Below, piece by piece: positions 1-37,363 of a stretch of DNA of 37,363 nucleotides. The position numbers and the translations under genes were made by a program. The notes beneath the pieces were generated by a model. That model made no database searches and was not told where the DNA came from. It worked only from the letters and a program-made list of their open reading frames with translations. Location of the stretch: positions 1 to 37,363 of the forward strand of contig RECK01000181.1 of assembly GCA_007694055.1 (NCBI GenBank), written 5' to 3'. Within the stretch, counting starts at the first letter, position 1; each line of letters starts with the position of its first letter. The DNA is from Wenzhouxiangella sp. (lineage in GTDB: Bacteria > Pseudomonadota > Gammaproteobacteria > Xanthomonadales > Wenzhouxiangellaceae).

Positions 1-738
1 CTGGAGCAGGTCGGCCGGGCCTTGAAGCGCGAGATCGGACAGGTTTGCGGGCTGACTGCATCGGTCGGCATGGCCCACAACAAGCTGCTGGCCAAGCTCG
101 CCTCCGACTACGACAAGCCCGACGGCTTTGTCCTTGTTCGTCCAGAGGACACCCAGCGCTTTCTGGATCCGCTGCCGATTCGCCGACTGCCCGGGATCGG
201 GCCCCGCAGCGCCAGCAAGCTGCACGATGCGGGCATTCACACCGCCGGACAGCTCAGGCGCACGGCCGATGGCTTGCTCAGGGAACTGTTCGGTGATCAC
301 GGACCGGAACTGGCCCGGCGCGCCGCCGGCATCGACGATCGCCCGGTCAAGTCAAGCCGGGTGCGTCGATCCATCAGCCAGGAAAACACCTTCAGCCAGG
401 ATCACACCAGCTTGAGTACGCTGAAACCCGTTTTGCACGAACAGGCCGCCCAAGTGGCCGAGAGCCTGGAAAGGAAAAATCTCTACGCCCGCACGGTTAC
501 CCTGAAGTTGCGCTCAAGCGGATTCTCCACCCTGACTCGCAGCCGCTCCCTGGACGGCTATACGCGCAGCGCCGACTTGATCGGGGGCTCGGCATTCGAG
601 CTACTGGAAAGCTGGGCAGAATGGCGGACAGCCTTTGCTGTCCGCCTGGTCGGTGTCGGGGTGAGCGGACTGGTCGCTCAACCGGCTTTCGAGAACATTC
701 TCAAATCGGACGGGGCCAGCGGCCCCGATCCGGACTGA
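1..738 (+). CDS. dinB: DNA polymerase IV, C-terminal part (5' end outside window)
   Basis: This is a Y-family translesion polymerase that lacks proofreading and bypasses DNA lesions. The reading frame is open from base 1, so the gene begins upstream; 245 residues are visible against about 350 in the usual family member. The catalytic Asp/Glu residues of the N-terminal palm are therefore not seen. What is visible starts in the palm (TASVGMAHNKLLAKLAS, the usual TASIGIAxNKxLAKxAS stretch), followed by the thumb helix-hairpin-helix (LPIRRLPGIGPRSASKL) and the little-finger domain (SISQENTFSQD onward). I cannot see a clear C-terminal sliding-clamp motif; QPAF near the end is only a weak candidate. 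It converges on fadD with a 5-bp gap. No LexA box can be judged because the promoter is outside the window. Confidence 0.93.
   Translation: MEQVGRALKREIGQVCGLTASVGMAHNKLLAKLASDYDKPDGFVLVRPEDTQRFLDPLPIRRLPGIGPRSASKLHDAGIHTAGQLRRTADGLLRELFGDHGPELARRAAGIDDRPVKSSRVRRSISQENTFSQDHTSLSTLKPVLHEQAAQVAESLERKNLYARTVTLKLRSSGFSTLTRSRSLDGYTRSADLIGGSAFELLESWAEWRTAFAVRLVGVGVSGLVAQPAFENILKSDGASGPDPD
711..727. terminator. GC-rich hairpin at the dinB/fadD convergent junction
   Basis: CGGGGCC (711-717) and GGCCCCG (721-727) form a perfect 7-bp stem with a 3-base loop inside the last codons of dinB. Neither strand has a clean T tract after the stem, so this is at best a weak, possibly bidirectional terminator for the two converging genes. 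Confidence 0.3.
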
Positions 739-743
739 CAGGA

Positions 744-2432
744 TCAGCTCTCGGAACTGCGCGGCTCTCCGAACTGGTCACGCAACTCTCGCCTGAGGAT
801 CTTGCCAACGTTGGTCTTGGGCAGTTCGTCGACAAACTCGACGTACTTGGGTACTTTGTAGCCAGTCAGCTCCTTGCGACAGTGCTCGCGAATTTCCTTG
901 ACCGTCAGGGACGGGTCCTTGCGCACCACGACAACCTTGACCACCTCGCCGGACTTCTCATCGGGCGCGCCGATGGCACCAACCTCGAGCACCTTCGGGT
1001 GGGCCGCGACAACGTCCTCGATCTCGTTCGGATAGACGTTGAAGCCGGATACCAGGATCATGTCCTTCTTCCGATCGACGATGTAGAAGAAACCCTTCTC
1101 GTCCATCTTGGCCATATCGCCGGTCTTCAGCCAGCCGTCATCATCCAGCACCTTGGCCGTCTCTTCCGGGCGGTTCCAGTAGCCCTTCATGACCTGCGGT
1201 CCCTTGACGCACAGCTCTCCGGTTTCGCCCATGGGCTGCGGATTGCCGTCCGCGTCGATGACCTGGCATGAAGTGGACGAAATCGGCAAGCCGATTGCCC
1301 CGTTGTAATCTTCGAGATCCATGGGGTTGATACAGGCCGCCGGCGAGGTTTCGGTAAGGCCATAGGCTTCGATCAAAGGCACGCCGGTCACTTTCTTCCA
1401 CTTCTCGGCCACGGCCCGCTGGACCGCCATGCCACCGCCCAGGGTCATGCGCAGGTTGGAGAAATCGAGCTCGCTGAAGCCGGGTGTATTGAGCAGGCCG
1501 TTGAACAAGGTGTTGACGCCGGTAATGGCGGTGAACTCGACCTTCGAGAGCTCCTTGATGAAGCCCGGCATGTCGCGCGGATTGGTGATCAGCACATTGC
1601 GGCCACCAAACTTGAGGAACACCAGGCAGTTGGCCGTCAAGGCGAAGATATGGTAGAGGGGCAGGGCCGTGATGATGGTCTCCTGGCCCGGGCTGACGCG
1701 ATCACCCAGCCAGGCAGAGGATTGCTGCATGTTCGCTACCATGTTGCCATGGGTCAGCATCGCCCCCTTCGACACGCCGGTGGTACCACCGGTGTATTGG
1801 AGAAACGCCAGGTCGTCATGGCCCAGCTTGGCCGGAGTCAGCGTGGCCCCGGCACCATCGGCCAGCACGCGCTTGAACGGAACCGCACCGGGCAGATCGA
1901 ACTTCGGCACCATCTTCTTGACGTAGCGAAGCACGAAATTCATGATCGCGCCCTTGGGGAAACCAACCATGTCACCCATGGTGGTCAAAATGACGTGCTC
2001 GACCTCGGTATCGTCGATGACCGCCTCGAGCACGTTGGCAAAGTTTTCGATGATGACGATGGCGCGGGCACCGGAATCCTTGAGCTGGTGTTTCAGCTCT
2101 CTGGCCGTGTACAGCGGGTTGGTGTTGACGACCACGAGGCCGGCCCGCAGAGCCCCGAAAACGGCAATGGGATACTGCAGCACGTTGGGCATCATGATGG
2201 CGATACGATCCCCGGGTTTCAGGCCCATGGCCTGCAGCCTGGCCCCGAAGGCCCGACTGTATTCGTCGACCTGACCATAGGTCAGGCTGGCGCCAAAATT
2301 CAAATAGGCAACCTTATCGGCGTATTCCCGGCAACTTTTTTCGATGACCTCGACAACTGAACTGAATTCGTTCATGTCGATCTCGGCAGGCACGTTGGCC
2401 GGATACTGCTCAAGCCACGGATTTTCTGACAT
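744..2432 (-). CDS. fadD: Long-chain-fatty-acid-CoA ligase
   Basis: The enzyme activates fatty acids to acyl-CoA with ATP via an acyl-adenylate, feeding beta-oxidation and membrane lipid pathways; it acts at the inner membrane. The 562-residue protein has the AMP-binding P-loop ([18 protein letters not shown]), the YGLTETSP motif and a FACS signature around [20 protein letters not shown] followed by [14 protein letters not shown] place the start at the ATG at 2432 because the product then begins [18 protein letters not shown], matching the N-terminus of Escherichia coli FadD in pattern, and an AAGGG Shine-Dalgarno lies 8 bases upstream. An in-frame upstream start would add 17 unrelated residues. 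It is divergent from the ligase-CBS gene and convergent with dinB. No FadR site was recognised. Confidence 0.95.
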
Positions 2433-2515
2433 TTGATCTACCCTTTTCATTGGACTTGGACTTCCCAAATCCAAGCTTGGCACAGCTCGGCCCCGGAGAC
2501 AAGCAGGGAACGGAT

Positions 2516-2544
2516 TTGCCCGCGGAACGGCTGGCGTATATCAT
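2516..2544 (+). promoter_or_regulatory. Possible sigma-70 promoter for the ligase-CBS operon
   Basis: TTGCCC (2516-2521) and TATCAT (2539-2544) are separated by 17 bases, and transcription would begin about 30 bases before the ATG at 2582. This spacing supports the 2582 start over the far-upstream TTG. The match is by eye and only moderate. Confidence 0.3.
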
Positions 2545-2581
2545 CGCCAAAACCAACGGCGCGGCGAGAATCCAAAAACCC

Positions 2582-4495
2582 ATGGGCGAACAGAACGTAC
2601 GGCAGACCAGCGACGAAAATACCCGCCGCGCCTTCATGAAGGCGTTGCTTGATGAAGTTCGCGCTCTCGAAGACATGCACCAGAAAGGCATGTTTGAGTC
2701 CGGGGTTCGCTGTATCGGTGCCGAGCAGGAAATGTTCCTGGTCGACCGGGCCGCGCGGCCGGCCCTCACCGCCATGCAGATACTCGAACGCATGGATGAC
2801 CCCAGGTTCACCCATGAACTCGGTCTATTCAATCTCGAAGCCAACCTGTCGCCGCTGGCCCTGGGCGGAGACTGTCTGCGCAAGCTTGAAGCAGAGACCA
2901 ACGAGGTCATGGAGATTGCCCGCAGCAAGGCAGCCGAAGTCGGGAGCCGGGTTGCCCTGGTCGGGATACTGCCAACCCTGACCCGCGAGCATTTGAGCCT
3001 GGATGCGATCGTTCCGACCGCACGTTACTTCGCCCTGAACGAAGCCTTGCTGCGCCTGCGCGGCAGTAATTTCCAGATTTCCATCAAGGGCATCGACCAA
3101 CTCAGCTTCAACCATGACAACCTGATGCTGGAAGCCTGCAATACCAGTTTCCAGATCCATTTCCAGGTTGGGCCCGAAGAATTCGCCCATCTTTACAACA
3201 TCGCCCAGGCCGTGACCGGGCCGCTGCTGGCCGCTTCAGTCAACTCACCCATCCTGCTTGGCAAACGCCTTTGGCACGAAAGCAGGATCGCGGTGTTCGA
3301 GCATTCCATTGATGCCCGCTCCGAGGCTCATGCGGCCCGCGGTCACAAGCCGCGCGTACATTTCGGTGATAACTGGGTAGATGAGTCGGTCATCGAAATC
3401 TTCAAAGAAGACATCGCCCGTTTCCGGGTCATCCTGACCACTGAATTCGAGGATGATCCGATCGGCATGGTGGCCCGGGGAGAAGTACCCAAGCTCAACG
3501 CACTGCGCCTGCACAACGGTACGGTATACCGCTGGAATCGCGCCTGCTACGGCATTTCGGACAATGGCAAACCCCATCTGCGCATCGAGAACCGGGTCAT
3601 CCCGTCGGGTCCGACGGTGCTGGACGAAATCGGCAATGCCGCTTTCTTCTTCGGGATGATGGCCAAGTTGTCGCGCTCCATTGACGACATCCGCGATCAT
3701 CTAAACTTCGCCGACGTCAAATCCAATTTCCTGGCCGCAGCGCGCGAGGGCATACGGGCCCAGCAGGTCTGGTTCGATGACCGCCAGATGACGGCCCAGG
3801 AACTGGTGCTCGACATCCTCCTGCCACTGGCTCGCGAAGGCCTGGCCGAGGCCAATATCGACGGTGACGACATTGATCGCTATCTCGGCGCGGTGCAAAA
3901 GCGGGTCGAGCGCCGGCGCACCGGCGCCCGCTGGCAACTGGAATCGCTGGAAAACATGCGTGGACAAGGCAGTGCCCACGAATGCCACCGGGCCTTGACC
4001 AGCAGCATGATCGAGCAGCAGCAGTCGGGCAAGGGCATCGCCGACTGGGAGCTGGCCGAATTCTGTCGCAGCCAGGACTGGCGCGACAGCTATCGCACGG
4101 TTGGGCAGTTCATGGCAACCGATCTGTTCACGGTCCGCCCGGACGATATTGTTGATTTCGCCGCCAGCCTGATGGAATGGCGCTACGTTCGTCATGTGCC
4201 GGTCGAGGATGATTCAGGACAGTTGCTTGGCCTGGTTTCCCATCGGCAGCTGCTGCGCCTGGTTGCGCGCGGTGGCAAGATGGATCAGACCACCATGGTT
4301 CGGGACATCATGCGTCCTGATCCGCTGTCCGTGAGCCCGGACACGACCACAGTCGAGGCGATCCGCCTGATGCGCGAAAAGCGGCTCAGCTGCCTGCCGG
4401 TGGTCGAGGATGGAAAACTGGTCGGGCTGGTCACCGAGTACGATCTGATCGTTGTCGCGGGCCGCCTGCTGGAAAGCTACCTGGCCGAGGAATGA
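2582..4495 (+). CDS. GCS2-type carboxylate-amine ligase fused to a CBS pair
   Basis: The N-terminal ~500 residues resemble the glutamate-cysteine ligase GCS2 / COG2170 carboxylate-amine ligase family, which joins an amino group to a carboxylate using ATP. Visible family features are GAEQEMFLVD near residue 46, FNLEANLSPL, and LRIENRVIPSGPT near residue 332. The last ~130 residues form two CBS motifs (FMATDLFTVRPDD... and IMRPDPLSVSPDTTTVEAI...), the module that usually binds adenine nucleotides and gates activity. The start at 2582 (MGEQNVRQTSDENT, 637 residues) is inferred from where family-like sequence begins and from a possible promoter just upstream; the frame is open back to a TTG at 2450. 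The Shine-Dalgarno is poor. The stop overlaps the next gene by 4 bp (ATGA). The true substrates are unknown; glutathione synthesis is possible but unproven. Confidence 0.85.
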   Translation: MGEQNVRQTSDENTRRAFMKALLDEVRALEDMHQKGMFESGVRCIGAEQEMFLVDRAARPALTAMQILERMDDPRFTHELGLFNLEANLSPLALGGDCLRKLEAETNEVMEIARSKAAEVGSRVALVGILPTLTREHLSLDAIVPTARYFALNEALLRLRGSNFQISIKGIDQLSFNHDNLMLEACNTSFQIHFQVGPEEFAHLYNIAQAVTGPLLAASVNSPILLGKRLWHESRIAVFEHSIDARSEAHAARGHKPRVHFGDNWVDESVIEIFKEDIARFRVILTTEFEDDPIGMVARGEVPKLNALRLHNGTVYRWNRACYGISDNGKPHLRIENRVIPSGPTVLDEIGNAAFFFGMMAKLSRSIDDIRDHLNFADVKSNFLAAAREGIRAQQVWFDDRQMTAQELVLDILLPLAREGLAEANIDGDDIDRYLGAVQKRVERRRTGARWQLESLENMRGQGSAHECHRALTSSMIEQQQSGKGIADWELAEFCRSQDWRDSYRTVGQFMATDLFTVRPDDIVDFAASLMEWRYVRHVPVEDDSGQLLGLVSHRQLLRLVARGGKMDQTTMVRDIMRPDPLSVSPDTTTVEAIRLMREKRLSCLPVVEDGKLVGLVTEYDLIVVAGRLLESYLAEE

Positions 4496-4971
4496 GCAGG
4501 CACTCACGCCTCGGACAGGCCAGGTTCCTGCCCGTATCTGCCGGCTTGCTTGTACTGTTGCTTGCCATGGTCCTGAGCGCTTGCGCACCGCCCCTGGCCG
4601 ATGAGGAGCAGATTCGCCAGCGCCTTGATGAGATGGTCGATGGTCTTGCCGAGCGCAATGCGCGCGCTGTGCTGGCCCCGCTTGCCGATGATTTCAGCGC
4701 CGAAACCTGGAATCTCGATCCGCGCGGCGTACGTCTGCTGCTGCAGCGCGAGATGCGCGCCCATGAGCGCCTGCGCGCCCGTATTCATGATTTTTCGGTC
4801 GATCTGCACGGCCAGGACCGGGCCAGCGCCGAGTTCCGGGTCATCCTGACCGGCGGCAGTGGGCTGATTCCCGAGCGCGGCCGCTGGTACCGGGTGCGCA
4901 CCGGCTGGCGCCTGGAGGGTTCGGACTGGATGATGATCTCGGCCAGCTGGGAAGACGTGGTTGGGCTGTGA
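4492..4971 (+). CDS. Small lipoprotein, NTF2/SnoaL-like size
   Basis: The 159-residue product has a typical lipoprotein signal: positively charged start, hydrophobic LLVLLLAMVLSAC and lipobox cysteine at residue 31. The mature part begins with a helical stretch (EEQIRQRLDEMVDGLAERNA) followed by predicted beta strands (RASAEFRVILTG, RWYRVRTGWRLEG, DWMMISASWED). That order, one helix bundle then a curved sheet ending in a tryptophan-rich strand, resembles NTF2-like folds, but I recognise no named family. It starts inside the last codons of the ligase gene (ATGA overlap), and its own stop overlaps the helicase start (GTGA), so all three are probably translated together. Function unknown. Confidence 0.85.
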   Translation: MSRHSRLGQARFLPVSAGLLVLLLAMVLSACAPPLADEEQIRQRLDEMVDGLAERNARAVLAPLADDFSAETWNLDPRGVRLLLQREMRAHERLRARIHDFSVDLHGQDRASAEFRVILTGGSGLIPERGRWYRVRTGWRLEGSDWMMISASWEDVVGL

Positions 4972-7900
4972 CCCGGCCCCGGGGCAACGGCGAGCGTTTG
5001 CCTGATGAGGTGCTGGCGCCACGAATCAGGCGCTGGTTCCGGAAACGATACGGACAACCCACCGCGATTCAAATGCTGGCCTGGCCTGCAATCGCCAGCG
5101 GCGACCACGTGCTGGTCACCGGGGCAACGGGCAGCGGCAAGTCACTCGCCGCCTGGCTGCCACTGCTCTCACGCCTGTCTCCAGGCTCCGCAAATACCGG
5201 CGTGCGCCTGCTCTACGTCTCGCCACTGCGCGCCCTGTCTCGCGACATGGCCGAGGGCGTTGAGGATTGTCTGCAGGGCCTGGCCAGTCTGACGCCCGAC
5301 GCCGGCGCGCCCTTGCGGATTGGGGTGCGCACCGGCGATACCTCGCCGTCAGAGCGCGCTGCCCAGCGCCGTTGTCCACCGGACATTCTGCTGACCACAC
5401 CGGAAACCCTGTTCGTGCTGCTGGGCAGTCGCGGCGGACGCAATATGCTGCGCCAGGTGGGTGGAGTGATCATCGACGAAATTCATGCCCTGGCAGGCAA
5501 CAAGCGCGGTGCTCACCTGGCCCTGTCACTGGAGCGCCTGCAGCAGCTCAGCCGCGAGCCGTTGCAGCGCATCGGACTTTCTGCCACGGCCAGGCCAAGG
5601 CGCCTGGTGGCCGGATTCCTGGCCGGGGCAGGGCGGTCCTGCCAAATCGTGGCTGATACACGAAGCCCGCCGCCAGCGCTCTCGCTGGAAATACCTGACA
5701 CACCGCTGGGAACGTTTGCCCATGCCGGTCACTGGGCCTTCGCCGCAACTCGCCTGGGTGAACTGGGCCGGCAAGAGGGCACCATGCTGGTGTTCTGCAA
5801 TACCCGGGCCCAGGTCGAGCGCGTCGCGGCGCTGCTGGATGAATTACTGCCCCCGGAAACACTGGCCGTGCATCATGGCAGCGTTGGACGCCAGCGCCGG
5901 GAAACGGTGGAGCGGGGCCTCAAGCAAGGCAGCATCAAGGTCGTGGTCTGCTCGTCTTCGCTGGAGCTGGGAATTGACATCGGCATGCTGGATCGCGTCT
6001 GCCAGCTCGGCGCCCCCCGTGCCATCAATGAGGCGCGCCAACGGGCCGGGCGGGCACGCCACCGCCCCGGTGCCGTGCCGCGTCTTTATGCTTTCCCGCT
6101 AACCCTGTCCGATCTGCTCGACTGGCACGGCCTGGCCCGGGCACTGGGTAGCGCACAGATTGACGCGCTCCGGCCCTGCATGGCGCCGGTCGATGTGCTG
6201 TGCCAGCACCTTGTCGCCATGGTTGCTGCCGGTCATGATCAGGTTAGCGACATTCACCGCCTGGTCTCGCGTGCCTATCCATGGCGTAAACTTCATCGAT
6301 CCAGGCTGGATCGAATCCTGATCATGCTGCATGACGGCTTTGTCCCCGGCCGGGAAACCGGGCGCGGCCCGTTAACCCGAATGGACAGCGAACGGCTCGT
6401 CGCCGCTGCCGATGCAGCCAGCATGACCCTGCTCAATGCCGGAACCATTCCGGAGTGGTTCGAGTACGAAGTGGTCGCAGCAGGGCAGGGGCAACGCCTG
6501 GGCAAGCTGGACGAGGAGTTCGCCTTCGAATCCTCGCCTGGCCAGATTCTCCAGCTGGGCGGACAGAACTGGCGCATCCTGAGCGTCCTGCCCGGCCGGG
6601 TTGAAGTCGAGCATGCCGGCGACGAGACACCCAATCTTCCGTTCTGGTTCGGTGACGGTGCCGGTCGCAGTGCCGGCATGTCCCGCCAGATCGCAGCGCT
6701 GTGCCGGGCAGCCGGTCGCGGTCACCTGCCCGCAGAGCAGCAGCTGGCAAACTGGCTGGCAGAAAGTCGAGCCAGTCTCGGCCGTCTACCGGACGACCGA
6801 ACCATCGTTTTAGAGCGTTTCTTCGATCCCTCCGGCGATCAGCACCTGGTCATCCACAGTCTGTTCGGTGCCAGAGTGAACCGGGCCTGGGGCCTGGCCT
6901 TGCGGAAACGCTTTTGTCGTGGCTTCAACTTCGAGCTCCAGGCCGCCGCAACCGACAACGGTGTCCTGATCTCGCTGGGCGCGGTACACAGCTTCGACCT
7001 GGAGTCGGTCACCGGCTGGCTCAAATCGGACCAGATCGAAGACCTGCTGATCCAGGCCATGCTGGATACGCCGGTATTCCAGACCCGGCTGCGCTGGTGC
7101 GCCAACACCGCCCTGGCCATTCAGCGGCGTGACTTCCAGGGTCCGGTGCCGCCGCAGGTGCAGCGCAACCAGATCGAGAACCTGATCGCCAGGATATTTC
7201 CCGACCAGCTCGCCTGCCTGGAGAACCTCAGCGGCGATCGCCGGGTTCCCGATCATCCATTGGTCGAACAGGCCTTGTCCGACTGCCTGACAGAGCACCT
7301 GGACCTGAACGGCCTGGTTCGCCTTTATCGGCGCCTGGAGAATGGCTTGATCCACGTTCATGCCATTGATACTGCAACACCCTCGAGCCTGGCCATGGCG
7401 CTGGTCCATGCGCCACGCAACAGCTTCCTGGATCCGGCCGCGGCCGAGGAACGGCGAACTCGCAGTTTCGAACGCCACCCGGAACGCATGGCGCGTGCCC
7501 CGGCGCGCGTGCCTGCCAGACCACAGGGCCCGCGACCGTCTCTGAGTGCCGATCGGTTCGAACAGCAACTCCTCGCTGCAGGCTACCTGTTACCCGTGGA
7601 AGCCGAGCGCCAGGCGCTGGGGGGTGCCTTTCTGAGGTTGGTGCGCTTGCGCCTGGCAGTCAGCCTGCACACTGATACGGGACGCTGCCTCTGGGTCCAT
7701 GTTCAGCGTCTGGACGAAGCGCTTGCCATCTGGCCCGCAGCACGCCTGCAGCCGCTGTTGCCGGCCGCGCTGAAACCGCCCCCTGTCGACGACCCGGACG
7801 AAGCCTTGTGCCGCATACTGCTGGGCCGCTGCCGTCTGCTGGAAACACTGGAGACGGGAACGCTGGCCGACGAATCAGGCCTGTCGCAGGCATGCGTGGC

Positions 7901-8006
7901 CGCAGCACTTGCCCGTCTGCGCGCCGAAGGCATTCTGAGTCGCCGGGAACAGGCCGGCAAGGAACTGTGGACAGAAAGAAAACCCGCGACGACTGCCGCG
8001 GGTTGA
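4968..8006 (+). CDS. lhr: Lhr-like superfamily 2 helicase
   Basis: This is an ATP-dependent DNA helicase of the Lhr type, associated with DNA repair and recombination. Of its 1012 residues, the first ~400 are two RecA-like domains with Q-motif-like GQPTAIQMLAWPAI, Walker A GATGSGKS (52-59), motif Ib TTPETL, DEIH Walker B, motif III SATARP, and motif VI QRAGRARHRPG. The rest fits the winged-helix plus beta-barrel 'Lhr-core' region, and ends in a second winged-helix-like stretch (LADESGLSQACVAAALARLRAEG, read in two halves). It is shorter than full-length bacterial Lhr (about 1500 residues), so it lacks the large C-terminal extension. It starts at a GTG overlapping the lipoprotein stop by 4 bp. 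It is not next to a ligase or exonuclease gene, unlike the ligase-associated Lhr subgroup. The last codons contain the terminator of the opposing cox operon. Confidence 0.88.
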   Translation: MTRPRGNGERLPDEVLAPRIRRWFRKRYGQPTAIQMLAWPAIASGDHVLVTGATGSGKSLAAWLPLLSRLSPGSANTGVRLLYVSPLRALSRDMAEGVEDCLQGLASLTPDAGAPLRIGVRTGDTSPSERAAQRRCPPDILLTTPETLFVLLGSRGGRNMLRQVGGVIIDEIHALAGNKRGAHLALSLERLQQLSREPLQRIGLSATARPRRLVAGFLAGAGRSCQIVADTRSPPPALSLEIPDTPLGTFAHAGHWAFAATRLGELGRQEGTMLVFCNTRAQVERVAALLDELLPPETLAVHHGSVGRQRRETVERGLKQGSIKVVVCSSSLELGIDIGMLDRVCQLGAPRAINEARQRAGRARHRPGAVPRLYAFPLTLSDLLDWHGLARALGSAQIDALRPCMAPVDVLCQHLVAMVAAGHDQVSDIHRLVSRAYPWRKLHRSRLDRILIMLHDGFVPGRETGRGPLTRMDSERLVAAADAASMTLLNAGTIPEWFEYEVVAAGQGQRLGKLDEEFAFESSPGQILQLGGQNWRILSVLPGRVEVEHAGDETPNLPFWFGDGAGRSAGMSRQIAALCRAAGRGHLPAEQQLANWLAESRASLGRLPDDRTIVLERFFDPSGDQHLVIHSLFGARVNRAWGLALRKRFCRGFNFELQAAATDNGVLISLGAVHSFDLESVTGWLKSDQIEDLLIQAMLDTPVFQTRLRWCANTALAIQRRDFQGPVPPQVQRNQIENLIARIFPDQLACLENLSGDRRVPDHPLVEQALSDCLTEHLDLNGLVRLYRRLENGLIHVHAIDTATPSSLAMALVHAPRNSFLDPAAAEERRTRSFERHPERMARAPARVPARPQGPRPSLSADRFEQQLLAAGYLLPVEAERQALGGAFLRLVRLRLAVSLHTDTGRCLWVHVQRLDEALAIWPAARLQPLLPAALKPPPVDDPDEALCRILLGRCRLLETLETGTLADESGLSQACVAAALARLRAEGILSRREQAGKELWTERKPATTAAG
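7981..8004 (-). terminator. Rho-independent terminator of the cta (cox) operon, inside the helicase 3' end
   Basis: AACCCGCG (7981-7988) and CGCGGGTT (7997-8004) form a perfect 8-bp stem with an 8-base loop. Read on the minus strand, the stem is followed at once by TTTTCTTTCT, a good terminator tail for transcripts leaving ctaE. On the plus strand the following sequence is only moderately T-rich. The stem includes the last helicase codons and the first base of its stop codon. Confidence 0.75.
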
Positions 8007-8070
8007 TTGCTCTTGTTGTGTTTGTATTCGAGGCCAGTATTCAAGGCGCGGCAGATGCCGCGCCATGCGG

Positions 8071-8931
8071 TCAGATCACGTAAACGAAGATGAACAGGCC
8101 GAGCCAGACCACGTCGACAAAGTGCCAGTACCAGGCTGCCGCCTCGAACCCGAAATGGTTCTTCTTGGTGAAATGCCCAAAGGCACAGCGGATGGTGATC
8201 ACGATCAGCATCAGGGTGCCAATGATCACGTGCAGGCCGTGGAAGCCGGTCAGCATGAAGAAAGTCGATCCGTAAATTCCGGACCCGAGCGTCAGACCTA
8301 ATTCGCGGTAGGCGTAGACGTATTCGTAACCCTGAATAAACAGGAAGATACAGGCCAGCACAATGGTGGCCAGCATCCAGACAATCAGGGCACCGCGCTG
8401 GGCGCGCTTCAAAGCCCAATGGGCCAGGGTGATGGTGATTCCCGAGGTCAACAGGATGAGGGTATTGATCAAGGGCAGACCAAAGCCCGGGATGGTCTGG
8501 AAGTCGCCACCGAGCTCGGCCGGGCCATGGGTTGGCCACACTGCCTCGAAGCCGGGATAGAGCAGGGCGTTGGTCATGGCACCGGTACCTTCCCCGCCCA
8601 GCCATGGCACGGAAAACATCCGCGCGTAGAACAAGGCGCCGAAGAATGCAGCGAAGAACATGACTTCTGAAAAGATGAACCAGACCATGCCGTGGCGGAA
8701 GGACAGGTCCACCGCGCTGTTGTACATGCCGGCCTGCGATTCACGGACCACGTCGGCAAACCAGCCGAAGATCATCACCAGGATGATTGCAGAGCCCAGC
8801 GCGAACAGCCACGGTCCGGTCGGACCCTGATTGAGCCAGTTGGCTGCACCAATCGCGAAAAGGAACAAGCCGACTGACCCTACGATCGGCCACTTGGCGG
8901 TATGCGGAACGTAATAGCTGCTCTGTGCCAT
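8071..8931 (-). CDS. ctaE: Cytochrome c oxidase subunit III
   Basis: Subunit III of the haem-copper oxidase stabilises the catalytic core and the proton-uptake path; it lies in the inner membrane. From the ATG at 8931 the product is 286 residues, starting MAQSSYYVPHTAKWPIVGS, with an AAGGGAG Shine-Dalgarno about 10 bases upstream. The open frame continues upstream to 9180, but that part overlaps ctaG and has no family similarity. Seven hydrophobic segments are visible, as are the typical MVWFIFSEVMFFAAFFGALF and FFMLTGFHGLHVIIGT stretches. It is the last gene of the operon and is followed by a strong terminator. Neither SURF1, ctaA nor ctaB follows it here. Confidence 0.96.
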   Translation of the reverse strand: MAQSSYYVPHTAKWPIVGSVGLFLFAIGAANWLNQGPTGPWLFALGSAIILVMIFGWFADVVRESQAGMYNSAVDLSFRHGMVWFIFSEVMFFAAFFGALFYARMFSVPWLGGEGTGAMTNALLYPGFEAVWPTHGPAELGGDFQTIPGFGLPLINTLILLTSGITITLAHWALKRAQRGALIVWMLATIVLACIFLFIQGYEYVYAYRELGLTLGSGIYGSTFFMLTGFHGLHVIIGTLMLIVITIRCAFGHFTKKNHFGFEAAAWYWHFVDVVWLGLFIFVYVI

Positions 8932-8953
8932 GTTGTGAAAAGCTCCCTTGCCG

Positions 8954-9514
8954 TTAGTCCACCGCAGCAAGCACAGCGGTGGCTTCGTCGTTTTTATAGA
9001 TGATATAGGACAGTGTGACCAGGTCGATCCGATCCGGCAGGTTGGGATCGACCACGAAACGTACAGGCATATCCCGCGACTCTCCCGCCGCGAGCAGTTG
9101 CTCAGTGAAACAGAAACACTCGGTCTTGTTGAAGAACAGCGCAGCCCGACCCGGGGCGACGCTGGGAACAGCCTGGGCAACTACCGGCTGGTCGGCGCGA
9201 TTATAGGCAATGTACATGGTCTCATAAAGCTTTCCCGGGTGTACATCCATGTAGCGCTCGGTGGGCTCAAAACGCCACGGCAGAGCGGAGTTGACCGTGG
9301 ACATGAACTGCACCCGTACCGTGCGCCCGTAATCGATCTCGTCGCTCAACTCCACCTCAACGGCAGCATCGGCCGTCCGCCCGCCAATACCGGTGATTTC
9401 GCAGAACTTGTCATACAGTGGCACGAGCAGATAGCCGAAACCGAACATGGCCACGGCCATCATGGTCAGGCCGGCCACTGTTTGCCACGGTTTCTTGCGG
9501 GTAATTTCGCTCAT
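8954..9514 (-). CDS. ctaG: Cytochrome c oxidase copper chaperone Cox11/CtaG
   Basis: Cox11-type CtaG delivers copper to the CuB site of subunit I. The protein has 186 residues: a short cytoplasmic start, one membrane segment (about 12-32), then a periplasmic immunoglobulin-like domain. The copper-binding Cys-Phe-Cys (C133-F-C135, in TECFCFTEQ) and the conserved cysteine just after the membrane helix (YDKFCEITG, C38) are present. The ATG at 9514 overlaps the stop of the small upstream membrane protein by 4 bp (ATGA), so the two are likely translated together. It sits between ctaD and ctaE, as in many proteobacterial aa3 operons. Confidence 0.96.
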   Translation of the reverse strand: MSEITRKKPWQTVAGLTMMAVAMFGFGYLLVPLYDKFCEITGIGGRTADAAVEVELSDEIDYGRTVRVQFMSTVNSALPWRFEPTERYMDVHPGKLYETMYIAYNRADQPVVAQAVPSVAPGRAALFFNKTECFCFTEQLLAAGESRDMPVRFVVDPNLPDRIDLVTLSYIIYKNDEATAVLAAVD

Positions 9515-9660
9515 GTCATGAAATAGTTGAAGATTCCGCGGCCGACGAAGAACAGGTAGATGGCGAAAACGACGGCCCCGAGAATCAGGGCTGTCCGAAT
9601 GGCGCCGCGACGACGTTCGTCGCGGCCCTGCTTCTGGTCAGGTTTCACGCTACCCGGCAC
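9511..9660 (-). CDS. Small single-pass membrane protein between ctaD and ctaG
   Basis: A 49-codon frame begins at a GTG two bases after the ctaD stop and ends in a TGA that overlaps the ctaG ATG by 4 bp. The product has a polar, arginine-rich start (DQKQGRDERRRGAIRTA) and one clear membrane helix (ALILGAVVFAIYLFFVG), ending RGIFNYFMT. The positive-inside rule puts the N-terminus in the cytoplasm. Small membrane proteins are found at this operon position in other proteobacteria and are usually called oxidase assembly or hypothetical proteins. A second GTG at 9648 is an alternative start. No strong Shine-Dalgarno is present, consistent with translational coupling to ctaD. Function in oxidase assembly is inferred from position only. 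Confidence 0.8.
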   Translation of the reverse strand: MPGSVKPDQKQGRDERRRGAIRTALILGAVVFAIYLFFVGRGIFNYFMT

Positions 9661-9662
9661 GA

Positions 9663-11288
9663 TCAGGTCAGCGAGTCCTTGTGGACCGCTACGCTGTCAT
9701 CGACTACCGGAGGCGTGTCGAAGGTATGCAGCGGTGCCGGTGAAGGCACGGTCCACTCCAGTCCACGCGCGCCTTCCCAGACCTGGGCGGTGGCTTTCTC
9801 GCCGCCGCGCACACACTGCCAGATGATGTAGACGAACAGCAGCTGGCCAAAGCCGAACATGAACCCGCCTATGGAAGAGATCACATTGAACTCGGTGAAC
9901 TGAACAGCGTAATCGGGAATCCGGCGAGGCATGCCGGCAAGGCCCAGGTAATGTTGCGGGAAGAACAACACGTTGACCCAGACGGTTGACCACCAGAAGT
10001 GGATCTTGCCGAGTTTTTCGTTGTACATGTGGCCGGTCCACTTCGGCAACCAGTAGTAAACCGCGGCCATGATGGAATAAATGGCACCTGTCACCAACAC
10101 GTAGTGAAAATGAGCGACCACGAAATAGGTGTCGTGGTACTGGAAGTTGGCCGGCACGATGGCCAGCATCACGCCGGACAAGCCACCGATGGTGAACAGG
10201 ACCACGAAACCCAGGGCGAACAGCATGGGCGTTTCAAATGTCATCGAACTGCGCCACATGGTCGCGATCCAGTTGAAAATCTTGATCCCGGTAGGCACCG
10301 CGATAATCATGGTTGCATACATGAAAAACAGCATGGCGCCCAGCGGCATGCCCACCGTGAACATGTGATGGGCCCAGACGATGAAGGACAGAAAGGCGAT
10401 TGATGCGGTCGCATACACCATCGAGGTGTACCCGAACAGCGGCTTGCGCGAGAAGGTCGGGATGATCTCCGAGACGATACCAAAGGCCGGGAGGATCATG
10501 ATGTAGACCTCCGGGTGGCCGAAGAACCAGAAGATGTGCTGGTACAGGACCGGGTCACCACCGCCGGCGGCATTGAAGAAGCTGGTGCCGAAGAAGCGGT
10601 CGGTCAGCAACATCGTCACCGCGCCGGCAAGTACCGGCATGACCGCGATCAACAGGAAGGCGGTAATCAACCAGGTCCAGACGAACAGCGGCATGCGCAG
10701 CAGGGTCATGCCCGGCGCACGCATGTTCAGGATCGTGGCGATGATATTGATTGCCCCCATGATGGAGGAGATCCCCATCAGGTGGATGGCCAGGATGACG
10801 AACGCCAGGCTGTTGCCGCCCTGCAGCGACAGCGGCGGGTAGAGCGTCCAGCCCGAAGCCGGCGCCCCGGAAGGCATGAACAGGGTTGCCAGCAGCAGGG
10901 TAAAGGCAAAGGGCAGGATCCAGAACGACCAGTTGTTCATCCTGGGCAGGGCCATGTCGGGCGCGCCGATCATCAACGGCACCATCCAGTTGGCCAGGCC
11001 AACGAAGGCCGGCATCACTGCACCGAAGATCATCACCAGCGCATGCATGGTGGTCATCTGGTTGAAAAACTCGGGGTTGACCAGCTGCAGCCCCGGAGCA
11101 AACAACTCGGCCCGGATCACCAGCGCCATGGCACCGCCGACCAGGAACATGGCCAGCGAGAAAACCAGGTACAGGGTCCCGATTTCCTTGTGATTGGTCG
11201 AAAACAGCCAGCGGGTCAGACCCGTTGGATGTGCGGAATGATGATCGTCATGATGATCGTCGTGATGCGCGGTAGTGTCTTGACTCAT
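9663..11288 (-). CDS. ctaD: Cytochrome c oxidase subunit I
   Basis: This is the catalytic subunit, reducing O2 to water at the haem a3-CuB centre while pumping protons. The 541-residue protein has all expected ligands: H82 (haem a), H258 with E260 and the cross-linking Y262 ([11 protein letters not shown]), H307-H308 (CuB, WAHHMF), K336 of the K channel (PTGIKIFNW), and H393/H395 (VAHFHYVL). The glutamate in HPEVY marks an A1-type oxidase. About a dozen membrane helices are visible. The N-terminus carries an unusual His/Asp repeat ([14 protein letters not shown], residues 8-20) ahead of the conserved core. It lies between ctaC and a small membrane protein gene in one operon. Confidence 0.98.
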
Positions 11289-11326
11289 TGTCGGATCCTT
11301 GCTTTGGCCTGCTCTTGTGCTGAGGT

Positions 11327-12469
11327 TCAGCCCTGATTCAATTCGGCGATGGTAGACGGCTGGACGACCTCGCCCTCGTCGTCGCTCCAGGCGTTACGGG
11401 TGTAGGTTAGCGCCGCGGCGATATCCTGCGGCTGCAGACGGCCACCAAAGGCGGTCATGGCCGTGCCTTCACGTCCGTTCAGAACGATATCGAGGTGGGC
11501 CGTCAACTCACCGGTAGGCTGACCGTCCCGGGCCAGGGCCGGGAAGGCAGGCTCCAGACCGCTGCCGTCGGGCTGATGACAGGCCGCACATTGGGCCTGG
11601 TAGACGTTGGCGCCGTGATCCATCAATTCGGCGCGCGTCCACAGGCGGGCAGACTCATGGGCCGTATCGGCCATGCCCTGGCGCTGGCTGGCAACCCAGG
11701 CGTCGTATTCCTCGCGCGATACCGCTTCAACCACGATCGGCATGAAACCATGATCCTTGCCGCACAGTTCAGCGCACTGACCCCGGTAAACGCCTTCTTC
11801 CAGGATGTAGGTCCAGGCCTCATTGACCATGCCCGGGATGGCATCGCGCTTCCAGCCCAGGTCAGGAACCCACCAGGAGTGGATCACGTCATCGGCGGTG
11901 AGGAGAAAGCGGATCCGCGTATTGACGGGCACGACCAGGCGGTTGTCCACTTCAAGCAGGTAGTTTTCGACGTCGCGCGGGTTGATGCCCGAACCGATCT
12001 GGCGAGCCCGGTTGCTTTCGCGGTCAAGCGCGGAGAAGAAGCTGATCTCGTCTTCCAGGTAGTCGTATTTCCACAACCATTGATAGCCGGTGATCTTGAT
12101 GTTCATTTCGGCACCACCGGTCTGCTCCATGTCGATCAGAACCCGGGTTGCCGGTATCGCCATGACCACCAGGATCAGGACCGGGATCGCCGTCCAGATA
12201 ATCTCCGCCTTGGTTGAGTGGGAGAAGCTGGCAGGCTTGTAGCCCTTGGATTTGCGGTGCACGACAATCGACGTGAACATGGCAGTAAAGACCAGCACGC
12301 CGATAACGGTCACAATCCCCAGAATGGTGTTGTGCAGCTGATACACATCATGGCTGTACGGCGTGACCCCTCGCGGCATGTTGTCACCAACGGCGAAGAC
12401 GCCCCAGGTAATCACCACGATCACGGCCAGAACGGCCAGTCCTACGATCAGTTCGTTGGTTCTCTTCAT
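11327..12469 (-). CDS. ctaC: Cytochrome c oxidase subunit II with fused cytochrome c domain (caa3 type)
   Basis: Subunit II accepts electrons from cytochrome c through the binuclear CuA centre. The 380-residue protein starts with a hydrophobic segment (about 8-27, signal or membrane anchor), has two further membrane helices (about 46-70 and 88-110), then the cupredoxin domain with CuA ligands H197, C232, E234, C236, H240 and M243 (in [14 protein letters not shown]). A class I cytochrome c domain is fused at the C-terminus, with haem motif C294-AAC297-H298 and probable axial M338 (GTAMTAFG), so the oxidase is caa3-like. The ATG at 12469 follows an AGGTG Shine-Dalgarno. It is the first gene of the operon; the 158-bp gap upstream should hold its promoter, though I see only a weak TAAAAT-type -10 candidate. 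Confidence 0.97.
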
Positions 12470-12627
12470 CCTCGAATCACCTGTCGTTATTAATCCGGCA
12501 ACCTGGCACCTGCAGCACCGATTGCACGCCGATGACGGAACCTGTCCGCTCGCGGCTTCATTTTACTTGAACGAAGCATCCATGCCTGAAAGCTAAGGAT
12601 GCCCGGCGCATTACTGCAAAAGCCGGG

Positions 12628-13128
12628 TTAGTCGCCATTGGCCTGCCAGGCTGAGTGAGCCTTGAGGCTGTCCTTCAGCGCCCGCGCGAGCTCAAGTCGC
12701 TCATTGACCGGCAAAAAGGCGCCAATCTGCTGCTCATCACCTTTGCACCTCACCAGCACCCGGGAATCGCCAAAAGCCGCTTTGACTATCTCTATCCTGA
12801 CCCATGCAGTCGGCCAGCTTCGCCTGCTGCTGCGGCGCAGGTCATAGTGCTCGACCACCAGGTCGTCCGGCCCCACCAGAAGGCGCTCTCGCGCCCAGTT
12901 GCCGCGCCAGGCCAGGCGCAGACACCAGCCGACGATCAGCAGGTGGATAACGGCAATCACTACCACCGGCCAGAGGCCGAGAATCAGGGGCCACAGCGCC
13001 ACCAGTAGCGTTATCGCGCTCAGGAAAAGGAAAAAACCGGCCAGCCGATCAAGCGACATGGACAGGTTGGACCTGGCCTCGATGATGCTGCTGCCCGGTA
13101 CTTCCGGGTTGTCCAGAACTTCGATCAC
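12628..13128 (-). CDS. DUF2244-family membrane protein
   Basis: The 166-residue product matches the DUF2244 pattern: a short start, two closely spaced membrane segments (about 29-70, LSAITLLVALWPLILGLWP and VVVIAVIHLLIVGWCLRLAW), then a soluble C-terminal beta-rich region with WPTAWVRIEIVKA. Members are often found near cytochrome oxidase genes and have no assigned function. It starts at a GTG (13128) with only a weak ribosome site; no better in-frame start is nearby. It is on the same strand as ctaC with a 158-bp gap, and is divergent from putA. Confidence 0.8.
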   Translation of the reverse strand: MIEVLDNPEVPGSSIIEARSNLSMSLDRLAGFFLFLSAITLLVALWPLILGLWPVVVIAVIHLLIVGWCLRLAWRGNWARERLLVGPDDLVVEHYDLRRSSRRSWPTAWVRIEIVKAAFGDSRVLVRCKGDEQQIGAFLPVNERLELARALKDSLKAHSAWQANGD

Positions 13129-13344
13129 GTTCCCGGCAAACCATGCTTGATCAGCCCGGCGAATGAGCCGACATTGTAGCCGATGGGAGAATACGGCGGC
13201 AAAGCATTTTCTTCACCTGGATCAAGGATCTTGGCCTTCGGCAGGGGTCGCCTGCCGCAGCGGACGCAGTGCCCGCAACGATTGCCGGCAGCCTGCGTTA
13301 CACTCTGCGATCTTGATGTTTGCCACCACTTCATGGACGATATT

Positions 13345-16300
13345 ATGCGTACGGCCGGTCAGCAATTTGTCATCGATGGACAATCCGATCAGGACCCGTT
13401 GACCGGGGCGCTTGAAGCGGCCTGGTCGATGGACGAGTCCCAGCACGTCCGCTTCCTTGTCGAGCGCTGCAAGCTCGATGACCCGGCCAGGGCCAGGATC
13501 CAGAGCCAGGCGCTGGCACTGGTCGAGCAAGTTCGTCAGCGCAGTCGCGATGCCGGCGCGATGGAAGCCTTCATGCGCGAATACGACCTGTCTTCGGAAG
13601 AGGGCGTGGTGCTGATGTGCCTGGCCGAAGCCCTGCTCAGGATTCCGGACAACGACACCGCCGAAAAGCTGATTTCGGACAAGCTGGCGGATGCCAACTG
13701 GGAGTCTCACCTGGGCAAGAGCGACTCCCTGTTCGTCAATGCCTCGACCTGGGGCCTGATGCTGACCGGGAAAATGGTCCGTATCGGCGGCACCAACAAA
13801 CGCGACATCGGCGCCACGCTTGCCCGCATCGCCAACAAGTCGGGCGAGCCCGTCGTTCGCCTCGCCATTCGCCAGGCCATGCGCATCATGGGGCACCAAT
13901 ACGTCATGGGGCGCAACATCAAGGCCGCCCTGGATCGGTCCCGCAAGAAAGACAACAAGCGCTACCGGTACTCTTTCGATATGCTCGGCGAGGCCGCCCT
14001 GACCGCCGCCGATGCCGAGCGTTACCGGCAGGCCTACGAAAACGCGATTCGCGCCATCGGTGCCAGCAGCCAGCAGGATGATGTCTTTGCTGCACCCAGT
14101 ATTTCGGTCAAGCTGTCGGCCCTGCATCCGCGCTACGAGCACGCCAAGCAGGAGCGCGTGCTGGACGAACTCGTACCGGTGTTGCTGGACCTGGCCAGGC
14201 TGGCCAGGGAGCAGGGCATTGCCCTGACCGTGGATGCCGAGGAGGCCGAGCGCCTGGTTCTGTCCCTGCGGGTTTTTGAACAAGTGCTGTCCGACCCCTC
14301 CCTGGCCGACTGGAATGGCCTGGGGCTGGCCCTGCAGGCCTACCAGAAACGGGCCTGGGCAGCCATTGAGTGGCTGGCTGATCGGGCCAGGCGCAGCGGT
14401 CACCGCATCCCGATCCGGCTGGTCAAGGGGGCCTACTGGGACACCGAGATCAAGTTTGCCCAGGTCGAAGGCCACACCGATTACCCGGTTTTTACCCGCA
14501 AATGCAATACGGACATGTCCTACCTCGCCTGCGCACGCCAGTTGCTTGCGGCCAGTGACGCCTTCTACCCGCAGTTTGCAACCCACAATGCGCACACCAT
14601 CGCTGCCATTGCCGAAATGGCCGGGGAGCGCCGCGACTACGAGTACCAGCGCCTGCATGGCATGGGCAGGGAACTGTACGAGGAAGTGCTCGACAGTGAC
14701 GGCTATAACAACGCCTGCCGGGTCTACGCACCGGTTGGAAACCACAAGGATCTGCTCCCCTACCTGGTTCGCCGCCTGCTGGAAAACGGCGCCAACACAT
14801 CCTTTGTCAATCGCATCGTTGATGAAAAGCTCCCTGCCGAAGAGGTCGTCAACGACCCGATAGCCCAGATCCAGGCCCTGACTTCGATCCCTCATCCCAA
14901 AATCCCGCTGCCGCGCGCCATTTACGGTGATGATCGAAAAAATTCGGCAGGTATCAATTTTGCCGACCAGGCCCAGATCAGCGAACTGAAAACCGACATG
15001 GACGGGTTCGGCGGCCAGGCATGGCAGGCCGGCCCAGTGGGCGGCTCCAGCGCACGAGGTTCGGAAAAAACTGCGCTGCGACAGCCGGCCGACAGCGTCC
15101 GCGAGGTCGGTTCGGTCGTCACTACCGACCCGGACTGTATCGCATCGGTGATCAGCGCCGCTGAAGCCGCGCAGCCGGCCTGGGACCGGCGCGGTGTCGA
15201 TGAACGGGCAACCATTATCGAGCGCATCGCCGACGCCCTCGAAGACAACCGGGCCGAGCTCATGGCACTGTGCACCCGCGAGGCCGGCAAGACCCTGAAG
15301 GACGGCATCGCCGAGGTTCGCGAGGCGGCCGACTTTTGCCGCTACTACGCGGCCCGCGCCCGGGCCCTGATGGCCGAGCCGACGCCAATGCCTGGCCCGA
15401 CCGGTGAAAGCAACCAGCTCAGCCTGCATGGCAAAGGGGTGTTCGTGTGCATCAGTCCGTGGAATTTTCCGCTGGCGATTTTCACCGGCCAGGTGGTTGC
15501 CGCCCTGGTCACGGGCAACACGGTCATTGCCAAGCCTGCCGAACAAACCCCGCTGATCGCCCACCGCGCCGTCGAGTTGATGCGTTCGGCCGGCGTTCCG
15601 GACGATGTGCTGTTCTGCCTGCCTGGCGGCGGCGAAACGGGTGCGGCCCTGACCCGTGACCCACGCGTGACCGGGGTGGCGTTTACCGGCTCCACCGCCA
15701 CCGCCCGGCTGATCAATCGCAGCCTGGCCGAACGCGACGCGCCCCTGGCTACTCTGATCGCCGAGACCGGGGGGCAGAACGCCATGATCGTGGACTCATC
15801 GGCTCTGCCGGAGCAGGTCGTTCGCGATGTCATCCAGTCGGCCTTTCTGAGTGCCGGCCAGCGCTGCTCTGCGCTGCGCATCCTGTGCGTGCAGTCCGAC
15901 ATTGCCGATCATGTACTGACCATGCTGGCCGGGGCCATGGACGAACTTCGGATCGGTGATCCCGGCTTGCTGGCCACTGACCTGGGGCCGGTAATCGACA
16001 GCGCGCAGCTGCGCATGCTCAACGCTCACGTCGAGCGCATGGACCAGGAGGCAAAGCTGGTCGCCCGCACCAGTCTGCCGGCCAACCTGCCGCAGGGCCA
16101 CTGGTTCGCGCCCTGCGCCTACGAAATCGACCGCATCGAACAGCTTGAAGGTGAGGTCTTCGGTCCCGTCCTGCACGTGGTGCGGTATCGCAGCAGGCAG
16201 CTCGACGAACTGATCGATGCGATCAACGGCACCGGTTTTGGCCTGACCCTGGGCGTTCATAGTCGCATCGACCGTGTCCAGGACTACATCGCAAGCCGGG

Positions 16301-16503
16301 TGCGGGTCGGAAACGCCTACATCAATCGCAACATGACCGGGGCCGTCGTGGGGGTGCAGCCCTTCGGTGGCGAAGGGCTGTCCGGCACCGGGCCCAAGGC
16401 GGGCGGGCCGCATTACCTGTTGCGCATGTGCAACGAGCGAACCCTGACGGTAAATACCGCAGCAGTCGGCGGCAACGCTTCGCTGCTGGCGCTGTCAGAC
16501 TGA
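13345..16503 (+). CDS. putA: Bifunctional proline dehydrogenase / pyrroline-5-carboxylate dehydrogenase
   Basis: PutA oxidises proline to glutamate in two steps, using FAD and then NAD+, with the intermediate channelled between sites. The 1052-residue protein has the proline dehydrogenase barrel (RLVKGAYWDTEIKFAQ and YLVRRLLENGANTSFVNR, the substrate- and FAD-binding region) and the aldehyde dehydrogenase domain with general base E807 (AETGGQN) and nucleophile C841 (SAGQRCSALR). It is about 270 residues shorter than the E. coli protein and has no N-terminal ribbon-helix-helix domain, so it should be purely catalytic rather than also a repressor. I prefer the ATG at 13345, preceded by GGACG; another ATG is four codons upstream at 13333. 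No putP transporter is adjacent. Confidence 0.95.
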   Translation: MRTAGQQFVIDGQSDQDPLTGALEAAWSMDESQHVRFLVERCKLDDPARARIQSQALALVEQVRQRSRDAGAMEAFMREYDLSSEEGVVLMCLAEALLRIPDNDTAEKLISDKLADANWESHLGKSDSLFVNASTWGLMLTGKMVRIGGTNKRDIGATLARIANKSGEPVVRLAIRQAMRIMGHQYVMGRNIKAALDRSRKKDNKRYRYSFDMLGEAALTAADAERYRQAYENAIRAIGASSQQDDVFAAPSISVKLSALHPRYEHAKQERVLDELVPVLLDLARLAREQGIALTVDAEEAERLVLSLRVFEQVLSDPSLADWNGLGLALQAYQKRAWAAIEWLADRARRSGHRIPIRLVKGAYWDTEIKFAQVEGHTDYPVFTRKCNTDMSYLACARQLLAASDAFYPQFATHNAHTIAAIAEMAGERRDYEYQRLHGMGRELYEEVLDSDGYNNACRVYAPVGNHKDLLPYLVRRLLENGANTSFVNRIVDEKLPAEEVVNDPIAQIQALTSIPHPKIPLPRAIYGDDRKNSAGINFADQAQISELKTDMDGFGGQAWQAGPVGGSSARGSEKTALRQPADSVREVGSVVTTDPDCIASVISAAEAAQPAWDRRGVDERATIIERIADALEDNRAELMALCTREAGKTLKDGIAEVREAADFCRYYAARARALMAEPTPMPGPTGESNQLSLHGKGVFVCISPWNFPLAIFTGQVVAALVTGNTVIAKPAEQTPLIAHRAVELMRSAGVPDDVLFCLPGGGETGAALTRDPRVTGVAFTGSTATARLINRSLAERDAPLATLIAETGGQNAMIVDSSALPEQVVRDVIQSAFLSAGQRCSALRILCVQSDIADHVLTMLAGAMDELRIGDPGLLATDLGPVIDSAQLRMLNAHVERMDQEAKLVARTSLPANLPQGHWFAPCAYEIDRIEQLEGEVFGPVLHVVRYRSRQLDELIDAINGTGFGLTLGVHSRIDRVQDYIASRVRVGNAYINRNMTGAVVGVQPFGGEGLSGTGPKAGGPHYLLRMCNERTLTVNTAAVGGNASLLALSD

Positions 16504-16593
16504 TAGATGCAACTGTCAAGGCTGATGGAAAATTTAATGCTTGTCACCCTCGCGGCCTTCCGGGCCACAGACGGACAGCGACGATAAGGGCGC

Positions 16594-18138
16594 ATGTACG
16601 AGAGCTTTTACGGTCTGGATGAGCGCCCGTTTTCGATTACCCCGAATCCGCGCTTCGTCTACCTGAGCCAGCGCCACCAGGATGCGCTGGCGCACCTGCT
16701 GTTTGGCGTCGGCCGGGGCGGCAGCGGCGGCTTCGTACAGCTGACCGGTGAGGTCGGAACCGGCAAAACCACGCTGTGTCGACTGGTTCTCGAGCAGGTA
16801 CCCGACAAAACCCGGGTTGCGCTCATCCTGAACCCCATGCTGAACCCGCCGGAACTTCTGCGGGCCATTTGCGTGGAACTGGAGATCAGCGTGCGCGGGG
16901 CAGGGGAGAGCTTGCAGAAGCTGCAGGAACGCCTGAACCGTTTCCTGCTGGATCGCCACGCCGACGGTGAACGGGTCGTGCTGATTATCGACGAAGCCCA
17001 GAACATGAGCCGCGAGTGCCTGGAGCAGATTCGCCTGCTCACCAATCTCGAAACCGCCACCGACAAACTGCTCCAGATCATTCTGCTGGGACAGCCTGAA
17101 CTGCGCCTGCTACTGGCCCGGCCGGAGCTTCGCCAGCTGGCCCAGCGCATCACCGCGCGTTATCACCTCGACCCGCTGAACCAGGATGAAACCGAGCAGT
17201 ACGTGCGCCATCGCCTGGCTGTGGCCGGGGCCCCGCGCTGCCCGTTCAGCAGCGACGCACTCAAGGCACTTTACCGGACCTCAGACGGAGTCCCGCGCCT
17301 GATCAATATCATCTCCGATCGCGCCCTGATGGCCGGTTATGCGCATGAGCTGGACAAGATTGATCGGCATACCGTTCACGCCGCGGCCCGCGAGGTCGCC
17401 GGGGATGACTGGGACGAAGGCACCGGCTGGCTGCGCAGCGCGCTGGCCGCCTCGGTTGTGGCCCTGGTGCTGATGGGCGGTGGGCTGCTGGGCTGGATGA
17501 TGATCCAGGCCGAGGACACTGAACCTGACCAATCCCGACCGGCCTGGGTGAGCATGCTGGAAGACGTCAATGCGCGCTCGGCCTATACCGAGCTGGCCAG
17601 TGCCTGGCCAGGTCTGCTGGCCTCGGAAGTGACGGCGGCCTGCAGCGGGCAGGCGCAGGCGCGAGTTGCCTGTCTGCAAAAGCGCGGCAGCTGGGGTTAC
17701 ATCGAGCAGATCGGCCTGCCCGTGATCCTGATACTGACCGAGCCGGAGCGCGCGACCGTACTCCTGGCCGGTCTGAAAGGAAATCACCTGATCCTGCGTC
17801 ACCAGGGACAGGATTACCGGGCGCCGCTGCAGCTGCTCGATCGGCGCTGGCGCGGCGAATTCCTGGTCGCCTGGCCGGACGACGGCAGCATTCTGAGACG
17901 AGGCGACACGGGCGCCCTGGTCGAGCACATGAAGACGCTGGCCGAATCGGTTTCCGAGCCACGCTGGACCGGCCCGAGGGACGACCGCTATGATGAAGCC
18001 TTTCAGCGCTGGGTAACCGAGTTTCAGCGCCATCACGGAATTGGAGCCGATGGCATGATCGGCCCGGAAACCCGACTGTTCCTCAAGGTTCCGCACCTCG
18101 GCGGCCCCAACCTGATGACCATTGAAGACGGAGTCTAG
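16594..18138 (+). CDS. gspA: General secretion pathway ATPase GspA (ExeA-like)
   Basis: GspA/ExeA pairs with GspB to bind peptidoglycan and help insert the type II secretion outer-membrane secretin. The 514-residue protein begins with the usual MYESFYGLDERPFSITPNPRF form (first 20 residues of which are diagnostic), has Walker A GEVGTGKTT (52-60), Walker B VVLIIDEAQN (D133, E134), a single membrane segment at about 281-304, and a C-terminal peptidoglycan-binding domain (GIGADGMIGPETRLFL). An AAGG ribosome site lies just before the ATG. The gspB start is 5 bp downstream. No other type II secretion genes are in the window. Confidence 0.93.
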   Translation: MYESFYGLDERPFSITPNPRFVYLSQRHQDALAHLLFGVGRGGSGGFVQLTGEVGTGKTTLCRLVLEQVPDKTRVALILNPMLNPPELLRAICVELEISVRGAGESLQKLQERLNRFLLDRHADGERVVLIIDEAQNMSRECLEQIRLLTNLETATDKLLQIILLGQPELRLLLARPELRQLAQRITARYHLDPLNQDETEQYVRHRLAVAGAPRCPFSSDALKALYRTSDGVPRLINIISDRALMAGYAHELDKIDRHTVHAAAREVAGDDWDEGTGWLRSALAASVVALVLMGGGLLGWMMIQAEDTEPDQSRPAWVSMLEDVNARSAYTELASAWPGLLASEVTAACSGQAQARVACLQKRGSWGYIEQIGLPVILILTEPERATVLLAGLKGNHLILRHQGQDYRAPLQLLDRRWRGEFLVAWPDDGSILRRGDTGALVEHMKTLAESVSEPRWTGPRDDRYDEAFQRWVTEFQRHHGIGADGMIGPETRLFLKVPHLGGPNLMTIEDGV

Positions 18139-18143
18139 AAAGC

Positions 18144-19175
18144 GTGTCATTCATTCTTGATGCACTGCGTAAATCGGAAGCCCGCCGACGCATGGGCGAA
18201 GGGCCGGATCTGAGCCGCGCGCCGCAGGGTGGCAGAACGGGCAAGATGCGCCGGGCAGGTCGTTGGGCAGGCGCAGGCGTGCTGGTCGTGGTCGCGCTGG
18301 CATTTGCAGGCACCGCCTGGATCGGGCGCGACCTCATCAGCGGGCAGCTCGCCCAATGGGCCGGTTCGGCACCTCCCGACCTTGCCATTCCTTCTGACCG
18401 GCCGTTGCTGGCCGAACGCATCGCCGCGCCACCAGCCCCCCTGGAGCGGGGTCTGGCCGGTGCTCCAGATCGCCCGGAACGCGTTTCACCACGGCGGGAA
18501 CAGCCGCCGGCTGTCGATCCCGGGCATCGAGACCGCCGCCTGCCGGATGACGACGAACGCATTGATCGCGCGCTTCCGCGCGAGCGGATCGTGACAGATC
18601 CGGCGGAAATCGAGTCCGAACTGGCCAGGCGCATGGCCGAAGAGCAGGCCCATGGTGCCGAAGAGACCGGGGAATCCGCCGAACCTGCATCCAGACTTCA
18701 ACGCCGACGCCAGGCACCGATGGATCCGGCCCGGGTTGCCGAAATCGAGCGCCAGGTGGCCGAAGCCGAGGCCAGGCGACGCGAGATAGAGCGTGAATCC
18801 GAACGGGCGGCCGAGCTGGAAGCCGAGGAAGCCGCCCGGCTGGCCGGGCTGATCGCGACGCCCGTAGAACCGGAGCGTCAGCAGGAAATCCGGCCAGAAA
18901 CATTGCCGGAAGCGGGCGAGCCCTGGCGCTCTTCGACCACTGCCCGCGAATACGTCCGGGCCTGGGAATTGCCGCTCTCCATTCGCCGTAGCTTGCCGGA
19001 TCTTCGCCTGTCCATTCACGTTTATTCGACCGATGAGGCCCAGCGCTTCGTGCTGGTCAACGGCGAACGCTTTGTCGTCGGTGATCAACTTGGCGACGGC
19101 GCCCGCCTGGTCGATATCCGGCGCGAAGGTGCCGTGGTTGACTTTCGGGACTATCGTTTTTTGCTTGAACCGTGA
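18144..19175 (+). CDS. gspB: General secretion pathway protein GspB (ExeB-like)
   Basis: The partner of GspA in secretin assembly, an inner-membrane protein with a periplasmic C-terminal domain. The 343-residue product starts MSFILDALRKSEARRR, the typical GspB opening, has one membrane helix at about 37-55, a long charged and coiled-coil-like middle rich in Arg and Glu (EIERQVAEAEARRREIERES), and a C-terminal T2SSB-type domain (LPDLRLSIHVYSTDEAQRFV ending DYRFLLEP). The start is a GTG at 18144. It overlaps the next gene, a rhomboid protease, by 4 bp (GTGA). Confidence 0.92.
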   Translation: MSFILDALRKSEARRRMGEGPDLSRAPQGGRTGKMRRAGRWAGAGVLVVVALAFAGTAWIGRDLISGQLAQWAGSAPPDLAIPSDRPLLAERIAAPPAPLERGLAGAPDRPERVSPRREQPPAVDPGHRDRRLPDDDERIDRALPRERIVTDPAEIESELARRMAEEQAHGAEETGESAEPASRLQRRRQAPMDPARVAEIERQVAEAEARRREIERESERAAELEAEEAARLAGLIATPVEPERQQEIRPETLPEAGEPWRSSTTAREYVRAWELPLSIRRSLPDLRLSIHVYSTDEAQRFVLVNGERFVVGDQLGDGARLVDIRREGAVVDFRDYRFLLEP

Positions 19176-19885
19176 CCCAGGCGCTGCGCCTGCAAAGCTT
19201 TCAGCGGCGCAGGCCGGCGCGCTGGCCCTGGGTGCTGGTGGCCTTTTGTCTGATCTGCCTGGTCATCAAGCTGACCCTGATCCTGATGGGCCCGGCCACC
19301 AGCGATGCCTGGCTGCATTTCTGGGGCTTCAGGCCCGACGCCGTCATGACCCTGCTCGGCAAGCACGATCCACGCGACTGGCTGGATGCCGACCTCGCCG
19401 GCCTGGTAACCGCGCTTTTCATGCATGCCGACTGGCTGCACCTGGCCGGCAACCTGGCTTACCTGTGGGTGTTCGGAATTGCCGTGGAGCGGGCCGTCGG
19501 TCATATCCGTTTCGCCCTGTTGTTTCTGCTGCTCGGCGGCCTGGCCAATCTCTACGTGGCCTGGCGTCTGGATGGTTCCGACCTGCTGGTGATCGGCGCC
19601 AGCGGCGGCGTATCGGCCATCATCGGTGTCTATCTGGGCTTGTTTCCCGGTCGTCGCATGGGACTGTGGATCCCGCTCGGGCTTTACCTCCAGTTCGCCC
19701 GGGTGCCCGCGCTGCTGGTGATCGGCTCCTGGTTTACCTTGCAGTTGCTCTACAGCGTGTTCGGCCCCATGTCGGAAACCGTGGCGTGGCCGGCGCACGT
19801 AGCGGGATTTCTGCTCGGCGTAATGGCCGCACTTTTGCTGAGATTGTTTCCACGCAGTCTCCAACTTGAATCCAGGGACGATTGA
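19172..19885 (+). CDS. Rhomboid-family intramembrane serine protease
   Basis: Rhomboids cut transmembrane segments within the membrane. The 237-residue protein has about six hydrophobic helices, the oxyanion-region motif HADWLHLAGN (H85, H90, N94), the catalytic serine in GASG (S144), and the catalytic histidine in WPAHVAGFLLG (H209), so it should be active. It starts at a GTG inside the last codons of gspB. The coupling to a type II secretion gene is noteworthy because rhombosortases, a rhomboid subgroup, process type II secretion substrates with GlyGly-CTERM tails; I cannot assign it to that subgroup from sequence alone. Confidence 0.9.
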   Translation: MTQALRLQSFQRRRPARWPWVLVAFCLICLVIKLTLILMGPATSDAWLHFWGFRPDAVMTLLGKHDPRDWLDADLAGLVTALFMHADWLHLAGNLAYLWVFGIAVERAVGHIRFALLFLLLGGLANLYVAWRLDGSDLLVIGASGGVSAIIGVYLGLFPGRRMGLWIPLGLYLQFARVPALLVIGSWFTLQLLYSVFGPMSETVAWPAHVAGFLLGVMAALLLRLFPRSLQLESRDD

Positions 19886-19891
19886 ATAGCC

Positions 19892-20206
19892 ATGTACAAG
19901 GTCAGCTTTCTCAACCAGGGCAAGGTTTACGAGTTGTTTTGCCGCAAAGTCAGCGGCAGCGACCTGTCCTATGGATTCATCGAGATATCGGAGCTGGTTT
20001 TCGAAACCGATGACTCGGTGGTCATCGATCCCACCGAGGAGCGGCTGCGCGAGGAGTTCGAGGATGTGGAAGTGCTGCACATTCCCATGCATGCCGTCAT
20101 TCGTGTCGAACAGGTGCGAAAACGCGGCATCTGTGCAATCCGCGACTCCAAGTCCGGCGAGAAAGTCACGCCGCTGCCGCTGGACGGTCCACGCCGGAAA
20201 CGCTGA
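19892..20206 (+). CDS. DUF1820-family protein
   Basis: A 104-residue soluble protein with the family's recognisable opening (MYKVSFLNQGKVYELFCRKV) and central YGFIEISELVFE and VIDPTEERLREEFEDV segments, then IPMHAVIRVEQV. Members occur widely in gammaproteobacteria as short cytoplasmic proteins without assigned function. It follows the rhomboid gene by 6 bp, so it is probably the last gene of the gspAB transcript. Confidence 0.88.
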   Translation: MYKVSFLNQGKVYELFCRKVSGSDLSYGFIEISELVFETDDSVVIDPTEERLREEFEDVEVLHIPMHAVIRVEQVRKRGICAIRDSKSGEKVTPLPLDGPRRKR

Positions 20207-20303
20207 CTTCCCGCTCCGAGCCGACCGCGGAGCTAGATTCCCTGTGGTCGACAGGGCAGGGCTGTGCTAAGGTTGGCCGCGATTGAATTCAAGCGGCCTC
20301 AGC

Positions 20304-20897
20304 ATGCGACACACGACTTGTCCAACCCTTTTTGCTGCTCTCTTTCTGCTCTGCGCAAGCGCCGGGGCAGCGGAGTCCGACTCACCCCAGGATGATTTCT
20401 GGAGAGCCCTGTCCGGGCTTTGCGGCCAGGCTTTCGCCGGCCGCCTTGTTTCCTTTGATGAATCCATCGACGCCGGCTGGCTGCCGGAGCGCCTGGTCAT
20501 TCACGTGCGCGAATGCTCGGACCATCAGATCCTGATTCCCCTCCATGTCGGTGAGGATCGCTCCCGAACCTGGGTTCTGACCCGTCTCGACGACGGCATC
20601 CGGCTCAAGCATGACCATCGGCTCGAGAACGGTGACGAGGACGACATGACCTGGTACGGCGGACACACCACCGATCCGGGACGCAGCTGGCGCCAGGTAT
20701 TTCCCGTTGATGACTTCTCGCGACTGCTGTTTCTCAACGGCGGGCTTGAAGGTTCGGTAGCGAACATCTGGTACATGGACGTCCGGCCAGGAGAGCATTT
20801 TGCCTATGGCCTGACCCGGGCCGGGCGCCATTTGCGCGCTGAATTCGACTTGAGTGAAACCATCGAACCCCCGCCGGCTCCCTGGGGCCACGAATAA
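20304..20897 (+). CDS. Secreted protein of unknown function
   Basis: The 197-residue product starts MRHTTCPTLFAALFLLCASA with a probable signal peptide cleaved after AGA (about residue 22-23), so the mature protein is periplasmic or exported. The body is beta-rich with regular patterns such as GIRLKHDHRLENG, WYGGHTTDPG, VANIWYMDV and HFAYGLTRAGRHLRAEFDLS, and ends proline-rich (EPPPAPWGHE). I have an impression of similar uncharacterised secreted proteins in xanthomonad-type genomes, but cannot name a family. The ATG at 20304 is preferred over one seven codons upstream because it begins the signal peptide cleanly. Flanking genes give no functional hint. Confidence 0.8.
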   Translation: MRHTTCPTLFAALFLLCASAGAAESDSPQDDFWRALSGLCGQAFAGRLVSFDESIDAGWLPERLVIHVRECSDHQILIPLHVGEDRSRTWVLTRLDDGIRLKHDHRLENGDEDDMTWYGGHTTDPGRSWRQVFPVDDFSRLLFLNGGLEGSVANIWYMDVRPGEHFAYGLTRAGRHLRAEFDLSETIEPPPAPWGHE

Positions 20898-20935
20898 CCC
20901 ACCCGATCCACAAAACGCGAGGCACTAGAACCCGC

Positions 20936-22537
20936 ATGAACGAAAAAAACAACGGGGGCAACACCTCCGCGTCCAGTCCGAACCCCGACCTGCACAAGGT
21001 TCTGCCTGGCAAGCGCACGATGCTGGAGCGTGCCCTGAACGTGATCGAGGTGGTCGGCAACAAGCTGCCCGACCCGGCCGCCCTGTTCTTCCTGCTGCTG
21101 ATCTTTACCTGGATCATGTCCTGGCTTCTGGCCGGTGTCGACTTCAATGCCATTCACCCGGCCACTGGCGAACCGATCCAGGTCATCAACCAGCTGGCCG
21201 GCGACCAGATGGCCAGTTTCCTGTCCAACATGGTGCGGACGTTCACCAGTTTCGCACCGCTCGGCGTGGTCCTGGTCGCCCTGCTCGGGGTAGGCGTTGC
21301 CGAGCATACCGGTTTCGTCAATGCCGGGCTGAGGCAGGTTCTCGGCTTTACCTCGGTGAAAATCCTGACCCCGATGGTCATCCTGGTCGGTGTCATGAGC
21401 TCTACGGCCGTTGACGCCGGCTACGTCGTGGTAATCCCGCTTGGCGCCGTGATGTTCTATGCCGCAGGGCGCCATCCACTGGCCGGCATTGCCGCCGCCT
21501 TTGCCGGCGTTTCCGGTGGATTCTCGGCCAACTTCATCCCCTCGGCGCTGGACCCCATGCTGGCTGGCATCACCCAGGAAGCTGGGCGGGTAATCAACCC
21601 CGACCTGGTTGTCAATCCATTGGCCAACTGGGGTTTCATGGCCGCGTCCTGCCTGCTGATCGTGATGGCTGGCTGGTGGTTGACCGACCGCATCATCGAG
21701 CCGCGCCTGGTCAAGGACACGCCGGTTGACGGTGATATGTCGGACCAGCCATCCATGGAACCACTGGCGCCCAGGGAAGCTCGTGGCCTGGCGTGGGCCG
21801 TTGTTTCGATTGTGATCGGCGTCGTGATCCTGACCCTGGTAGCGTTGCCAGAAGGCTCCCCGCTGCGTGATGCCGACGGCCAGCTGGGTTCGTTTACCTC
21901 ACCAATGATGCAGGCCATCGTCCCGTTCATTTTCCTGTTTTTCCTTGTTCCGGGCATCGTCTACGGCTATGTGGCCGGCTCGATCAAGAGCCACCACGAC
22001 ATCATCAAGGGCATGAGCAATGCCATGTCGTCGATGGGTTATTACATTGTCATGGCCTTTTTCGCCGCCCAGTTCATTGCCGCCTTCGGCAGCTCCAATA
22101 TCGGCCTTCTGCTGGCCATGTCAGGGGCCAGCTGGCTGGGTGCCATGGAACTGCCGGCGCAGTTGACCGTCATCGGCATCATAGGTTTGACCGTCTTTGT
22201 CAACCTGTTCGTCGGCTCGGCTTCGGCCAAGTGGCTGATCATCGCCCCGATCTTTGTACCCATGCTGATGCAATTGGGGATATCACCCGAGCTGACCCAG
22301 GCGGCTTACCGAATCGGTGACTCTTCCTCAAACATCATCACGCCGCTGTTGCCCTACTTTCCGCTGATCGTCGTCTTTTGCAGACGCTACTTCACCGGAT
22401 CGGGGATCGGAACGCTGATCTCGCTGATGCTGCCCTATGCAATCGTTCTGTGCCTGGTCTGGACCGCATTCCTGATGGTTTTCTGGGGACTGAATATTCC
22501 CCTGGGGCTCCAGGCCAGCTATACCTACCCGGCCTGA
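20936..22537 (+). CDS. AbgT-family transporter
   Basis: An inner-membrane protein of the AbgT family, whose members were linked to p-aminobenzoyl-glutamate uptake and, for MtrF and YdaH, to proton-driven sulfonamide efflux. The 533-residue protein has the expected opening (ERALNVIEVVGNKLPDPAAL), many membrane helices, the family hairpin region (STAVDAGYVVVIPLGAVMFY, then GRHPLAGIAAAFAGVSGGFS) and the late SASAKWLIIAPIFVPML and GDSSSNIITPLLPYFPL segments. Direction and substrate cannot be read from the sequence. It is followed by a strong hairpin and then a sulfotransferase gene. Confidence 0.93.
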   Translation: MNEKNNGGNTSASSPNPDLHKVLPGKRTMLERALNVIEVVGNKLPDPAALFFLLLIFTWIMSWLLAGVDFNAIHPATGEPIQVINQLAGDQMASFLSNMVRTFTSFAPLGVVLVALLGVGVAEHTGFVNAGLRQVLGFTSVKILTPMVILVGVMSSTAVDAGYVVVIPLGAVMFYAAGRHPLAGIAAAFAGVSGGFSANFIPSALDPMLAGITQEAGRVINPDLVVNPLANWGFMAASCLLIVMAGWWLTDRIIEPRLVKDTPVDGDMSDQPSMEPLAPREARGLAWAVVSIVIGVVILTLVALPEGSPLRDADGQLGSFTSPMMQAIVPFIFLFFLVPGIVYGYVAGSIKSHHDIIKGMSNAMSSMGYYIVMAFFAAQFIAAFGSSNIGLLLAMSGASWLGAMELPAQLTVIGIIGLTVFVNLFVGSASAKWLIIAPIFVPMLMQLGISPELTQAAYRIGDSSSNIITPLLPYFPLIVVFCRRYFTGSGIGTLISLMLPYAIVLCLVWTAFLMVFWGLNIPLGLQASYTYPA

Positions 22538-22546
22538 TAAGCACGG

Positions 22547-22583
22547 GCTGCCTCGGGGACACCGCAAAAGTCCCCGAGGCAGC
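22547..22583 (+). terminator. Perfect 14-bp hairpin after the AbgT-family gene
   Basis: Bases 22547-22560 and 22570-22583 are perfect inverted repeats (arm GCTGCCTCGGGGAC) around a 9-base loop. The stem is very stable, but the nearest T run (TCTTTT) lies about 14 bases beyond it, so it is not a textbook intrinsic terminator. Its position just after the stop codon and before the next gene's ribosome site suggests termination or 3'-end protection. Confidence 0.6.
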
Positions 22584-22619
22584 TGAGGAATTGCCGTCTT
22601 TTCTAGAGGAAAATCGTTC

Positions 22620-23552
22620 GTGGTACTGAGTATCGACCGTGGGCTGCACTGGACCATCCTGGTGCTGACTGCGCCCTTGCCCCATGCCTGGCGCGTGAGG
22701 TTGCGCTATCGCTGGCTCCAGAGACTACAGCTGCGCCTGCTGGATCGCGCTGAGCTGCTGATGATTCGCCACCCGAAAACCGGTGGCACCTGGCTGCGGA
22801 CGATGCTGACCCATCTGTACGCCCAGCACTACGGTATTTTCGAGCGGCGGGTATTCAAATCCGACGAGCTGTCACGTCAGAATCCGGCGCTGCCGCGCTG
22901 GGCCATCACCAACGGCACGGCCAGCTGGGAAAAGGTCGTCAGCGAACTGTTCGCCAGCGACTCGCCCCGACTTAGCGGAAAGAAAACCCTGTTCATTGCC
23001 CGTCACCCGGGCGATATCGTGGTCAGCTGGTACATCCAGTACACCAAGCGGACCAAGCACTTCAAGCGCGAACTGCTGGAGTGGGAAGCCTCTGTGCCGA
23101 TTGATCGCGAGAACATCAGTCGCGAAGATTTCATCAAGCACCCCGACTTCGGCCTGCCCTGGCTGATTCGATACCACAACTTCTGGGCCATGCAGCTCAA
23201 GCAGCGCGACGATGCACTGATCGTGCGCTACGAGGACCTGCGCCTGGACACCGCCGCCACCTTGCGCCGCATTACCGACTTCATCGGAGCGCCGTTTAGC
23301 GAAGAGGAAATCGCCAGGACCGTCGCCTTCGGCGATTTTGAAAACATGCGCAAGCTGGAAAGCAAGAACTACTTCCAGAACAACTCCCTGCGGCTGCGCA
23401 GTACCACCGACCCGGAGATGCGCAAGGTGCGGCGGGCCCAGGTCGGTGGTTACCGGAATGACCTTGAAGCGGAGCCGGAACTGCTGGACTGGATCGAAAC
23501 CCGCGTCAACAACGACCTCGACCCGGTATTCGGCTACCGGGACACGGGGTAG
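22620..23552 (+). CDS. Sulfotransferase-domain protein
   Basis: Transfers sulfate from PAPS to an unknown acceptor. The 310-residue protein has the 5'-phosphosulfate loop RHPKTGGTW (50-58) and the 3'-phosphate motif ARHPGDIVVSW (127-137), and near the end RRAQVGGYRNDL, resembling the PAPS-binding RxGxxGDW region. The KxHxP-type motif that often supplies the catalytic histidine is not obvious; the matching region reads WAITNGTAS. It starts at a GTG with AGAGGA nine bases upstream. Its last 19 bp overlap the 3' end of the convergent yibQ gene. No PAPS-synthesis gene is nearby. Confidence 0.85.
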   Translation: MVLSIDRGLHWTILVLTAPLPHAWRVRLRYRWLQRLQLRLLDRAELLMIRHPKTGGTWLRTMLTHLYAQHYGIFERRVFKSDELSRQNPALPRWAITNGTASWEKVVSELFASDSPRLSGKKTLFIARHPGDIVVSWYIQYTKRTKHFKRELLEWEASVPIDRENISREDFIKHPDFGLPWLIRYHNFWAMQLKQRDDALIVRYEDLRLDTAATLRRITDFIGAPFSEEEIARTVAFGDFENMRKLESKNYFQNNSLRLRSTTDPEMRKVRRAQVGGYRNDLEAEPELLDWIETRVNNDLDPVFGYRDTG

Positions 23553-24334
23553 GGCGGAGTCTCCAGGCCGGTCACCAGGGTCTTGCGACGGGCAAGGTCC
23601 GAAACCGGCACCAGCTCGAAGCCCTGACCCTCGAGTTCCGGCAGCGCCCGCTCGAGAAACGCCAGGGTTTCATTGCGCGGATGGCCAATGGCAACGGCGT
23701 ATCCGTGACGGCGCGCCATCGCGAGCAGCTGGGTCCAGGCATCGGCAATACTGTCCGGATCGGGAAAGTGATCGAGAAAGACGTGGCGCCGCGTCGCGGA
23801 CAGCCCGGCGGCCAGGGCTTTCCTTTCCAGCACCGTGTCCGGAGCGGTGCGGCTGTCAAGCACGAACAGGTTGCGCCCTTGTTCCGAGTTGATCCGCCGA
23901 AGCCCGTCGATCAGCATCGATACGGCCTCGGAATCCCGGGTGAAACGACTGCCCTGGTGATTGTTGATACCGACCGCACCTTCCACCCGGGCCAGCGCAT
24001 CGGCCAGGTGCAAGGCCATTTTCTCTGCCGGCCAGTCCAGCCCCACGCAGGTCAGGGCCGGCTCGCAGTCATCCTGGAACAGCCCGGCCAAGGGCAGATG
24101 AATGAGCACTTCGCGGTACTGGGTGCGGGCCTGCCGGGACAGGCGCCTGGCACCTGGAGACTCCGGAATGATGGCCACGGTCACCCTGGAGTCCAGTGCC
24201 ATGATGGCCTGGTCGAGCCGGTCCTGGTAACCCAGATCGTCCATCACGATGGCAATGCGCGGCGTCTCCGCAGCCAGGCTCAGCCACAGGCAAACCAGCG
24301 TCACACCGATACTCCCCCTGACCAGCGACTTCAT
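23534..24334 (-). CDS. yibQ: Divergent polysaccharide deacetylase family protein (YibQ-like)
   Basis: A 266-residue exported protein with an N-terminal signal peptide (about 1-22) and a domain related to polysaccharide deacetylases, with IAIVMDDLGYQ, VTVAIIPESPGAR, LIHLPL and GINNHQGSRFT segments. The family is placed with envelope genes and its activity is not well defined. Its ATG shares one base with the ctpA stop (TAATG), so translation is likely coupled. Order gpmI-envC-ctpA-yibQ matches pseudomonads; E. coli has gpmI-envC-yibQ. Confidence 0.9.
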   Translation of the reverse strand: MKSLVRGSIGVTLVCLWLSLAAETPRIAIVMDDLGYQDRLDQAIMALDSRVTVAIIPESPGARRLSRQARTQYREVLIHLPLAGLFQDDCEPALTCVGLDWPAEKMALHLADALARVEGAVGINNHQGSRFTRDSEAVSMLIDGLRRINSEQGRNLFVLDSRTAPDTVLERKALAAGLSATRRHVFLDHFPDPDSIADAWTQLLAMARRHGYAVAIGHPRNETLAFLERALPELEGQGFELVPVSDLARRKTLVTGLETPPYPVSR

Positions 24335-25527
24335 TACTCGATCTGCCCACTACCGCGATACAGGCGTTCGGCGCTGCGGAACAGGGCCAGGGCTTCCTCG
24401 ACCAGCGGGTCTTGTCCATCCGGCAGGTCGGCATGCCTGGCCGGATTGGCGCGGACATCGGGTTCGATACCGAATTCCTCGATGGATCGTCCCAGCGGGG
24501 TGAAATAGCGTGCCGTGGTCAGGCGAATGCCGCCGCCATTGCGCAGTGGCCATACGGTCTGCACCGAACCCTTGCCAAAAGTCGGCTCGCCAAGAATCAT
24601 GGCCCGGGCATGATCCTGCAAGGCGCCGGCAACGATCTCCGAGGCCGAAGCCGAGGCCTGATTGACCAGGACCACCATCGGCACCCCGGCCAGGTTCTCG
24701 CCGGCATGGCTGGACAGGCTCAGGTTTTCCTCCGCGTTGCGGCTTTCGGTGTAGACAACCAGCTTGTCGGATAGAAAACGATCAGCAACGGCTACCGCGG
24801 CATGAAGCATGCCGCCGGGATTATCCCGCAGATCCAGTACCAGCCCGGCTGGCCGTGCCTCCTCCCGCTCCAGCTCGGCCAGAATGTCATCCAGCTCGGT
24901 GGCCGTGTTCTGCTGAAACTGGCGCAATCGAATGACCGCGTACCCCCCCGGCAATGTTTCCAGCGTGGCGCTGTTGCGATGAATGATTTCCCTGCGCAGG
25001 GCAAAGCGCAGCGAGTCCTTTTCCCCATCGCGCTCGACGATCAGGTCTACGTCCGTGCCGGGCGTGCCGCGCAGCCAGGTCGTGGCCTGGCCGGTATTTT
25101 CCGATGTCAGCGCCCGGTCGTCGATGGCGACGATGCGATCACCCGGCATGAGACCGGCGCGCTTGGCCGGAGAATCCCGCATCGCGTCGATCACGCGCAG
25201 GTGATCTTCCTGCACCGAAATGCGAATGCCCAGGCCACCATAGCGCCCGGAAGCCTGCTCTTCGACATTTCGGAACTCATCGGGGCTGAGCCAGTTCGAG
25301 TGCGGATCCAGCTCCGAGAGCATGCCCCGAATGGCGGCCTCCAGCAGCTTGCGATCGTCGATATCGTCCACGTGATGGGCCTTGATGTAGCCCCAGGCAT
25401 CGGCGAAGGCGCGCAGATCCTCAAGGCTGACCTGCCCGGCGCGCACGGGCAGCGTGCCCAGCAGCAGTGCTGCGGCCAGCAGGCCGGTCAGCAAAAAACG
25501 CAAGCAATGGGTCAGGTCGGTGGACAT
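24334..25527 (-). CDS. ctpA: S41 carboxyl-terminal processing peptidase
   Basis: A periplasmic serine protease with a Ser-Lys dyad, of the type that trims or degrades envelope proteins including peptidoglycan hydrolases. The 397-residue protein has a signal peptide (about 1-30), an N-terminal helical region, a PDZ domain (about 95-175, GLGIRISVQEDHLRVID and PGDRIVAIDD), and the S41 core with GLVLDLRDNPGG, the probable nucleophile S294 in ASASASE, and K319 and Q323 in GKGSVQ. Spacing between Ser and Lys is the 25 residues seen in E. coli Tsp. It lies 52 bp downstream of envC. Confidence 0.94.
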   Translation of the reverse strand: MSTDLTHCLRFLLTGLLAAALLLGTLPVRAGQVSLEDLRAFADAWGYIKAHHVDDIDDRKLLEAAIRGMLSELDPHSNWLSPDEFRNVEEQASGRYGGLGIRISVQEDHLRVIDAMRDSPAKRAGLMPGDRIVAIDDRALTSENTGQATTWLRGTPGTDVDLIVERDGEKDSLRFALRREIIHRNSATLETLPGGYAVIRLRQFQQNTATELDDILAELEREEARPAGLVLDLRDNPGGMLHAAVAVADRFLSDKLVVYTESRNAEENLSLSSHAGENLAGVPMVVLVNQASASASEIVAGALQDHARAMILGEPTFGKGSVQTVWPLRNGGGIRLTTARYFTPLGRSIEEFGIEPDVRANPARHADLPDGQDPLVEEALALFRSAERLYRGSGQIE

Positions 25528-25579
25528 AAGTCACAGTGGTCTCGACAGACCTGAAATCTATCATCTTTCCGGGGCCAAT

Positions 25580-26734
25580 TCATCGTTGCAACCAGCCGGC
25601 CGGATTGATTGGCTGGCCATTGCGACGCAGCTCGAAATACAGGCCGGTCTGTCCGGCTGCGCCCGAATCACCGACCGTGGCAATGACCTCACCCGGACGA
25701 ACCCAGTCGCCCACATCGCGAAGCAGCGCTTCGTTGTGGGCGTAAAGCGACATGAAACCATCGCCATGTTCAATGATCAGGATCAGCCCGTAGCCCCGCA
25801 GCCAGTCAGCATAGGCAACGCGTCCATAAGCGACCGCCATGACTTCCGATCCGGCTGCCGCCTCGAACAGCCAGCCGTTCCAGACCAGGTCTCCGGCCCG
25901 ATGGTCACCGAAACGGCGCTGCACGGTGCTGCTGCGCACCGGCTGGGGCAACTGCCCCCGCATCTCGGCGATCGGGGTGACTTCGATTTCCGGCGGGATA
26001 TCGGCCAGGGCCTGGGCCAGTTCGTCGATCAGGGCCGCCAGCTCGGCCGCGGCGCTTTCCAGCCCAGCCAGCTCCTCCTGGCGCGTAAGGATGCGCTGTT
26101 CCAGGCGCTCCAGGGCCTGCTCCCGCTCATTCCGGGCAAGTTGCAGACTGTCGATAAGTTGTTGTTGCCGCTCGGCCAGGCGCTCAAGCTCGGCTTGGCG
26201 CTCGAGCGCTGCCTGGCGATTGACATCCAGCGCCTCCACGGTCACGGCCAGGGCCCGAATTGACGCCAACCGCGACCGGGTCAGGTAGCCGTGATAGGCC
26301 AGGCTTCGATTGAGCGGACGCGGATCGTCCTGGCCAAGAATCAACCGCAGCCTGGAAGCATTGCCCTGGCGGTAGGCCAGCGCCAGCTGTCCGCTCAGAA
26401 TCAAGGTGTTTTCTTCCATCCGGTCGTTCAGCTCGGCCTGCTCTGCAGCCAGCCGGGCAAGCTCGGCGCGCTGCTCCTCGATCGAATCCAGCGTCTGGCG
26501 CCGGGCTCTTTCTGCGGCTGACACGGTCCGCTCGCTTTCGGCCAGCTGATCGAGCACGATGTCCCGTTCGCCCAGCGAGGCACCCAGGCGCTGGCGGATG
26601 AGCTCGATCTGGGCGCGCATATCGTCCAGCTGCGCCTCCAGTTCGACCCGATCGACCGTATCGGCACGCACAAGCCCCATCGACCCGGGCACAGCCAGCA
26701 GGCCGCTCAGGGCAAGCAGGAGCAGCGCTCTCAA
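25580..26734 (-). CDS. envC: Murein hydrolase activator EnvC
   Basis: EnvC activates the amidases that split septal peptidoglycan during division, working in the periplasm with FtsEX. The 384-residue protein has a signal peptide (about 1-24), a long coiled coil (about 28-250, rich in Glu, Gln, Leu and Arg) and a LytM domain (about 270-384). The LytM zinc ligands are largely missing: the usual first His/Asp is replaced in VWNGWLFEAAAG, and the final HxH reads LYF, so it should be an activator rather than a hydrolase, as in E. coli. It starts at a TTG that overlaps the gpmI stop by 4 bp (TTGA), so expression depends on coupling to gpmI. Confidence 0.93.
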   Translation of the reverse strand: MRALLLLALSGLLAVPGSMGLVRADTVDRVELEAQLDDMRAQIELIRQRLGASLGERDIVLDQLAESERTVSAAERARRQTLDSIEEQRAELARLAAEQAELNDRMEENTLILSGQLALAYRQGNASRLRLILGQDDPRPLNRSLAYHGYLTRSRLASIRALAVTVEALDVNRQAALERQAELERLAERQQQLIDSLQLARNEREQALERLEQRILTRQEELAGLESAAAELAALIDELAQALADIPPEIEVTPIAEMRGQLPQPVRSSTVQRRFGDHRAGDLVWNGWLFEAAAGSEVMAVAYGRVAYADWLRGYGLILIIEHGDGFMSLYAHNEALLRDVGDWVRPGEVIATVGDSGAAGQTGLYFELRRNGQPINPAGWLQR

Positions 26735-28254
26735 TTCAGCAACGATTGCCCGCTCATGGCCTTGGGCACTTCCAGGCCAAGCAGGCTGAGCATGGTCGGC
26801 GCCAGGTCGCGCAAGCTGCCGCGCTCGGCCAGTTGAAACTGGCGCGAACCGACGTAGACCAGGGGCACGAGATTGGTGGTATGAGCGGTATGAGCCTGAC
26901 CCGAGTCCGGATCACTCATCTGCTCCACGTTGCCATGATCGGCTGTGATCAAGATCTCGCCGTCGACCTTCTCGGTCGCGGCAACCACCGCCCCGAGCAG
27001 TTGGTCAACCGCTTCCACGGCCGCAACGGCCGCTTCGAACTTGCCGGAATGCCCGACCATATCCGGATTGGCCACGTTGGCCACGATGACATCGAATTGA
27101 CCACCGTCGATGGCCTCGACGAGGCGGCGAGTCAGTTCAGGTGCACTCATTTCCGGCTTGAGGTCGTAGGTGGCGACCTTGGGCGAGGGGATCAGCTCAC
27201 GTTCCTCACCGTCAAAAACGGTCTCTTCTCCGCCGTTGAAGAAGTAGGTCACATGGGCATATTTTTCGGTTTCGGCGATACGCAGCTGACGCAGTTGATG
27301 ACGCGACAACACCTCACCGAGCAGGTCTTCCATCCGCGTCGGCGGAAATGCAACCAGGGCCGGCAAATCATCCTGGTAGCGGGTCATGGTGACCAGGGCG
27401 CCAAGATGAGGGCGCCTGGCCTCGAATCCCTGGAAATCCGGAGAAACCAGTGCCTGGCAAAGCTCGCGCGCCCGGTCGGCACGGAAATTGATGAAGATCA
27501 CGACATCGCCATCCTCGATTCGGCAGCCTGACCCAATCAGCGTAGGCTGTACGAATTCGTCGTCTTCGTCCCGTTCATAAGCCGCGGCCAGGGCCGCCGT
27601 ACCTGAATCGGCATGGCATTCCGCCCGGGCTGCCACGATGGCGTCCCAGGCGCGCCGGACCCGTTCCCAGCGCTGATCGCGATCCATGGCGTAATAGCGT
27701 CCGCTGACCGATGCCAGACTGGCGCTGGAATGGCCGGCCAGTGCTGTCTCCAGACGCTTGATGGATGGTTCGGCACTGCGCGGCGGCGTATCGCGGCCGT
27801 CCAGAAAGGCATGAACCGCAACCCCTGGCACACCGCTGTGTGCCGCCATGTCGACCACGGCCAGCAGATGATCTTCGTGGCTGTGAACGCCGCCGGGGGA
27901 AAGCAGGCCCATGATGTGGACACGGTTGCCCGTCTTGCGGGCAAGCGCCAGGCCTTCGACCAGGGCTTCGTTTTCTTCCAGCTCCTTGTCCTCGATGGCC
28001 TTGCTGATCCGGGTCAGCTCCTGGTAGACGATGCGACCGGCGCCAATGTTCATGTGGCCGACCTCCGAGTTCCCCATCTGCCCCTGCGGCAAACCGACGG
28101 CTTCGCCTGAGGTTTGCAGAAGTCCGTGCGGATATTCCGACCACAGTCGGTCCCAGTTCGGAGTCTTGCCTTCACTGATGGCATTGTCCGAGGCAGGCTC
28201 GCGGTGACCCCAGCCGTCAAGAATCAACAGGGTCAGCGGCTTTTTGCGACTCAT
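26731..28254 (-). CDS. gpmI: 2,3-bisphosphoglycerate-independent phosphoglycerate mutase
   Basis: Interconverts 3- and 2-phosphoglycerate in glycolysis and gluconeogenesis using two metal ions (usually Mn) and a phosphoserine. The 507-residue protein has LLILDGWG (metal ligand D13), the nucleophile S63 in QMGNSEVGHMNIGAGR, HSHEDHL, DGRDTPP, and the late metal site ADHGNVEQM. Length matches the family. The ATG at 28254 is preceded by AAGGTG. It opens the gpmI-envC-ctpA-yibQ operon and is divergent from the rhodanese gene, as in E. coli and Pseudomonas. Confidence 0.97.
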   Translation of the reverse strand: MSRKKPLTLLILDGWGHREPASDNAISEGKTPNWDRLWSEYPHGLLQTSGEAVGLPQGQMGNSEVGHMNIGAGRIVYQELTRISKAIEDKELEENEALVEGLALARKTGNRVHIMGLLSPGGVHSHEDHLLAVVDMAAHSGVPGVAVHAFLDGRDTPPRSAEPSIKRLETALAGHSSASLASVSGRYYAMDRDQRWERVRRAWDAIVAARAECHADSGTAALAAAYERDEDDEFVQPTLIGSGCRIEDGDVVIFINFRADRARELCQALVSPDFQGFEARRPHLGALVTMTRYQDDLPALVAFPPTRMEDLLGEVLSRHQLRQLRIAETEKYAHVTYFFNGGEETVFDGEERELIPSPKVATYDLKPEMSAPELTRRLVEAIDGGQFDVIVANVANPDMVGHSGKFEAAVAAVEAVDQLLGAVVAATEKVDGEILITADHGNVEQMSDPDSGQAHTAHTTNLVPLVYVGSRQFQLAERGSLRDLAPTMLSLLGLEVPKAMSGQSLLN

Positions 28255-28409
28255 CTTCAGTTCACCTTGTCCATTTACACATGCAATTCAATAATTTGGG
28301 TGACAATCCTCGACAACTTTCTGAAGTTGGGGTGGCGCCGCAGAGCAGGCCACCCGGAACGCCCTTCAAGCATTATTTCACAATCCGCGCTAAGACCGGC
28401 TCAAGCCGG

Positions 28410-28439
28410 CTGGCATCGACAGCGGATTTCTTGGATAAT
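28410..28439 (+). promoter_or_regulatory. Possible promoter of the yibN-secB-gpsA operon
   Basis: CTGGCA (28410-28415) and GATAAT (28434-28439) are 18 bases apart, about 30 bases before the ATG at 28468. The -10 is good and the -35 poor. It would exclude the alternative start at 28438. Confidence 0.3.
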
Positions 28440-28467
28440 GGCGGGCTTTGGTTTGCTACGCGTCCAT

Positions 28468-28983
28468 ATGGAACAGTTCCTCGAGTTCATCGGCAACAAT
28501 CTGATCCTGTCCGGCCTGTTCGTCGCCGTACTCATTGCCTGGCTGGCGTGGGAGGTCGCGCGCCTGGCTCGCAAATGGAAAGAGTTGGGCACCGCCGAAG
28601 CCGTCCGCCTGATCAACCGTGAGGATCCACTGATCATCGACGCCTCCAGCAGCGCTGATTACGCCAAGGGCCACATCATCAACGCCGTCAACATTACCCC
28701 TTCGCGAGTCGAGGCCGGTAACAAGGAACTGCTCAAGCAGCGCGAGCGGCCGGTGCTGGTGTATTGCAAGAACGGACAGGCATCGCCGCAGATCGCCAAC
28801 CGACTCGTCGGCATGGGCTTTACCCAGGTCAACGTACTGGCCGGCGGCCTGGCCCAGTGGGTCGCTGACCAGCAGCCGGTCAGCCGCCAGAAGGGAGCGG
28901 TCAAGAAGAAGGATCGCAGCGTCGCGCCGGGCAAACCACGCAAGAAAAAATCGACCGAGACCGAACAGTCGTCACCGGATTGA
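28468..28983 (+). CDS. yibN: Membrane-anchored rhodanese-like protein (YibN-like)
   Basis: The 171-residue protein has one N-terminal membrane helix (about 10-30) and a cytoplasmic rhodanese domain with the active-site loop CKNGQAS (C100), so sulfur-transfer chemistry is possible. The C-terminal tail is lysine-rich (KKKDRSVAPGKPRKKKS). The start MEQFLEFIGNN fits the pattern of E. coli YibN; an upstream ATG at 28438 would add ten residues. It precedes secB as in E. coli and Pseudomonas, but the glutaredoxin gene grxC that normally sits between the two is absent here. Confidence 0.9.
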   Translation: MEQFLEFIGNNLILSGLFVAVLIAWLAWEVARLARKWKELGTAEAVRLINREDPLIIDASSSADYAKGHIINAVNITPSRVEAGNKELLKQRERPVLVYCKNGQASPQIANRLVGMGFTQVNVLAGGLAQWVADQQPVSRQKGAVKKKDRSVAPGKPRKKKSTETEQSSPD

Positions 28984-29039
28984 AGCTGACGGCCATCGTC
29001 TCTACCCCATTCGCCTAACAGACTAGGAATTTCTCAACC

Positions 29040-29558
29040 ATGGCAGACGAAAACCAGACTCCTGAAGCCGCCGCACAGGGCGGCAACCAGCAGCAACAGA
29101 ACGCGCAAATGGTCGTCCAGCACGTCTATCTCAAGGATGCCTCCTACGAGGCTCCCTCACCGCACGAATTGGAGCAGAGCCAGGGCCAGCCGGACATCAA
29201 CCTGAACCTGGCCCAGCGCACCAACCAGATTGGCGAAGGGCGCTGGGAAGTGATCCTGACCGTCACCGTGACGGCCAAGCAGGGCGACAAGACCGCTTTC
29301 ATCTGCGAGGTCCAGTACGGTGGCCTGTTCCATTTCTCCGGCTTCAGCGAGGAACAGCTTCCGTACGTGGTCAACGTACTGTGCCCCAACGTGCTGTTCC
29401 CCTACAACCGCACCCAGGTTGCCAACATGGTCCAGGCCGGCGGTTTCTACCTGCCGCCGATTCAGCCGATCAACTTCGAAGCCGTCTTCCGCCAGCGCAT
29501 GGCTGAAGCGCAGGCCCAGGGTGGCGAACAGGCAGCGCCGAGCGAAACACCGCAGTGA
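29040..29558 (+). CDS. secB: Protein-export chaperone SecB
   Basis: SecB is a tetrameric cytoplasmic chaperone that keeps secretory preproteins unfolded and hands them to SecA. The 172-residue protein has the family core (IYLKDASYEAP-like VYLKDASYEAPSP, FICEVQYGGLFHFSGF, VLCPNVLFPYNR, GGFYLPPIQPINFEAVF) with a Gln/Asn-rich N-terminal extension and an acidic tail. AGGA lies 11 bases before the ATG. It overlaps gpsA by 4 bp (GTGA). Confidence 0.97.
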   Translation: MADENQTPEAAAQGGNQQQQNAQMVVQHVYLKDASYEAPSPHELEQSQGQPDINLNLAQRTNQIGEGRWEVILTVTVTAKQGDKTAFICEVQYGGLFHFSGFSEEQLPYVVNVLCPNVLFPYNRTQVANMVQAGGFYLPPIQPINFEAVFRQRMAEAQAQGGEQAAPSETPQ

Positions 29559-30556
29559 CCACGCGCGTTGCCGTGCTGGGGGCGGGTTCCTGGGGAACCG
29601 CCCTGGCCATGCAGCTGGCCCGACTTGACCATGATGTCCATCTGTGGGCACGTGATCCGGAGCAGGCCCGGCAGATGCAGCGGCAACGCGTGAATCTGCG
29701 CTACCTGCCTGAATTCCCACTGGCCGGCAACATCACGGTCACGGCAGATATGGACGAAGCGCTGGCCCACGGCCAGCGTGTCTTGGTGGTGGTCCCTTCA
29801 CATGCTTTTCCGGAAACCCTGGATCGCATTCGTCCTCACCTTGATGAAGAGTGTGGCCTGGCCTGGGCCACCAAGGGTTTCGAACCGGGCAGTGGTCGCC
29901 TGCTGCATGAAGTCGCCGAAGAGCGGCTCGGACCCGAGGTACCCCTGGCGCTGGTCACCGGACCTTCCTTTGCCCGCGACGTCGCCGCCGGCCTGCCGAC
30001 CGCCGTCACCGTGGCTGCCAGTACACCCGATTTCGGCGCCACCTGGGCGGCACTGTTGCACGGCTCAGGGTTTCGCGCCTACTACACGGCCGACATCGTT
30101 GGCGCCGAGCTGGGTGGTGCGATCAAGAACGTGCTTGCCGTCGCCTGCGGCATGGCCGATGGCATGGGGCTGGGAGCCAATACGCGGGCCGCGCTGATCA
30201 CCCGCGGGCTGGCCGAAATCATGCGCCTGGGCAAGGCCCTCAAAGCCGATCCACGAACGCTGATGGGGCTGGCCGGCATCGGTGACCTGGTCCTGACCTG
30301 CACCGGCGACCTGTCACGCAATCGGCGCCTGGGCCTGGCCCTGGGACGCGGCCAGACGGTCGACGAGGCCGTGGCCGAAATCGGCCAGGTGGTTGAAGGC
30401 GTGAAGACTGCCGAGGAGACCATGCGGCTGGCCCAGCGTTACGGCGTGGATATGCCCATCACCGAGCAAGTCCACGGCATCCTGTTCAAAGGCTGGAGCG
30501 CGCGCAAAGGCGTGACAATGCTGATGGAGCGGGACCTCAAGCGCGAAACCGAATAG
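29555..30556 (+). CDS. gpsA: Glycerol-3-phosphate dehydrogenase [NAD(P)+]
   Basis: Reduces dihydroxyacetone phosphate to sn-glycerol-3-phosphate, the backbone for phospholipids. The 333-residue protein has the nucleotide-binding GAGSWGTALA (9-18), VTGPSFARDVAAGLPTAVTV, and the catalytic-lysine region GAIKNVLAVACGMADG, then GIGDLVLTCTGDLSRNR. It starts at a GTG overlapping the secB stop. In E. coli cysE and trmL follow on the same strand; here cysE is absent and trmL is reversed. Confidence 0.97.
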   Translation: MTTRVAVLGAGSWGTALAMQLARLDHDVHLWARDPEQARQMQRQRVNLRYLPEFPLAGNITVTADMDEALAHGQRVLVVVPSHAFPETLDRIRPHLDEECGLAWATKGFEPGSGRLLHEVAEERLGPEVPLALVTGPSFARDVAAGLPTAVTVAASTPDFGATWAALLHGSGFRAYYTADIVGAELGGAIKNVLAVACGMADGMGLGANTRAALITRGLAEIMRLGKALKADPRTLMGLAGIGDLVLTCTGDLSRNRRLGLALGRGQTVDEAVAEIGQVVEGVKTAEETMRLAQRYGVDMPITEQVHGILFKGWSARKGVTMLMERDLKRETE

Positions 30557-30613
30557 CGCCTGACTGACCTGCCAGCTACTCTCGAAGACCTGGCCACTGG
30601 ACTCAAGGACCGG

Positions 30614-31120
30614 TCATTCACCGTCGCCGGCACGCCCGGCAAAACCCAGCTGGCGCCAGCCTTCATAGACTGCGATAGCCACTGAATTTGACAGGTTGAG
30701 GCTCCTGGAGCCGGCTTGCTGCGGAATCCGCAAACGCCGGTCAGGTTCGAATCGATCCAGCACCTGGTCCGGCAGTCCCCGGGTTTCCGGCCCGAACAGC
30801 AAGACATCACCCGGCTGATACTGCCATTCACTGTAGCAACGCCTGGCCCGGGTCGAGAACGCCAGCCAGCGGCCTGAAGGCAGTGCGTCCAGGCATTGAT
30901 CGATACTGTGATACTGGCTGATCCGGGCCCGGTCGCTGTGATCCAGCCCCGCCCGACGCAGGCGCCGATCGTCGAGCACAAAACCCAGCGGACCGATCAA
31001 GTGCAGACGCGCCGGTGCATTGGCGCACAGACGAATGATATTGCCGGTATTCGGAGGAATTTCGGGCTGAAACAAGACGACATTCAGCAGGGCAGGGGGT
31101 GTTTGCTCCGGGTCTCTCAC
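30614..31120 (-). CDS. trmL: tRNA (cytidine(34)-2'-O)-methyltransferase TrmL
   Basis: A SPOUT-class enzyme that 2'-O-methylates the wobble base of leucine tRNAs using S-adenosylmethionine. The 168-residue protein has the family segments [40 protein letters not shown] and the trefoil-knot region [16 protein letters not shown]. It starts at a GTG (31120) which lies in an 11-bp tandem repeat, and its N-terminus is nine residues longer than the E. coli protein. It is convergent with gpsA and divergent from nrdJ. Confidence 0.94.
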
Positions 31121-31139
31121 GATTGGCTCACGATTGGCT
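31118..31139 (+). repeat. Two-copy 11-bp tandem repeat across the trmL start
   Basis: CACGATTGGCT occurs twice in tandem (31118-31128 and 31129-31139). On the minus strand this duplicates the GTG start codon region of trmL, the second GTG being out of frame. It looks like a small slippage duplication. Confidence 0.8.
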
Positions 31140-31147
31140 TGATTCCA

Positions 31148-31156
31148 TGTGGATAA
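31148..31156 (-). promoter_or_regulatory. DnaA box 1 upstream of nrdJ
   Basis: The plus strand reads TGTGGATAA, so the minus strand is TTATCCACA, a perfect match to the TTATNCACA DnaA-box consensus. It lies 20 bp before the first NrdR-like palindrome. DnaA boxes control nrdAB in E. coli; a role here is inference. Confidence 0.6.
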
Positions 31157-31176
31157 GGGCGTATCTTATGTAGTCG

Positions 31177-31192
31177 GCACAACATATTGTGC
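31177..31192. promoter_or_regulatory. NrdR-like box 1
   Basis: GCACAACATATTGTGC is a near-palindrome: GCACAA and TTGTGC are perfect inverted repeats around CATA. It fits the NrdR box form (ACACWATATATWGTGT) well. Its centre is 32 bp from that of box 2, the three-turn spacing typical of paired NrdR boxes. Confidence 0.8.
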
Positions 31193-31208
31193 CCGGCGTC
31201 AGTATCAG

Positions 31209-31224
31209 ACACAACAGGTTGTGG
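31209..31224. promoter_or_regulatory. NrdR-like box 2
   Basis: ACACAACAGGTTGTGG contains CACAA and TTGTG as perfect inverted repeats around CAGG. Paired with box 1 it should bind the NrdR repressor, which senses ATP/dATP and represses ribonucleotide reductase genes. The box touches the candidate -35 element. Confidence 0.8.
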
Positions 31225-31251
31225 ACAAGTATCGTAGCAACCTGTGCATAA
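31222..31251 (+). promoter_or_regulatory. Possible nrdJ promoter
   Basis: TGGACA (31222-31227) and GCATAA (31246-31251) are 18 bases apart, about 35 bases before the nrdJ ATG. The -35 overlaps NrdR-like box 2 and the -10 lies inside DnaA box 2, so both proteins could block RNA polymerase. The -10 match is modest. Confidence 0.35.
31243..31251 (-). promoter_or_regulatory. DnaA box 2 upstream of nrdJ
   Basis: TGTGCATAA on the plus strand gives TTATGCACA on the minus strand, another perfect match to TTATNCACA, in the same orientation as box 1. A one-mismatch copy (TTGTCCACA, 31220-31228 minus) lies between them. It overlaps the candidate -10 element. Confidence 0.6.
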
Positions 31252-31286
31252 CTCATAACAAGTATCTACATTCAAGAGGTTGCGGC

Positions 31287-34200
31287 ATGAGCGTTTCGGC
31301 AGAAGCCTTGACTGCGGCACTTCCCGAGATTGCCTTCCAGGAAGCATCCCTGGACATCTGGGACAAGAAGTACCGCCTCAAGTCCAAAACGGGGGAAATC
31401 ATCGACGTCGAGATCGACGACACCTACAAGCGCGTGGCGCGCGCTCTGGCCGATGTCGAGACCACGCCGGAATCCCGGCAGCACTGGTACCGGGAGTTCC
31501 TGTGGGCCCTGCGACGGGGCGCTATTCCCGCCGGCCGCATCACTTCCAACGCTGGCGCGCTGGCGCACAAACCGGCCACGTCCACCATCAACTGCACGGT
31601 CTCGGGCACGATCGGCGATTCCATGGCCGATATTCTCGGCAAGGTGCATGAAGCCGGACTTACCCTGAAAGCCGGCTGTGGCATCGGCTACGAGTTTTCC
31701 ACCCTGCGCCCCAAGGGCGCTTACGTGTCCGGCGCCGGCGCCTATACCTCGGGGCCGCTGTCGTTCATGGACATCTACGACAAGATGTGTTTTACCGTGT
31801 CCTCGGCCGGGGGGCGGCGCGGCGCGCAAATGGCCACTTTCGACATTTCCCACCCGGACGTGATGGACTTCATCCGGGCCAAGCGGGAAAACGGCGTATT
31901 GCGCCAGTTCAACTGCTCGCTGCTGATTACCGACGACTTCATCAAGGCCGTTCGCGATGACCAGGACTGGCCGCTGGTCTTTCCCGTCCTCGACAGCGAG
32001 GTCGACGATCTCGATCTCAACGATGCCGAAACGATCGTCTGGCGCGACTGGCCCAGCAGCGCGGGCTATGTCAGCAACCCCGAAGGCCTGATCGCCTGCA
32101 AGATATACCGAAAGGTGCCGGCGCGACGCTTGTGGAACATGATCATGAGCTCGACCTACGACTTTGCCGAACCCGGCTTCGTCCTGGTCGATCGCATCAA
32201 CGAGCAGAACAACAACTGGTGGTGCGAAAACATTCGCGCGACCAATCCCTGTGTTACCGCCGACACCTGGGTTCAGACCGTCCAGGGACCGCGCCAGGTG
32301 AGCGATCTGCTCGGCAAGGCGTTCGCTGCCGTGGTCGACGGCCAGGCCCACGCCAGTGGACCACAAGGCTTTTTCCGCACGGCATCCAAGCCCGTGGTCA
32401 AGTTGCGCACCGCGGAAGGTCACGAACTGAGGCTGACTCATGATCACCGCGTCCGCCGGGTCACTACCTTTACCCGCTACCGCACCGATACCGAGTGGTG
32501 CGAAGCTGCCCAGCTTTGCCAGGGTGATCGCGTGCTTTTGAATAACCACGGCGGCGAACTGAACTGGCCAGGCGCACTGGATGAAAACCAGGGCTACCTG
32601 CTCGGACTGCTGGTCGGTGACGGCACCCTGAAATCCGACAAGGCCGTGCTGTCGGTCTGGGAAGATGCCCAGGTCGTCAACGGAAATTCCCATGTATCGG
32701 GTGCGAGCGCGATCATGGCGGCTGCCGAAGCAGCTGCTCGGACCATGCCGCATCGAGCCGACTTCTCCGGCTGGCAAAAGGTGCCCGGTCGCGGCGAATA
32801 CCGACTGGCGACCGCGGGCCTGCGCGAACTGGCCATCAACATGGGCATGGCGCCTGGCGACAAGCGAATAACCCCGGCACTGGAACAGTCCTCATCGCAG
32901 GCCTACTGCGGCTTCCTGCGCGGTCTTTTCGATGCCGACGGCAGCGTGCAGGGCAGCCAGGCCAAGGGCGTTAGTGTTCGCCTGTCCCAGTCTGACCTCG
33001 ATCGCCTGCAGGCAGTCCAACGGATGCTGCTGCGCTTGGGAGTCAACTCAAGCATTTATTGCAACCGCCGTCCAGCTGGCAGCAGCATGCTGCCGGACGG
33101 GCAGGGCGGCCAACGGGAGTATCCAACCCGGGCCCAGCATGAACTGGTCATCAGTGGTGAGAATATTCAGCGCTACAGCGAGCGTGTCGGCTTTGCCGAC
33201 AGCGCCAAAAAGGCGCTTCTGGACAGCCTGCTCGCCAGCTATTCCCGCCGACTCAACCGCGAGCGCTTCGTCGCCCGCGTGGTCGCCGTCGAAGACGACG
33301 GCGTCGAGGACGTTTTCGACGTTCAGATCCCCGGCATCAATACCTTTGACGGTAATGGACTGCACGCCCACAACTGTGGCGAGCAGCCACTTCCGGCTTA
33401 TGGAGCCTGCCTGCTGGGCTCGGTCAACCTGACCCGCTTCGTCGAGGAGCCGTTCACCGAACAGGCCCGGTTCAACTGGGACGAGTACCGCCGCACGGTC
33501 AAGATCTTCACCCGCATGCTGGACAACGTTGTGGAAATCAACGGCTTGCCACTGGAACAGCAGCGACGCGAGATCGAATACAAGCGTCGCCACGGCATGG
33601 GTTTCCTGGGTCTTGGGTCCACGCTGACCATGCTGCGCAAGCAGTACGGGCGCGGGGACTCCATGGAGTTCACCGAACAGGTCGCACGCGAAATGGCCGT
33701 GGCCGGATGGGAAGTGGCGCTGGAACTGGCCGAAGAAAAAGGGCCGGCTCCGATCATGAACGACGAGTTCGAAGTCACCCCGCAGATGCTCAGGCTGCGC
33801 CCGGAGATGGTGCGCGACGGCTACAAGCCGGGTGATCGCGTGCCGGGCCGGATTCTGCACGCACGCTACAGCCGTTACATGCAGAAAGTCGCCTCGGTTG
33901 CCCCGGAGCTGGTCGATCGCCTGGCTGAAACCGGCGCGCGTTTCAGTCACCACACCTCGATCGCACCCACCGGCACCATCTCGCTTTCCCTGGCCAACAA
34001 CGCCTCCAACGGCATCGAGCCCAGCTTCGCCCATCACTACAACCGCAACGTGATTCGCGAGGGCCGCAAGAGCAAGGAAAAGGTCAGCGTTTACTCCTAC
34101 GAGCTGCTGGCCTACCGGACCCTGGTCAATCCGGCAGCCATGCCGTACTCGGAAGATCCGGAAGAACAGCTGCCGGATTACTTCGTGACCGCCGAGAGCA

Positions 34201-34556
34201 TTACACCGAAAGAACACGTCAGCATCCAGGCGGCCGCCCAGAAATGGATCGATTCGTCGATATCCAAGACCGCCAACGTGCCCACCGACTATCCCTACGA
34301 GGACTTCAAGGACATCTACATGTTCGCCTGGGACCAGGGTCTGAAGGGTTGTACCACCTTCCGCTTCAATCCGGAAGCCTTCCAGGGGGTACTGGTTACC
34401 GACAAGGATCTCGAGGCCACCACCTACGTGTTCGAGCTCGAAGACGGCTCGACCATGGAACTCAAGGGTCACGAGGAAGTGGAATACGACGGCGAAACCC
34501 ACACCGCCGCCAATCTCTTTGATGCCCTCAAAGAGGGCTACTACGGGAAGTTCTGA
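31287..34556 (+). CDS. nrdJ: Class II (adenosylcobalamin) ribonucleotide reductase, large part, with intein
   Basis: Reduces ribonucleotides to deoxyribonucleotides with a B12-derived thiyl radical, working with or without oxygen. The precursor is 1089 residues; removing the 375-residue intein (322-696) leaves 714. The extein shows the first redox cysteine C103 (INCTVSG), the substrate region, and after splicing NPCGEQPLPAYGAC: the radical cysteine is residue 322, the catalytic glutamate 324 and the second redox cysteine 333. The late APTGTISL phosphate-binding loop is present. The ATG at 31287 has AAGAGG seven bases upstream; the frame is open to 31149 but that part overlaps the regulatory sites. 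The C-terminal thiol-exchange region is not here but in the next gene, 2 bp downstream, as in Pseudomonas nrdJa/nrdJb. Confidence 0.95.
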   Translation: MSVSAEALTAALPEIAFQEASLDIWDKKYRLKSKTGEIIDVEIDDTYKRVARALADVETTPESRQHWYREFLWALRRGAIPAGRITSNAGALAHKPATSTINCTVSGTIGDSMADILGKVHEAGLTLKAGCGIGYEFSTLRPKGAYVSGAGAYTSGPLSFMDIYDKMCFTVSSAGGRRGAQMATFDISHPDVMDFIRAKRENGVLRQFNCSLLITDDFIKAVRDDQDWPLVFPVLDSEVDDLDLNDAETIVWRDWPSSAGYVSNPEGLIACKIYRKVPARRLWNMIMSSTYDFAEPGFVLVDRINEQNNNWWCENIRATNPCVTADTWVQTVQGPRQVSDLLGKAFAAVVDGQAHASGPQGFFRTASKPVVKLRTAEGHELRLTHDHRVRRVTTFTRYRTDTEWCEAAQLCQGDRVLLNNHGGELNWPGALDENQGYLLGLLVGDGTLKSDKAVLSVWEDAQVVNGNSHVSGASAIMAAAEAAARTMPHRADFSGWQKVPGRGEYRLATAGLRELAINMGMAPGDKRITPALEQSSSQAYCGFLRGLFDADGSVQGSQAKGVSVRLSQSDLDRLQAVQRMLLRLGVNSSIYCNRRPAGSSMLPDGQGGQREYPTRAQHELVISGENIQRYSERVGFADSAKKALLDSLLASYSRRLNRERFVARVVAVEDDGVEDVFDVQIPGINTFDGNGLHAHNCGEQPLPAYGACLLGSVNLTRFVEEPFTEQARFNWDEYRRTVKIFTRMLDNVVEINGLPLEQQRREIEYKRRHGMGFLGLGSTLTMLRKQYGRGDSMEFTEQVAREMAVAGWEVALELAEEKGPAPIMNDEFEVTPQMLRLRPEMVRDGYKPGDRVPGRILHARYSRYMQKVASVAPELVDRLAETGARFSHHTSIAPTGTISLSLANNASNGIEPSFAHHYNRNVIREGRKSKEKVSVYSYELLAYRTLVNPAAMPYSEDPEEQLPDYFVTAESITPKEHVSIQAAAQKWIDSSISKTANVPTDYPYEDFKDIYMFAWDQGLKGCTTFRFNPEAFQGVLVTDKDLEATTYVFELEDGSTMELKGHEEVEYDGETHTAANLFDALKEGYYGKF
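32250..33374 (+). mobile_element. NrdJ intein with LAGLIDADG homing endonuclease
   Basis: A protein-level insertion of 375 residues, in frame, between NP and CGEQ of NrdJ. Block A starts at C1 (CVTADTWVQTV); block B has T63-xx-H66 (RLTHDHRV); two endonuclease motifs are YLLGLLVGDG (116-125, acidic D124) and FLRGLFDADG (222-231, acidic D230); blocks F and G read VFDVQIPGINTFDGNG and LHAHN, with penultimate H374 and terminal N375, followed by Cys +1. All residues needed for standard class 1 splicing are present, and the frame is undamaged, so both splicing and DNA cutting look possible. Base composition resembles the host gene, suggesting long residence or a similar donor. Confidence 0.95.
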
Positions 34557-34558
34557 TC

Positions 34559-35314
34559 ATGACTGTGCGTATCGACAAGAAAATCGTGGGCTACCAGGTC
34601 CGTGACCAGAAGAAGGAAGAAGCCCATCAGGCGGAGAAGAAAGTCGGCAAGAAAGCCGAAATCATCCGCATGCATGAAAAGCTCGAGCGGCCCGAGGGCA
34701 TGGAATGCCTGGAAGGTGCGACCTACAAGATTCGCACGCCGCTGGATGACCACGCGCTCTACGTCACCATCAACGACATCATCCTCAACGCCGGCACCGA
34801 GCACGAACAGCGGCGCCCGTTCGAGATCTTCATCAACTCCAAGAACATGGACCACTTCCAGTGGATCGTGGCCTTGACCCGGGTCATGTCCGCCGTCTTC
34901 CGCAAGGGCGGTGACGTAACCTTCCTGTCGGAAGAACTGCAGGCCGTGTTCGACCCCAAGGGCGGCTACTTCAAGCCGGGCGGCCGCTTCGTGCCGTCAA
35001 TCGTGGCCGATATCGGTGCCGTGGTCGAGCACCACCTCAAGCGCATCGGGCTGCTGGAGCCTGATGAAATGAGCGAACAGCAGCAGCTCATCCTGGAGCA
35101 AAAGCGGGCCGAATACGAAGCAAGGGAACAGGAAGCGGCGGAAAAAAAAACCCTGAGTGATTCGCAGCCCGTTGCCGCCACCGTGCACAGCGTACCGGGA
35201 GAAGCGAGCTACCCGGTCTCGGCGACCGTCTGTTTCAAGTGCAACACCAAGGCCATGGTCGTACTCGACGGCTGCCAGACCTGCCTGGCCTGCGGCTATT
35301 CCAAGTGCGGGTGA
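34559..35314 (+). CDS. nrdJb: NrdJb-type ribonucleotide reductase partner (TSCPD-like)
   Basis: The 251-residue protein resembles the C-terminal domain of longer class II reductases and the separate NrdJb of pseudomonads. It begins with a charged helical part, has a TSCPD-like domain (ALYVTINDIILNAGTEHEQR, PFEIFINSKNMDHFQWIVAL) and ends in a linker and a cysteine-rich tail with six cysteines (C225, C228, C239, C242, C245, C250), the likely site for thiol exchange with thioredoxin and/or metal binding. The ATG lies 2 bp after the nrdJ stop with GGGAAG upstream. A run of nine A residues sits in the linker before the tail (see separate entry). Confidence 0.9.
   Translation: MTVRIDKKIVGYQVRDQKKEEAHQAEKKVGKKAEIIRMHEKLERPEGMECLEGATYKIRTPLDDHALYVTINDIILNAGTEHEQRRPFEIFINSKNMDHFQWIVALTRVMSAVFRKGGDVTFLSEELQAVFDPKGGYFKPGGRFVPSIVADIGAVVEHHLKRIGLLEPDEMSEQQQLILEQKRAEYEAREQEAAEKKTLSDSQPVAATVHSVPGEASYPVSATVCFKCNTKAMVVLDGCQTCLACGYSKCG
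35142..35160 (+). other. A9 run: possible -1 frameshift or slippage site in nrdJb
   Basis: Codons GAA-AAA-AAA-ACC contain the in-frame heptamer A-AAA-AAA (35143-35149). A -1 shift there, or one extra A from polymerase slippage, gives Asn-Pro-Glu then TGA at 35158-35160, a product of about 200 residues without any tail cysteine. AGGAAG (35130-35135) lies 7 bases upstream, like the internal ribosome site at the E. coli dnaX frameshift. I see no clear downstream stem. Confidence 0.4.
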
Positions 35315-35337
35315 GTCAAGGGCAGGAGGGTTGACCC

Positions 35338-35781
35338 TCAGGTTACAACCGTAACCAGCCCATTGGCATGGCGGGTGACTTTCTGGGTCACGCTGCCCAT
35401 GATCAGCGCCTTGAATTTTGACAGGCCGCGACGACCAAGCACCAGGTGCGTAGCCGGATTTTCAGCCATGAAACTGATGATTTCCGAGGCCGGATCGCCG
35501 ACAAGCAAATAGCGCTTGAGCGGCCGCCGCCGCGATCCCAGCTCGGCGATGGCCGCCTCGAACACCGCCCTGGAAACCGATTCCTTGTGAGATTCAAAGC
35601 TTGATTCGCTGACCGCCGCCAATTCGGCCGGCCGCTGGTCGGCGCGTCCGTACGGATAGACATAGAGCAAGGCCAAGTCACGACCCGTGGCATCGGCCAG
35701 ATCGGCTGCTGCACGCAGCGCCCGCAAGCCATTTTCCGAGCCATCCACAGCGACTACTATTTCTTTTGCCTGATTGGTCAT
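35338..35781 (-). CDS. Universal stress protein (UspA family)
   Basis: A 147-residue cytoplasmic protein of the nucleotide-binding alpha/beta fold. It starts MTNQAKEIVVAVDGSENGLR, with the typical VAVDGS first strand, and ends with the ATP-binding signature GRRGLSKFKALIMGSVTQKV (a G-2x-G-9x-G-S/T pattern) and LVTVV. Genes of this family respond to starvation and other stress, but its specific role is unknown. The ATG at 35781 is chosen because the family N-terminus begins there; an in-frame TTG seven codons upstream is possible. It is convergent with nrdJb, and a short GAGGG/CCCTC hairpin lies at the junction. Confidence 0.9.
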   Translation of the reverse strand: MTNQAKEIVVAVDGSENGLRALRAAADLADATGRDLALLYVYPYGRADQRPAELAAVSESSFESHKESVSRAVFEAAIAELGSRRRPLKRYLLVGDPASEIISFMAENPATHLVLGRRGLSKFKALIMGSVTQKVTRHANGLVTVVT

Positions 35782-35802
35782 GGTTTCGACAATGTGCTCC
35801 AA

Positions 35803-36190
35803 GGGTTTCCGGCCTGTGAGTTTCGCATAGTTTATCCTTGCAATCGCCTCCGGAACGGTCGAGTCAACTCACGTACCGGCATGACGCCCAACCAGCACCT
35901 AGGTCAGCGCCGCGCGCACTTGTTGTCGCTCAGGCACTCGTCAAGCGTGCTGACCGTGCTTGGAAAGCCAGATCAAGGACATATAAATTAGAACAAATCT
36001 AGAAAGAGTTCTTAACTATCTGTATTAGATGCATTAAGTTAACCAAACTCTGGCTCGAATGAATGCAGCGCCGGCTATCCATATCGCAGGGTACATCAGC
36101 CCAGCCTCATCCTTAATTATACATAATATACATTATGCGAACTAAAGGATAACCCTAGTGAAGTGCCCTGATAGCCCCGTCGGTGACCGC
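35803..36190. other. Gene-free stretch with an AT-rich core and a palindrome
   Basis: No gene is supported here. The usp promoter should lie at the left side but I cannot place it. Bases 35981-36060 contain only 23 G or C out of 80 (29%), against 60% or more around them. At 36122-36137 CATAAT and ATTATG form a perfect 6-bp inverted repeat with a 4-base spacer, an operator-like site downstream of the HipA gene. The stretch may be a remnant or the boundary of an acquired segment. Confidence 0.5.
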
Positions 36191-37363
36191 TCAGCCAGCT
36201 AAACCGACCTGCCGAAACCGAATTGGTAATCGCTGAATCAGAAAACGTCGGTCCGATTCCTCAAGACCAGCCTCATCCATCACGCTGCGGATATCGGCAA
36301 GCGCTGCTGCGATACGATCATTGATTTGCCTGGCTTCGGCGGTTGTCAGACCAAACGCTGAACCAGCACCCACGGCCTCGTCAGTAGCCGGCACCGGTAA
36401 CGCCGGGCGTTTTTTGAAGTCCAGTTGCGGAAACGCGCCGACCGCTTCGCTGGGCACCAGGTCATAGGCCGGTGAAAGCTCGACGCTTCCCGGCTCCAGG
36501 ATGAAGGAAAAGTTCTTCAGGTGGTCGTCCCGGTTGTTGATCGCCTCGTTGAAAAGCATCTGTGCGTAGAGTTGCTTCAAATCCTTTTCCACCCGCGAAC
36601 TGAGCCGGCGCACACAGCCGATCACGTCCTCATACCCGGCATGACCCGGATCGCGCTGTTGCCGAGGGTCCTTGAGCAAGGCGTTGGCAGACACCATCCC
36701 CCGCCTGCCGCCGTGTTCGCTGACGTCGAAACGCCGCACCAGGAGCAGATCCTTGCCGGAAACCGTCTCGACACGGCTTTCCGGCACCTCAAGGCCGGCG
36801 CGCCCGGCCAGCAGCAGGCAGGCGTGTTCAACCCGGGGGTGGCAGAAGGCATCGTCACTTCTGGAAAACTTCGCAAGCCAGGCACCTTCATGTTCAATAG
36901 TCACCTTGGGGCGTGCGCCACCGGCTGAAGAACCAGCCTGCAGGCGCGCCAGTGCTGCAAGATCAGGATCCAGATGGGCTTCGGTGCGCTTGACCTCATC
37001 CATGATTCCCTTGATGTCAGCCATGCGAACCTGCGACGACAGTGCGGGCTGCGGATGATCCGGAGGCAGGATCTCCATCGCGCCTATGCGCCACACGCTT
37101 CGGGAATCGCCGAGTACCGCATGCAGATCATCAATATCCGCCCTGCCCGCCCAGAAGCGCTGCCGAACAGCCCGTTCCCAGCGACCGGGCAAGACCTCGT
37201 CAATCAGCGCTGGAATATGTCCGGTTCCCCATTCGACGGGGGTTGCCCCCAGGGGCGCGTGCATCGGATTGAGCGAATACCGGGCCGGATGCTGCAACCA
37301 TGCGGACCGATAGCGCATGCCGGACATGACGTGCCGGCCACGCCGACTGGTTTCCAGGCGCAA
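36191..37363 (-). CDS. HipA-family serine/threonine kinase toxin (5' end outside window)
   Basis: HipA-type kinases form toxin-antitoxin pairs and stop growth by phosphorylating targets such as aminoacyl-tRNA synthetases. 390 residues are visible and the frame is open at the window edge, so roughly the first 30-50 residues are missing. The N-terminal subdomain is partly present (LPGRW, residues 58-62). The kinase core shows the GGARPK nucleotide-loop motif (148-153), AWLAKF, the catalytic NNRDDHLKN (probable base D279, N284) and the metal-binding SPAYDLVPS (D301). All key residues look intact. The HipB-type antitoxin gene, usually upstream, would lie beyond the right edge. An AT-rich, gene-free stretch follows its stop codon. 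Confidence 0.88.
   Translation of the reverse strand: MRLETSRRGRHVMSGMRYRSAWLQHPARYSLNPMHAPLGATPVEWGTGHIPALIDEVLPGRWERAVRQRFWAGRADIDDLHAVLGDSRSVWRIGAMEILPPDHPQPALSSQVRMADIKGIMDEVKRTEAHLDPDLAALARLQAGSSAGGARPKVTIEHEGAWLAKFSRSDDAFCHPRVEHACLLLAGRAGLEVPESRVETVSGKDLLLVRRFDVSEHGGRRGMVSANALLKDPRQQRDPGHAGYEDVIGCVRRLSSRVEKDLKQLYAQMLFNEAINNRDDHLKNFSFILEPGSVELSPAYDLVPSEAVGAFPQLDFKKRPALPVPATDEAVGAGSAFGLTTAEARQINDRIAAALADIRSVMDEAGLEESDRRFLIQRLPIRFRQVGLAG

Follow-up and report, generated by a model that had tools for sequence, protein, structure and literature searches.

A GCS2-fold ligase fused to a CBS pair in Wenzhouxiangella: gene neighbourhood, probable chemistry and a candidate opposing hydrolase

The DNA analysed here (the window) is a stretch of 37,363 nucleotides from Wenzhouxiangella sp., in which positions 2582-8006 were confirmed to hold three genes in the same direction: a ligase-CBS gene (2582..4495, + strand, 637 aa) coding for a predicted amide ligase of the GCS2 fold with a C-terminal CBS pair, a gene for an NTF2-like lipoprotein (4492..4971, + strand, 159 aa) and a gene for a Lhr-type SF2 helicase (4968..8006, + strand, 1012 aa). 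Each gene overlaps the next by 4 bp, as the earlier note had described, and both overlaps are confirmed at sequence level: ATGA at 4492..4495 (+ strand) contains the ligase TGA and the lipoprotein ATG, and GTGA at 4968..4971 (+ strand) contains the lipoprotein TGA and the helicase GTG. The ligase start at 2582 is backed by the consensus of 55 relatives, which opens MGE there; an alternative longer frame from TTG at 2450 is present. The promoter scan gave one site (2516-2544), with 0.8 expected, and is uninformative. Where the unit ends, a hairpin (7981..8004, both strands) resembles a terminator; it is weak, since six such sites occur across 2300-8200 against 3.7 expected.

The ligase search of the order gave 81 matches in 79 genomes. 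The neighbourhood set comprises all of these, the window included, minus the fragment of G038 and a weak second match in G070. A 34% stand-alone paralogue in G010 (L109) was kept outside the fusion count, which amounts to 79 fusion-type loci (78 from the order plus L130, of family f17); contig ends truncate L073, L089 and L182, which were counted as fusions by homology. At the level of the class, the ligase family was found in 132 of 369 genomes at E 1e-40, a count that takes in two fusions, those of the window genome and of G155, and the 30 loci taken from these 132 genomes consist of 29 stand-alone ligases and one fusion. The stand-alone type also occurs in 7 genomes outside the class, and Streptomyces and Tsukamurella records carry relatives named 'glutamate-cysteine ligase family protein'.

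The ligase domain covers approximately residues 1-485 and matches GCS2 (PF04107) with 27.8 bits (cut-off 21; E 2e-6). In an alignment of 55 of the collected sequences, residues G46, E48, E50, E86, R334, E336 and R338 are invariant. The first three belong to the catalytic signature GxExE (G46-A-E48-Q-E50, codons at 2717..2731, + strand), that is, the GhExE motif of the GCS2 carboxylate-amine ligase superfamily, and PMC2588565 describes it as a metal/ATP signature for GCS2 and PafA. The predicted structure of the protein (AF2, pLDDT 91) matches YbdK (1r8g, Z 39.6), its Salmonella homologue (Z 40.0) and plant glutamate-cysteine ligase (GCL; Z 33.1); a sequence search of the PDB with the ligase profile gave no match at E 0.01. 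The fold and the motif are thus common to the window ligase and the YbdK-type carboxylate-amine ligases, although over the aligned part YbdK is only 14% and plant GCL 19% identical to it, and, unlike the YbdK type, the window ligase bears a CBS pair and comes near the cut-off of no NCBIfam ligase model. The window ligase probably joins a carboxylate to an amine by an amide bond. The domain could alternatively be a hydrolase that shares the ligase fold, in the way that Dop stands to PafA, and both of these proteins are among the structural matches (Z ~17-22); however, the matches to YbdK (Z 40) and plant GCL (Z 33) are much stronger, which makes this alternative highly improbable, even though the common fold and motif would also suit a hydrolase.

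The stand-alone relatives (~477 aa), also named 'glutamate-cysteine ligase family protein', mostly share 34-42% identity with the window protein (28-42% across 28 alignment rows) and, unlike it, have a CBS pair in 0 of the 29 loci examined. One alternative is that the ligase-CBS protein serves as the cell's GCL under adenylate control and feeds glutathione synthesis. The superfamily fold, the catalytic motif and a gshB-like GSH-S_ATP gene in the window genome agree with this idea. So does the lack of any PF04107 match in G094 (99% complete), G133 and G143, three of the 79 genomes with the ligase, and the presence of only a weaker one (4.0e-38) in a fourth, G064, so that a further GCL of this type was not seen in them. 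However, the window genome has a separate plant-type GCL gene of the same superfamily at G000:C104, with a PF04107 match at E 4.8e-90 and 651.3 bits against the TIGR01436 equivalog (cut-off 463.15), a model that the window ligase does not pass; the latter is therefore not the sole or dedicated GCL of its genome. Among the 25 families listed out of 29, its best scores against curated GCL models were 26.8 bits for PRK13517 (cut-off 332) and 23.1 for EgtA (cut-off 370.8). In 75 of the 79 ligase genomes there is a PF04107 match with a best E <1e-50, far above the 2e-6 of the window ligase, and the stand-alone form is accompanied by a dedicated GCL in 28 of 29 genomes (13 with PF04262 and 15 with a full PF08886 gene, G458 having both, and G304 with a strong PF04107 gene). 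Because its genome has a separate plant-type GCL, the fused ligase is probably not the glutathione ligase, and a GCL function under adenylate control is hardly credible; a thiol or glutathione role loses its ground through the separate GCLs of the window genome and of its relatives, with the three genomes mentioned above as exceptions.

The CBS pair (4094..4492, + strand, approximately residues 505-637) is formed by two CBS motifs (E 5.7e-30). The nucleotide motif of CBS domains is G-h-h-[ST]-x-x-D. CBS2 conforms to it, all 59 sequences having T/S618 and D621; in CBS1, G550 and S/T553 are kept and position 556 varies, so that the motif Asp is found in only 6 of 59 and the pair has at most one canonical nucleotide site. 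Structural matches include CBSX2 with AMP (Z 17.7) and AcuB with AMP/ADP/ATP (Z ~17). The fold is the same (Z 17-18, 27-37% identity) and the CBS2 site is conserved, whereas the CBS1 site is degenerate in the window protein; neither AcuB nor CBSX2 is known to have a GCS2-type ligase attached. Adenylate binding, as proposed in the earlier note, is plausible from the CBS2 motif and the nucleotide-bound structural matches. The fusion itself, which that note had singled out, is real and conserved among relatives, and includes 22 of the 23 loci of family f9, the remaining one being cut by a contig end. In a tree made by a quick method, in which L109, L129 and L134 are long and unsure, two changes reduce to one because L108, labelled stand-alone, is a fusion cut 5' by its contig, and the CBS pair was probably joined to the ligase once.

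The lipoprotein has a lipobox (LSAC in the window) in 40 of 42 sequences, and Cys31 is invariant in the 41 aligned; it is probably destined for the outer membrane. Its predicted structure (AF2, pLDDT 90.5) has NTF2-like and cystatin-like-fold proteins among the top Foldseek matches (E ~1e-6), and a SnoaL_2 match lies below the cut-off (21.3 vs 27). The gene is found downstream of the ligase in 48 of the 79 fusion-type loci, distributed over five families, and at none of 30 loci with the stand-alone ligase. It is also absent from f9 (0/23) and f7 (0/1), although the CBS pair is there. The lipoprotein often travels with the fused ligase and is a steadier neighbour than Lhr.

The helicase contains DEAD, Helicase_C, WH_Lhr and DEAD_assoc domains, which place it in the Lhr type (SF2 core plus WH_Lhr and DEAD_assoc). 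It scores 440 bits against NF007284 (PRK09751 ATP-dependent helicase, the E. coli Lhr), below the cut-off of 1496, and has 1012 aa, whereas the 13 uncut orthologues from f8 have 1431-1455 aa. Its GTG start is less sure: alignments with 10 relatives start somewhere from residue 11 to residue 23, and TTG and GTG codons occur in frame downstream. A 648-aa frame of L104 that clustered with Lhr was rejected, having no match to the window's helicase.

From the overlaps, the earlier note had derived coupled translation of the genes, and it regarded a joint role in stress or damage response as conceivable. The three genes would then be one stress or DNA-damage unit, co-translated via the overlaps. The neighbourhood check showed that the gene order does recur in another lineage: Lhr is directly next in 27 of the 78 order loci, in two families only (f1, 13/25; f8, 14/24). 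In addition, the scan found no + strand terminator-like site between the ligase and lipoprotein genes, and repair roles are reported for Lhr proteins in PMC7437997 and PMC10953399. On the other hand, Lhr adjoins neither ligase nor lipoprotein in 51 of the 78 order loci, a few of these being cut by contig ends, and it stands beside the ligase in 0 of 29 loci of f5, f7, f9 and f10. The exact 4-base overlap with Lhr is retained in 2 of 22 called pairs, namely that of the window and that of L050, a relative with 95% identity. Overlaps of this kind are common here and not above chance: of 230 further pairs of same-strand neighbours no more than 300 bp apart, 37 overlap by exactly four bases, an approximate count based on longest-ORF starts. 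The coupling to Lhr is not borne out, a joint stress or damage response of the three genes found no evidence, and a co-translated unit of this kind is very unlikely. Lhr is an occasional, lineage-limited neighbour of the ligase-CBS gene.

The best functional lead for the ligase is an AstE/AspA-like hydrolase. Its gene lies directly downstream of the stand-alone ligase in 20 of 29 loci. It is not beside the ligase in the window's order; the window genome encodes it at G000:C272 (AstE_AspA_cat, 45.3 bits, cut-off 25). Among 151 genomes of the order, 66 have both proteins, 13 the ligase only, one the hydrolase only and 71 neither (Fisher p 2.8e-28, a figure that ignores relatedness). The 13 include all four sampled f5 genomes and also G038, whose ligase is a 71-residue fragment. 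The co-presence follows families, which implies few independent events. A sequence search of solved structures with the hydrolase gave no match at E 0.01. For three of four plasmid relatives, those from Streptomyces, Tsukamurella and Natrinema, no gene annotated as AstE/AspA or MurU lies within 6 kb. Neither a CBS-GCS2 fusion nor a GCS2-AstE/AspA pair was described in the literature searched, which covered few subscription papers and did not extend to the 2009 amidoligase survey by Iyer and others.

Related to this, the ligase and the hydrolase could make and break a gamma-glutamyl bond of wall peptides in cell-wall recycling, with the lipoprotein sensing or binding wall fragments outside. Among the 29 stand-alone loci, 15 have a MurU-type gene upstream and 8 a gene for an AmgK-like kinase. 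The MurU of L112, the one compared with the NCBIfam equivalog, scores above its threshold (322.6 bits, cut-off 250), and the remaining 14 take their name from clustering with the L112 gene. The lipoprotein fold also matches Bdellovibrio Bd1075, a wall carboxypeptidase. However, this match is one among many unspecific ones to NTF2-like proteins, the AmgK-like gene of L112 stays below the model's cut-off (295 vs 550), and neither MurU nor AmgK is found near the fused ligase (0/79 loci) or near the hydrolase (16 order loci), so that a role in wall recycling in this form is unlikely.

The reading preferred here, to which a probability of about one half (0.52) is given, is that of a CBS-tuned amide ligase of the GCS2 fold with an outer-membrane lipoprotein and an opposing AstE/AspA-like hydrolase encoded elsewhere in the genome, Lhr being a lineage-limited neighbour. 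A GCS2-fold ligase core would have acquired the CBS pair, and the NTF2-like lipoprotein would accompany it in most families but f9. The ligase would activate a carboxylate with ATP and join it to an amine; by analogy, this carboxylate would be the gamma-carboxylate of a glutamyl group. An adenine nucleotide would bind at the CBS2 site, and the CBS pair would tune ligase activity to the energy state of the cell. The hydrolase would probably split the bond made by the ligase. The same hydrolase type adjoins the stand-alone ligase in other Gammaproteobacteria.

It may further be speculated, although this is rather improbable, that a nucleotide-gated gamma-glutamyl ligase and the AstE/AspA-like hydrolase jointly make and break an undescribed metabolite, possibly linked to cell-wall recycling in view of the MurU genes near the stand-alone form. 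Within the lineage of Wenzhouxiangella, control would then have moved into the ligase as the CBS pair, and the envelope lipoprotein would have been added as an outside partner. The GCS2-type family is broadly distributed, with some records annotated as glutamate-cysteine ligase family protein, and is probably not the glutathione ligase, because dedicated GCLs and an AstE/AspA-like hydrolase occur alongside it; glutathione synthesis should not be inferred from a GCS2 annotation. The CBS fusion gives a handle on the product of the ligase through the nucleotide-dependent activity that would be expected of a single protein.

The window carries three consecutive plus-strand genes coding for a ligase-CBS protein (637 residues, 2582-4495), a lipoprotein (159 residues, 4492-4971) and an Lhr-type helicase (1012 residues, 4968-8006). 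The closest named relatives belong to Wenzhouxiangella. The ligase and lipoprotein genes share the stop/start overlap ATGA, and the lipoprotein and helicase genes share GTGA; the gene positions and both 4-base overlaps reported in the earlier note are correct. The coupling that was read from them is less secure. When each gene start was set by the longest ORF, the exact 4-base arrangement was found in 37/230 other same-strand adjacent pairs lying ≤300 bp apart in the window and 60 loci, and an overlap of any kind in 70/230. The overlap in the three-gene set is therefore ordinary and operon-like. It is exact in 20 of the 42 called ligase-lipoprotein pairs and in 2/22 lipoprotein-Lhr pairs; the exact Lhr overlap is a local feature, since it is confined to the window and a 95% identical relative (L050).

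The conservation of the neighbours was analysed at ligase-match loci, leaving out a fragment in genome G038 and a weak second match in G070. This gave 79 fusion-type loci, 78 from the order of the window and one, L130, from family f17 outside it. A lipoprotein profile located the lipoprotein gene downstream of the ligase in 48/79 loci: 20/25 in the window's family (f1), 22/24 in f8, 4/4 in f5, 1/1 in f10 and L130, with no match in f7 (0/1) or f9 (0/23). Contig ends explain a few of the misses (L072, L073, L089). The same profile found no lipoprotein beside the stand-alone ligases, which lack the CBS pair (0/30 loci, 29 of the class and L109, a paralogue within the order). The lipoprotein is thus a frequent partner of the CBS-fused ligase.

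Lhr is the loosest part of the set. It comes directly next in 13/25 f1 and 14/24 f8 loci, is displaced by one gene in two more f8 loci, lies 4.7-6.3 kb away in three loci, and was not found near the ligase in the 29 order loci of the other families. The trio is nevertheless adjacent in two families, so the genes do remain neighbours in another lineage; as far as these data go, Lhr is a bystander. A transporter gene lies directly upstream of the ligase in all 23 f9 loci (L102-L107, L166-L182) and in L130. The L130 transporter matches CitMHS and TrkA_C, and those of f9 are its relatives (53-60% identical in six f9 loci).

The helicase contains DEAD, Helicase_C, WH_Lhr and DEAD_assoc domains. Its length is 1006-1050 aa in the window's family versus 1431-1455 aa in 13 uncut f8 orthologues, three of which match residues 18-1005 at about 41% and then extend further; f8 loci with the longer Lhr include L079, L092 and L094. 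E. coli Lhr reportedly is a uracil-DNA glycosylase with 600-700 extra residues (PMC10953399). The window's genome (G000) has a second Lhr-like helicase at G000:C30:1945-3780 (31% identity, 818-residue frame). Elsewhere in the window, a minus-strand frame (11327-12469) encodes a cytochrome oxidase subunit II with a putative C-terminal CxxCH cytochrome c domain.

The lipobox pattern is present in 40/42 lipoproteins, and Cys31 is invariant in 41 aligned sequences. All Pfam matches of the protein were under cut-off; its predicted model (pLDDT 90.5) and Foldseek matches give an NTF2-like fold. Ala follows the lipobox Cys, and under the sorting rule of E. coli this suggests an outer-membrane site.

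The ligase matches PF04107 with 27.8 bits (cut-off 21), and no NCBIfam ligase model came near cut-off among the matches listed. In an alignment of 55 relatives the invariant positions include G46, E48, E50, E86, Q191, H193, W231, R235, R334, E336 and R338; a GhExE signature is described for the GCS2 superfamily in PMC2588565. The nearest structures to the AlphaFold2 model (pLDDT 91) are a Salmonella YbdK homologue (Z 40.0) and YbdK (Z 39.6), followed by plant glutamate-cysteine ligase (GCL; Z 33.1) and by further GCLs and Dop/PafA (Z about 17-22). Relatives at E 1e-40 occur in 132/369 class genomes. The match runs through the CBS pair in two of them, the window's and G155; in the remaining 130 it never passes query residue 521. 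The fusion is uncommon and conserved. The open literature searched gave no description of a CBS-fused GCS2-type ligase with a lipoprotein partner.

A domain search found two CBS motifs in the protein. In a quick tree the fusions cluster together, the sole apparent exception (L108) being a contig-cut fusion, and the CBS fusion probably had a single origin. CBS2 has T/S618 and D621 in 59/59 sequences; CBS1 keeps S/T553, with Asp at 556 in 6/59. Conservation of the CBS pair matches that of the ligase core, at a mean majority frequency of 0.76 vs 0.75. Near folds include AMP-bound CBSX2 and AcuB in complex with adenine nucleotides, and nucleotide sensing by the pair is plausible.

The fused ligase is probably not a glutathione ligase. 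The window's genome carries a separate plant-type GCL (G000:C104; PF04107 E 4.8e-90) that passes TIGR01436 (651.3 bits, cut-off 463.15), and a GSH-S_ATP gene (G000:C424); PF04262 had no match in it. A PF04107 match with best E <1e-50 is present in 75 of the 79 order genomes having the ligase, and in G064 the best E is 4.0e-38. On the other hand, PF04107 had no match elsewhere in three genomes with the fused ligase (G094, G133, G143), and since G094 is 99% complete, this is a point against the non-glutathione reading. A dedicated GCL is present in 28/29 genomes carrying a stand-alone ligase: 13 match PF04262, 15 carry a full PF08886 gene (G458 belongs to both groups), and G304 has a strong PF04107 gene. 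The one without a match, G432, is 72% complete.

The stand-alone ligases (median 477 aa, 29 loci fetched) have neighbours of their own, whose families were tested on the proteins of one such locus (L112). A MurU-type gene lies upstream in 15/29 loci (among L110-L139) and an AmgK-like kinase in 8/29, from which a link with cell-wall recycling is possible. Directly downstream, an AstE/AspA-like hydrolase is found in 20/29 loci, and 3.7 kb off in one more. Within the order (151 genomes) the hydrolase occurs in 67 genomes and the ligase in 79: both in 66, the ligase only in 13, the hydrolase only in 1 and neither in 71 (Fisher p 2.8e-28, uncorrected for relatedness, presence tracking families closely). 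The single genome with the hydrolase and no ligase match is G017 (f7), a 460-contig draft. Contig coordinates place the two genes about 15 kb apart in eight f9 genomes; in other order genomes they are farther apart or on separate contigs. The hydrolase gene of the window's genome lies at G000:C272:4834-5826 (L146). In 15/16 fetched loci (L146-L161) the hydrolase gene is transcribed divergently from a presumably Gld-like group of ABC transporter genes, composed of an ATPase, a permease and two further genes. This hydrolase is the best functional lead for the ligase, and it speaks for an amide bond that is both formed and broken.
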